From Rhodamnia argentea (lineage: Eukaryota > Streptophyta > Magnoliopsida > Myrtales > Myrtaceae): a stretch of DNA of 64,000 bases. The position numbers and the translations under genes are program-made. Shown here piece after piece: positions 1-64,000 of the stretch; position 1 is the first letter of the stretch, and the number at the start of each line of letters is the position of its first letter. Below the pieces are notes generated by a model. The model saw nothing but the letters and a program-made list of their open reading frames with translations. It did not search any database and was not told where the DNA came from. Location: contig NC_063160.1 of the NCBI RefSeq assembly GCF_020921035.1, forward strand, positions 17,015,095-17,079,094, read 5' to 3'.

Positions 1-662
1 ATCCGCTGCAAGTTTAAATTTTCACCTGTGTCACAGAGTAACTCCTTGCTAGAAGTAACTGGCTCAGAGAAAGCTTTATCACCAACTTTGAAGCAATTAC
101 AAAATGTCCAAGACAGTCTCCTCCACGACAATCACATAGAGAGAGAAACTAATAAAGATATCCCAAACTTTAACTTCAACACAGTTGAAAAGAACAAAAA
201 CCAACAAAGAAGAAACAAACCTCTCCGCTTTCAAGTTTACAATAGCTAGCCCAAATCTTTCACTTGAAAACTAACAAACGCAGTCCAGGCAATGCAGTTT
301 CCACTTACAGAGTTACATGAGCTAAGAAACAGTGGGAGCTTACACCCAAAAGGAAAAATGCAAACTTGACGTTGAATTCCCATAAAAGAAAAAACCCAAA
401 CAGGTGGTGGGCGCAGCATCATACCGACGAAAAGAATGAGGCGCTTGGCGGGTGCGGAGAAGCGAGGAGCGACGGGATCCATGCCGTGGACAATGGGAGT
501 CTTGAAGTAGATGTCGAATATGCTTAGCATGTACACGGCGTGTAGAGCCACGCCCAGGACCACAAGCCATCTCTCTCGTCTCCTCAGCCACCTCCTCTTT
601 CTGCTGACGCCTTCTCTGGCTCGTGCATCGCCCATCCCCAAGATCCCATCTTCGACCCCCAT
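1..662 (-). CDS. PIGN: GPI ethanolamine phosphate transferase 1 (PIG-N/MCD4), 5' end only
   Basis: This is the first coding exon and the first 5 nt of exon 2. PIG-N adds phosphoethanolamine to the first mannose of the GPI anchor in the ER membrane. Exon 1 is 425-662, with ATG at 660-662. It encodes an Arg-rich cytosolic start (RRRERW), a membrane segment (VVLGVALHAVYMLSIF) and the family hallmark YFKTPIVHGMDPVAPRF, ending at RLILFV. The donor is GTATGA at 424-419. Exon 2 starts at position 5 after TTGCAG and reads CGGAT. Joined to the leftover G this gives Val-Ala-Asp, the start of the conserved VADGLRADK stretch of the alkaline-phosphatase-like catalytic domain. Positions 6-424 are intron 1. 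The rest of the gene lies left of the window. The family assignment rests on memory of plant PIG-N sequences and is firm because the N-terminus is very conserved. Confidence 0.9.
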
Positions 663-2008
663 TGATCTTGTTTTTCTTGGGTGAATCAGCTCCTAGTATT
701 CGTAGCATCAGATTGCTGCTACAACTCGTGCTAGTGGGTCGCTCGATCAGAAGCAGAGCTCAAATGGAAGCGCTTGGGCTCTGTTCGGCTCAACGACTCA
801 TACAGAACGCATGCACAAGCCGCGAGAGGCGGCCACGGGGAAATTTGGCTGGTCAAAACCAAGAAAGTTGGAACCTTGGAAAGACATTTTGTTGAGCTGT
901 TGAGGAAATATTATTTTCAGCTGGGGATGTTTGGTTTGGCATAAGCTAATCAGAAAATCCCTTTTTTTATTTTCTAGAATTTGTTGTTAAAAGTGAAAAA
1001 AAAAAGATTTAAAATAATAAGAGGATATAAATTAATTTCGAATCTTATTTTTTTTTTTTTGAAAACTTCAATGCATTAAAAAAAACTATAGTAACTCCGA
1101 TCTAAATAGCCAGCTCGAGTTCGACTATGTAAAATCTATCAATTTATCTGGAACGGCGAATAAGGATTTGAGATCCGTCATCCATGTCCCTTTTATCGGT
1201 CTCAAGGTGGGCATCTTACGATTGACTAAAGTGCCACGTAATTGATCATTTTATAGAGTGAAATCGATACCAAGTGGTTCTTCTCACTTAATTTGGATCC
1301 TCACTTTCCTCTTCTAATTACATAGAAAACATGATCCTGTACCCCATGTCACATTTGTAACAGCAGTCAGATGTTAGAATTTAAGATTAACCTAAACTCA
1401 TGTTACTACAAACTCTTTTTAATATGTAGTGACGAGTTCAAAATATATCCTCAAAACAAACAAACATAAACTTACAATTTCCAATGCTATTTAAAGAAAT
1501 TGGGCTTCTGTTGCCTCACTTCTACAGACACGACATTCTTTCAGTTGCCATGATCATGGCCAGAAAACGATTTGGTCATATGATCCAACCATGAGCATTG
1601 TATCCATGAACGGTTTCGAAATCGATACCGTGCCGCCTATCTTGGATTAGGAACAAAGATGAGCTGACGATAAGCTAAACAGTTTTCTTACTTAAAGCAG
1701 TTAGCAAGCTGATTCGTTCAACTGCTCAACGACTATTGTCCAGTTCATTTGTCTTCACGAGCACATGAAACACAATAAAAGTCATACAGAACCCAAACAT
1801 AGACCAGACAAACATATGGATACTACTACTAACTACTAATCATTCCTGGACCATCATATCTCCCCTGGAAGTCGTACACGATATGTAGTTACAATGCAGA
1901 ACCAGCAATTTTCCACCCTCTTCCAAACTTATCTAGCTACTGCGTTGTTTTGTTGTTGGACACCAGTGAGATTGATATGCTTAGAGATCATAAGATTCAC
2001 AGTCGCCT
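663..2008. other. Intergenic: PIGN 5' flank and GASA-1 3' flank
   Basis: I see no gene here. About 663-900 should hold the PIGN 5' UTR and promoter, since PIGN is read leftward. The part near 1700-2008 should hold the 3' UTR of the GASA gene that ends at 2009. Both are inferred from gene direction. The middle is AT-rich with short A and T runs and no clear transposon ends. Confidence 0.5.
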
Positions 2009-3905
2009 TCACGGGCACTTGATACGGTTCCCGTGAGTGGTCATGTCGGTGTAGCACTTGCCACACCGCTCTCGGTTTCCGTAAGTCCCTGGCGGCACAC
2101 ACTTGCATCGGTCGCAGCACGTCATGCAAGCCCTCATGCACACTCTCTTCCTCGAGTGCAACTTGCATCTCTGATCACACAGAGGGATGCAATCTGCAGC
2201 AACCAAATAAGGTTCACCCAACTCAGTGTAATCAGATCCATAGTGTTTGTGAAAACCAGATGCAATGAGGTAAAGTTGCTAGGCTACATAAGATTGTGCT
2301 GCAGGGTTGGGGACTTCGTGAAAGGAATTATTCAGCAATTTTCACAAGGCAAATGCTTTTGATTGTTTTCCTCCGCTCACATGACGATGCTCCTGTATAG
2401 TAAGAAAAGTTGGGACTATGCATTCACGGTTTAGGTCCTATCAATCCCATCATCGCTGTCCTCTGAGAGAACCTGAATATGTTGTGACAATACATGGCAT
2501 GACAGACTAGAGGTAAAGGATGATGCAATGTGTGGTTACCTGCTTTGGACCTGACCGGTGGCAGAGGCGGAGCTGCAGGCGGCTTAGTGACCGGTGGCAG
2601 AGGAGGCGGCAGTGGCTTAGTGACCGGAGGCAGAGTAGGCGGCGGCTTAGTGACCGGTGGCAGAGGAGGCGGCAGTGGCTTAGTGACCGGAGGCAGAGTA
2701 GGCGGCGGCTTAGTGACCGGTGGCAGAGGAGGCGGCAGTGGCTTAGTGACCGGAGGAAGAGTAGGCGGCGGCTTAGTTACCGGTGGCAGAGGAGGTGGCA
2801 GTGGCTTAGTGACCGGAGGCAGAGTAGGCGGCGGCTTAGTTACCGGTGGCAGTGGCTTAGTGAATGGAGGCAGAGTAGGAGGAGGCTTAGTGACAGGAGG
2901 CAGCGGAGGCGGCAGCGGCTTAGTGACCGGCGGCAGCGGCTTAGTGACTGGCGGCAGAGGAGGCGGGGTCTTAGTGACCGGAGCAGGGGTAGGCGGAGCC
3001 TTCACAGGAACTTTAGCCGGAGCTGGCGCATTCGCCGGAGCTGGTGTTGGGACCTTGGCATATGGAGCCTATACATATAACCACAGTGACAAATCAAAGT
3101 AAAACAAGCAGTTATGCTCATTTATTGCAGATCTAAACTTCAGCAAGAAGGATTTCCCGTTCATATGGTCATTTTGCACTTCGGTCCAGCTCGTTACTCC
3201 TAAATGACTCTAGAACATAAAATATGGCATCACCATTAGAAAGTCTCCTATATATCTGTCAAGATGACAACCAATTCATCTATGACAGCACATCGGCACA
3301 GCGAGTGCGTCATATAGAAGGTTTTCCCCACATTGGGAGGAGTATTTAGTTTGTGTTTGTCTCAGATACTTTCGGAGGGATCGTGTGCTCTTGTTCAAAA
3401 AAAAAGAGTTCCCGTGTCCAGCTCTTCCCCACTCTCCTAAACCTATGACTAAACTTTCAATACTGTGCCAACCATCACCAAAAAGAGCACATAATGCAGG
3501 ACAAAGCATATCGTTCAAAAACCTAAACTTTAAGCAGCATTATTGAGGTTTTTCGAATTCTTTCTTTCCCCCAAAAAGAACATGAGGAAAAAGAATAAAG
3601 GGCAGAGGCAGATGTAGCTATAGCCCAACAACCATGGCTAAAGGAAACACTTCACTTGACCTCCATCTTCTAAAGCAAAGGAAAACAAGCTCTATTAACA
3701 GAATATCTTGATCACACACATTACCTTCAAAATGAGTTGCTCCTCGTCATCAGCAGATGAAAACTACCAAAACAAAGTTAACACCAGATCAGATGTGCCC
3801 TAGCTAGCAATAAGCTCACTACACACCAAATTGCATACAAAAGCATACCTTGGTTGTGACCAGAAGCAGAAGACCCAACAGAAGGAGCACTGCTTTTGAA
3901 GCCAT
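2009..3905 (-). CDS. GASA14: GASA/snakin peptide with proline-rich repeat linker (GASA14-like)
   Basis: Secreted gibberellin-regulated cysteine-rich peptide. Exons: 3849-3905, 3725-3763, 2540-3068, 2009-2193. They join in phase to 269 aa. Exon 1 is a signal peptide (MASKAVLLLLGLLLLVTTK) and exon 2 is a short acidic piece (SSADDEEQLILK). Exon 3 is a long Pro/Lys/Thr linker of LPPVTKP(L/P) units, resembling hydroxyproline-rich wall proteins. Exon 4 is the 62-residue GASA domain with all 12 cysteines and the signatures CIPLCDQRC, CMTCCDRCKC, VPPGTYGN and a terminal KCP. The intron before exon 4 interrupts the Asp codon just before the first cysteine. GASA14 of Arabidopsis has the same proline-rich plus GASA build and near-equal length. 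Family members act in gibberellin, redox and growth responses; the role of this copy is inferred. A second GASA gene lies 3.4 kb upstream on the same strand. Confidence 0.92.
2575..2990. repeat. 63-bp tandem repeat coding the proline-rich linker
   Basis: About five imperfect copies of a 63-bp unit lie between roughly 2585 and 2900, with degenerate partial copies to about 2990. Each unit codes two variants of the Pro-Pro-Val-Thr-Lys-Pro motif on the minus strand. The copies are close to identical at the DNA level, which points to recent slippage or unequal exchange. The plus strand is open as well and reads as a glycine-rich antisense ORF, a side effect of the repeat composition. Confidence 0.85.
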
Positions 3906-4027
3906 TCTAGTGGGGGAACTCGCAGAAAGCTGAGTAAGAGAGCTGGAGTGACGAGCTTGCCTACTAGAGTTATGACTGAACCAGCATTATGCAACCCCTC
4001 CAGCTTTAAATGGAGGTTCAGGGTACG

Positions 4028-4063
<36 letters not shown>

Positions 4064-7000
4064 CACAAGACATTTGATCAATTCCACGAAACCAAATAAG
4101 AGCATAGCAAAAGTTGGTGCGGATGCCTAAACATGAGAATACATATGTCCATGCATTCGATCTTGTCGAGATCGAGCATGTAAGCCGACCTCATGGGATT
4201 AAAACTCTCTTTTCATTGGACCGAAGGCTAAGACATATGTACCGCAAAGAAAAACTCAAGATTAACATATTTACCAGAACAGAAAAAATTGAATCTTGGA
4301 GAGATATTTACAAGCTGTAATGGGACAAGAAAGTGAGAAAAGGGTGCAGTGCATGACAGAGACAGCTTCACCAGATCACCAGGACATTTGAGTTAATTGG
4401 CTGACTTTACCAAACTCTGACTCATTATCCAACCCATTAGCATGAATCCAATTAATCTCAAACGTGTATCGTGTATTATTGAGGTATGATTAATACTTCT
4501 CATCGATGAAAAGGCATGAAATCCCGCTCCTCGACAAGTGGGTGAGGGTCTAGAGGAGCTGCATTGGGGAGGGGTTGCGAGGGCAGCATCCCCTATTCAC
4601 TAGAGAGCTTTTATAATTTAAATCCATATTTTTTATCGGTAATTTGAGTTTGAATCTATGAATAATTATTGTCATATAATATTGTTTTTTCTTGTAATTG
4701 AATGGTGTAATATAGATGTATGATGTACTAATTATAATGGAATTATCTTTTGAGCGTAACCCTAATTTAAAGGTAAATTAGAATAAACATTATGCCAATT
4801 TTCTTTTATCACATTTACACTTTACTTTGTTTGCGGTTTGTACACCAAATCTTAACATGTATTATATTCAATATGGACCATGGGGCCTTGCTAGTAGAGG
4901 GATTGAGGGTAGCAACGCTAGTATTATAGGTGCGGGATTTGGCCGCGCGCCCGCAAAGAGGCAAAGCAAAAGTTTGAGAGAAAAGTGTTAGAAATAGGAG
5001 AAATGTCATCATTTTCTCAAATAAGGATTTGAAGTGGACCTTATTTTAAGTAAAAATCCGAAATGGCTATACCAATCTCAAAGAAGGGACCAACTTCAAG
5101 TTGTTCAAGGGTATTTTCCTCTTTTTACTTTTTTCTTTCTTTTCTCTATTTTTATTTTTTCATTTTTTTCGTCGGTGGCCGTCCGGAATGGCCTGGGCAA
5201 GGGTGAGGGCCAACCTCGCCGGCCACAACAAAGAAAAAAACATAAATGAGAAAAAAGAAAAGAAATTTTTTAAAAAAAAATAAAATTATTTGTGGTTGAA
5301 AATGCCCTTGATAGGCCCGAATATTCCGACCAACCTTAGGCTCTTATTTGAAACTGTCATGACTATTTTATGTCTTTATTTGAGATCAATATGATCACCC
5401 AACATCCTTATTTTAAAAAAAAAGTCCATTTCATGCCAATTTTTTTTTATAAAAAATAATGATATTTCATGCCTTTTATTTAAAATTTCTCCGTCAATTC
5501 AGTACCTAATGTTACGGTCGTGTTAAGAATTTATGTTGACCAACATGACATGACATGCCCCATACATGTGACATTTACCCTTTTTAACACTTTCACTTGA
5601 AGGGCCTTCGTCTTGTCGTCACGTGGTCATTAACCACCCCGAGAAGAGGCATGTCCTTTGAAACATGGGACGAGCCAACCCTGAGTTAGGTATTCTTTTT
5701 CCTTGATTATCCCTCGTGTAGTTACTACAGGGCCGAGAGAAAATCGAATCCAACGAAGAAGAGAACTAATTAACATGTTATCAAAACGTGGGAATTCCCA
5801 CTCATGAATTCTTTTTTTCTCCCCTCGAGACGCGATTAATTCGATATAATCAGATGACTATACAATAGAATGTTAGCAGCATTTTTATTGAAAAGAAGAG
5901 TTAAGTAGAAGATAAAATGTCTCATGAACTAGTTTTTTTAGGGACGTCAATTTTCACATCGCATATGAATTATTTTCCCGTCATCGATTCATCGTTTTTA
6001 TTAGGATTAATACCATAAAAAATCTTAAATTCACACACTTGTGACAAATTTATCTCAAATTATTTTTTTGACCACCAAAAATCCTAAATTGATATATTTG
6101 TGACAAATTTATCCTAAACTAATTTTTTAATCACGAAAAATCCAAACCGATACATCTATGATAAATTTACCCTCGGTAAAATTGGATTAATACCATAAAG
6201 AATCTTAAATTGATACACCGGTGATAAATAGAGGGTAAAAATTTTAAATTGGTACACCTATCAACTATCGCGTGTCATCTAATTCAGAAATTTGACGATT
6301 AGATTTAAAGAAAATTAATGGATGGTAAATTTATCACAGGAGTATCGGTTTAGGATAAATTTATCACAAATACACAAATTTGAAATTTTTTGTAGTCAAA
6401 AAAATAATTTAAGGTAAATTTATAATAAATGTATTAGTTTGGAATTTTTCGTTGTATTAACTCTTTTTATTAGTCTAATTACAATGATGACAACGAGCCT
6501 CCCAATATATATCACGTGACATCACGTGCAATGCCAGACAAAATGGTCAACACAAGTGAGATTTTTTTTTTTTTGCATTGTGAAGTGTGACGAGGTCATT
6601 GCACTTTTACGAATTCTTTCCCATGTACCACATACAAGCTCGCTAAGCAAGGAAAGAACGAGGGTTTCGAGGGGATGTGATGAGTTAGTTGCACTTTTGG
6701 AAATGCGTATTATATAGTCGCAAATGGACTGTGCCTGTCCGGAGGAGGACGAGATGGAATGAGAATCCAGTGAAAAGTGGAAAGGACGTGCTGCAGATCT
6801 CGTTCTTCAAGGTGAAAAAATGGGAAAACAAGAAGAAGATAGCAGGAGATGTGACTGATGTTTGGATGTTCCAGGACAAAACCGACCCATCAATCTCTTT
6901 CTCTAGACCCCATGCAGCAATGCATAAAGTTTCCTGCCCCCCATAATAAGAAATTTCGTTTCACGAGCATATCTAACGTTCAACACTCGGTCACTTTATC

Positions 7001-7323
7001 GGCCGTTTTCCTTCGTTTCGTCTTCTGATCATAACAAAGGAACGGCGGATGGAACAATTCAGTCATCGTACCGTAGAAATTCCGAACAAAGAGAAGTACT
7101 TATCCGAAACGAGGAAGAAACGAGGGGGTTTCTACACGAGAGGCGGCCATTGTCCGCAGATCAGGACTTATTACTGTAATGTCACAAAGAAGCAAAAGTA
7201 ACATCTTTCCAAATCTCAATTCCAACAAGACACGAGCAAAAGGAAAAGTAGTGGGATAACATCATATAAAAGGGCAGATTATTTAGCAGTCATATGGTGA
7301 TGGGTGCGTGTGGAACTGAGCTC
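3906..7323. other. Intergenic between the two GASA genes
   Basis: No gene is visible. 3906-4100 should be the 5' UTR and promoter of the left GASA gene and contains a GA tract at 4029-4060 (CT on the sense strand). From about 4998 to 5490 there is a degenerate inverted-repeat element: its left part reads TCATTTTCTCAAATAAGG and its right part holds matching segments such as CCTTATTTTA and ATTTCATGCC in inverse orientation. It is related to the better-preserved elements at 36982-37882 and 46197-47261. A MITE with clear ends sits at 6004-6463. The rest is AT-rich with no coding signal. Confidence 0.5.
6004..6463. mobile_element. Mutator-type MITE, copy 1 (GGRTTAATACC family)
   Basis: A 460-bp non-autonomous element. 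It is flanked by a perfect 9-bp target-site duplication, TTTTTATTA, at 5995-6003 and 6464-6472. The ends are inverted: GGATTAATAC at the left and GTATTAACTC at the right. Each arm repeats a motif of the type TGTGACAAATTTATC, so the terminal repeats contain sub-repeats. There is no transposase. A 9-bp duplication and long inverted ends are typical of Mutator-like elements. A second copy is at 37319-37839. Confidence 0.82.
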
Positions 7324-8563
7324 TTATGGGCACTTGATCTTTTGGCCATGGAGGGTGACATAGTCCCAGGGCTTGCACGAGGATTTGGCGGAGGGGACGC
7401 ACTTGACCTTGTCGCAGCAGGCCGTGCAGTCTTTCATGCACCCACTCTTGGGGTGGTGGGTCTTGCAGTGCTCGCTGCACATTGCCTCGCACCCTGCAAT
7501 TGTGGAAAATATGTTCCATGATCATGAGAGGTTTTTCCACTTAGAGAGCCCCTTTTTCTTGTTCATGGAAGACAATTTTTTCTTTGGCGTGAATTCAACT
7601 TGTAAATGGGCTAAGAGAAGGGGAAGAGAAACCGATCAGACAGCAACGCACTTTCACGCAGCATATTATCGATTGGATATGTACTACCATGTTGTTTGCG
7701 TAAAAGTATGCAACTAACGTTGCGTCTTATAATTTGTTTTTCTCGAGGTGATCGCTTACCGTGTGCTGGTGGGAGACACTGGTGGCTCTGAGTGGTGGTG
7801 AGGAGGAGGGGCGTGGCTGATCTTCACGGTACCGTGAGGCGGGGAGTAGTGGGGAGGAGGGGCGTGCATGGAGTGGTGGGGAGGAGGAGCGGCGTGGTGA
7901 TGATGGTGGTGGTGGTGGTGCTTCTCCGGGGCATGATGAGGAGTCTCTGCCGGCGGAGGAGCCTTGCCTTTTTTCTGTGATTGTCATGAAGCATACCACA
8001 TGGATTATTTTATCCAATTCAAAGAAGGGAGAAACTTTAAAAGGACTCTATAGTTCAGCAATGGATCTAATATTCTCAAGTATTAATGATTGGCATTACA
8101 AAAGTGAAATTAGTCAAAAGGATGGCAAATCAAAGGGCAAAAAAAAAATAAGCATTGTGATAATGGTGGTCTAATCTATAGTTGGGAGAGAAATGGGACT
8201 AGGAAAGCATATATAAGCTTCACCTTCACCTTCACCTGAATGGGGGTGATTCTTACATGTTTCAAAAGTGTGTGCACACATTAGCACTTTCAAAGGAGCA
8301 TTTCATAATTCCACTGTAGGAAAAAAAAAAAAACGTCTTGAGAGAGAGAGAGAGAGAGAGTTATATTTGTTACCTCCGCAGACACAGTGTTGCCACTTGC
8401 CATAGCCTACAAGAAGAAATGAAGCAAAACTCTGAGTCAACCAAAGAAAGTAGAGGGAACTGGATACCAAGTGATCAGTACAGTAGGCTAAGAAATGCTT
8501 CCATACCGTGGCGTTGACCAAGAGCAGAGCTGCAACTAGGAGGAGACCAAACTTCAAAGCCAT
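7324..8563 (-). CDS. GASA-like peptide with His/Pro-rich linker and only 10 cysteines
   Basis: Exons: 8507-8563, 8374-8406, 7833-7974, 7324-7493, giving 133 aa. Exon 1 is a signal peptide (MALKFGLLLVAALLLVNAT), also 57 nt long as in the GASA gene to its left. Exon 3 codes a linker with nine consecutive histidines and HAPPPH repeats, and exon 4 codes the GASA domain ending KIKCP. Two canonical cysteines are missing: the usual DRCKC reads DKVKC, and CGKCY is replaced by CKPWD with a shortened VPPGT loop. Exon 3 has two possible donors. Only the weaker one (CACG|GTACCG, at 7832-7831) keeps the GASA domain in frame. The stronger GTAAGC at 7759 puts exon 4 in the wrong frame. The gene and exons 1, 2 and 4 are secure; the exon 3 end is less so. 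Metal binding by the His tract is possible but inferred. Confidence 0.8.
8340..8360. repeat. GA/CT microsatellite beside a splice donor
   Basis: A run of GA on the plus strand, CT on the sense strand of the GASA-like gene. It begins about 12 nt inside intron 2, just after the donor GTAACA at 8373. It is one of four introns in the window with this arrangement. Confidence 0.9.
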
Positions 8564-10451
8564 TGTTACAAGGCAGGAAAGAGGAGGAGGAGGAGGAGAA
8601 CCCAAGTTTATCTCTTGAGTTTGAGTGATGAACTTTGAACTTAACCAGTGGTATTTATATAGTAATGTAGTGAACTCAGAAGGGTTTTCAATTATCTTTT
8701 TTTTTTTTTTTTCTGGGCAAATATGCAGAGTTGACATTTGGGGCAATGGAATTTGCAGTTTCGGCTTCCCCCAGATGAATGTATTTCGTTCTTATCAGTC
8801 AAGGTCTAGGAGAGAGAGCAGCTTTTATCCATGTCTATACAGCACTTGGCTAGATGAATTTGTCCAGTTGAAAGCTATTCATTCTGGTGTACAGCTCAGA
8901 GTTGTTGAACGCTGCGTTTGGTGAAGTTTTTGGGGAAAAAAATTTGAGAAAATACAAAGGATTGCAGATGAAAGGGTCTTTTTTTCATAAATGCAAATGG
9001 GTGATCGAAAAATTGTAATTTAAAAGTGCATTGACATACAATTTTGGTGTAAATGATATTTGACAAAAACACCCTTGAACAAGACTTTTACTAATTTTTT
9101 TTTTGAAAAAAATTCTAACGTTTGCCGACTAGTCGGATTTAACGCCAGCCAGCCTCGTCTGGGGTTGTCGACCGCCAGATGGCTCGCCCGATTGACAAAG
9201 TTGGAAGAAGAAAAATATATTAGCATTCATGAAATGCTAAAAACACAAGAGTCTATGGATCTGCCTTGAGCTGAGGTACTTTAGCAAACTCTGAAAATGC
9301 AATGCATTTCCTCAAAACTCTCTCCTAAAAAAAAAAAAAAAAAAAATACTGCCAAAGGGCTTCACTTTTGCCTAAGGTCCTTTAGAGGTCTGTCTGCTTC
9401 CCTGTGTTTCAGTGTCAGCCAAGGATGAGCATTACTTGCAACTTACTTTGCAAATGAATAATAAACACAGGTCTGTCTGTCTGTCTGTTTTAGAGGTCTA
9501 TCTGACATTTGCATTCATGGGAGAAAAAAAATAATCCCGATGAACCTTCCCCGCCCTTAAATGGAGAAGTGAGCACATGTGTTATAGAATCTGGCAAGAG
9601 TTGACTTAACGAGCAACGCAATTCAACGTTAGCATATCCGATTCTGGAGATTAACAAAATTCTCCTCTGTCAACATGCTCGTCCTAGAATACTGCAAAGA
9701 TAATGCAGATTAAGGAAACCTGTTGCCCCAGATCGTAATGCCACCACATTGGCCCTCAACAGATAACAGGCAACTGGTTATGGCCTGAACCTCTCTCTCT
9801 CTCTCTCTCTCTCTCCAGTTCGGTAAGCTACAAGCATGGCTTTGCATTGGGAATCGCGTGAGCTCGCGCCGTTTACGACAAACATGTGGGAACATGCAAG
9901 GATGTAATAAACAATGACGCCGACAAGATACCCTTAGGAATAACCTTTTTGAGGTACCATGAATGAGAACTGGTTGCTACATCCCCAGATAGCTATGCCT
10001 ACCTAGACAATCGTACATCAAAGAGAAGGCCAGCACATCGCGAGCGATAGGTCCAGTCCAAAGCGAGAGTGATGCACAACAGCTCGTGGCCCTTAGAAGA
10101 GGTAATGTCCAGCAAGATGGCAAATCAACCTACTCAGCAGCACACCGGGAATTAATCAAGCACAACCCCAATTGGTCTTAAGGATGCACCAAGCACGAAG
10201 ACACAGTTTCTCATGCACTGGCATGACAACTCCATATAATTGCCGATCTTAACTGATGTAGAACTGCTTGATACCATGCAAGATAGATACTTTCACTATA
10301 TAATTAGTCCTACAGCATCCAGATTGTTACCTACAAGTCATATGATTTTACTCTTACATAGTTGGTCCAGCGGCTAGACCAACCACAGTGTCATATAACA
10401 CATGATTGCAAGAACCAATCAGAATGAGCAGCTAAGGCCTCCGAGCTTGCT
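8564..10451. other. Intergenic: GASA-like promoter and RNase H 3' flank
   Basis: No gene is seen. The left part should be the 5' UTR and promoter of the GASA-like gene. A TCTG microsatellite is at about 9471-9490 and a CT microsatellite at 9790-9816. The phrase TTTAGAGGTCTGTCTG occurs near 9379 and, with one change, near 9488 (about 110 bp apart). A stretch near 9710-9757 weakly resembles one at 26076-26117. Confidence 0.5.
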
Positions 10452-13400
10452 CTAGATATGATCCACCTCAACTTGACCCTCTGCAAGAGAACAACGAGAT
10501 TTTCTTTACATGTCTAATGAAGTAAAAGCTGTATGAATTTGAGTAAAACAGGGCACGCACCCCTTAGATGTACGGCCAGATTAGCTTGGGAATCAGCTTC
10601 AGAATTGAGTTCCTGGAAAAAGAAACGCCATTAGAGACAGGAACACCGCCCAGTCATGAACAAACAGTTGATCGTACAACATAACTGCATCAAGTCGACT
10701 AAATTACAGAGCTCAAAAAAGTATTTCCTAAATTGTTCTAGCAATAAGCACAGTTTAGTTGCTCATTAAACAGTGAAAATTGTCGTCACAATCCCATCTC
10801 CGTTACAGGAGGCCATTCTCCAATTAACTTACACTAAGATACCAAAAAACATTAAGATTGCATCTTTTCAGTGCATTTGATATTGGTCATGGGTAAAAAG
10901 ACTCCTAACTGCAACCCTGATACTGAAATTCAATAGTTTTTCAGTAGTCTAGATATTACATAGAGCTTCTGAGAAGGAAAACCATAATCTGTCTGTACCC
11001 TGGCGATATGACTGATCTCAAACGATGAAAATTGATCCGTGAGTTCCTTAGCCACCTTACACAAGTCTGCCATATTCTGATTTTTTGTCTTCCATAGACC
11101 CTGAATCTGTTGGATCAAACTTCAAAGGTGAATACAGCAATGATGTGCTCAGAGAAGATTAAGCACTCAGATAATATAGCAGCACAAGAAGGACCAAGAT
11201 TAGGGTGATGCAGAAACGCCATCATGTACAGATTGTTCCCCAGGTAATAAATCTAAGATATGAATGCATTATTAGCTCTCTTGGCCTTTCTGCAGAAGTC
11301 AGCTAGTAAACTGTAGAGCAAAGCTGCCACATTTCGAGGTTCATTACAGAAGGATAATTAGATAACCAAATTAGAGGTCATGACATCCAGAAATAGTGAC
11401 TATTGACTAAGCCTTAATGAGGTATCTCACTCTAAAAATCTCCAATGGGTGCACAAATTCCACTGGACCTTCTTAGTTGAAACCTATCCAAGGTATAGCC
11501 AACATCACTTAGATTCAGGGTTGTAGTGGGCCTTCACACTTGTAGTCTCCCTCTTTTGGATTGGACTTCTGGATCCTCCATGAACCAATTAATCAATAAT
11601 CTCTCAGGTGGATTCTCAAATTCTCATTCCCTGTGCTGCTATTCCACATGCGAGAAAATTGTCCTCCATCCAACTTGGGGGCATTAAATTACGTTCAACA
11701 TTGCTTAAATTTAAGTTTGACTGGATTTTATATACATGAAATCTCCCTTCACCTAATAGTTTAAGCTTCTGGATTACACACTTTCTAACATAGTGAATAT
11801 GTCTAATTTGCAGCTTATGATTTCATTCATGCATATCAACATACTGGTATATAAACATCACCAGATCTATTTAGACACATTTAAAAAAGTTTGAGCCACG
11901 AGCAGCAGATGGAGCCTCAAACAAATACATAGATATACCAGACACTGCCAATACCAGTCACTGCAGTATGCCACAACATTGTTATTACCACAAAAGAAAT
12001 GTTAGGCAAAAGGTCAACATTTGAACACAGTAACCTAAGTATAATAGCAAATAGAGAACCCCTGATCAACGATCCAGCACACTGTTCCTATAATTTTGCT
12101 CAAAACAGGAAACTTTACAGTGGACAGTGGAGGAGTGCTTTACATCTAAATCAAATCTCCCACTTTGCATGACAAGCATGTGTCAATGCCCGTGTATGCA
12201 AGCAAGATGACATCATATAGAGAAAGCTTTGGATGTGAGTAACCTGCATACAGACGAGTTTTGAGTCTCCCCGAACTCGAACATGGTTAAAACCTTTCTG
12301 CAGAGCATATCTCAACCCCAAAATTGCGGCTCGATATTCGGCAACATTGTTTGTGGCAATGCCTACACCTTCACGTAACCGACAAACCTACCACAATGCA
12401 GGTTCAGAAACAGAAGTATGTCATTCAAAGCACACAGTAACCTAAAAACGTTGATTTGAGTCATTCTATCTGGTGATTGCATACCACACTTCCGTCTTCA
12501 GCGCGCAGAACAGCTCCTGCACCAGCTTGTCCAGGATTTCCTTTTGAAGCACCATCAAATTCGATCATACATAACAACTGAGTATGTAACAGAAAAAGAA
12601 GATGATTATCTAGAAGTTACAGAAGAATCGTCTTGTACAGGCGACAAAGAAAGTCTTAGTTTTGCATTTCTCGAACCCAGATGAACCAAAGTGGAAGTAC
12701 CAACAGGTTTAAGGCAAGCCATTCTCAAAAGTCGCATACAAAAGCTAATCCAAAAATTATAGGACAGTTACTATGTATACTGCTCATATCACTAAGTCTA
12801 GGACACTTGCATTTAATACACTTGACCACGGTGACTAACACTTTGAAAAATTCAGTTGACCATGAAAACATACTGCAATAAGCTTGGGCCACTTTCTCAA
12901 CTCTGATGAAAACAAAAAAATATGTCCCAAATGGCCCTTCGCTTTCCCTCCATTTTTGTGGGGCATGCTATTCAGTTTCAACATCACTTTCAGAACAAAA
13001 TTCACTGAAAACCTTGTGTTGGGATGGCAGTATAAAATAATTAGGACTGCATATAATGAGGAGAAAAAGAACCCAGATGCACATTTATAGAATAATAAAA
13101 AATAGACATACACGATTGGAGGATACTGCTGGACTAGCAATAACATTCTGTAAGCCAAAGTTCTTTCTCAAGGAACTAGGGGAAATTGTAAACCCAGCTG
13201 CCTGCACAAAGAAGAATGATGCAGACCTGTAAGCAAGCCAACTTGTCCATTCACGTTGTGGAATCAAGAGCATCATGGTTAATGCTTTTATGCAGCCTTT
13301 CTAGCATGATAGAATCGATTAATGAGAAGACATAAATTTGGCACAAGATGAAAAACCCAATATAACGTGTAAAAACAGGGTTAGGCTTCATTTTAGTGCA

Positions 13401-15348
13401 GTAGAAGGGAAAAAGATTTTAACTAGATGTAAAATCTTCTGGCAAAACAAAGGCAAAAAATTCTCGATGTCAGTGTGCCAAGCCGCTTTCCAGCATTCCA
13501 GCGAGCCTCTAATCTTTTTTTTCCTTTGAGCTATCTAACTAAGCATTTCCAACGCAAGCAAAAAGACCATTTTTATATAAATTTTCCAGGGTGAAAGGAG
13601 AAACATTTTGTCTACTTAAGAATGTACTTAGATAATTCATGCAAACTGCTTGTTGCTATTTGATGCATAGACCTGGTAAAGCCGTAATTTTCACCACTGT
13701 TGAAGCCGTTCCATTATGAAGTTTATGCAATAGAGAAAAATCAGACGACAAAGTGTCTGTTGAGAAAAAACCGACTCACAGTTAAACCTGATTTGAGCAA
13801 TGCCTGCGGACTCTGTTGCGGATACTCCTTGTTGACAGTAGACGCTCTAGATGAAGCTGGTGGCTGAGAATGAGAATGCATGGCTTGTAATATTTATGCG
13901 ACAAATATTCCATATCAAAATATTTCAGCTAAAAAAATCTTCAGTATTATGTCATTGAGATTTTGCAGGACAACCTCACGCTTAGTCTGGTCTTTTTGCC
14001 TAGTACTAAGCGTGGAAATATTTAATTGAGGAGGCAAATGGGGCATGGAAAGATATGAACTTAGGACCTCCTACTCTAATACCATGTGAGATTTCATGGG
14101 ACCACTACTAATTGTTCTAAAAACTTAAGTTGTTAGATGAAGGATGGTTCAATGTTTAATTATTCTATCATGTCATAGACTGCTGGGCAATCAAAGCACA
14201 TAAGAATGACGCACCCATCTACTTAAATTGTGTTTAGACAACTCCAGAATTTATAGGAAGCACCAACATGTGTAGAGTAACAACAAAAGTCTGCAACCCA
14301 ATCACAAAGTTTTTTTCTGTGTGCCCTAAAGGAATTTTAAATGCCAGCTGACAGGGTTTACCATGTAATTGATACCTACGTTGAACATTAAGAGTACACA
14401 CATGACATGCTATCCACACAGTCTCACACAAGCCACTCATGCACAGCTCTATAAACCTTCATATGCACATACACATGTATGCATCTGGACACAAACATAT
14501 GCATCTCGCAAATAGATAAATGCGAAGGCAATCACACGTGACCTTTTGATGGTACAAAGGAACCTTGACCCATAGTATGACATCAACTGTTTCACAGAAA
14601 CAGAACATGACCCAGATCATCTAACCTGAGCAGGGCACTGCACAAGATGACCGAAAATATTATTCTTCAAATCTGCAGCATCGACAGTATAAGAAGCATT
14701 TTTAAGACCACAGGACATCAGGAACTCTTCAGCCTCCTTTGTCAAACAATACCCTTTGAAAACACTGACCGGCGGATCAGATACCTGAAATGATTGAGCA
14801 CATAGAATCACTCTTTCCTCCCAATTAAGTGGATAATCAGGTATAATTAACCAATACAATATAGAACCACCACCATAGAGTCATTGCAATGGCACCAGGT
14901 AGGAGTTATTCAATCTTGACAAAAGTTGCATCATTCCACAAAAATAGGAACAAAACGCAGCCAAAGTCTGCTAACAGGGCCACATTTTCAATCAGGAATA
15001 AGAAACATTTTCACATCAAGGACGCCCTCCACCTTCAACCTGACCCAGTAAGCCCAAATACATACACAAAAGTCATCTGCAACTGTACTTTTCAGGAGTT
15101 TCATCTCAACAGGTTCGAACCTTTACCAGATAAACCACACCCACGAAACATTACATTTCAGACAATAACACCACCAAGATAGACCATGGATGAGAACAAC
15201 GAAAAAGCTCAACCTTATAGCCCATTTCTTTAATCGGAAAAGAACTTACAGATGATCCAGCTTGAGCTTGGCAATCGGATAAACTCTTGTAAACACCAAC
15301 AACATCCCCTTTGCGCACAACATAAAAAGCATTCTTTTCCTCCTCCAT
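10452..15348 (-). CDS. RNase HI with N-terminal hybrid-binding (viroplasmin) domain
   Basis: Cleaves the RNA strand of RNA-DNA hybrids. Exons: 15250-15348, 14626-14784, 13788-13863, 13112-13197, 12485-12577, 12244-12387, 10999-11106, 10561-10612, 10452-10480. All phases agree and give 281 aa. Residues 7-75 form the hybrid-binding domain, with FYVVRKGDVVGVYKSLSDCQ and VFKGYCLTKEAEEFL. After a Ser/Pro linker, the RNase H fold runs from about 141 to the end. The full D-E-D-D set is present: Asp148 in EFDGASKGNPG, Glu188 in NNVAEYRA, Asp212 in RGDSKLV, Asp262 in NSEADSQANLA. So the enzyme looks active. Exon 4 begins at a CAGGCAG tandem acceptor, and only the second CAG keeps frame with exon 3. 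No targeting peptide is obvious, so a nuclear or cytosolic place is likely. The last exon codes only ten codons including the stop. Confidence 0.93.
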
Positions 15349-17582
15349 CGATGATCCAGAGAGAAAACCTCAACCTTTCCAGAGCAAAAAACTTTGCAAA
15401 GAAAGAGGGCCTCCACCAGCTAAAAAAAAAAATCACATTAGAGATGCCCACCCCATAAAAGCTCGAACTGCCAGGCTCGGCTCAGCAACAGAAAAAGGCA
15501 AACGATCCAAATGGCTTGCCTGCAACCCAGGTGAAACTATGAAATGGGTGAGAGAAAGGAGTGTTTGTGAGCGTAGTCTACTGTATCAAACTGCACAGTG
15601 ATTGCGCTGGTCTCTTCGGTGGCCCGTGATTATCAGTTGGACAAGGAAGATGGGTAATGATCAGAAGACACGCATGTACAAAAATGAAACCGAATCAGAA
15701 GATTCAGAACTGAGAATGGGCTAAGGCGGGAAAAAGGAGGAGGTGAATGTGGTCGCCATAGGCCGTCCCTCAAAAGCTCGTTCCTTTCTTTGGGCTTTTC
15801 CTTCTGTTCCACACTAACTCAGTAACTCTTCCTCTGTGGACTACGTGACCACGACTCGTCGAAAAGCCCGTCATCAATCAGATATTGGAATTTGACACAT
15901 GAGATAGGTACTACAATGGGTCAAACATATCATTTAAAGTATCTATTTGGTAACAACAACAATTCTGTTCTCAAGAATAATTTTTTAGCATAAATAATTT
16001 TTCTAATTCTACTCCAAGGGACATAAAGTAGATTTTTTTATTCTTATTTTTATTTCAAATATGTTTCCTTATTCATTGATCTATTCTCAAGAACAGAAAA
16101 ATTAACGGGCATTACCAAACAGATTTTTGTTCTTTTTATGTTTCCGAGAACAAAAGATAAGGAATTAGACGAGAGCGTTACCAAACAGGCCCTAAGTCCT
16201 GTAACAAACACATAAAATAATTTCTCATGCTCCAAACTCTCTCTACATGTCCCGATATCGGTCTCAATAAAAAATTAATTTGATTCGCTCTCGTGAGATC
16301 ATTGGCTCTAACGGTCGAAAACGGGTTAATCGCAAAAACTATCTCGAAGTGATTTGCATGTTAAACAGTAGTTTTATTTTCTGTAACTGTGCCTTGGATT
16401 GACAGGATCCATATGCAGAAGGAAGCCAGGAAGAGGGGAAGCAGCTTGTTGCTTGTTTGGTTTTTGTTGCCTTTATCTCTTTAAAGGAACCATTTGGCTT
16501 TGATATGTTGGAGATGCTCCTAACAATGCATGGAGATTTACTCGTAGTTTAGGGGAAAGCTACTCCAATGATAAATCATAATAGGCTGGACAGTTTTTGG
16601 CAGTACTGATGCAGTATTAAAATTCGAAAAAAAAAAAAAACACCCGAAAAGCTGTAGAATATGAGGTTTCCCCACGTGAACATGAAAATGCAAAGCATGA
16701 GGCTCATTATTCGGAAAGACTAGGAGATAATTGGCCATTCTCATGATAGCTCCCGAAGCCTAGGCTTACCGAATCATTTTCACGAGCCACAGCTATACCA
16801 GACAGAGCTGCCAGAACTTTGATGACATCTTGACAACGATAGAGATGTTAATGCCATGGACTGATAAATGGACGATGGAGGGGGACACTGAAGTGCCAGA
16901 ACTAAGATTTTGTCTAAGATAGAAGAGCTAGGAGTAATTTAGTCCCAGCCAACTAGGAAAGTACTGCAGAATTTGAATTCCTACTTGCGTTTTCCAGGAG
17001 GATACAGGCAGCTGCTCATTGAGTCTTTTCCCAGCTATCACAATCAGCATATGTGGCAAACCTTTTTTAAGGTAGATGCCGCATTTCACTTTCTGGTAAA
17101 CTGAACAACAGATAATGGCTTTCTGTGCTCATTGTTTGGATCTTCGCACTCCCAGCTTTGATTTAGTTTCGTTTCCCTCTTTCCTAATCCGGGCCGATCC
17201 TTGACCGTTCTTATTTGCCGAAAGCTACGAAACACTTCGTTGAAGCTCAAGAAAGGTACTGCTCAAAAATTTGTCGCCATCGCGTGCCAGAGCAAATTAA
17301 ATGACCTTCGCTTCAAACAAACTTATTTTGATATTGATAACTTCTCTTTATTGCAAACATTAATAACACGATTATTCTAAAATGAATCTGACTATAAGCT
17401 GTTATACCTCCCTATTAACAACAAATGCACTTGTTTCTACTAGCATCTGATCGTCCCAGTCCATCCAAATTTATGATGGAGCTGGACATTCGACCTTCTG
17501 TTTATCCGGATATCGTTTGCTCAAACTATAATGAAGCTGATGGTGATATTAACCTCGATGCAAGAAGTTACACACTCCCGCA
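15349..17582. other. Intergenic: RNase H promoter and CSLC 3' flank
   Basis: No gene is seen. 15349-15850 should contain the RNase H 5' UTR and promoter. A possible hAT-like MITE is at 15944-16192. The part near 17300-17582 should contain the CSLC 3' UTR. The rest is plain AT-rich sequence. Confidence 0.5.
15944..16192. mobile_element. Possible hAT-like MITE (GTTTGGTAAC ends)
   Basis: About 250 bp bounded by TTTGGTAAC on the left and its inverse GTTACCAAA on the right. Inside, CTGTTCTCAAGAA and its inverse TTCTCAAGAACAG also form matching arms. No coding capacity and no clear target duplication. Similar termini occur at 28977-29575 and 34062-34716. Confidence 0.45.
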
Positions 17583-20150
17583 TCAGCTCATTTGCTCCCC
17601 GATCAAATCCAAGCCGACAACCAGGAAAGACAGCCCTTGGAACAGCAAGAAATAGAAATGCACTCCATGAGCCGATAACAAGCTTCGAGCCGATGCTGTC
17701 AGGAGTAAAAAAGCGAGCACCAGCTCCTTCCTGTATATCCTATTCCTCTTCCTCGGGGGAAATACGCCCTTTTCCTTCAATTTGTTCAACATCTCCAAAC
17801 CCGAATCCGAATGCCTCCTCTGCATCTTCTCCTCGTTCAAACACTTCTCCTCCCTTTCTGCGAATGCCAATAGATCGGATTCGGAGGACCGACCAGTCTT
17901 CTTGGTCACAACCCATTCATAAGCACTTCCAAGCTGAAACAACCCCGACACCATTGCGTTGAACTTGGTCACTGACATAGTGTTCTCAAATAGCAGGTAA
18001 GGGACCAGGAAAGGGAAGGACTTTGGCGCAGGGAGGATGTTGAGTAGTGACATGAAAATGGGTACGTAACAGATCACCCAGAGAGGAAGCTCAGCCTCAG
18101 GTATGAACATAGTCAATGGGAGGATGATGCAGAATAATGTGAATGAGTAAAAGGGAAGTATGAGCTTCCTCAACAAGAAGAAGAGGAATATCAGATTGGC
18201 CTTCTTCCACACTGTTATCTGGAAGAACATGTGCGAGCACATAATCAGTACCACGAGTTACGTTAGTCCAGAAATCATAGATCAGTAATGTTGCTGATGC
18301 CGACATACGTAGAAATGGAAGAACTATCACACTTTTAATTTACTATATTCGACTCACCTTCGAAGTTACTATGGCAGGAAGACAGAGTCGGAACAGCTGC
18401 ATCGGGCCTGAGTGCCACCGGTGCTGTTGCTTCTTGTAAGCTTCATAAGACTCAGGAAGTTCACAAAGCACTCTCACGTCGTTAAGAAAAATAAACTTCC
18501 ATCCATTCAAGTGCGCTCGGACTGCGATATCCATGTCCTCAACAGTCGTTCTCTCAAGCCATCCTCCTGAGTCCTCCAATGCCTTGATTCTCCACACGCC
18601 AGCAGTCCCGTTGAATCCAAAGAAATGAAGGAAAACGCCATTCACTTGCTGCTCCACCTCAAAATGGAAACACAGGTTGATGTTCTGAAGTCTTGTGAGT
18701 AAGTTCTCGTCCTTGTTCACAAATGACCAGCGAGCTTGGACCAAACCCAAGTCAGGATTGCCCTGCAAATAGTTTACATAATCTGTCACATTCTTCACAA
18801 GAAGTAAAACACGATGTGAAATTTTTCTGTTTGACTGTGCACTGTGTGAAAGTCTTGTGTGTGACTGTAATCGCTGTATGTACCTTGAAATGAGGGACTG
18901 TAAGCTTTAAAAAATCGGGATTAGGCTGGAAGTCCGCGTCGAAAATTGTCACAAATTCATAGTCTTTCACATTATCACAGGACATGGCCGACTTGAGATT
19001 CCCGGCTTTGTAACCTGTTCGTATTAATCGATGCCTGTATATTATGTTTACCCCCTTTTCGCGCCACAAGGATACTTCATCCCTAATAAGAAGCTGTACA
19101 TTTCCATCATCCGAATCATCCAGAACTTGAATTAAAATCCGGTCTTTGGGCCAATCCAACTGACAAGCCGCCCCGATCGACTGTGCATACACCTGTGTAA
19201 AGTCCCATACTTTAGCCTCGTTGTGAAAAATGGATGGATTATGACATGCTGCAACCACCGAACTTGGTGGTAGGTTGGAAAGACATGGCCAGAGTGAAAT
19301 TCACAAGAATTCAGTTCAAATATAGCGGAATTTTTCGAACAGTCATGCATCAGAATCAATTTCTAGACTCTACAGCCATCCATTCATCGCATCCCAGAGT
19401 AAGTTTTCCAAAAGCTATTAAAACACAGTGAACTTGGAACCCGGATAACAGGAAATTGAGCCACTGATGAAGTGTACATATGCTTGGTTACATACCTCTC
19501 TCTCGTTGCACATAGGAATCTGAACAAGAACCATGGGAAAGTTCGAAGAATCCTCAATGTCACTTGCTGCTTCATCCATCACGGGCTTCAACTTCTTGTA
19601 CTTGATCCAGAAGCACCCAAGGCACAGCACCATCCTATCAAGAGACTGAATCAAGAACAGCGCGACACAGAATTGAGAGAGCCTGGTCACCAATGGTGCA
19701 ATATAATCAGCTTTGAAGGCCAACCAAGCCATGTATGACCAGTGCGCAAGGCCCTGAACCTCCAAGGGACGAATCGCTGGCAGATATTTCCATTTCTTGA
19801 AATGGGCAGCTACTTCCATCGCCAAGGCAAAGATTGAGATGAAGAGAAAGGCTTTCATGAATCTGTAGAGTCTAGTTCCTCTGCCCTGCGGCTCTTCCTC
19901 AGCTGTGTCGGCAGAGGAATTTATACGTTTCTTGACGGATGCACATGGTTTTGTTCAATGACATGGCCAACCAAGAAACGCATGCCAGAGCTCTGTGCGC
20001 TTTCAGGAGAAGCAGCCATGTGAATTGCTTGGGACTGGCAGCTTTTTGCTTCTGCTCCAGAAGCAGGGATGTATCAGGACCATTGATCTCAACCAATGAG
20101 AAGTTGTTGTTTGGCTTCTCAATGGTCAGCACAACTGTGTTTGGAGCCAT
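17583..20150 (-). CDS. CSLC: CSLC-family xyloglucan glucan synthase, with a frameshift in exon 1
   Basis: Golgi GT2 enzyme that makes the beta-1,4-glucan backbone of xyloglucan. Exons: 19496-20150, 18884-19192, 18358-18762, 17583-18218. The GT2 motifs are in order: DDSDD, DADFQP, TVEDMD and QQHRW. Transmembrane segments flank the catalytic core ([18 protein letters not shown]; several after [11 protein letters not shown]), as in CSLC proteins. Exons 2-4 (103, 135 and 212 codons, the last with the stop) are intact. Exon 1 is 655 nt, one more than a multiple of three. The frame opening [13 protein letters not shown] runs to [11 protein letters not shown] near 19945, where the homologous frame continues one base over as [12 protein letters not shown] and on to [11 protein letters not shown]. 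This looks like a 2-nt loss or 1-nt gain, either a real damaged allele or an assembly error. A shorter protein could start at the Met at 19858. CSLC identity is strong; the individual member is uncertain. Confidence 0.88.
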
Positions 20151-21345
20151 GTCTTCAGCTTGATATTCCAGAAACAGAAAGAAAGAAAGGAAAACAGAGA
20201 GAAATTTGAAAAACCCCAGATCAAGATTTTGGAGCTGAAGCAAATTGTTCTAGTGGGCTCCAAGCAAAGAAACCTGAACAGCATTACAGAGAGTGAAATG
20301 GGAGTGACCATGAAAATGGGTGCTTGTTTCTGCGATTCTTTTTTCCTCAAATCTGGATCTTTGAGGTTCTGGGTTTGAAGAGAACCAGAAAATCTAGACT
20401 TGAGCTGTTGAAAAGGCTTGGAAGAACCAAATCTTCGAGGTCAAATCCTGATGCTAATGGCCGACTTGAGAGAGAGAGAGAGAGAGAGAGAGGTACTATG
20501 AGGAACATCAATGCACCAGTTCTAATTTGCTCGATGAACTGCTAGGCATTAATAAAGGACTGTGGTCTCTTGTGCTCTCTTCTCTTTAGTAAAAAACAGT
20601 TGAGATCTATCCTAGTTTTCAATTTTTGTACTTTGAACTGACTTGTCATCACATGCATCCAAGCGTAAGATTGATGTGAAAAATCCCCCGTTGGTTCAAT
20701 AATTTGCGGGTCAACATTACCAGTATTCATATGCTAGACCAGCCATAAACCAGTGGTGTAGAGCGCTGTTATTGGTTAAAGTACTGGACTTAGGTTGATT
20801 GTTAGCACTGCATCCAAATGCATAATTGTAAATTGGATGGTCTTCCCCCTCATTTTCCCGTTTCGGGATTGACTTTTGCGGGCACACAATGTAAGAGCTG
20901 TGATTTCCGGGGGACACGCTAAACTCGGATCATTCTGTAACTTGGAACACGGAACTGCCCATTTCGATATAACGACAGCATTTTTCGCATCGCTGCTAGC
21001 TAAACTAAGTATGAATCCATTGAGGTCTCAAACTGATCAGGCTTTGCAGATGGGATTTGAGCTCGGCTATTGCTAAATCAAGAACATTTTCCACGTCCAG
21101 CCAAAATGCAGTTCACTTCACACAGAAGTGCTCTTGTTTGGTCACATGGGCAATGCCAGTTTGTTATTCTTTTTGTTTTTTTTTTTTTTTTTTTGGTGGG
21201 GTGGATGTTAATCATTTAAAAGTGTCCCCTAAAATTCGGCTTTCATTCTTTCCTGACAAAGAAATAGTAGATCCACTATTTTTTTGCTACAGCGCAAGGC
21301 CAATCCAAATGCAAAATATACTTAATTTTATACATTCCTGTGATC

Positions 21346-21878
21346 CGGAAAAATTACCAAAAAAGTATTAAATTTATTATAATTATGTCAATTCAATCCT
21401 AAATTTTTTCTTTTTTATCGATTTAATCCTAAATCTTTTGTAATTATGTCAATTTAGTCCATCCGACAAATTTTGACCGGTTAGCGCTAACGTAAACGGC
21501 GGCCGACCGAGGGCCTAAGATTTTAATTTTTATTAAATTTTTTAAATTTTTAAATTTTCTTTCTCTTTTTTTTTCTTCCATCTCCTTCCCCACGCCAGTC
21601 GCTGGTGATGATCGACTAGAGCTAGCGCTGGCTAACGTGAGAAAGGAATGGGAAGAACAAAAGGTAAAAACAAAAATAAACAAAAAAAAAATACAAAAAT
21701 CAAAAAATCAAAAGAAATATTAAAATATTAGGCCCCCGCCGGCCAACGTCCATGTCAACGTCGGCCGGTCAAAATTCACCGGAATGGGCTATCTGCAAAA
21801 GTTTAGGATATTTAAAAAAAAAATTTAAGATTGAATCGGCACAATTGCAATAAATTTATGACTTTTAGGTAATTTTCC
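21346..21878. mobile_element. MULE-type MITE with 9-bp target duplication
   Basis: About 533 bp. The ends are inverted: CGGAAAAATTACC on the left, GGTAATTTTCC on the right, with TTAAATTTATTATAATTATG and its inverse counterpart extending the arms beyond 60 bp. The flanks are CCTGTGATC (21337-21345) and CCTATGATC (21879-21887), an 8/9 match consistent with an ageing 9-bp duplication. The centre is GC-rich with GGCCGGC words. No transposase. Confidence 0.72.
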
Positions 21879-22402
21879 CCTATGATCTATTCAGAGTGTG
21901 GCTGGATTGATTTGTTCGAGCGAATTCAGAAAAACTTCAAATAATTAGTTGCGCTAGTAAGAAGATTTAAACTTTGTACATTCGATTCATGCCCGACATA
22001 ATCTCTCAAGAGCAGGCCATAAAAATCTGTCTTAACTTCTATGTTTGACCGCGGATGAACTCGCGATAAAGAGGAGGATCGAGTCCGACGCACAAAGATT
22101 GATTTGCGGTGTATTGAAACAACAGAATACAAAAAGAAAATCCAGGCTATATTAGCTGTTCAGCTTATGATTAGATTAGCCCATAAGCCATCTTAGTACT
22201 ATTAATGTCAGAAGCAGTCACCGGGAAAGTTCCAGCTTGGTTATTTAATTTACTAGCTTCTTTATTGGTTTGCTATAATTTCTCATATCTAGGGAAATAC
22301 AGCTAGTTCATCAATACCTCCCTTGGTTGCCCCAGTATTAGGAGCACAGGCACATAGAATTGGTTGCTTTTACATTAGTGTCGTGGAAAAGCTTTGACAG
22401 CT

Positions 22403-22590
22403 TTAGGCTTCGTTATCTCGAGAAAAATAAATAATTTGACTAATTTTTCTGAAAATGATCGTTTATATTATGCTTAAAATAATTAGTCAATGAAAAATAG
22501 TTTCATTAATCACGATAATTTATATCTAAAGAATTTGCAAACCATGAAATTATTTTTTATTCATACATTTTTCTAAACGATATCAATGAT
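22403..22590. mobile_element. Degraded Harbinger-like MITE remnant
   Basis: Starts TTAGGCTTCGTTATCTCGAG and continues with AAAATGATCG and AATAATTAGTCAATGAAAAA, close to phrases in the nested MITEs at 39178-39655. The right inverted end is not recognisable, so this is a partial or decayed copy. Confidence 0.4.
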
Positions 22591-25500
22591 GACTTACAAA
22601 AATATTATGCGGAACAAGTGGATTCTCGATTTTATGCTTTCAGGATAAACTTACCATCCTTAGGATGTCCCAATCTGTCGAATAAAAACATCGGATTTGA
22701 AGTTTTTGGTGGCTTAATTTGTCAGCATATAATTTTATCTATTTATTTATTTATTGCTTTTATGGAGATGGGAGCATCTTTAATGGCCATTTGCAAGTAC
22801 AGAAAACAGAGAACATAGAATTTGAGAATTTGTAGAGGCGAAGGAAGAGTGTCAGATTCCAGGAATTAAATGTGCAAAGTCAGAGGAAGCTTCATGTCTG
22901 TCACATTTCTTGCAGTTGAGACCAAAGGATGATAGAAAACCCCAGATGAAGAAAAAAGACCAGAGCATATTAACGTTTGACATCGGCCTTTTGTTGTTTA
23001 TTTCCTTTTGACTTTTTGTTAGCTTCTAATGCTAAGTTTTTATAACGTTATTGGTAGGGGGGGTGATCGGTTCCAGATCCAATCCGACGGTTCCCTACTT
23101 ATGGGACCAAGAATGGGAACCGGATCGGTCCAATATTGTTCCCGGGCGATCCAATGAAACCGGTGGATTATTAATATGGGTCATCAATACAGACTTTAAT
23201 ATCAATATGATCAATTGAAATTAGATTTATATTTAATACTTAAAGGAACAAATAAGAAATAATCGGTCCATCCCTCTTGCATGGCTTTTTTGTGCATGTA
23301 GGTCAACATAAATAGAGTATAATTACACGTTAGTAGCACGCAGCTCTCCATCCCAATCACCTGCCTTTACTCCATTCAGTCCCTCTTACCAAATGGATTT
23401 TGAAGACGATCAAGAGATTGTCGTTGATCATCTAGGGTTACCCTCAGTAAAACTCCAGTCATTCACCGGCATTAAATACTAATCGTTCACATCAATGTCC
23501 GACATATAAAGACCATGGGGGTGTCTTTTTTTTTTTTTTTGGTTTCGACACTGTGTTTATATTAATCGACCTCCAATCTAACAGAAATAGACCGTTCATG
23601 TTTGAAAGCAGTATGGAGCTCACCAGAAGTTGCGGTTTGATGGCCCGATTCTTTTATGCCGTGTCGAAAACGAACACCATACCGAAAAAGAACCAAAGAA
23701 GAAGAAATGAATAGTAGCTCAAATTGCGACCGGGGATTGAACTTATCGTAGGATATGACATTGACCGCATGTGCCAGTGCAAAACTCGAACACGAGACAC
23801 GGTCGTGTTCAATGATCCCTCCATGTTTAGTCTTCCCCCACGTTCCGCCAAGCCGCAATGCTGAACTCGACAACCATTTCCACATGCAATGCAGAAACCC
23901 TAGTCAAGAAAACAGCTCGGATGAATGGGCTATCCTTTGTTTCTTTCCGATGAATAATCCAGACCCTAACAAAACAAGATGGCGATACGCGAGCCAAACG
24001 TCGTCGTTCTCAAGTGTTTCCAGCCGACATGTATTATACGTTACGTGTCATATAATATCAGATATTATCATAAAATAATCATGTGGTGGATCTGACGCAT
24101 GAACCCATGCGACCCATGTAGACATTTGCCCCTTATTTACGTAGACATCATAATTGCTTCCACTAAGCTACGCCTCTAGCATTTCTTTTGAGCGATGCAC
24201 ATCTAGGTGTGGACAATATCAAATTATATATATAGCTTTTGTGTCACTCTTAAAAAAAAAAACAGCATATTTCTCTAATTTATCTAGAAGAGGTGAAAAA
24301 GTAACAACGTATCTAATATATTCTCTCTAAATCTATTTCTTCGGTTTTAGTATTTAGAACCTCGCTAACATAATAATGTGACAGTATAATGGTAGAATGC
24401 TAGGCATAAGATCAGATGTAGATCCCGTTATGATTGCTAAATATTTTTGTTTGCCATTCAAAACACTTGCGATTGAGATTATACCGTTATATTGTTATAC
24501 CGTCGGATTCTCAAATCCCAAATGGTTTAAGGGTAGTGCGGTATGAAATTGTTCTAGCTAATTATTGACGCGGATTTGTTTTTTTCTCCGATATGGAGCG
24601 CACAGCGCATACGTAAACCCAGTACATCGGGAGATACACTTGCATTTACTGAAGTGGGTTGTCCTCAAAAACAGATTTTTTTTTTTTATAGCAAACCATA
24701 GTACATATCATATTAAAAATATGTGCACGGCCTGAAAATCCGTTTTGAAAGTTTCTATGAGATGAAAGTTTCTATGACATGGAAGCAATTCGGTGGTTCC
24801 CAATACTATGCCGAAAATAAATCTTCTGGTGTTACACATGAAACCCTAATGTCTAATTATAGTTTGCACAATTTCTGGAATCCTGTTATGGCCTTGGAAC
24901 ACGAGCCACAGACCCCAGATAGAATACGTCACACGTAGAAGATAGGAAAATGACCATTTTCCCAAGATTTGACCTTCTAAATGCTAGTTTACTCTTTGGA
25001 CCCCAAAAAAAAAAAAAAAATGCTAGTTTACTATTGGACCAAAAAAAAAAAAATGCTAGTTTACTCAAGAGAACATGGTTTGCATTTGTTTATGCCCCAC
25101 CACCCCCCCCTTTTTTTATATTGATTTCTCTGAGCTATTAACTCGTGCCAACCTCCGGAGTTTTGGGCAAACAAGCAGCTCCGAAAGATCCAATGGTGTG
25201 GGCAACATGTTTTACGTACTCCATTATTTCCGATCCATCTGATGACTAGAAAAATCATCATATTAGAGTGACTGTATAATATACATAGGAGAAATGTATT
25301 TTGTACATAGGATGCATATGCATCTGGAGAAGAAACTTTGAATAGATCGTGGCTGACATGTATTCCTTTGAAGTCGAATCCCTAGGGGTGAACGAACCTA
25401 GAACTTGGAATATACCTATCAGAATAGTTTTTCCATCTTTCAAAACTTAGAACCTACCATGCATACCTTGAGAAACATAGCCGATCACGCATTTTAGAGT

Positions 25501-26568
25501 TAAGTCCTGGATCTATTCGGGTTCCACCTATATCCTTAATTGAACGATTGCAGTGAATTATTACCAATAATGACTATCATTTGTTACTACAATTTACTGA
25601 TCATAACTCATATTTATACATACGAAGAAGGTGAAACATTAACGAAGTAAAAGTCTTGATCATGAATATTGCTAAAAATAGAAACTCGGATTAAGCGTGT
25701 TGAGATAGGAAACCATCGACGTGAAATTTAGGGTTTGACCCTATCTTCGAAAAGACCATATCGTCACTTATATGCATCCTCGCATGCAACTAGATCGACG
25801 GCCTCCGAACTGAGATTAAAATGGAGGCTCATTGAATGGGAGATGCTAACAATTCGTTCCCAAGCTAACCGGTGTGAATTTGGACGATCCTTTTGATCCA
25901 GCAATAAGAAAAGCCGAGGCAGAAGGGTGTGACGATTGGAGGGATGTGCCCCAGCAACCAAACATTGGCAAGTAGGGAAGAAGATACGGGAAGGGCCATG
26001 GAAAGATCTCTGCATCGCTTGCCCTAATCTTCGTCTTTGTCTCGTGGTTGTTATTAAAATGTTAGCAGCATCACATGTATGAGGAAACTGTCCTCCTAGA
26101 ATCGTGATGCCCCCATGTGAGCTCACGAAACCAGTGTACCCTTCCACTTCACTGGCCAGCTGAGAGTGATTGTGAGCTCATGATGGTGATAGTATAAATG
26201 AATATATATGTAGATGTGTGTGATATAGTACCCTTCAGACCGATTAAATTATCCAGGGATTGGATGGAGTTTGAAGGATCATGATGTTATCATTTTGTTC
26301 TTTTGCCTATCTGTTCCTTTGTGCAATCGAAGGAAATTATATATAATTCTTCTATATGGCGATTTGAAAATTAGAGAAAAGTGCTATGAGAGTCCTAATT
26401 TTTTTGGTGTAATATATAGATTGCAATCGAGTCACAAACTTTTTTCATAGTCCCAATCAATTTTTAATTTTTTGTTTCAAAATTTGCAATCGAAGTTTTT
26501 TTTTTTTTTTTAATAGTGTTGAAGTTGTGAGTGTTGGCAATTTGAAAATTGCCCACATGATATCTTCA

Positions 26569-27440
26569 GGGAAAATTGTCCAAAAAATCATAAATCTATT
26601 GCACTTTTATCAATTTAGTCTTGAATATTTTAATTTTGTCAATTGAGTCATAAACATTTTCATATTGCGTCAATTGAGACCATCCGGCCAATTTTGACCG
26701 AAAATCGCTGTAGTGGACACCGGCCATTCTTACATGGCATAGATACCATTGACGTGGATAATTTTTAATGATAGTTGAATATTTTTCTTTTTTTTTTTAT
26801 TTTTTAATGATTTCCTCATTTATTTTTTTCTTTGTTCTTTTTCCCTTTTTCCCTCTATCGGCGTCCATTGGACCTCGTCGATGACATACGGTGGGCGGCG
26901 GGTGAGGGCCAACTTCACTGGATCGGTGAGGGCGGCCTCGCCAAGGGCTAGCAAGGGTAGCCCTCCCCGAGTCCGGTGACCTCCGCCGGCTATCCACGAG
27001 GCTCGACGGTGTTCAACAAAGGGAAAAGGAAAAAAAAAAAAGTAGAGAAGGATATTAGAAAAAATAACTAATAAGTAAATAAAAAAAGTTATAAAAAATA
27101 TTGAAATATTGTTAAAATTGTACACATCAATGTCGACCATGCCACATAAAACGGATGGCGTCCACGTCAGCGATTTGAATCAAAATTTGCCGGATGAGTT
27201 CAATTGACAAAACGTGAAAATGTTAAAGACTCAATTAGCAAAATTAAGAGATTTAAGACTAAGTTAGCAAAAGTGGGGAAAATTGCCGCAAAAGTGGGGA
27301 AAATTGCCACAAAAGTCCTAAATTTATTGCAATTATACCAATTCAGTTATATATATTTTTTTATATATTTTACCAATTAAGTCCTAAACAGTTTACAATT
27401 ATGTCAAATTTAGTCATTTTACCGGCGGCGTTGACGATTG
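26569..27440. mobile_element. MULE-type MITE followed by a head-to-tail partial copy
   Basis: The left end is GGGAAAATTGTCC, followed by the phrases CAATTTAGTC and CAATTGAGTC. A matching inverse arm occupies about 27170-27276 (GACTCAATTAGC, GACTAAGTTAGC). Its outer end is replaced by GGGGAAAATTGCC, which is in the same orientation as the left end. That phrase occurs twice 20 bp apart, and the second begins another head running to about 27440. So the locus is one element with its right tip missing plus a truncated tandem copy. Confidence 0.55.
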
Positions 27441-28976
27441 TGAATTTCATTGTACTTTTTTTGCATTCAATTGCACTCTCCACGTAAACGCTCCATATAA
27501 GGTCAATCAGGTAGACCTTCCGGTGCAATTTTTGTAGCACTCAATCGCATTCTAGACTACGGTTAGGATTGGAAGTGCTCGTGCTAAGAATTTGATCCCC
27601 ATCAGACATTGAGGGGGACGATTGAAACCGATCCAGCGAGAATGAAGAATCTCTTCCTACTGAAAATTAGTCGTAGTATCAAATTCGAGTGTGGGGTATC
27701 CATCGAGTGGATCCAGATTTCCGACAATAGCTTGTCGTGTCAAGAACAGTCACCTCTCCATCCACACCGTTTTGGGCAACGACCCGTGAGAACAATAACC
27801 GACCCGAAAACGGCAGGACCCACCTCACATCAATGCGAAAGCGACGTACCCAACACCCCAAGAGTAATCCTTGCGTGTCCATTTCTTGCCGACACATCGG
27901 TGAAACGATGCTGACGTTCTCCGTCGCCTCTTCGCCAAAGTACCCAAACGGGACAGCGTCCGTGGCGACTGTGCCCTACCCACAGGACACCCACCCCCCC
28001 ACCCCCAACTGTGCTCGCTGCTCCATCAGCGTCATCCCTTTCGACGGTTGATGATCTATGAGGCGCCGGTTGACTTTGAGAGAATCTCGAGCGTTGAGTT
28101 GGATGGATGGAGGAGGCAGAAGAACTAGAAGCCCGCGAGTGACGTGGCCGCGACTCGCGAGGCATGAGTGGATGGATCGCCGAAACGCGAGCCCGTTTCA
28201 GAATCGGGTTCTGAACTGGGCCGGATCATCCTCGGGTCGGTAAGCCCACAGAGAGCCGGAGTCGTCCAGCCGTTGTCGGGCGGGCCTAATGAAGTCAAGA
28301 CGGCTTTAGCTCAAGGAATGCATATTGGCCTCGTTGGGCATTAGATCTACTGAGGAAGAGAGAGAGTGAGAGAGAGAGAGAACATTCTGGAAGAATAAAA
28401 AAAGCCGTCGGGATCTATCTACCCATCCGCCTAATCGGGGGCTAATGCTTGCAATCAAGAAACAGGAGGTCGCGGATTCGATCCTTACTCGTCGCAGCCG
28501 ATTGGAATCGAGCCCCAAGGAAGTTGATCCTCGAGAGCAATCCTGTAACCTCCTGGTGAGATGAGCTATATCTTTAACCGAATGAAAAAGATGAACTGAA
28601 TCTTATCGGAACGGTATACTTACAACGCAGCAAATTCTTGTGGAGATGATAAACTATTGATCTCTTTGTCTCTTTCTTCTGCCATATTTTCGATTTTTTA
28701 CCGAGTGACCCTCTCGAATAACTTGTGTCGATATTAAAAATTCCATGAAAATAATAATAACAATAATAGTAGTAGTAGTAGTAACTACAATAACAATAAT
28801 ATTGACAAGGGCGGTGCTATATTCGAATTTTCACCCTCTCTTTGACCTGATACACATATTTTATTTTTCAATTGACCAAAATAACCTTCTATGTCAGAAA
28901 ATTAGATCAAATCACCTGTTCATCCCACTTTTATCTCTGTCTCATCGCCATTCTTCACCTCATATTTGGAATGCTT

Positions 28977-29575
28977 AGAGTGCGCATGGCAACATTCCCG
29001 ATCAAAGAAAAACGTTTGAAAACATGACAAAATTTCTGCTTCCGGAATAGAAATTCATTTAGTAACTGCGTTGAAAATCTCTATTTCTGAAATATTTTTA
29101 ACACAAAATCTTCTACGAAGAATTATTGTCAATGGCTGAAAATTTTATACTTCGTTTTTATTTTTTACTCTAGCGGCAGAGGTGGGCGGCGATGGGCGGT
29201 GGCCGACGGATCGATGGGCGAGACGGCCGGTTGAGGTCGGCAACGATTAGCGACGGCCGGCGAAGGTCGGCGGTGGAACGGCGACTGCAGAAGCGGAAGC
29301 ATGGTTGAGAGAGAGAGACACCGAAAATGAAAAGAGTCCGAAGTAAAAGAGATCTTTATGTTAAGGGATTTTATTTCTGAAAGATAAGTAACTTTTTTAA
29401 TTTCTAAAATTGGCTCAAAATAATTTCTGAAGTAGAAATTTATTTCAAAAATAGAAATGTAGTGTTGTGTAATCAAATGAATTTTTGCTTTAAAGTTGCA
29501 TTACCAAACGGATTTCTACTTCATAATCACTTATGGAGTAGAAATTTATTTCCAAAAGTGTTACCATACGCGTCT
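28977..29575. mobile_element. Possible hAT-like MITE with GC-rich core
   Basis: Bounded by GTGCGCATGGCAAC and GTTACCATACGCGTC, an imperfect inverted pair. The arms share AGAAATTCATTT/AGAAATTTATTT type phrases in inverse orientation, and the core (29174-29290) is rich in GGCCGGCGAAGG. No transposase or clear target duplication. Confidence 0.45.
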
Positions 29576-32500
29576 TTGACTGACTAAAATATCATTCTAC
29601 TTTAAAAACTGATTAATCATTAATTAAGCACGGTTTTTCTCTCTCATGCTATGTTTCCCACTATGATCAATTAGATTTTTCATTTTTGCGAAATGTACCG
29701 AGGCTTTTTTTTTTTTGTCGGAAAATGTATCGAGTGTTTTTTTTTGTTGAAAATGTGCCGAGTTAAAGTGGGATGGAAATAGGCCCACCGTAATAATAAT
29801 GGTAACAATAATAAAAGTAATCTTAAAGCTAGAAAGAGGGTGTCGTTTACGTGTCTACTAAAGGAATATCCAAGAAACTCCGATCCCAATGATCTTGCCT
29901 TGGTCTCACACGTGGACCGTCCAGATCTGTCCACGCCTCGCCCCACAGAAAATGACCCGCGAATTTAGTAGTTCGCGCGTATTCCCGTCGCAACGTCACT
30001 TCCCTTTCGCTTTCTCTGTGAGAATGTCGGTAGCGACATTTACGCTTTTTTTTTTATTCCTGTGTTTGACAGCGTCTAAAATATGATAAAAGAGACATAG
30101 AAAATATGACCAGGATAAAAAAATCTCAACCGAATGGTGTGATAGACTAGATAGATTTTTTCAAGGGAGCCGGTACGAGAAATATCGGATTTTTTTCACA
30201 ATCACTGTCTCTCCTCCGCGCCGGGTTGCCTCTCCTCCGCGCCATACCACCTCTCTAGCTAGGGGGCCTCCTGCGAGGTGGCGCCAGGCCGGGCTATTAA
30301 AGTTGGGTATTTCCACGATCTTGTTCTTTAATCGATTATTTAGCATGATACGAGATCGTGTTCCTCGTTCTTTAACCGCTTGAAAATAATGTATCTCGAT
30401 ATGTCATGAAGCACTCGAGGTTGATCATCAACTTTCGAAAGGGGTTTCAACATTCGAAAGAGTTCTTTTGGACGGCCTACATAAGTGCATCTTCAAATTA
30501 CGAAAAGAGGCCGAATAATTATATTGTTTGGCACTTGTTTGCTTACTTCACAAGACAATGAGTAAGGCCAGCAGGTCATTTTCAAAAGATTCGACTCAAA
30601 ATCAAAACCTCCAATTCCACGGGTTTTGCTCTGTCAATGTTGTGCTCGAAAAACTTTTGCTCGAGAATAGTTCACTCATCAAAACTCGTTATTAAATAAA
30701 GTGTATTGATGTTTCAGTAAAATAGAGTCGATTTTAACCGCGCATTGTATGTGTTTATTTGACTTTAAATCCATAGTTCATCAAACATTAAATGTGATAT
30801 GACAAAGTTTCTGGACATATTATCATATCCCATTCGGTCTTATCCCGATTAGAAATCCGAACGACCAGACGCAGCCTTATCGTTATCGGCATCATTTACT
30901 GCTTTCGGTAATTTTTCAAATTCATTATAATAACAGCACTTGAAGACCCAATAATTCGGGACAAATGCACTCGACGGTAGCCACTCGTTCCACACATACC
31001 GAATGCTCATCGGTGCGCTTGATTGGCACTTCACATGATCAATCGCTCGAGCGAAGATCCGCTCTTTCGATTTCGTTTCAAGAACGATTTGTAAATAGTG
31101 ATTCCACCACGCTTTAAATCCCTCCGAAGAACGCGATTGATCTCATTTGAATATTTGACTTTGCTTTTGCCCCCACGCGGCCCTCAAAAGTCTCCTATCG
31201 CAGCTCCATCGAGCCCTTTTTTTCCCTTCTTGTCGGTCATGAGCGGTGAAGAGTCGGACTAGACTTTCACACAATGGGAATTAGCACTTGTAAAATTTCC
31301 AAGGGGTTGTTCGGTTGGTGGGGAAGGCCGACGCGCATCGAGGGGCTGCTCTTGCGATGAACGTTAAGCGCCAGGCGCTACAATGCTTCAAACTTCCAAT
31401 TGCATGAAATCCCATTTCTACAGTTAGGTTTACTTATTGGAAACATACATACGCAAGTACCGATGCTGGACAATATTCTTAGCGCGACTCCATTAATGCC
31501 CACCTCATTAGATTTTTTTACCGACTCGCTCGCCGTATCTCGCTGCGAATTCGATGCTTTTTGGGCGATTCATTTTTCCTGAACAGTGAAAAGCCTTTTA
31601 TTGGAAAGCAAAAGCAGGGGGGGGCGAGGGGGGCAAAGCGATGCCACCATTGATCCAAAGTGATCGATCGCTCATTGGTGCATCAACAAGACATATCATA
31701 TCGAATGTGCACAAGATGTAACTTTGCACAAAGGTTACTATTTTGGCGTCTCTTTGGGGGTGGGGTTATATGAGAAGAGAGCCATAATGGGCCCCACTCA
31801 AAATCAAAGGAAAAAAAAAGAATTTAAAAAAATTAAAAAAATAAAAGGTTGAGAAGACGACGAAAGTTAGGATTTATACAAGGTTTTTTTCAAAGCCAGG
31901 AGGAGGTGAACGCCGAACAGATTACGCCGGGAAACGAGGGGGCGAGAGTAAAGGCCCTCCCCAGCCCAGACTCCCTCTCGCATCACATGGGAGTCAAAGT
32001 CAATCTCGCCTGAAGGGATCTCTCCACCTTTCTCTTTGCCAAGTGGGCCCCCCCACAACCTCATCCTGCGGTGCGCGTTGCACTTGCACCCCTTTTCCAT
32101 AGAAAGTGCCACTTTCTGGTTCCCACGTCTTTGACCCCCTCCCTCACGTTTTAATGCGCGCGTCGCCGAATTCCATCTGAACCGTCGAACTTAGGATCAC
32201 AGCATAAATGATTACGAAATTTTGATTCAACCGGCAATGATCGTTCGTTCTTGACCTTTTCCATTGATGTGAACCGGTCCCTTTGAAATTTTGGACCAAA
32301 GCGCAATATCGTCTTTAAAATTTTAATTTAGCCGATGTAATTTCTAAAATTTTTCGTACATGTTCATTATCTGATAAAAGTTTAGGGACCAAGTATTTAG
32401 AAACGATATTGCATATTAAATAAAAAAAAATTAGTGTTTATTTGTGTTGTTTTTCCTTGTAGGGCCATCAATTTGTGTTTGTATTTCTTTTTTGTTTTCC

Positions 32501-32949
32501 AGTCAAGAGCTTTGAAAAAGGTTCGAGAGAAAAGTTGGCATAACATTACAAAGGCCATGAAATTTAAATGTTAGTATTTGTACTTATTAGTCAGTCCTAC
32601 TCTTGAGTAGCACCATACCAATTTAAAGGCTTATATCAAACTTGAGAACCAAGACAATATTTAGTACGAGGAGCTATTGTTATGGCCCTCATGTATGGTA
32701 GATTCCAGAATTTCTTTTCCGCTCGCCGGTTCTGATTTCTGCCTCCAACCTTAATTAATTAGGCAAGTAATTAGACTGTGCACAGCTAATAAAACCTTCC
32801 GTTTTCGACTCTTTCTTTTTATTTATCAATTTATTTACTTTTCTGCAAAGGAATTTGTTTTTTTCTTTTCTCGTCAAGCTCTCGTAAGATCAAACATCTT
32901 CCCACGACCCTGTCTCTCTCTCTGTCTCTCTGCGCTCCTAGAAAGAAGC

Positions 32950-35900
32950 ATGAAACCTCCATGTCCTGTCCAAGACAGAGCCCACAAAAAGGACATCAGA
33001 TGCCACAATTATGGTGGCGGCTCTGCTGCTGCGACTACTGCGCTCAATCCCCTCCTCGTCTTCGCTCTCCTCCTCGCCACCATCTTCACCCTCTTCATGC
33101 TCTTCTCCCCCTCCCCTCCGATGATCAAGCCCGACCTCCAGCGAAACACCTCCTCCTTCATCAGGCCTCAACAGGGTAATGAATGAGCCCAACAGGGGAC
33201 AAAAAGAAACGATTTTTTCTTTCCTTGTCTGTGACTGTTCGTGTCCATGCTCATGCCGTGTGTCGATTGTGTTTCCAGATTGTGACTTGTACAGAGGGCA
33301 CTGGGTTCCAGATTTTAGACGGTCTTCTTCGTACACGAATTCGAGCTGCCCGACCATTCCGGACTCCAAGAACTGCTTCAGGCATGGGAGGAAAGACACG
33401 GACTTTCTGAATTGGAGGTGGAAGCCCGACGGGTGCGAGCTCCCGAGGTTCGATCCTCGGGCCTTCCTGGGTATGGTGCGAGGGAAGACCCTAGCCTTCG
33501 TCGGCGACTCCGTCGCCAGGAACCACATGGAGTCGCTGCTCTGTCTCTTGTCGCAGGTCAGTTCAATCAAGCACGCTGTTCAATTGTTCCCGCATTGCAG
33601 ATTTCTTTGTCCCTTTCTTTTCTTCGAAAGAATTTTCTGCTTTTGTGGGTACGAAGTAATGAGTGGAAATGCATGTAAATCGCACTTGCGCCCTGGTCTT
33701 GTGGTGTTGCACGGCCAATTCAAGATCCGCCATTGGGTGTCTGTGAAGAATTGTTGAAGATGAAGAGCCCTTCGCCAATCGCTATTGCACCCAAAAAGGG
33801 AGGGATTCATTGAATTCTCCGTGCATGACCTTTGCGTGAACCCATTTTGATTCCATTGCTTCTCTGGTAATTAATGAATCTAATTAGTAAAGCTAGAGAG
33901 AGAGAGAGAGAGGGGAGCGAAACGCAGGATTTTTATCAACGAGAAAGCTATCATTTTATTATTTTTGGGATATGTAGGACCACCTTTTGTCTGAAAAAGT
34001 AATTATGATTAAAATGATTTTTTTCTGATTTTATTTCCTAAATGAATTTTGGAGAATTAGAACATGTTTAGTAACTACATAAAATTTTTGTTTCTATAAT
34101 AGAAATGCATTTGACAACTATATATAATTTTTATTTTCGAGAGCAATTGTTCTTCTCAATTTTTGTCATTTAAGTCAAATAATTATCTTAGTTACTCTAT
34201 GAAATTTTATTCTTACATTTCAAATTAATCGAAGATTAATTTATATGGATTCTCTTATATAAAATAGTGCATATTGAAATATTAAAGAAAATATCAAGAA
34301 TCATCACGAGTTATTTTTGCTATTTATTGTGGGGTCAATCTAGCATAGTCTAAGCTTTTTCTATTTTTAAGGATTTTCTGAAATTTTTGATTTTTTTGGA
34401 ATTTTTCCAATTTGTTTCGAATTTTTTATTTTAATTTTAATTTTAATTTTATTATCTTGTATATCTTTATTTGAAAATGTGACCTTGTTTTGTTTTAGGT
34501 TGAGGAAAAAGCAAAAGATGTTGGACTTCATTCTGTTTTGTAATTCTCAAAAGTGATTTTTTTTTTCAAAATTAACTTTTTTTTTGTTCTTTTTTTGCTT
34601 CAAAATTGTTTCTGAAAATATAATCAAAATTAGAATCAGTTAGGTTATTAAACATGAATTTTTTTTTTTTTTTGAAAAATAGAATCAAAAAGTCAAAATA
34701 ATTACCATACATGCCTTTAAAAGAACGATCAGTATCCTTCGTATTCATGAGTAAACATTGGTGTGAACAAGTGATTTGCCATCTGGTCTCGTGTTTAAAT
34801 TCGGTGACAGGATTCATGATTAGGGAATTTTCCAACCGTCCATGTCGCTGTCATTTGCTTCGATCGTCACATATGTTAGACATGGGAATCCCCTCATATC
34901 CGGCGGTCGATTGTATGTGCATCAACTTCCACCGTGGGGGGAAAGAAAGTTCACAAAGATTTTGCTAGCAAGATTAACAAGTAGATGCCAAACGGGCGGT
35001 CCAAAAAATAGTCAGAATGGGAACTTTTTTTTTTTTTTTGAAGATTTCTCAAGAGATATAGGAAGGTGTCATTGTCATCTTAGAGAAAGCACGACACTAA
35101 CAAAGAATTTCTACCGAAAATTTGGAAAATTCCCCCAACCCATCTTCAACCAACATGCATGTGAGCTGTGCCTAAAGACTTCGACGAATTGACTGAGCGA
35201 TGATTTCGGGGTGGAGAGAACGACCTCAACAATACGAAGACGAATAATTTTTTTTTTTTTTGGTCAAAGTTTGGATTATATAGTGATTTTGATGAGAGGG
35301 ACGAGGATTCTTGGGCCTTGACTCGTTCTTTTCGGGCCATTGTATACGAGGAGTCCGAGGAATTGAATTGTTATTGTATGACGCCCATTAGCAGTGGCCC
35401 ACCTTTTTTTTTTTGTACCTAAGCCGCTGCACATGGCTAAGTCAACGGCTACTTGCTGCTGCTTGCGTTCTCTGGAGATTATTCGAACTTTTTTTTCTGC
35501 AGGAGGAAACGCCGGTCGACGTCTTCAAGGACTCGGAAGATCGGTTCCGGACGTGGCACTTCCGGGGACACGACTTCACGCTCAAGATCCTCTGGTCACA
35601 GTTCCTGGTGCGGGGCGAAGAGGAAGTGATCAACGGCTCGTCTACGGGGACTTTCTCCCTGCACCTCGACGAGGTGGACGGCGCGTGGGCGCGCGAGATC
35701 CCCACCGTGGACATCGCCGTGGTCTCCGCGGGGCACTGGTTCTTCAGGAAGATCCGCCTCTACCAGCGGGGCCGCCTCGTGGGCTGCGTCTACTGCGAGG
35801 AGCCCAACGTGACCTCCTACGGCCCCGAGCACGCGCTGCGCATGTCACTCCGCGCGGCGCTTGGCCACATCAATGAATGCGAGGAGTGCAAGGGGACGAC

Positions 35901-36273
35901 GACGACGCTGCTGAGGACATTCTCGCCGGCGCACTTTGAGAACGGGACGTGGGACACGGGCGGGGGGTGCGCCCGGACGAGCCCGTACGGGGAGGGCGAG
36001 ATCGATCTGGGGAGCTCCGAGTGGGGGTTCAGGAACATGCAGATGGAGGAGATGGCGAGGGCCGAGCGGGTCGGGAGGGGAAGGAGGAGAGGGAGGCGGT
36101 TTGCGGCGTTGGACGTGACGAGGGCGATGCTGATGAGGCCGGACGGCCATCCCGGCGAGCACTGGGGGAACAAGTGGATGAGAGGCTACAACGACTGCGT
36201 GCATTGGTGCTTGCCGGGCCCTATTGATGTCTGGAGCGACTTCCTGATGGCTGCTCTGAGCCAACATATATAA
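32950..36273 (+). CDS. TBL: TBL-family polysaccharide O-acetyltransferase (xyloglucan/mannan type)
   Basis: Trichome-birefringence-like protein that transfers acetyl groups to wall polysaccharides in the Golgi. Exons: 32950-33175, 33279-33556, 35503-36273, giving 424 aa. A single membrane anchor lies at about 32-51 (ALNPLLVFALLLATIFTLF) after a basic N-terminus. The TBL domain opens at DCDLYRGHWVPD. The catalytic GDS is Gly151-Ser153 in LAFVGDSVARNHMESLLC, and the DxxH box is Asp399-His402 in NDCVHWCLPGPIDVW, so the Ser-His-Asp set is complete. LRTFSPAHFENGTWDTGGGC places it near the AXY4/TBL19-27 group, whose members acetylate xyloglucan or mannan. The exact substrate is inferred. Exon 3 is much GC-richer than its surroundings. 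Intron 2 is almost 2 kb. The neighbour to the left is a divergent CSLC xyloglucan synthase. Confidence 0.93.
34062..34716. mobile_element. Possible hAT-like MITE in TBL intron 2
   Basis: AT-rich element bounded by CATGTTTAGTAAC on the left and TTACCATACATGC on the right, imperfect inverses. It shares the AGAAATGCATTT and GGTAAC style with the elements at 15944 and 28977. It accounts for about a third of the 1.95-kb intron. Confidence 0.4.
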
Positions 36274-36981
36274 ATATCATTTATAGAGCAAAATTAAAGA
36301 TAAATTAATACTTGTTCATGGTTTTTATACCATTATTAATATAGTTACAATGTAATCGATTCTTTGCATGGGCTTTGGGGCCCCCGGTCATCAAGTAATA
36401 AGCTTGTACATTAAAGGACAAATACATATGTTTTCGTATGTGTTTTTTTTTTCTTTTTGTCGGGGTTGTTGTTTATAGACGACGAGATGTGGGAATTGAT
36501 TTGCTGGTGCATGAAAGATGAAATCGACGTAAGAGTTACTAACGAGGAGATATTTGATTTTTCAAAACGTTCATTATGCATGTCACAAGAGCCGTCGATG
36601 TTTGAAAATTTGTAATGTTTTTTTTTTTTATCTGATTGGGTAAGAAGTATTTTGGGGCAACTGTTTTTTTTTTTTTTGGGGGGGTGTTGTGGGGGGAGAA
36701 TATTCTTATTAGAATGCGAAGGTCTAATTCCATTAGCCGGTTTTCATTTTCTTATGCGGTTGCTTAATGTGACTATAAAGTATTGTTCGTTCAGCTTGCA
36801 AATGACTTGAACTCAGCTTGATTCTTTTCGAGTTCGAGCACTCAATTGAGAGCTCAAACCTTAAATTACTCAACTTTAGTAAAGTTTATTGATTAATAGT
36901 GTCGACTCGAGTCGAGCTTGAGTTGAGCATCAAGCCCCGGATGTTTTGGTCAAGTCGAGCCCGGGCTTACTATGATAACTT

Positions 36982-37882
36982 GGGAAAACTCCAAATAAGG
37001 TTATGAAGTGCTTTCATTTTCTCAAATAAGTGCCTGCATGGTCTCACTAAGAGCATTTTTGTCATTTAATTGTTTTTTCTCTCTTTTGTTTATTTTTTCC
37101 GCTGCCTTCTCGCTCGTGGTTGGCTATCTCCTCAGACCGACCATAGGCAAGAAGAAGAAGGAAGGGAAATAAAAAAAAAAAGTAAAAAGAAAGAAAAACA
37201 TAAAAAAAAAAGAGGAAAAAATTTAAAATGCCCTTAGTAAGGCATTTCTTTTGAAACAACGAAGGCATTTCAAGCTCTATTGAAAATAAGGTTAAATTCA
37301 TGTTCTTATTTGAAAAAAGGGTTAATACCATGAAAAACCCTAAACTGGTACACTTGTGACAAATTTACCCCAAACTGTTTTTTTGACCACGAAAAACCCT
37401 AAACCGGTACATTTGTGACAAATTTACCCCAAATTATTTTTTTGACCACCAAAAACCCTAAACTGGTATATTTGTGACAAATTTACCTTAAATTAATTCT
37501 TTTGACCACTAAATACCCCAAATTGGTATATATGTGACAAATTTACCCCCCCGTTAAATTGATTTAATATCATGAAAAATCTCAAATTGATAAACATGTG
37601 ACAAACAGAGGGTCAAAACCTCATATTGGTATACCCATCAACTATCACGTGTCACTAAATCAGCAATTTGACAGTTAAATTTAATGAAAATTAACGGAGG
37701 GTAAATTTGTCACATGTGTACTGGTTTAGGATAAATTTGTCCGGTGTGTACCAGTTTGGGATTTTTTGTGGTCAAAAAAATAATTTGGGGTAAATTTGTC
37801 ACAAATGTACCAGTTTAGGGTTTTCCATGGTATTAACTCTTGAAAAAATGATGACATTTCATGCTGTATTTGAAATTTTTCC
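36982..37882. mobile_element. Outer MULE-type MITE carrying a nested MITE
   Basis: Left end GGGAAAACTCCAAATAAGG, right end TTTGAAATTTTTCC. Inverse phrases such as CATTTTCTCAAATAAG and CTTATTTGA mark the arms. The flanks TGATAACTT (36973-36981) and TTATAACTC (37883-37891) match at 7 of 9 positions, an old 9-bp duplication. A different MITE is inserted near its right end at 37319-37839, so the outer element is older. Confidence 0.62.
37319..37839. mobile_element. Mutator-type MITE, copy 2 (GGRTTAATACC family), nested
   Basis: A 521-bp element flanked by a perfect 9-bp duplication TTGAAAAAA at 37310-37318 and 37840-37848. Ends GGGTTAATACCATG and CATGGTATTAACTC are near-perfect inverses, and the match extends past 50 bp. 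The left arm holds four tandem units of about 57 bp built on TGACAAATTTACCCCAAA; the right arm holds fewer. It belongs to the same family as 6004-6463 but is better preserved, so it is probably younger. Confidence 0.85.
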
Positions 37883-38237
37883 TTATAACTCGTTAGAGTT
37901 ACGGTTTCGAGCCTTGAATGTCAGAGGCGAGTCGAGCCGAGCCGAGCCGAGCCGAATTAATTCGAGGTCTAATCGTATTGCGTGAAATGCAATGAAACAA
38001 TTCACTCGGCCTCAAGAGTCGGCCCAAATATTCGGCCCATGTAGCCCAAGCCCCTTACATCCGTCGTCCTTACCTTTGAACCGCCTCTTTTCCCATTTCC
38101 AAGCCATCAACGTCGTCGCTCGCCATCATCAATCGGTAGCGATTTGCCGAGATTGCTCCGACCATAAACCCTTAAACCCCATTTCGTCGCCGTCTCAGTT
38201 ATCATACCTCACCGCCGAATCCTTCCATCGTCGGAAG

Positions 38238-41200
38238 ATGGTCGACAACAAGCGGAAACGCGGCCGTCCGTCCAAGCCTCCGCCCAATGAATCCGCAGAA
38301 ACCACCGACCACCAGCATCCCAACGCCGCCGCCGTTCCCGTCGCCGCGACGGCGAATTCAAACGACAGCGCCTCGGCGTCCGCGTCGGAGAAGACGATGA
38401 ACGCCGACCCTCCCTCGACCCGCCGCGGCAGGGGTCGGCCCCGGAGGAAGACGGAGCACCGATCGCCTGAGCACTGGAGCTCTCGCTTCGCCGAGCAGAA
38501 CGGTGACTGCTCTTTGGCGGTCGTGGTCGGTGGCGGTGGTGAAGACAGGGGTTTGGAGCTCGAGGGGACGGAGCCGTCGCCCATGCCGATGCCGAAGTGG
38601 GAGAACGTTGCGAGGGTTGTCCCTGCGATGGACGCGGTTGTGAAGGTGTTTTGCGTGCATACGGAGCCGAATTTCTCGCTCCCGTGGCAGCGTAAGAGGC
38701 AGTACAGCAGCAGCAGCAGCGGATTCATTATCGGAGGTAGGAGAGTGCTGACCAATGCGCATTCCGTGGAGCACCACACTCAGGTGAAGGTGAAGAAGCG
38801 TGGCTCTGATACGAAGTATCTGGCTACTGTTCTCGCTATTGGGACCGAGTGTGACATCGGTAAGTGATATGGGATTGTCCCATGAGGTTTGAGGTGATTG
38901 AGTGTTTTATATTTACGGTAGTGTGGCGCGTGTAAATTCGTTAATGGGATGTGATGGAGAGGGCTTTTGTGTGGCCATGCTCGTGTGCTTGTAGCTTTTA
39001 TCTCCATTGCCGATGTAGTTGGTATGATTTTGGTAAGACCGTTGAGGAACTGGAATTGAGGAGATGATAGGAGCGAGAGGTTCCTGTGGATATCATGTGT
39101 GAATCTTTGATATCTAATGAGGAACAGTGTGCACATATTTTCAGATTTAAATGCTTTGAATTAGGAGGTTTAGCTACGGCTCTGTTTGTTTCGAGGAAAA
39201 TGGACGATTTGGAAAGTATTTTCTTCAAAAATATATTTTGTATTGCTTGAAATAACTAGTAAATGGAAAATGTTTTCGTTATCAGTAACAACTTAGGCTC
39301 TGTTTATTTTGCGGAGAATAGGTAATTTGGAGAATATTTTCCTGAAAATGATTCCGTGTATCGCTTGAAATAATTAGTCCATGAAAAATATTTTCATTAC
39401 CGGCAACAGTTTGTGTCTAAACGTTTGCGTAGACGATGAAAATATGTTTCGTTCATTCATTTTTACAAGCCATATAGGCGATCACTTTCTAGAAAATGTT
39501 TTCCAATCACTCATTTTCTGCGAAACAAACGGAGCCTTATGTCTAAATGTTTTCGTAGATGATATATTCGTTGATTCATTTTTCTAAGCGATACAAGCAA
39601 TCGTTTTAGGAAAATTTTTGTCAAATCATTCATTTTTTGCAAAACAAATAGAGCCTAAATGAGAACATATTTGCTGTTTTTCTTTTATCTGATCACCAGA
39701 AAATATTTCTTTGCAATTTGACTGCCCTTTAGTAAAGGTGATTACTTGTTAGAAATTGGTAAGCTATTTTCTTTTCAGATCATTGAGTTAAAAGCACCTT
39801 TGTATCTTGCTATTGTTTCAGCATTGCTCACAGTCAACAATGATGAGTTCTGGGAAGGATTTGCGCCTGTGGAGTTCGGAGACCTACCTGCACTTCAAGA
39901 TGCTGTCACTGTGGTGGGTTATCCTATTGGTGGAGATACAATATCCGTGACAAGTGGTGTCGTGTCACGTATGGAGATGCTCTCCTATGCCCATGGGTCA
40001 ACTGAGCTCCTGGGAGTGCAGGTTATTTGATACAGTCATAACTGTTTTTTCGCTTGCGATGGCTGGGATTCTCATGTTTGTGTGGGAATTCTCCTGCAGA
40101 TAGATGCAGCTATAAATTCAGGAAATTCTGGTGGCCCTGCATTTAATGACAAGGGAAAATGTGTGGGTATTGCATTTCAGTCGCTTAAACACGAAGATGT
40201 AGAGAATATCGGTTATATTATTCCAACACCAGTCATCATGCACTTCATTCATGATTATGAGAAGAATGGGTTGTACACAGGTGCTTCTATCTTTGAATGT
40301 ACTTTACTTCTAAGCTGGTCGTGCCATTAGCTGGATTTTTTGTAAACGATCGTGAAAGAAATTTGTTCATTTATCCTTTTAACATCTCTTTTCTGTTTCT
40401 CTTTAGGGGAAAAAACACTTTTCCAGCTATACATTCTGTGGTTTTTCTGTGGAATTGTTAAAATGCATGGATGCACTTGATTATTGTGGCCCTCGAAATG
40501 ATCTTGTCGTGATGTCTTATTTCATGGTTGATCATTTCATGTCAGGGTTCCCCATTCTTGGAGTTGAGTGGCAGAAGATGGAAAATCCTGATCTACGCAT
40601 GGCCATGGGAATGAAACTGGATAAGAAAGGCGTCCGAATTAGGAGAATTGAGCCTACAGCTCCAGAATCACATGTCCTTAGGCCATCTGATGTTATCCTC
40701 AGCTTTGATGGGATTAATATTGCTAATGATGGGACAGGTAAATACAGCCTCTGCTCTTACTCTCTTACTTTAGCAAGCTGCTTCTGTTTCTCTGTCGGCA
40801 TTTGTAGAGCAGAATGCTGATTGTTGTTGCTATTGTTAGTGTATTCCTAAACTTTGAGAAACCAAAGGACTTACTAGACCTATTCGATGAAAAAAATTCC
40901 AATGCCGTTGGAATCTGCATGAATATCTCATGTGAAATCTCGGGCATATGCCTAGCAGGATGTTGGCAGGACTCCTCTGGTAATTTGAGCATTCCTGCTT
41001 TGGATTTTGATTTACCTATAGCAGGTATCTGGGGGCATTGTAAACCTCTCCAACTCTGATTTCTTCCAGAATTGATCCACCTGACTCTGTCAGTGACACT
41101 TGTAAAATGAAGAATTAAGTTTGCAATCACCAGATGTACTGGCTAGAATGCATGCCTTTGTGCAATTCAACAAGAAGATGACCATAATTATGGTAGTCGA

Positions 41201-43568
41201 TTACTCTAATTACTCTCTGCATGCCAACTTGGTTTAAGATTTAAAGATGTCTTTACTATTTATAATTGTGCTTTTTCATTAAATCTTTATTCCTTGATGC
41301 TGTATATTGACATCTCTTTGGATCCTCCTCAGTTCCATTCAGGCATGGAGAGCGCATAGGTTTCAGTTATCTGGTTTCCCAAAAATACACTGGGGATAAA
41401 GCTCATGTGAAAGTTCTCCGAAAGTCGAAGACTCTTGAATTTGACATAAAACTTGCCACTCACAAACGGCTCATCCCTGCACATATTAGTGGGAAACCAC
41501 CCTCTTATTACATAATCGCTGGATTTGTTTTTTCCGCTGTATCTGTTCCATATCTCCGTTCAGAGGTGAATATTTTCTCTCTCTCTCTCTCTCTCTCTCT
41601 CCCCCCACAAGATACACTGTGTATGGGCGTGCTGCTTGTGTGCAATGCATATGTGGCTGGCAGGCTGTGTGGGTCTGTGTATGATTGATGGTTTCAGTGG
41701 CAGTTACTCTTTATCTATCTGATTTAGTGATTTTGGTATTCTGCTTCCACACTCATTTGGAGATATTTATGATTTATCTTCAATCTAATTGTCGTTGCAT
41801 TTGCCTGTTTGCCTGGTCTTGCATGTATTGTGTTCTTTACAGATACCTATTTTGTTTATCAATGGCAGTAGATAGTTTAGTGGATTAGCTCTCTACTAGC
41901 TGGTATTGGTTTGTAGAGCACTCATTTCAACATAAAGCTGCTACTCACAGATGCATATAATAGTGAGATAAACCGCGAGATCCTTTTGAACCTGTTATAA
42001 TAGGAAAGCGTTATATCTTGTTCAATTGCCGTAGATGAAAGCAATCCAATTTATTCTCAAATGAGGAAAGTTCTTCATGGCCATTGTTTGAGGACTTAAC
42101 CCTCAGGTTCAACTACCAATTCTCTATCGAACAAGGAACATGCCGAGCCATATTTTACTAAGAAATAGATAGATCATCCTACCAGTGGGGTAGAGGTGAT
42201 TCCAACTGGAAAAGATTATGAAAATAGATTGTCGAGACCCAACCTTGCTTTTGGTATACAGACCCCTCCCTAGCTTGTAGAGTTTGGCAATCTTGACTCA
42301 TCATGAAAATGCCATTAGGATCCAGAGAGCTAACCCCTACTTGGGGCCTTTGGTTTCCCACTGTATACCTGAATGGATCTTTATTTGATACCAGTTTCGG
42401 GATACAAATGTTGTCATAGTTGTTCTGTGATAGTGATTTCCTGATTTCGTGTGGATGATGTTAAAAAATAATCCATTAGGTTCTATATGCCAGTCTGAGT
42501 AAATTCTTGGGTAGCCATTTTGTTGCTCACCTGGGCCAATCTTTTTGCTATAGGGTTCTGTCAATCAAGTATGAGGGCTTCAGTACTGGCTGCCTCCCCG
42601 GCATAGAGTATTTAAACATAGGACATTGGTTATTCTTAGGTTTGGTATAATGGACTATCTGCTCAGGCTTCACTGGATTAGGTTTTTCTACCTTAACACG
42701 TCTGTTTCTTTGCATGCCATTCAATACTTAGTGGAGATGTAATGGTTGAATTTGAGCACTGAGCACAACATGGAACATGCCCAGCTAACTAAGATATACA
42801 TCATTGTGGATTTTATGAATTAGTAGCGACAAAAAGTTCATGGTGCTTATGTGCTTTAGTAGTAGAGTCCATCGTTGGTTGAGTTAACTTCATTGTTCGT
42901 GTGTTATTTTATTAATTGCTCCAGTATGGGAAGGACTATGAATTTGATGCTCCAGTCAAACTGTTGGACAAGCTTCTTCATTCCATGGCAGAATCCGTAG
43001 ATGAACAGCTTGTTGTTGTATCTCAGGTTCTTTCCCCCCTCCAGCCCTACTCTGATAACTGGCTATATTGAGCAACTTGTCGTATTGATGATGCACTTGC
43101 TTTCATTCCCTATTTCACATTATCTTTTTTTGTGATAGGTCCTTGTTGCAGACATAAATATTGGATATGAAGACATTGTCAATACTCAGGTTGTGGATGG
43201 TTTGGTACAAATTGGTTGGACATATTGTTTTTGGTGCTTTCAAATGTCTCACAGTGACTTATGAGGTTGTTATGTGGATTTAGGTCCTTGCTTTCAATGG
43301 CAAGCCTGTAAAGAATCTGAAGAGTTTGGCCAACATGGTGGAGACCTGTGAGGATGAATATTTACGTTTTGACCTAGAATATCAGCAGGTACAATTCTCT
43401 TTCTCACCTCATCTCTCCCGTGTCTTCAAGAAATTACTACTTATCTTCCTCTTGATCGTCTGTTTACAGGTAGTTGTGCTAAAGACCAAAACTGCCAAGG
43501 TTGCAACTTCAGATATACTAACGACCCATTGTATACCTTCTGCCATGTCTGATGACCTCAAAGCCTAG
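38238..43568 (+). CDS. DEGP9: Deg/HtrA serine protease DEGP9 (Do-like 9)
   Basis: ATP-independent serine protease; Arabidopsis Deg9 is nuclear/nucleolar. Exons: 38238-38859, 39822-40021, 40100-40280, 40546-40737, 41333-41565, 42925-43026, 43139-43189, 43284-43388, 43470-43568, giving 594 aa, close to the Arabidopsis length. The N-terminus has two AT-hook/NLS-like basic cores ([19 protein letters not shown]) in a Ser/Ala/Pro-rich tail. The trypsin-like domain has His175 in LTNAHSV, Asp206 in TECDIALL and Ser284 in [10 protein letters not shown], so the triad is complete. PDZ domains follow: FPILGVEWQ with [11 protein letters not shown], then a second C-terminal region from [12 protein letters not shown] to [12 protein letters not shown] chose the ATG at 38238 because [11 protein letters not shown] matches the family start, but the frame is open from an ATG at 37992. 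Intron 1 carries two nested MITEs. Confidence 0.95.
39178..39655. mobile_element. Outer Harbinger-like MITE in DEGP9 intron 1
   Basis: Left end GGCTCTGTTTGTTTCG, right end GCAAAACAAATAGAGCC, an inverted pair. A second MITE of the same family occupies 39296-39536, nearly in its centre, so the order is left A, left B, right B, right A. Flanks TAC and TAA give no exact duplication. No coding capacity. Confidence 0.7.
39296..39536. mobile_element. Inner Harbinger-like MITE with TTA duplication
   Basis: A 241-bp element with inverted ends GGCTCTGTTTATTTTGCG and TGCGAAACAAACGGAGCC, flanked on both sides by TTA (39293-39295 and 39537-39539). A 3-bp TTA/TAA duplication is the mark of PIF/Harbinger (Tourist-like) elements. 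It lies inside its relative at 39178-39655. Confidence 0.75.
41576..41601. repeat. CT microsatellite 10 nt inside DEGP9 intron 5
   Basis: A CT run on the sense strand, starting 10 nt after the donor GTGAAT at 41566 and followed by a C run. Same placement as in three other introns of this window. Confidence 0.92.
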
Positions 43569-44115
43569 TTCATGAAGATCTGGTGCATGAAGTTACTGTC
43601 ACGGATATTACTGCAAGTCTGTGATTTAAGCTCTCTCCTCTTTATATGTTGGACAATCAAGTAGGGGCTGTGAAATCAACTTGCATTAGAGTAGCAAGCT
43701 AAACAGACTCGGGAGCTTCAGAGGTTTTATGTGAGCCATGCGCTACCAATGGTGTTGATCCTCGGATTTCAATGTATCGTCAGCCAAGGGGTGGGAGCTA
43801 TTTTGCTGTGCACTCCCTTAAATTTGTACTCAAATTTTCGTCGATTGGAAGGGAGCGGATGTGAAAAGGGGAGGGCATATGCTTATGCTTGTTTTCTGTT
43901 GGTCTAGTAGAGCAGGAATTTGACTTGAAACATATACATGTAATGTCAATACCGGAACAGTTAGCACAGAGCAAAGCATTTTCAAGTGGGGTGAACCATT
44001 GTGTTCACGAACTTCCTACGCAAGTGCATAAATTTACCATTTTAAACACCATCGCTCTGTAGTCTTTGCTTTGGATTTTGCTCATTCGACTAAAACAGCT
44101 ACGATCTTATTGGCC

Positions 44116-44520
44116 TCAGACCCGTGGATTCGGCAGATGATTTCTTAGGTCTAGGCAAGTAACTGAACAAGCATATGATTGGAACAGGACCTCCTGTAGA
44201 GACGAGAACAAACCCTTCTGGTTTGAAAGCTCTGCTTCTGTGGAGAAGACGACGCCTGTCTTGACGTAGGATAGATCGAGAGTGAAGTTTGGACCATTTT
44301 CATGCAGATTTATGCAATCTATTTGGAAAATTACATCCTCCGTACTCACAGCTTCAACAAAGGTTAAAGGAGGACAAGTAAATCTAAAACCTGGTTGCGC
44401 TGACGCCTGTATTGTAGTTGGACCATTCGAACTTTCATTGTCAAGGTAAGGGAAAATCATGTTGGCTGATGACGATGTGAAGGTGCGGTTTCCCTCAAAG
44501 AAAGATAGCTGCAGCGACAT
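44116..44520 (-). other. Unidentified open frame downstream of the WAT1-related gene
   Basis: About 135 codons are open on the minus strand, ending at 44116. Residues include a Ser/Thr-rich start (GNRTFTSSSANMIFPYLDNE), then a hydrophobic-polar mix (RFTCPPLTFVEAVSTEDVIF). I do not recognise a family. A GCTGCAG acceptor-like site lies just upstream at about 44512, so it could be an exon, or it could be untranslated sequence or a gene remnant. Composition is not strikingly non-coding. Confidence 0.2.
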
Positions 44521-44610
44521 AAATCGAAAGTAACTTTTCCACATAAATCCAGATATATACATATCGAAACGGATTCCGCGACAGAGACTTATGAGGATCC
44601 GTCGCTCCTC

Positions 44611-44736
44611 CGTTCGTCCAAATCACATGCCAATTTCGTACTTGGGATCGAGACCTTTGATTTACGTCTCTCTCTCGGTGGTCCTTCATTTCGTTCACAT
44701 CGCATGCCAATTTTACACTTGGATTGAGACCTTTCA
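44611..44736. repeat. Two-copy imperfect tandem repeat
   Basis: Two segments of about 46-50 bp, at 44611-44661 and 44691-44736, share the phrases CACATGCCAATTT / CGCATGCCAATTTT and GATCGAGACCTTT / GATTGAGACCTTT with a period near 80 bp. The spacer holds a CTCTCTC tract. Confidence 0.65.
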
Positions 44737-44880
44737 TCTCCATTTCGCAATTTAAATGTCTGGCACCGTCACTTTCGACTAAAAAGCTATGATACCTATA
44801 CATCCCTTTTCCTATATCTATATATATTGCCACAAGTTTCTGAGCACTGTGTTGCTCCATTCTATCTGAAGAAGTTTGAT

Positions 44881-47800
44881 CTACACTTCATCCACCTTAT
44901 AATTTTGCAGTAGAGGGACCTTCTCGGAGGGTGCTGAGACCGTCCGGCTCTCTCCAACCTCCTCAACAGTCTGCTCTTTTGCCTTTCCCCACATTACGGT
45001 ATAGAACCCGAACGATATAATTGTCACCCCAATGAGACTGCAAAGTTTCGGCACATGGAAACAAGCATTATTTCAAAAGCCGCAAGTAAGAAAATATATT
45101 GAACTTAGCCAAAAGGAGGTCGTGTCTGAAACTGACAGTAAGAGCCTACCCAGTCATCAAAGTCATAATGCATATAAAGAGCAGAATGATCGGTGAAATC
45201 TCAGTACGTCATCTTTATACCAAAAAGGTGAGATGTATAGGGGTGTGCACTATTTAACATTTGATTTTCTTTTAGCATTTCTCAATATCTTACCTTCCGA
45301 GATGAAGTGTGTCACCAAGAAAGAAGACGCCCATGGCAACCGCAATGGCTATTGACAACGGCTTGAAAAGTGCAGCATAGAAAGGACCTTTTGTGCGGAT
45401 TGCCCAAGCATGTACAGAGTTGTTCAAGCCTGACCCAAAAAGTCCCTAAACGCAAAGCGAGGGTTAAAACACCTTGATCAAATAGAGTAGCATCTACTCA
45501 GGTCTTTTTCTCTTACCGAGCATATTACAGATGCCAGTCCTATGTCCCTTACTCTCCAAGCATTCATATCGCGTTCCGTAACTAAAGCGACAGTCGCAGC
45601 TACGAAGGTCACGATTACGTTATAAAAGAAAACCACGGTCAGTTCGTCTGGATACTCCTTCATTATCTGTGCCTGTAAGATTATGTATTGAGGCCTCTCG
45701 CTCATGTTGAGTCTAATTATGAACTGAAAGAAAGGCAGAGTTGTATTGCATACCTGAACAATGTACCACAAGGTAACTAGAATATATTCAGCTGTGAGAA
45801 GAGACCCTCCAATGATCCAGTCAATGTTCGACGCGTGCAGAATCCGATTAAGCGAGAGAGAAGGTTTTGTACCAATAATAATCGGTGGACCCACATATAG
45901 AGTGACAACAAATGCACCAGATATTGATACTATGGTACCAATGACCTTGGCCTGACTGCTGCTTCTCCTCAATGATACATACTCCATCCTTTTGGCAGGG
46001 GAAAAAGGCAAAAAGAGCCAAAAAAAAAAAAAAAAAACACGTTTGAGCAAGCATAGATATTAACTCTGGTGTTTATAGTATTGCTTCTGCACTCGGAAAC
46101 TACTGAGTTCAGTACTTTAGTTGACACGAAAGCATTATGAAACTCCACACTCTTAATCATTTCTGAACAATGCTAGAATTATTACAACCGGTCTACGGAA
46201 AAAATTTAAAAAAGGGCCCCAAGTGCCATTATTGTCTCAAATAAGAGTTTGAAGTGGACTTTATTTCAAATAAGGGTCCGAAGTGCCATTATTGTCTCAA
46301 AGAAGGGCCTGAAGTGCCATTATTATCTCAAAGAAGGATTTGAAGTAAACTTTATTTCAAATAAGGGTCTGAAGTGTCATTATTATCTCAAAGAAGGGCC
46401 TGAAGTAGTTATGGTTGTTTCAAATAAGGGCCTCATCTCGCCAGCCGGCCGGCTGGCCAAATTTTCCGGCCGATCAAGGGTATTTTTGTAAAATTATAAA
46501 TTTAATCTAATTTTTTTGTTAAATTAAATTAGAAAAAAAGGTAAAAACACAAGTTGGAGGATCGACCTCTCGCTTGTGGTCGTAGCCCCACCACCGGTGG
46601 GGCGGTGATTACGGCTATCGGGGTTGCCGGCGCCTCGGCGGGGGTTGGTGACCCCATCGACCATCGGGGAGGGCCGCGACCCTCTCTCAGATCTAGGCGA
46701 GGGTCGGTGACCCTCGTCCAGGTTCAGCCGAGGGCCGCGGCCATCGGCCGGCACCAGCCCGGGGTAGACGGCGGCCTCCAATCCACCCCCGGTCCCGGCC
46801 AATGGCTACGGCCCTCGGCCAAACCTCGGCTCAACTTGGGCGAGGGCCGCCGACCCTTGCCCATATCTGTGAGAGGGTCGCGGCCCTCTCCCGGCCGAGG
46901 CGAGGGCCTACTAGCCCTCGCCAATGGTCGGTGAAGTTGTTGGCCCCCACCGAGGCGCCGGCCCGGTGGGGCGGCTGCCTGTGTGTTACCTTTTTTTTTT
47001 TTTTTTTCAAACTCTTAAAAAAATAGAAAAAGAAAAAAATAAGTTAAAATAGTAAATGACCAAAATACCCCTAATTAAAGTAACTCGGACTCTTTTTTTA
47101 GATTAATATAGTCACTTCAGGCCCTTATTTGAAATAATATGCACTTCATGCCCTTTTTTTATACAATAAGGGCATTTCGGGCCCTTATTTAAAATAATAT
47201 CCACTTCAAACCCTTATTTGAGAAAATAAAGGCACTTAGGGCCTTTTTTTGAAATTTTCCCCCAGTCTACTAAATTGGTATACCTAGTGACGAGGTAGAT
47301 TTCAATCAGGCATTTAAAGAAGTGACTCATATACAATTATCTAAAAATCGTCTGTCACGGCACTTGATATGCCAATTTGGTAAACAGGTCTTACTACACC
47401 TAGCATTGTTCATTCCTTTGCGGACATTATCGCAGAATATTTCAGAGACAGAGTTCCAAGATTTCTGAAACTGAGCCGGACCAAGCCTGGGAAAATATTA
47501 CTATTAGGAAGGCTCAAGCTCATGCTTTGGTGAGACCACCATTGGCCCAAAGGCTCCAAAAGCACTGAAAGCAGCTTGTCACATAAACAGATAAAAGCAA
47601 GGGAGAAAAAGAAAGTGGAGTCTCTTTGATGAGACAGGGCACTCTGCTGAAAAGAACTAGGCAACTGCCACTTGAACTTTTTCAAAGCGGACAGAACTTA
47701 AAGACCCTTTGCTTCGCATCGGAGAATATGGTAGTTGATGATTCTTTGATTGGAACCATCTGTTTTTTTTTTTTTTTTTTTCCGTTCATCTCGGGAAGGG

Positions 47801-48285
47801 TGTTTCAGTAGCTTCACGAGAGGGGAAGAAGAACCTGAAAAGTATGGCAAGTATGAAAGTGAAAGCAGGGGTGAGGTTGCTGATAGCTGAAGCAAGCGTT
47901 GGAGAGCTGAAATTGATCCCCGTGTATCCCAGGATCTGTGACGAGCTCCTGGTTCCACCCAAAAAGACAAACAGAAAATCAGAGACGACAAAGAGAAGCA
48001 GTCGGTCTGATCAAATTTCCAAGAGCTATGAAACCCATTCCTTGGTTTCATCTTTCCCCTGAGAAATTTGCACAAACAATCTCAAAACTTTCTCAGGAAA
48101 CCATTCATTAATTGAACTGAAGATGAATGGGTAGGAGTAAACTGATGTACCCAATGAGCCCAAGAAGACCAATCTTGGCAAGGACGGGCCTGCTGAGAGG
48201 GGGAAGCGTTCTTGATCTGCAAAAAAGCATTAACAAGAAATGGTCAGCTAATAGCTCGACCCAGAAATCTTCTCTTTTTTCCTTT

Positions 48286-48326
<41 letters not shown>

Positions 48327-48517
48327 TTGCGGGAGATGAAGGCAGCAGGGAGAAGCACAAGAGCAGCAATGGCATAGGCGTAGACGATGAAGACATGGTA
48401 GCTCATCCCTCTCAAGGTGGCTGCTTTGTAGAGCGTGTTCAACCCCACGTTCATGCACTCCATGGACACCATGGCTGAGAATGGAAGCGCATCCCTGTAA
48501 CAGTACCTCCCTCCCAT
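44881..48517 (-). CDS. WAT1-related EamA-type transporter
   Basis: Multi-pass DMT/EamA membrane protein related to WAT1, a tonoplast auxin transporter; substrate here unknown. Exons: 48327-48517, 48151-48216, 47835-47948, 45754-45988, 45517-45672, 45294-45445, 44881-45037. They join in phase to 356 aa, normal for the family. Family signatures: [15 protein letters not shown] near the start, [19 protein letters not shown] then [51 protein letters not shown], and [18 protein letters not shown] near the C-terminus. About ten hydrophobic segments can be placed. Exon 3 starts at CCAG|GAGCTC; a later CACAG acceptor 13 nt downstream would break the frame. The GA microsatellite runs directly into the start codon. 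Intron 3 (45989-47834) contains a 1-kb MITE. Confidence 0.92.
46197..47261. mobile_element. MULE-type MITE with GC-rich core, in the WAT1-related gene
   Basis: A 1,065-bp element in intron 3. Ends GGAAAAAATTTAAAAAAGGG and CTTTTTTTGAAATTTTCCC are inverses, and the arms match for about 90 bp with sub-repeats of the CAAATAAGGG type. Flanks CCGGTCTAC (46188-46196) and CCAGTCTAC (47262-47270) match at 8 of 9. The core (46560-46980) is rich in GAGGGTCGGTGACCCTC palindromic words and is open in several frames, but I see no recognisable protein or transposase. Confidence 0.78.
48289..48323. repeat. GA/CT microsatellite abutting a splice donor
   Basis: CT on the sense strand of the WAT1-related gene. 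The run starts 3 nt after the donor: exon 1 ends CGCAA and the intron opens GTACTCTCTCT. Confidence 0.92.
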
Positions 48518-48539
48518 CTCTCTCTCTCTCTCTCTCTCG
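48518..48539. repeat. GA microsatellite running into the start codon
   Basis: On the sense strand the 5' UTR of the WAT1-related gene ends GAGAGAGAG followed at once by ATGGG, so the repeat forms the start-codon context. Repeat-length changes would alter the leader just upstream of the ATG. Confidence 0.85.
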
Positions 48540-50316
48540 CACAGACACAAGAAACCAACAGACCAAAAAAATCGTTTGCTCAAGCTCCAATTTCCCTTTC
48601 CATTAAGACTCCAAAGGTTTTCAACTGGAAGTGCTGATATGGGGGACAGGCCATTGCTGCTGGGTGGAGTCTCGCACAATTATTGGTATTTTCTTAAGTT
48701 TTATGTTGAGTGAGACTCTTTTCTTAATAATTTATGGGGATAGTGTCCAACTGGGTATATGTAATAATGGGTCCCTTCAGCAATGTATTCTCATTCTCAT
48801 TTTCGTTTCTTGTTTGTCATCTTCTTTTTTGTTATTTAGGGGAGAGAGAGAGAAGATATTGTGGGTTAGCTAGCAGGTCATGCAAGCAAAGCAAGGAAAA
48901 AGAGAAAACGGGAGATGGGTGTCAAAGTCTGACAAGCATCTCCCATTTCAAAGAGTTTGAAACTTGAGCATGTTTATTAGAGCTCTTGGGAGAGCCTTAG
49001 GCCGTTAGGCGTGTGTCCTCCTCACTCTTTCACTTGGAAAGTGGATGATATAAGCCCATGAGAATTGTTGAAATTCGTAAGCCGCGCGTTCGAGTATTGG
49101 GTGCTCGTAAAAATGTTTTCTTTCTCGGAATAGATTATGATTTTTTGAGCTCAATTGGGCAACAACTTTTCCTTCACTTGGTTAGGGTTTGACCTGGCCC
49201 AGTTGGGCACTGGCTTGCAAACTTGTACCAAATTAAATTGTTCAGGCAAAATTTAAAATAGGAGTAGAGTTTTTTTCCAACAAAATATAGCAAAGAAAAA
49301 GAAAAGGCGTGCGACGGGAGGCTGGATGACAAATTAGGGAAGAAGAGTTGGTCATGATAGCCGACAAAATCCGACGCTTACGATGATAACGTGGGGGTGG
49401 GGGTGGTCCCACCTTTGTAATAATGGACCTTTGTATTTACTAAACAGGTTTCATCTTAAGGTCTTTTTTCCATGTCTTTCGTCCACAAGAAGTGTAAGGA
49501 AAGGAAGGGAACGTGGCCGTCACACTTCCCAGTGACCATAATTTAAGGGAATGCGTGTCGTACACTCCCTCGACTTTGTCAGGGCAAATCCGGGTTAGAG
49601 GTCAGGACAACCTCTTTTCACCTTTTTTATATAATGTTTTGTTCTTGAACCTTATTTTTGCTTTAGATATTTTGGGGAAACACTTTGCTTGCTTTCTCGT
49701 TTCAATCTCCCATCGCACTAAACTCCCAACTTTGTCGTTGCTGTTTCTCTGCTTTTTGAGCGTGTGTTTCTCTCTTGGCATTCAACTTGACGAGCGTCCT
49801 AGCAAAATTGTCCATGAGGTTCTTCATGAACCGTCGATGAGCGGCCCAGCATTCGCGTTCAGCGTTCTAGTCGTCGATACAGAATCCAAACAACTAGAAT
49901 TAACTGATTTTAACGTTTGCAAAATCTGGTTTAACATTTCCCCTTTCATGGGATTAGTCTGTTTAAGTATTCGGCGAAATGGTCCATGGATTTACCCCAC
50001 CTGATTCTCTTCTTGGTGAAGGCTTTGGTTGTTTCGTGTTCGGATCCTGGCTAGGAATTATAGACATGCCCCACTCAAGATAAACCGAACAAACTTTAGG
50101 ATGAAATTTATCAATTTTTCATCGATCGGACGGCATTCTGGAGCATATGGCTTTCTGCACGAAAATGCACCCAGAATTCCGTGCAATCTCCCACAGAAAA
50201 TTTTCTTCATCAGGGGTATTATAGGTGCTCTATGCTCTTCAAATACAACCATTATAAGTCAAAGTTAAGATCCAAGGGCAAAAATTACAAGGAGTAAGTA
50301 CATAAATATTACAGGT
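48518..50316. other. Intergenic: WAT1-related promoter and UVH3 3' flank
   Basis: No convincing gene. 48518-49000 should hold the promoter and 5' UTR of the WAT1-related gene. A 163-codon open frame at 49513-50004 (+) has no recognisable family and weak coding character. The right end should be UVH3 3' UTR. Confidence 0.45.
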
Positions 50317-53300
50317 TCAGCCTCTTCTCCGTTTTCTTATCAAGGAAGGCATGGCACTTAGAGATCCATAAGAGGCGATTCCTGAATCACGTGCTGCATT
50401 ATCCTCCGCTTGGAGATTGCCTGGAGAACGGCCATCGTCTCTGGTTTTTACACTGTTGGCAACGTCATCCTGCATAGAAGCCACATCTTTGGCACCCCTG
50501 TCACAAGGTACACCAGAAGTCATTTTGTGCGAATGGATTGATCGAGTCACAGAGTTCTCGAGCTCAGCTTCATCTGCAGGCTCTAAATATTCAAAGGACT
50601 CTTCATTTCCCTGTCCCAAAGGCTCATTAGCTATGTTATGAGCACTTCCAGGATCCTCGCTCGTCCTTCCTTCATCCGTACAAAAGCCACCACCCATTGT
50701 GAGATGATCTTCAGAAAGATCCTCTGGAGGGGAGTCAGGTCTCTGTTTTGGTTCACCAGTATCGGCGTCATCCTCACAAAACCCACCTCCCATGTTAAGG
50801 TAATCCATTTCTTTACTCCCCTCAAGACGAGGATTTCCAGCTGCAAGTTCACTCTTAAGTTCTGAAATAGCTGCATCACCATGTGCAGTAGGAGCACAGG
50901 GAGATTTGTATTCTGAGAACTCTTCCTCAGAGTCTTTGTCAGAACAGCGCGCTGATGCGTTGTCCTCCAAATTCTCCATATTGTAATTCACCTGCTTCCG
51001 ACTGCGTGCTGACTGCCGCCAAAACCAGGGAAATAAAAGTGCTTAAAAATGGCTCGGTAACTTAAACAAAGGAAGAGAAGCTCTAGATTATAGAAATACA
51101 TTTATTTCAACCTGTCTTAAACCAACTAAACCCCAAATCTCAAGGTCACTCCGAAACTAATTGGTTAAGGAGAAAAGGGCTCTTCCCTGGATCTAAAAAG
51201 CACAAAAATCTTAATTCTTCCACGCGAGTATAATACCTGAGAACCAAGTTCATTAAACATAGGAAAGACAGTAGTGGACAGCTCAAATCCGGATAACATA
51301 ATCCATGCAAGACAGCGCACTGCCTCTACATGGAATACTTGATTAGTTACATTCTCTAGACTGCCTGATAATTATACCAGCATACTCTTGCTCATTGCTC
51401 AGTTGCATTCTGGCATCCCATTAGTATTCGACAGACCAACCTTTCCTCAACAGTTGAATTCATTAAGTACTTTAATGACTGCGGAAAAAACCTGATGTCA
51501 GACTTGACTTGGCGTTATCAAGGAGAAAATGGAGGTTCACAAGCAAGTAGGACAGTTTAGTACTTCTACTACCTAAGTAACGCTTAGGCCATGACGACAA
51601 ACTGTTCTAGCTTATTTTTGGGGTTGAGTTTCCTAGAGTAGGTCAAGTTCAAGAAATTAAGAAGCCTTAGTGATTACACCCGTGGAAGGTTACCATCCCG
51701 TTCCAACAAAGTTTCTTCACTCTTAACTACACCTGAGAGCCCATCTGAAGTAGCATGATAACTTCATATTCTGATCAAATGAGTTCAAACCATAGATTGC
51801 AAGCCGAAAAAATAACAAAGCTAGTGCAGTACAGTACTATAATGAAACAAATCGAGATTAGGCAAATGTTCTACTTACTCTACGCACTTCTTGCCGTCCT
51901 TTGCACTCTTCTAACCACACCTCGTGCCCCACTTCAACACTATCCCCATCACTAGAGCTACCTTCTGATTTATCAGGGGTGGCCTTTCTACCTCTCCTAA
52001 TTTCTCCTTGGCCTCGGTCTCGGCCTCTTCCTCTTCCTCTACCTCTACCTCTTCCAGTCTGAAGAGACTGTTTATTGCCATCTCCACTGCTTTCCACCAG
52101 TTTTGAGGCATCTAAGTTCACTTCAGAAATAATAGGCTTTCCATGGATCCTTCTTTTCTTTGACTGCAAGGACTTTGATTTTGTCGAGCGGTATCTGAGA
52201 TTTCCAGTTGATTTTTCACCAGAGACATCACCGGAGCACCCTCTTCTTTTCTTTCCACTCCCATTAAGGACTTGGGCATCATCACCCATCGAGTCCAAAG
52301 ATTGGCTAGCAGTGATTTCTTTGACAGCTTTCTTAATTCTCTTACTACGGATTTTAGCAAATCTCTCGTTAAAAGAATAAAAAGCTTCCAATCGCAGCTG
52401 GGTCTGCATCACATAAGTAAAAAAGAAAAAATTTCAGCAATTCTGATTGTGATGGTTGGATGGGTAAAAATGTCGAGCTAACAAATGGTCCATGAAAATA
52501 CAAGGGAGACTTGTCTCTTCTTTGTATGGGGAAAAGATTGTGAGCATGGATGGGACGCATGTCTGTAGTTTGCAGCTGAGAGGCGCACATGCACATGCTT
52601 TTTTTTTTTTTTTGTGAGAGAGAGAGAGGGGGGGGGGGGGAAGCAACCTCATGCTTGTTGTATTCATTTAAGACCGGCACTAACAATTCATCTGCCTTTT
52701 GGGTAGCCCATCCAAACTTTTCCCCGCATAATCTGCCACAGATTAAGGACGTTGCATGAATGCATTCCACCATAAATAGTCAAGATGGCAGCAAATTTGG
52801 AATCAGCTAAAGATGTAACTCGGTAAAATGAGACAAAGAGCACAAAGACACATGATCTTTTCATTTATACTTCACTTTGCTCTTAAATGTCAGGAAGCTA
52901 TCTCATTCTAAAATCCAACCACATATCAAAAGACTCACTTGCGGAGAAGAAAATGATCCGGCTTGCCCCATGAGAAAGGCTCGGTTGACTTGTCCACTTG
53001 GGGAGTAGAATATGCAGATATTACCGCTTCACTTGGAAAAGTAGGAGGTATGTGCCAGTTTTTGCTAACTTTTCTCTACATAAGACAACATACGGTTTAT
53101 TTGACAATCATAAGAATCATGTGAACATAACATTTTAAAACCAATTAAAATTGAAAAATTAATTGACCCAAGGGATTAGAAAAAGGAAGTTACATGCTTC
53201 TCCATGAATTGCTGCTTCATCTCTTGGATTTTATCAATAGAATTTCTTTGCTCATAAGATGGGGACAAATTCTGCTCCGATGAAGGTGGTCCACATTGAG

Positions 53301-56300
53301 CACCTTCTGGACCGTTGATGCCGTTATTGCTAGTTTTTGACCCTCTCCTCCCAACAGTGGATCCTTCAGGAACATCAGCCTTCCCAAGAATGGTTGGATC
53401 TGGTGATTCAACCCACTCACGGAATTTTTGAAGACCATCTGCCTCTGGAAATGCATTTACAACTTCAATGGCATTAACAATGCCAATTCCACTGCAGTAA
53501 AACACATCCAAACAAAGTCAAACTGACAAAAAGCACTCACCAAGTATTATAAGGATACAGAAACTCACTTAGACCCAAGTACAGAAAATGATCACACATG
53601 ATGATTTAAAAAGCAGAAAAACAAACCTCAATATCTTACTTACTAGTACGATATATAACAACAGCAAACCTAAAGACAACGAAGTGCCAAACTCTTCAAA
53701 AGATGCGTGAACAGAACCCAAAAGATTAAGAACGAAAATCTTGCATGGAATTACCTAACACCTTCAGTATAATCACTCCCAAGGAGCAATGCCATACATA
53801 TCAATTTATCTCTGGAAAGACCAAGCTCCTTCTCTATGTCCTAGAAAAATGAACAATAATGTAAGAAAGCCATGGAGGAAACCCAACAATCTGCTGAGAA
53901 AATCGAACAAGATCTATTCAACGATAAACCGGCTACATCCAAAACTAAAATTTCTATGAGACTACGTAGTTTGATAGGAATAGAACTACAGCAAGATAGC
54001 AAATATCTCAATGTTTACTGTAGTAAGAGGACTGTTTGGCAACCATGCCAGATCCAAACCTTCATGAAGTACGTCTCCACATACTTGCGATCATCAAATA
54101 TATTCTTATAGACACTTCGTGAGCCAAACAAGAACACATCAGAATCATCAGTAACTACACCATCAACTATGTTTGCCAGTTCCATGTAAGCACATTGAGC
54201 TTCTGCTTCCATAGGTGCAATGATGTATGGCAATCCAAACATTTGCAACAGCTCCTGCATAGAAAAACATCTGCCCTGCATTAGACAACCTGTGTCTTTT
54301 CCAGTGATTGCTATCCACTTATCCCAAAACAAGGGGGACACATACGTAAAAGAAAAACAGTTCCTAGACAAAAAAGATAGAGAAAAACACTGTAGCAACT
54401 CCATGACATTTCCTTGAGAAAAAAGATAGAGAAAAGCACCGTAGCAACTCCATGACATTCGCTTTTTGTGAAATTAACATGCAAAACTTGCTATAACAAA
54501 GGGCAGTCCGTTCTAACCTAAACTCAATGACGGATCTAGAACATAGGCCATGGAGGGGACAAAATGCTAATGGAATTTTACATCATCATTGATAGCAAGT
54601 TATTCTAAGAATGATCAAGAGTAAATTTTAATTTAACAACTATAACATTAGATATCTTACTGAGTATATTAGCAAAAAACAATCACCTAAAGTAATTTAG
54701 GTCGAGGACAATGTTAGAGAATAGCTAAATCATTAATAATTACGTCGACATGCCAAAATTTTAAAGATACCATAATCATCTCAAGTTTCCTATCCAATTT
54801 CCTAGTGCATTTTGGCTCCAAGAAACCAAACTTACGTGTTCTGTAATTTACAATGATGAAGATTGATAATGTGAAACTGTAAAATCGCAACCACCGCAGG
54901 GGCAGCCCAGAGACAGAGGCACTGGAAATGTGAGAATGAGATTGGACGTACACCAGTTGCAGCTATTACTGACAAGATTGAAGACTTAAAATGAGGATAC
55001 TTTTAAAGAAGCATCCGGTGATTTCTGACAAGAAGTACAACACCTGTAAACATATCATTGGACCACACATTCGTTGTAGGATGGGAAACCAAACTTGACA
55101 GTACATCAACATATATTCATTCTAGTAAGATTGCTACCGATGGTATAAGGGGTCGAAACTTCCCATTCTTCATCATGAAAATCTTTCCAATAATTGCACA
55201 CTAACAAATTTACATATACATGGGCCTCATTGCGCCCTATAAGCTCGAGTTTCTCAAGGGACAGTTTACTCCCAATACTATTACCTACGTAACCACTACA
55301 TTAAGTGAAAGAGCCATAATTGTCCTAAATTCTGTCAATAGCAACTATGGCCAGATGCAAAATTCAAAAGCAATACCCAAAGCTTGGTGCATACCTGACA
55401 CTCTGCAAACATTTCGCTACTGACAGACTCGGCATTGCGTTCTAGCTTTTTCTGCATGTCCCCTAGCTTTATACTTTCTTGACCCAATTTCCGCATTTCC
55501 TCCTCCAAATTTGCCCTGGCGAATTCTAACTGCACATTTTCCTTATCCTCAAATGCAAATCTCTCGACATTTGGCAACTGTCCTGAGGGATTATCGTCAA
55601 GATTGCTATGCACCTCAACCGCGTCACATGTTGATTCTCTTCTCAATGAGAGCAAAGCATCAGATGAAAGCTTAATTTCCTCAGCATAGGGGGATGCTTG
55701 TACAGCCTCGGTATTTTTCTTCCCATCAATTCGACCATCACCAGACATTTCAGCACATATTTCATCATCGACGCACACTTCCCTTGAATGCTCGTCCTTG
55801 GGAGCAGATAACACACAACTTGCACCAGAAATATCCAATGGCTTGCCTGGACTCAAATTCCTCTCTATTTCTAGAGAAGTCAAGTCGACCAGAGGCTTTT
55901 TTTGCCCTGACGGTGCAACCCTAGAACCTTGAAATGTTTCATCAAATTCTTTGATTGGCATCCCCACTTTATCCAAATTACATGAATTTGAAAATTCTCC
56001 TTTGTTTTCTAAAGAATCAACCACCTGCAAACGGCAACCCACATCAGGGCTACCAGGATTTATAGAACCGTCCACTAATGTTTTCTCTCTTTCTGATACT
56101 TTAGAAGCATATCCAGTTACGGAAGTTTGCTTTACTGTACGGTTCTCTAAATCACAGAGCATAGTATCTTCATGACTCTTTTCTCCGTCAGTTTCGCTCT
56201 CATGATCCATTTGCGGTGCCCCATTTGATCTCTGATCCACAAGACTTCTCCTAATTGCCTCATGCAGATCAGCATCTTCCTCAAGATAACCTCTTGAAAC

Positions 56301-59300
56301 AGGTTTTCTGGGCTCAACATGGCAAGTGGAGGCATCCTTTGAAACGTCAGAAAATCCTTCCTCCCACTCCACGTCGCTATCATCACTAATTTTCCCCTCT
56401 TCAAGAGGCTCAATTTCAACTCGATCATCACAGGAAAAGCTCTCGCCTTTCTGCCCATGACACTCAAAATCTGAACAGGCATCAGAAGACTGTGTCCTTG
56501 ATGTGATTTTTCCAGGAGAAGATAAGGATGCTGAATCTCCCGCTACTAACCGAATAAATAATTGATCATCATCATTCAAAGTCTTGCTTTCACCATCATC
56601 TTCAAAGGATATTTTTATCGAATTACCATCCCCAAACATAGAATGCTCGTGACTCTCATTCAAATTGGCAGTTCTACTAACATCATTTGTTGATGTTTCA
56701 GCCAAAAGATCATTTCTTACAATAACAATATTACTTTCCACTCCAGACTCAGTGTCCAGCATACTACTTGAATGGGCATTGATATGTGTCTGGTCCTGCT
56801 CAATTTCTCTCATCATATCCAAGTTCCTCTGCAAGTCACGGGTCATACGGACTCCCATAGCCCTTACACGACTGACTTTAATGCGCCCTCTCTCATCAAA
56901 AAAAGTTTCAACACCATCTTTGAAGCTAACTCTGGATTTTTTAGGAACCAAGTCTTTCACTGCATTGGACTTATCATTAGATGAGACTCCACTATCAGAA
57001 ATGGAGGAAAGATTATCCATCCCGGTCTGGTGTTCTCTACTTTTATTTCTCTGTGCTTCAGCAGATGTAAGCATTCTGACAGATTCAGACATGACAATAG
57101 ACAAACGTCAAGAAATATCACAGGTGAGTTGGAATAAACATTGAGTTTTACCAAAAGCTGAATATTACTCTTTATTCCCAGTGAATGAAGAAGAGAATAT
57201 AAATTCTCTATTGGCTTCTGAGGCAATCCTTGAAGTTTGTACTCCACCGACTCCATTGCCAACAGCAGCTTTTTGCACTTGATTAATCTCCCGGCGCAGC
57301 GCAACAGCTCTTAGATAGGACTGTATTTGTAGCTCAGAAAACTTTTCAGGAGCCTGCACTAAAGAATCAACACACTTACAATTCTACTGAAATGACACCT
57401 TCCTTTAAATCGTAACAACAAATGGATATAAGAGCACATTTAATAAGTCTCATTCCTAAGAAATTTTTTCCTTAGACAGGTACATCCTATTAAGTTTTGA
57501 TCACATAGCAGAAAAACCAGGGTCCCAAAATAACTTTTGATTTATGAAGGTAGAGGCAACTGGCATATGCCATTTTGATATGTAGTATGTACAAGAGAGA
57601 TACATGGAGAGAACAACAACATTTTACAAGGGCCAATTTTAAGTGGGAAACACAGAAATAACTAAACAACCATATTTCTGAGTAACCATCTTCATCTGAA
57701 ATAACTGCAGTCGCTACTATATTTATTGGCAATAGCAAATTTCTGACTCAACGCTATCTCTTCAAGGATGTTCAAAAAGAATGTCACGCCATGACCCCAC
57801 CCAATTACTGGTCTAAGATGCATGATACTGTTTCTTGAGCAAATACTTCTCATCCTGAAGAAAATTTATAAGGACCATAAAGTCATCATACCAGCAATAT
57901 GATGCATACGAAATTCAAATATAAGTACCATTCATTCTGCTAGATGTCAAATATTAACGGATCATAACTTATGAGCACCATAATCAGTATTCTAGAAATA
58001 GATGGCCACCCATATACTAGAGGCTTCGCATGTTCTAGGACTTTCTGTCGTACACAGCGTTGTTACTGAGTAATATCATGTAACGCTAAGTTTGCCCTCA
58101 AATAATTATCAAAAGATATACATAACTTCATAGAAAAATTCATACATATCATTTCCAAAATAAACATAAATGAAATGGAAACAAAAGTAAAAGACACCAG
58201 ATGGACCATTCATGCAGCATCGACCAAAACAGTCATAGCAGCAGAAATCTGTGATGTATACTTTTTTAGTATTCTCTAAGAAAGATAAGAACCGACCTTT
58301 TTTACTTTCTGATACTTCTGTCGGTTTTCTGCCATTTGTCGCTCCTTCATCTGTTTAAAAAAGGCCAAAAATCTTAAGAATCTAAAAACAGGAACATAAA
58401 GCAGAAAATCCATACCAAGACTGCAAAAGATCCATGAGAAATGAAATTTCTAACCTGAGCCAAAAGATCGAGCCTCACTGATAGAGGCAAAGAATTTAAT
58501 ACATCACGATCAACATTCCCGTGCACTTCTGGCTAGAATACACATCAACCAGCTAATGAGAATGCTTCTACCTTACGCACAACAACAGTAAGAACAACAA
58601 TAGTAACGCCAAATCTTTCAGAAATAGTAGGGTTGTCTATGTGAAACCTATTAGACTATTGCATCTTGCATAAGACAGTAAAAGACTGCAAATTCCTGTC
58701 AACAAATTTCTCTTTTCTTTCCTTATTCCTCAGAAAGGTATGTAGTCAAACACAGAAGCAAGCATTTGGACGTATGCTGCATTTCAATAACAAAAGTCTC
58801 ACACAACAAAGGCAGATAGAAGTTCTCGATGTCCATATACCATTCTCAAGAGCCATTTGTTTACAAAGTGACGTTTATTTTACCTACTTTCACAACAATC
58901 TTCAGTTGATATCATACACACTAAATGTGTATATGTGTGTGTGTGCATTTGTAACCTCCAATACTGCTGTATCCACACTTACCACAATCATTTCTTCATC
59001 TGTATCGTTATCTTCCTCCTCAGAAAATATCTGAGGGGCAGAGGTTGACGCAGTATATGCCATCTCACCTTCTTCTGCCATAATGGACGCTGCCAGCCTA
59101 ATTCAAGACAACATTTAGCAAATACTCAACAAAAAAAAAACGTCATACTAAATAGAATGTGCGAGCATACTACATCTCATCAAGCTTCCCCTGATCATGG
59201 CGAGTTGAATTTAGATCATTTTGATCCCTTTTGACACTGTCATTTTGACATGATAACTCCTCCTGAACAGTAATGCAATGGGAGGTTAAATTAGCAACAC

Positions 59301-61251
59301 CATTGTATCAGCAAACTTCCAGTATTCCACAATAACAGATGAAATGCATCAAAATAGCAAACTTTTTCAGCTTCTAAATGGTGTTGACTATCAGCACCTT
59401 CCAGCCTCTTTCCCATCTGCACATGAATGAAAGATAAGTTACCAATCAACATTAGCAGTAACTTAGGGTAACAATAATACTAAAAGACTGTAGGATAGAG
59501 AAGAGTATATTTGCTAAGAAGTCACCTGGACTCGTAGCTCGGGTGGCAATACCTCTAGTACAGCTGGATCAATTTTTTCAATCGTGTCAGGCTACAAAAT
59601 GATCAAGAGAGGATGTCAGTTTTACATCTCAAAATTAGATGAAGTAGCATCAATGGGACTAAGGCTAGAGACGGGGAATTCCATATTGGGCACTAATAAT
59701 CCTGTGCAAAAAAGAAGTATCAAAACTAAATTCCAAAGCTAGAATACACCATAGCAGCTCTAAACCTAGGTTAGCCAGCAAAGGGTGGCATCTCAATAGA
59801 AACTTGAGAAGCAAGAAAGTTCCCGCCAAATAAAGCATACCAGAATCATCTCTTCTTCTTCATTATCTTCATCAGAAGAAATCACAGTTTGGGATGTTGA
59901 TGCAATTTTAGCAAATCTCTGCTCTTCCTCTGCTGCAATAGATGCTGCCAACCTAAACAAAATCATTACGAAAATCAACCACGTGAACCAATCACCAATG
60001 AAAGAGAAGATGATCGTAAAATGCTTAGAGAAAACCTCACATTTCATCTAGCTTTTCCTGGTCATGGCGAGCATTTCCCATTGTACCAGATTGGTCATAT
60101 AAAACCTTCTTACCCTTGGCATCACTCATTTGTTTTTGCCTCTTTATATCTTCTGCCAATTCTTTCAGCCTCAGAGTTTTAAGCTGCAACAGCAAAAGGG
60201 GAACAAAAGTCATGTAAGAACAATCCAATGGCATGATCGCTAAAATAGCGCCGTGCAGCACAGCAGAGAGAAACTAAAGGCACTTTACAACCAAGGCCTT
60301 GAGGAAAAGAAGCCACGCACAGCAATTAAGGTCACATCCACACTAAACGAATTCGAGATGGATGATTGCTATACGTGGCTAGGATTGAGCGTCAGTAAAC
60401 TAAACTCTCAAGGTAATTGGAAAGTATCAGAATTATAAAAACCCTGAAGACCCTAGATACAGAAATGATGTGACTTTACTATCAAACCACCAAAAAGCAC
60501 AATACACGTGTTTATTACGTCAATACTCTTCCTCAAGGAAAAGTTAATTTTTTGGCCTCCAAGCTCGATCAGTGGTTATAAACGAAAATAAGGGTATGGA
60601 AATTCTAACACAGCAATATCAAGTAAATATGCCATTTAATCACTTCCTATCATCTGAAAGCTAATCTCACTAATTTATCAGTTCTTACAACGGAACATCT
60701 CAATTAGGTAGACGTGGTCTCATTAGCTTCATTGCTTGACATTCCACTCCACGACATAGCACTTAAAGTTAGCAAGAATCAAAATGGGACTGCTCCGCTA
60801 AATCCACTCACGTGATTGAGAAGCAACTTCTCAGCAGTCTTCCGGATTTTGGCCTGCGCGTTCTCGCGCTGCCTCCGGCGAGCGACGACGGTGCGCCTCT
60901 TGAGAGCGGGCGTGCCGCCGTCGAAGACGAACACGGGCTTCGTCCTGAGGAACAGGAGCTTGCAAATGCGGCGGAAGAAGCCAAGCAAGTGCGCGTTGCG
61001 GACCATCTCTCCTCTCTCGTCCCGCATGGCCTTCATGAACTGCACCATCCAGATACTGGCATCTGCAGCAGCGTAGAGAAAAGAGAAGCTCGATTAGGCG
61101 CGAACTCGGACGGGTGAAAAGCGATCGGCGAGCGAGGAAGTGGCAGGGAGGAAGAGGAAGCACCGATGGCGAGCTTTTTCCCGGCGAGGGTCTCGACGGA
61201 GACGCGGCGACCGACGGGAGCGAGGAGTTCCCATAGACCGTGGACCCCCAT
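50317..61251 (-). CDS. UVH3: DNA repair 3' endonuclease UVH3/XPG (ERCC5/Rad2)
   Basis: Structure-specific nuclease cutting 3' of lesions in nucleotide excision repair. Nineteen exons: 61164-61251, 60812-61062, 60041-60183, 59841-59952, 59526-59591, 59363-59416, 59174-59262, 58983-59097, 58455-58532, 58297-58350, 57169-57353, 55395-57075, 54060-54254, 53755-53840, 53194-53491, 52939-53075, 52648-52732, 51879-52403, 50317-51012. All phases agree: 1,645 aa. The XPG-N domain is at 1-110 ([26 protein letters not shown]). The long acidic spacer in exon 12 has a ubiquitin-interacting-type motif ([11 protein letters not shown]). The XPG-I domain is at about 975-1065 with [11 protein letters not shown] and [20 protein letters not shown] and the GIGIVNA helix-hairpin-helix follow. 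The C-terminus has an RG-rich tract and basic NLS-like ends (RKRRRG). It is longer than Arabidopsis UVH3, partly from an internal duplication of exons 3-6 as exons 7-10. Confidence 0.96.
52615..52640. repeat. CT plus C-run beside a UVH3 splice donor
   Basis: On the sense strand intron 17 opens GTTGCTT, then a C run of about 12, then CTCTCTCT and a long A tract. The low-complexity block begins about 7 nt inside the intron. Confidence 0.9.
58297..60183 (-). repeat. Four-exon intragenic tandem duplication in UVH3
   Basis: Exons 3-6 (60183-59363) and exons 7-10 (59262-58297) have matching order, phase and protein text. Exons 3 and 7 both end RHDQ(E/G)KLDE with a 2-nt remainder. Exons 4 and 8 (112 and 115 nt) both code MLAASI, ASTS and EEMI. 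Exons 5 and 9 (66 and 78 nt) code [17 protein letters not shown] and [17 protein letters not shown]. Exons 6 and 10 are both 54 nt, [18 protein letters not shown] and [18 protein letters not shown]. The second copy is closer to the usual plant sequence. At the protein level the two are about half identical, so the event is old. Confidence 0.85.
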
Positions 61252-62476
61252 TTCTTTATTTGCCTCCGATTTTTCGATTTGGTCAGCATTTTATACGGGG
61301 GTTGGCGATGGAGACGACGGAGAGGAAGATAGTCGGTCGGTCCAGCGGGCTGCGCGGGTCTTTGACGGGCTTAAACCGAGCCTACTGGCAAAGGTCAGGC
61401 CGGGCCAGTTCTGTCTCCCGACCTGCGCTCCTTGCCCGAAAAAACAAAAACCGAGCCCGGCCCATTTGAGAGACTAGCGGGTCGGTCGAGTCACCGTATT
61501 GTCAGATTCGGCCCATTCAAAAGCCTTTGTTGTAGTGCGAATTTTGGAAGGTGTATAATTTATTAATTCCGACAAATAAAAGAACCTCGTGTTCTGACCC
61601 AAAAAAAGGAAAAAAAAAAAAAAAGGAACTCTCTTTGGATGATTGGGTGGGACGACAGGCGTGACATGATTTCATCCGAAAAATAAGTTTCATCTTGCCG
61701 TAAAAATTTCTATTTTTTTTTCTGAAAACGCAAAAAAAAAAAAAAATTCTTCGTTCATTTTCATTTTCCATCTCCATTTAAACCGATACTATCTACAGTC
61801 ACACAAAAGCATAACTTTTATGGGTTTCCGAATCCATGTTAAGATAACAATCTGCTAAATATATTTTAGCGTTTCTTATTTGCACTTGAAAAGTTTGATG
61901 AAAATAACCAAACATAATCGGAACTGCCCAAAATCCTATTCTCGTCCATTCTCGTGCTCCGATGTCGTAACTCGTCTAACGCATGACCGGACAGATAGTG
62001 GGGATGGTCGGGCAGGGAGGACTGTCGGGGTCGAATCGTCGGCGAGACCCATAGACGAGAGAAAAGGAAAAACGAAAGAAAAACAAGTCTTTGATATAAT
62101 TGATGAATGAACTGTTGAAGATTCCTTTGAATATATAAGTAGAGTTTTTATTCTATACAACCTTTGTATTGTGTACGCCTTCCAAGTCTAACAAAACCCC
62201 CCAGAACAACTCGTTAGATTCCATCAACCCGACACGCATCAATCAATCGTCGATGAACAAAAGAATGTCAACCCACGTACGACACCGTTTGGCTTTTCCC
62301 CCGGTCGGAGGGAAAAGCGAACACGTCAGACATAGCTCCACATCCCTCCGACGACGACGGCAATCCCAGGTCGCGAAGATCCGTCCTCCACAAATGCGGC
62401 CATCGGTCAGCGGAGTAACGGTTCTCTCTCTCTCTCTCTCTCTCTCTCCAGGAGCAGCGCGGTGAGCGGGCGGGCG
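61252..62476. other. Intergenic: UVH3 promoter and 3' flank of the right-hand gene
   Basis: No gene seen. 61252-61500 is moderately GC-rich and should be the UVH3 5' UTR and promoter. A CT microsatellite lies at 62421-62449, in the expected 3' UTR of the leftward gene ending at 62477. Confidence 0.5.
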
Positions 62477-62980
62477 TCACGTGAACAGGGGGCCGCTGTG
62501 GTTCCCGAGGTCCATCGAGGACTTGCACGACGCCGGGATCGAGGCGTATCTTGACGAGAAGTCGCGGCGGAGGACGTCCTCCTCGAACAGGGGGTGGCCG
62601 TTCTGCCCGGGGCCCTCGTCGAAGTTCAGCGCGTAGCTCAGCGGGTCGTACCGGAACTGCGGGTTCCGGCTGAACCGGTTCTTGTTGAACCGCCGTATGA
62701 ACGTCTTCCACCTCGGGCCCGCCACCAGCTCCGACCACTCCCGCACCCTGTGCCACCCCCGCGCCCACCACGGGTCGTCCGGGGTGTCCCCGACCCGCTC
62801 CCACCAGTTCGTCCCGGCGGGCGCGGCGACGGCGGGCGGGCGGTCCACGTCGTCGTCGGAGGAGCCGAGGAAGGGCACCCAGAAGCAGCACCCCCGCTTG
62901 GCGAAGGCGGCGTCCGCGGATTCGTCGCTGGACCCGCGGTCCCGCCGAGGGGAGACCTCGAGGGAATGCGAGGACGACAT
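62477..62980 (-). CDS. Conserved plant protein of unknown function (ALNFDEG motif)
   Basis: Single-exon frame of 167 aa. The ATG at 62978-62980 (MSSSHSLEVSPRRD) is the first Met. The frame stays open upstream without another ATG. The N-terminus is Ser/Asp-rich and disordered, followed by a Cys/Trp patch (GCCFWVPFLG), then Trp-rich WWERV and WWARGWHRVREW, then WKTFIRRFN and FRYDPLSYALNFDEGPGQN, which I recall from a family of small plant proteins without known function. The C-terminus ends SSMDLGNHSGPLFT. Basic helix and Trp-rich segments could bind membranes or partners, but that is inference. GC content is high. Confidence 0.8.
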   Translation of the reverse strand: MSSSHSLEVSPRRDRGSSDESADAAFAKRGCCFWVPFLGSSDDDVDRPPAVAAPAGTNWWERVGDTPDDPWWARGWHRVREWSELVAGPRWKTFIRRFNKNRFSRNPQFRYDPLSYALNFDEGPGQNGHPLFEEDVLRRDFSSRYASIPASCKSSMDLGNHSGPLFT

Positions 62981-64000
62981 AGGATCCGAGGAACGCGGAA
63001 CCGATCGGAAAACGGAATTGGATCGGGAGGGATTTGCAGAGGGAATGGTGGCCGCCAGAGAGAGATGGTGCAAACCCTAGCCCGCCTAGGCTCCTCCGAT
63101 CCTCCTCCTTCGTCTTCTCTGTTTTCGGTGGTTTTGTTTTCGATATTAATGGAGAAAGAGAACGTGGGGTGGTAACGGAAAGATCGGTGACGGGCTACCG
63201 GAAATTCCGGTTGCCAGGTGTATTTCCATGCAAAGGGTCTTTTCACTTTTGTTTCGAGATTTGTTTTTTTTTTTTTGAATGTCCCTCCGTTGGTGTTTTC
63301 ATTAAATTATGGTTTTGGTCTCGATAAAGTTGTTAGAAACTTCTCCCCCATGGCAAGGGATTTAACATGCCCAAAAAGTAACGGATTAATTATAGAAGGA
63401 TTTTTATATTGTACGCAATCAGGATAAATTCTTTATCAGTAGTTATCCGGAAAAAATTTTTTTTTCTAAACTTTAACATCAATGTATGATGTTTTTCTTT
63501 AACTTTTAATTTGTTTCGATCAATGACTTCTAAATGTTCGAGGTAGTTCTTAGGCTAGAGGTTTGTTCAATCCAATCCTTCAAATTTTCATAACAAAGTC
63601 AAACCGGTTGTTTAGTGTTGTTGACAAGTTCTCACAAAGGACAATGACATAAATGATCTCAAAACTTTTGTTCAATATGCAATATCGTCTATAGATTTTT
63701 AATTTATTCAATGCTATCTCCGAACCATTAGTAAATGTTCTATTAGTCCATATGCTATATGAAAATGTTCGATATCGTCCTTCCTTCAATTCAAGTGAAC
63801 GGAATCTACTAATGCCTACCCAACCCGTCTATCCAAACGTCTAGTTTAAGGTCAATGCATAGTTTGTCCACATGTTTGGAGTTCATGTTTTGTATTTCAA
63901 ATGTTCGTATTTCATGTTTTCTTAATTAAATGGAGTTGAATTTGTAAATTAAGAAATTAAAATAGTGGGAATATCAACCCAATACAACTTTAAACCATGT
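62981..64000. other. Right-hand flank without a gene
   Basis: 62981-63250 should be the promoter and 5' UTR of the adjacent small gene. From 63250 on the DNA is AT-rich. The phrases around 63680-63780 (CAATATCGTC, TTAATTT) resemble ones at 32300-32420 and may belong to one dispersed repeat family. No coding signal. Confidence 0.45.

Follow-up and report, generated by a model that had tools for sequence, protein, structure and literature searches.

A tandem duplication of four exons in the spacer of a plant XPG (UVH3) gene, including a core that resembles a ubiquitin-binding motif

The closest described counterparts of the locus studied here are human XPG (ERCC5/Rad2) and the repair protein REV1. 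According to PMC11445577, the anchor of human XPG spans residues 157-296 and lies on XPD, and according to PMC8888383 the D1 box of human XPG overlaps a predicted ubiquitin-binding motif (UBM). For REV1, PMC8468184 describes a Glu of UBM2 that pairs with R42 of ubiquitin, and an N-terminal motif that is generally held not to bind ubiquitin.

We analysed a window of 64,000 nucleotides of Rhodamnia argentea DNA (the whole stretch, from contig NC_063160.1), in which a UVH3/XPG gene is encoded on the minus strand. Exon 1 (61164..61251) codes for the start of the XPG_N domain and exon 2 (60812..61062) for its remainder (PF00752, 107.1 bits at a cut-off of 22), and XPG_I is present in the ORF 54015-54473 (PF00867, 72.8 bits at a cut-off of 24.9). 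A long spacer separates this ORF from exon 2; it takes in exons 3-11 and an ORF of 590 codons (55335-57107), read as separate pieces. Pfam and NCBIfam hits below the cut-offs (DNA_polI_exo1, Tam41, DUF4842, DASH_Dam1 and lipid_A_lpxH) were set aside. All nine matches of exons 3-11 found at E<=10 fell inside this gene, so that no second UVH3 gene was detected in that search.

Exons 3-6 and exons 7-10 are tandem copies that extend from 60183, where exon 3 begins, to 58297, where exon 10 finishes; these are exactly the coordinates of the original prediction. Copy 1 starts in the 3' part of exon 3 (60041..60183) and continues through exon 4 (59841..59952), which includes an acidic stretch with an EEEEMIL end, exon 5 (59526..59591), which carries the UBM-like core, and exon 6 (59363..59416), with exon sizes of 143/112/66/54 nt. 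Copy 2 starts at exon 7 (59174..59262) and continues through exon 8 (58983..59097), which includes an acidic stretch with a DEEMIV end, exon 9 (58455..58532), which carries the UBM-like/D1-box core, and exon 10 (58297..58350), with sizes of 89/115/78/54 nt. The order and the phases are identical in both copies (entry 0, 2, 0, 0 and exit 2, 0, 0, 0), and the two cores are 108 residues apart, start to start. All 10 introns from exon 1 to exon 11, as placed, are GT-AG. Exon 11 (57168..57353) is single; its 3' end is provisional, with a GT donor absent at 57168 and one beginning one base earlier. A one-copy gene would be restored by in-frame removal of 321, 324, 336 or 336 nt, and the figure of 324 nt given earlier for exons 5-8 was correct.

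The two copies are homologous and have diverged considerably. The Smith-Waterman score between the peptides of exons 3-6 and 7-10 was 153 (z 18.6), with 37 of 91 residues identical, and none of 10,000 shuffles scored as high (mean 35.2, sd 6.3, maximum 77). Together with the matching phases, this bears out the predicted tandem duplication of four exons. When each exon pair was compared separately (10,000 shuffles each), pairs 3/7 (score 50) and 4/8 (score 67) were strong on their own, with no shuffle equal to either. Pair 5/9 was weaker (score 30, p 0.007), and the unrelated pair 1/3 scored 31; still, exons 5 and 9 were reciprocal best matches among the 11 exon peptides. Exons 6 and 10 showed no significant likeness (score 15, p 0.20) and agree only in length (54 nt), phase (0-0) and place. 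The 54-nt exon had been described as a basic landmark of both copies, which holds for exon 10 (net charge +5) but not for exon 6 (net charge -1).

A six-frame scan of 50000-62000 produced no convincing third copy; the hits of at least 30 outside both copies were short, with a maximum of 36. Among them, the intron-8 read-through 58985-58953 also scored 30 against exon 5, and the unrelated stretch 55616-55572 scored 36 against exon 9. The ungapped DNA repeat search detected a 33-nt pair of 85% identity (59172-59204 and 60039-60071) and, among 20 of 25 families listed, no further family joining corresponding exons.

The copied unit contains a core resembling a UBM, encoded by exons 5 and 9. Among the 57,276 17-mers of the window, the exon 5 and exon 9 cores ranked 1 and 2 for nearness to the two REV1 UBMs, with scores of 47.5 for copy 1 read into the intron (46.5 when spliced) and 29.0 for copy 2, compared to 20.0 for the next 17-mer. 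These scores were matched by 0 of 100,000 shuffles for copy 1 and 1 of 100,000 for copy 2. The exon 5 core was identical to the two REV1 motifs at 10/17 and 7/17 positions, and the exon 9 core at 6/17 and 6/17. REV1 was the best of four PDB matches of copy 1 (5vzm, E 0.0027 over the whole chain, with its two stretches at 1.5 and 120). At the REV1-UBM2 contact positions named in PMC8468184, each copy was identical at 5 of 8, and both had the Leu-Pro core as well as the contact residues D, V, L/F and L/V.

On the other hand, the gathering cut-off of the Pfam UBM model (PF14377, 23.3 bits) was reached neither by the cores nor by the whole peptide, which scored 23.1 bits with its best stretch in exon 9. 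The exon 9 core alone scored 19.2-19.9 bits and the exon 5 core 13.6-13.9 bits, with a made-up Leu-Pro control peptide at 16.0 bits exceeding the 13.9 of copy 1. The position of the salt bridge with ubiquitin R42 is Asp in copy 2 and Gln in copy 1, and the REV1 motif nearest to copy 1, the N-terminal one, has Gln there as well. The KLDE-LAASI stretch gave no Pfam hit as a UIM in either copy, a comparison of low power since a more canonical-looking downstream stretch was also without a hit.

Exons 9-11 aligned weakly to residues 188-254 of human XPG (12.5 bits, E 1.6), a segment that falls within the D1-box/XPD-anchor region, with exon 11 carrying the alignment to residue 254. This alignment, with PMC11445577 and PMC8888383 on the human protein, supports placing the duplication in the part of the spacer that contacts TFIIH in human XPG. 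The ERCC-5 chains in PDB were 9pd3-9pd5, and copy 1 had no XPG match among PDB chains at E 10. With human XPG as reference, the copies ranked only 4 and 7 among the 17-mers of the window, with 5/17 identical residues for the exon 5 core and 4/17 for the exon 9 core.

The Rad2 family model TIGR00600 was scanned against the first 412 residues only, its cut-off of 1204.4 being meant for the whole protein. The two-copy peptide scored 197.4 bits and was split into two pieces; the score was 213.5 bits in one piece when exons 5-8 were left out, and 205.3 bits in one piece when exons 7-10 were left out. The model expects a single module and fits better with one than with two. With the nuclease domain excluded, it matched neither copy 1, nor copy 2, nor copy 2 with exon 11 at E 10. 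The statement that the first copy has drifted is true in part: exon 6 has drifted, exon 5 encodes four residues fewer than exon 9, and the family model prefers the form with exons 9-10 by 8 bits over that with exons 5-6, but the exon 5 core is closer than the exon 9 core to the REV1 UBMs and, marginally, to human XPG.

For the three well-aligned exon pairs 3/7, 4/8 and 5/9 (72 codons), Ks was 1.44 (0.78 to infinite) and Ka was 0.48 (0.32-0.66). Of 2,000 bootstraps, one had Ka at or above Ks (Fisher p 4e-4), although the excess of synonymous change may stem from copy 2 alone. With the non-significant 6/10 alignment added (91 codons), Ks was saturated and Ka was 0.49. No intron homology between the copies was found in the five pairs tested (p 0.08-0.83). 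Because of the high Ks, with its lower bound of 0.78, and of introns that can no longer be aligned, the exon duplication looks old. The suggestion that it may be lineage-specific is thus unsupported, as the divergence of the copies indicates an old event.

An intragenic event that looks old duplicated, in frame, the segment of this plant XPG gene that runs from the 3' part of exon 3 to the end of exon 6. Our preferred reading of its outcome is held tentatively and at somewhat less than even probability. Copy 2, continuous with exon 11 in an arrangement like that of human XPG 188-254, would retain XPD anchoring in TFIIH. Copy 1 would persist in a lengthened linker between the nuclease core and the anchor and offer one more UBM-like contact, either to ubiquitin or to TFIIH. 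This contact may be weak because of the Gln at the salt-bridge position, as in the N-terminal REV1 motif. That the two modules split a shared job, with a ubiquitin-facing core in copy 1 and the TFIIH anchor in copy 2, we consider improbable.

Several other explanations bear on these data. Chance likeness or an assembly duplication has practically no probability and is refuted, since no shuffle reached the real copy-copy score and an assembly error would leave copies far more alike than the observed nucleotide identity of 56% (273 sites). A possible explanation, to which we give appreciably less than even probability, is that copy 1 only lengthens a flexible linker, the duplication having been fixed by chance and the frame kept open with no contact of its own. 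The lost likeness of exon 6 to exon 10 and the shortened exon 5 are in its favor; so is the finding that Ka reached half of Ks, about the value expected with copy 1 unconstrained, in 287 of 2,000 bootstraps over the three pairs. A UBM core closer to REV1 in copy 1 than in copy 2, and the intact reading frame and GT-AG sites, speak against it. Alternative splicing of the copies is an unlikely explanation: in-frame jumps from exon 3 to 8, 4 to 9, 5 to 10 or 6 to 11 would yield a one-copy protein, so that proteins with one module and with two could both arise from the gene. The exon phases permit these jumps, and the donor of exon 6 (AAA/gtttgc) looks poor, splice-site quality being judged by eye only; however, such jumps come automatically with any tandem duplication that keeps phase.

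It is nearly an even question whether many or all flowering plants ancestrally had the two-copy layout, which would then be ordinary, any single-copy plants having lost one copy; this concerns age and is compatible with any functional reading. The same Ks, with its lower bound, and the unalignable introns agree with such an origin. A point against it is that Arabidopsis UVH3 has one UBM-like stretch, which is no test of the ancestral layout. In viral contigs, exon 2 gave 12 pattern matches and exon 11 gave 81, and in the prokaryote collection exon 11 gave 588; none of these was confirmed, and such collections are uninformative on plant distribution.

What is new here is what was duplicated, namely the KLDE-LAASI stretch, the acidic stretch and the putative UBM-like/D1-box core. 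Among the matches listed (titles and abstract starts, with most subscription papers outside the search), none dealt with a duplicated segment in the spacer of plant XPG, and four peptide strings from the gene were printed in no paper of the literature searched; this silence is weak evidence of novelty. If the two modules did split the job, XPG would join REV1 among the repair proteins with tandem UBMs, and in nucleotide excision repair 3' incision would be linked to ubiquitin signals. With one diverged copy near the UBM core yet shortened after it and the other in full anchor context, such a natural gene would let the ubiquitin and TFIIH roles be tested apart.

Compared with known systems, the locus shares XPG_N and XPG_I with human XPG/ERCC5/Rad2, whose spacer has one D1-box (XPD-anchor) region, to which exons 9-11 can be weakly aligned. 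Unlike in human XPG, a second, diverged UBM-like/D1-box module precedes the putative anchor region here. Mutually exclusive tandem exon duplications also have adjacent phase-matched exon copies, but the unit here comprises four exons. Like REV1 and DNA polymerase iota with their tandem UBM1-UBM2, the gene encodes a repair protein that has a pair of UBM-like cores. Their spacing is of the same order as in REV1 (108 residues compared to 78 in chain 5vzm_B), and copy 1 is closest to the N-terminal REV1 motif, including the Gln. In contrast to REV1, the cores here arose with whole exons and in a nuclease, and their ubiquitin binding is putative.

The XPG-type nuclease gene (UVH3/XPG; eleven exons placed on the minus strand from 61251 to about 57168, the 3' end of exon 11 being provisional) is a core repair gene located on contig C11 of a genome of 346.7 Mb. 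In a Pfam search its peptide matched XPG_N with 107.1 bits, its top PDB matches were Rad2 and XPG, and an XPG_I match was found further down the gene, in the ORF 54015-54473. The original prediction of a tandem four-exon duplication in the spacer after XPG_N (60183-58297) was borne out: exons 3-6 (copy 1) pair in order and with equal phases with exons 7-10 (copy 2). Their peptides had 37 identities among 91 aligned residues and an alignment score of 153, compared to a shuffle mean of 35.2; none of 10,000 shuffles reached 153. A search of exons 3-11 against the whole genome (E 10 or better) produced nine matches, all within the UVH3/XPG gene itself.

Several other features of the locus were observed. 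A 49-bp tandem repeat (54357-54459; 2.1 copies, 90% matches) is situated upstream of the XPG_I match in the gene direction and in a common open frame with it, perhaps in an intron. At E 1, no Pfam family matched the neighbouring open frame 62477-62980 (minus strand, 167 codons). Within the acidic ORF of the spacer, 14 residues at 56242-56282 (minus strand) resemble by eye the ubiquitin-interacting motif consensus; scans of the short piece or the whole ORF gave no Pfam UIM match.

The exon pairs contributed unequally, with scores of 50 for 3/7 (the local alignment spanning just the final 14 residues), 67 for 4/8 and 30 for 5/9. Exons 5 and 9 were mutual best partners among the exon peptides, with next-best scores of 18 and 19. 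Still, the unrelated exons 1 and 3 gave 31, and scanning more widely turned up 30 for exon 5 against an intron read-through and 36 for exon 9 against an unrelated stretch; therefore, homology of 5/9 depends on the shuffle p of 0.007, place, phase and a common likeness to the ubiquitin-binding motif (UBM). The read-through from exon 8 into intron 8 (58953-58985, minus strand; 11 residues) equals exon 9 in its score with exon 5 but has no Leu-Pro, and its likeness may be due to chance. For the 54-nt pair 6/10, the evidence consists of length, phase and place. Exon 3 (60041-60183, minus strand) exceeds exon 7 (59174-59262, minus strand) by exactly 54 nt, the length of exons 6 and 10, which is probably a coincidence.

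The content of the copied unit, a known module, proved more specific than originally predicted, since it includes a UBM-like core (exons 5 and 9). On the whole peptide, the Pfam UBM model gave 23.1 bits over two stretches, the better being exon 9, and narrowly missed the cut-off of 23.3; scanned alone, exon 9 scored 19.2-19.9 bits and exon 5 13.6-13.9. An invented Leu-Pro control peptide reached 16.0 bits, so the model alone is unspecific at such scores. Ranking against the two REV1 motifs is the stronger test. Among 57,276 stop-free 17-mers from six frames of the window (mean -16.6, sd 7.8), copy 1's core ranked first, scoring 47.5 when read on into the intron and 46.5 as spliced, and copy 2's ranked second with 29.0; the next 17-mer scored 20.0. 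The REV1 references were chosen after the PDB search with copy 1 had matched REV1, and no XPG, so that the ranking was not blind for copy 1; E was 0.0027 for the whole REV1 chain, and 1.5 and 120 for its two stretches singly. With human XPG as the reference, the copies ranked no higher than 4 and 7.

Exons 9-11 matched human XPG weakly in one run (residues 188-254; 12.5 bits, E 1.6), a stretch that was also the second domain of match in the PDB search with the gene's peptide. It falls within the helical XPG-anchor domain 157-296, a predicted domain whose placement on XPD and fit to cryo-EM density are described in PMC11445577. The D1 box of XPG overlaps a predicted UBM according to PMC8888383. 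Against the Rad2 family model TIGR00600, the two-copy peptide scored 197.4 bits, split over two stretches. Removing exons 5-8 raised the score to 213.5 and removing exons 7-10 raised it to 205.3, with a single matching stretch in both cases; thus, the model expects a single module. By these scores either copy could occupy its place, copy 2 fitting slightly better. Modules scanned without the nuclease domain had no TIGR00600 match.

For pairs 3/7, 4/8 and 5/9 together (72 codons), Ks was estimated at 1.44, with a bootstrap range from 0.78 to infinite (8% of bootstraps infinite), and Ka at 0.48 (0.32-0.66). Adding the doubtful 6/10 alignment (91 codons; 56% nucleotide identity) gave a proportion of synonymous differences of 0.76, above the Jukes-Cantor limit, and 54% of bootstraps were infinite. 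None of five intron pairs beat shuffles at p 0.05. In woody eudicots Ks above 1 corresponds roughly to the early eudicot triplication or older events, a scale uncalibrated for this gene. The duplication is apparently old, and a recent origin is unlikely, but the lower Ks bound, 0.78, would also be compatible with a younger event. Ks and the unalignable introns, from a comparison confined to this one gene, neither support nor refute the suggested lineage specificity. Ka reached Ks in one of 2,000 bootstraps, and half of Ks, the value expected if copy 2 alone were constrained, in 287. Thus, the two copies are jointly under constraint; copy 1 is likely constrained by itself, which the bootstrap test falls short of establishing.

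In the human XPG model of PMC11445577, nuclease core and anchor are two lobes bridging both junctions of the repair bubble. The inserted copy lies between core and anchor, so about 108 added residues could either loosen the tether or supply a contact. We prefer, at modest odds, an added contact, because a UBM-like core was retained in copy 1, whereas four residues directly following it were lost or changed, as was the 54-nt exon that is basic in copy 2 (exon 6 in copy 1). The partner of such a contact might be ubiquitin or TFIIH. PMC8468184 lists eight contact positions of REV1 UBM2 (D, V, F, L, P, L, E, L); the corresponding residues are D, V, L, L, P, L, Q, M in copy 1 and D, V, L, L, P, V, D, L in copy 2, five of them identical to REV1 UBM2 in each copy. 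The Gln in copy 1 argues that any binding of ubiquitin would be weak. The other REV1 motif, which the review PMC8468184 presents as generally regarded as non-binding to ubiquitin, likewise has L for F, as in both copies, and Q for E, as in copy 1; the V for L of copy 2 is also found in Pol iota.
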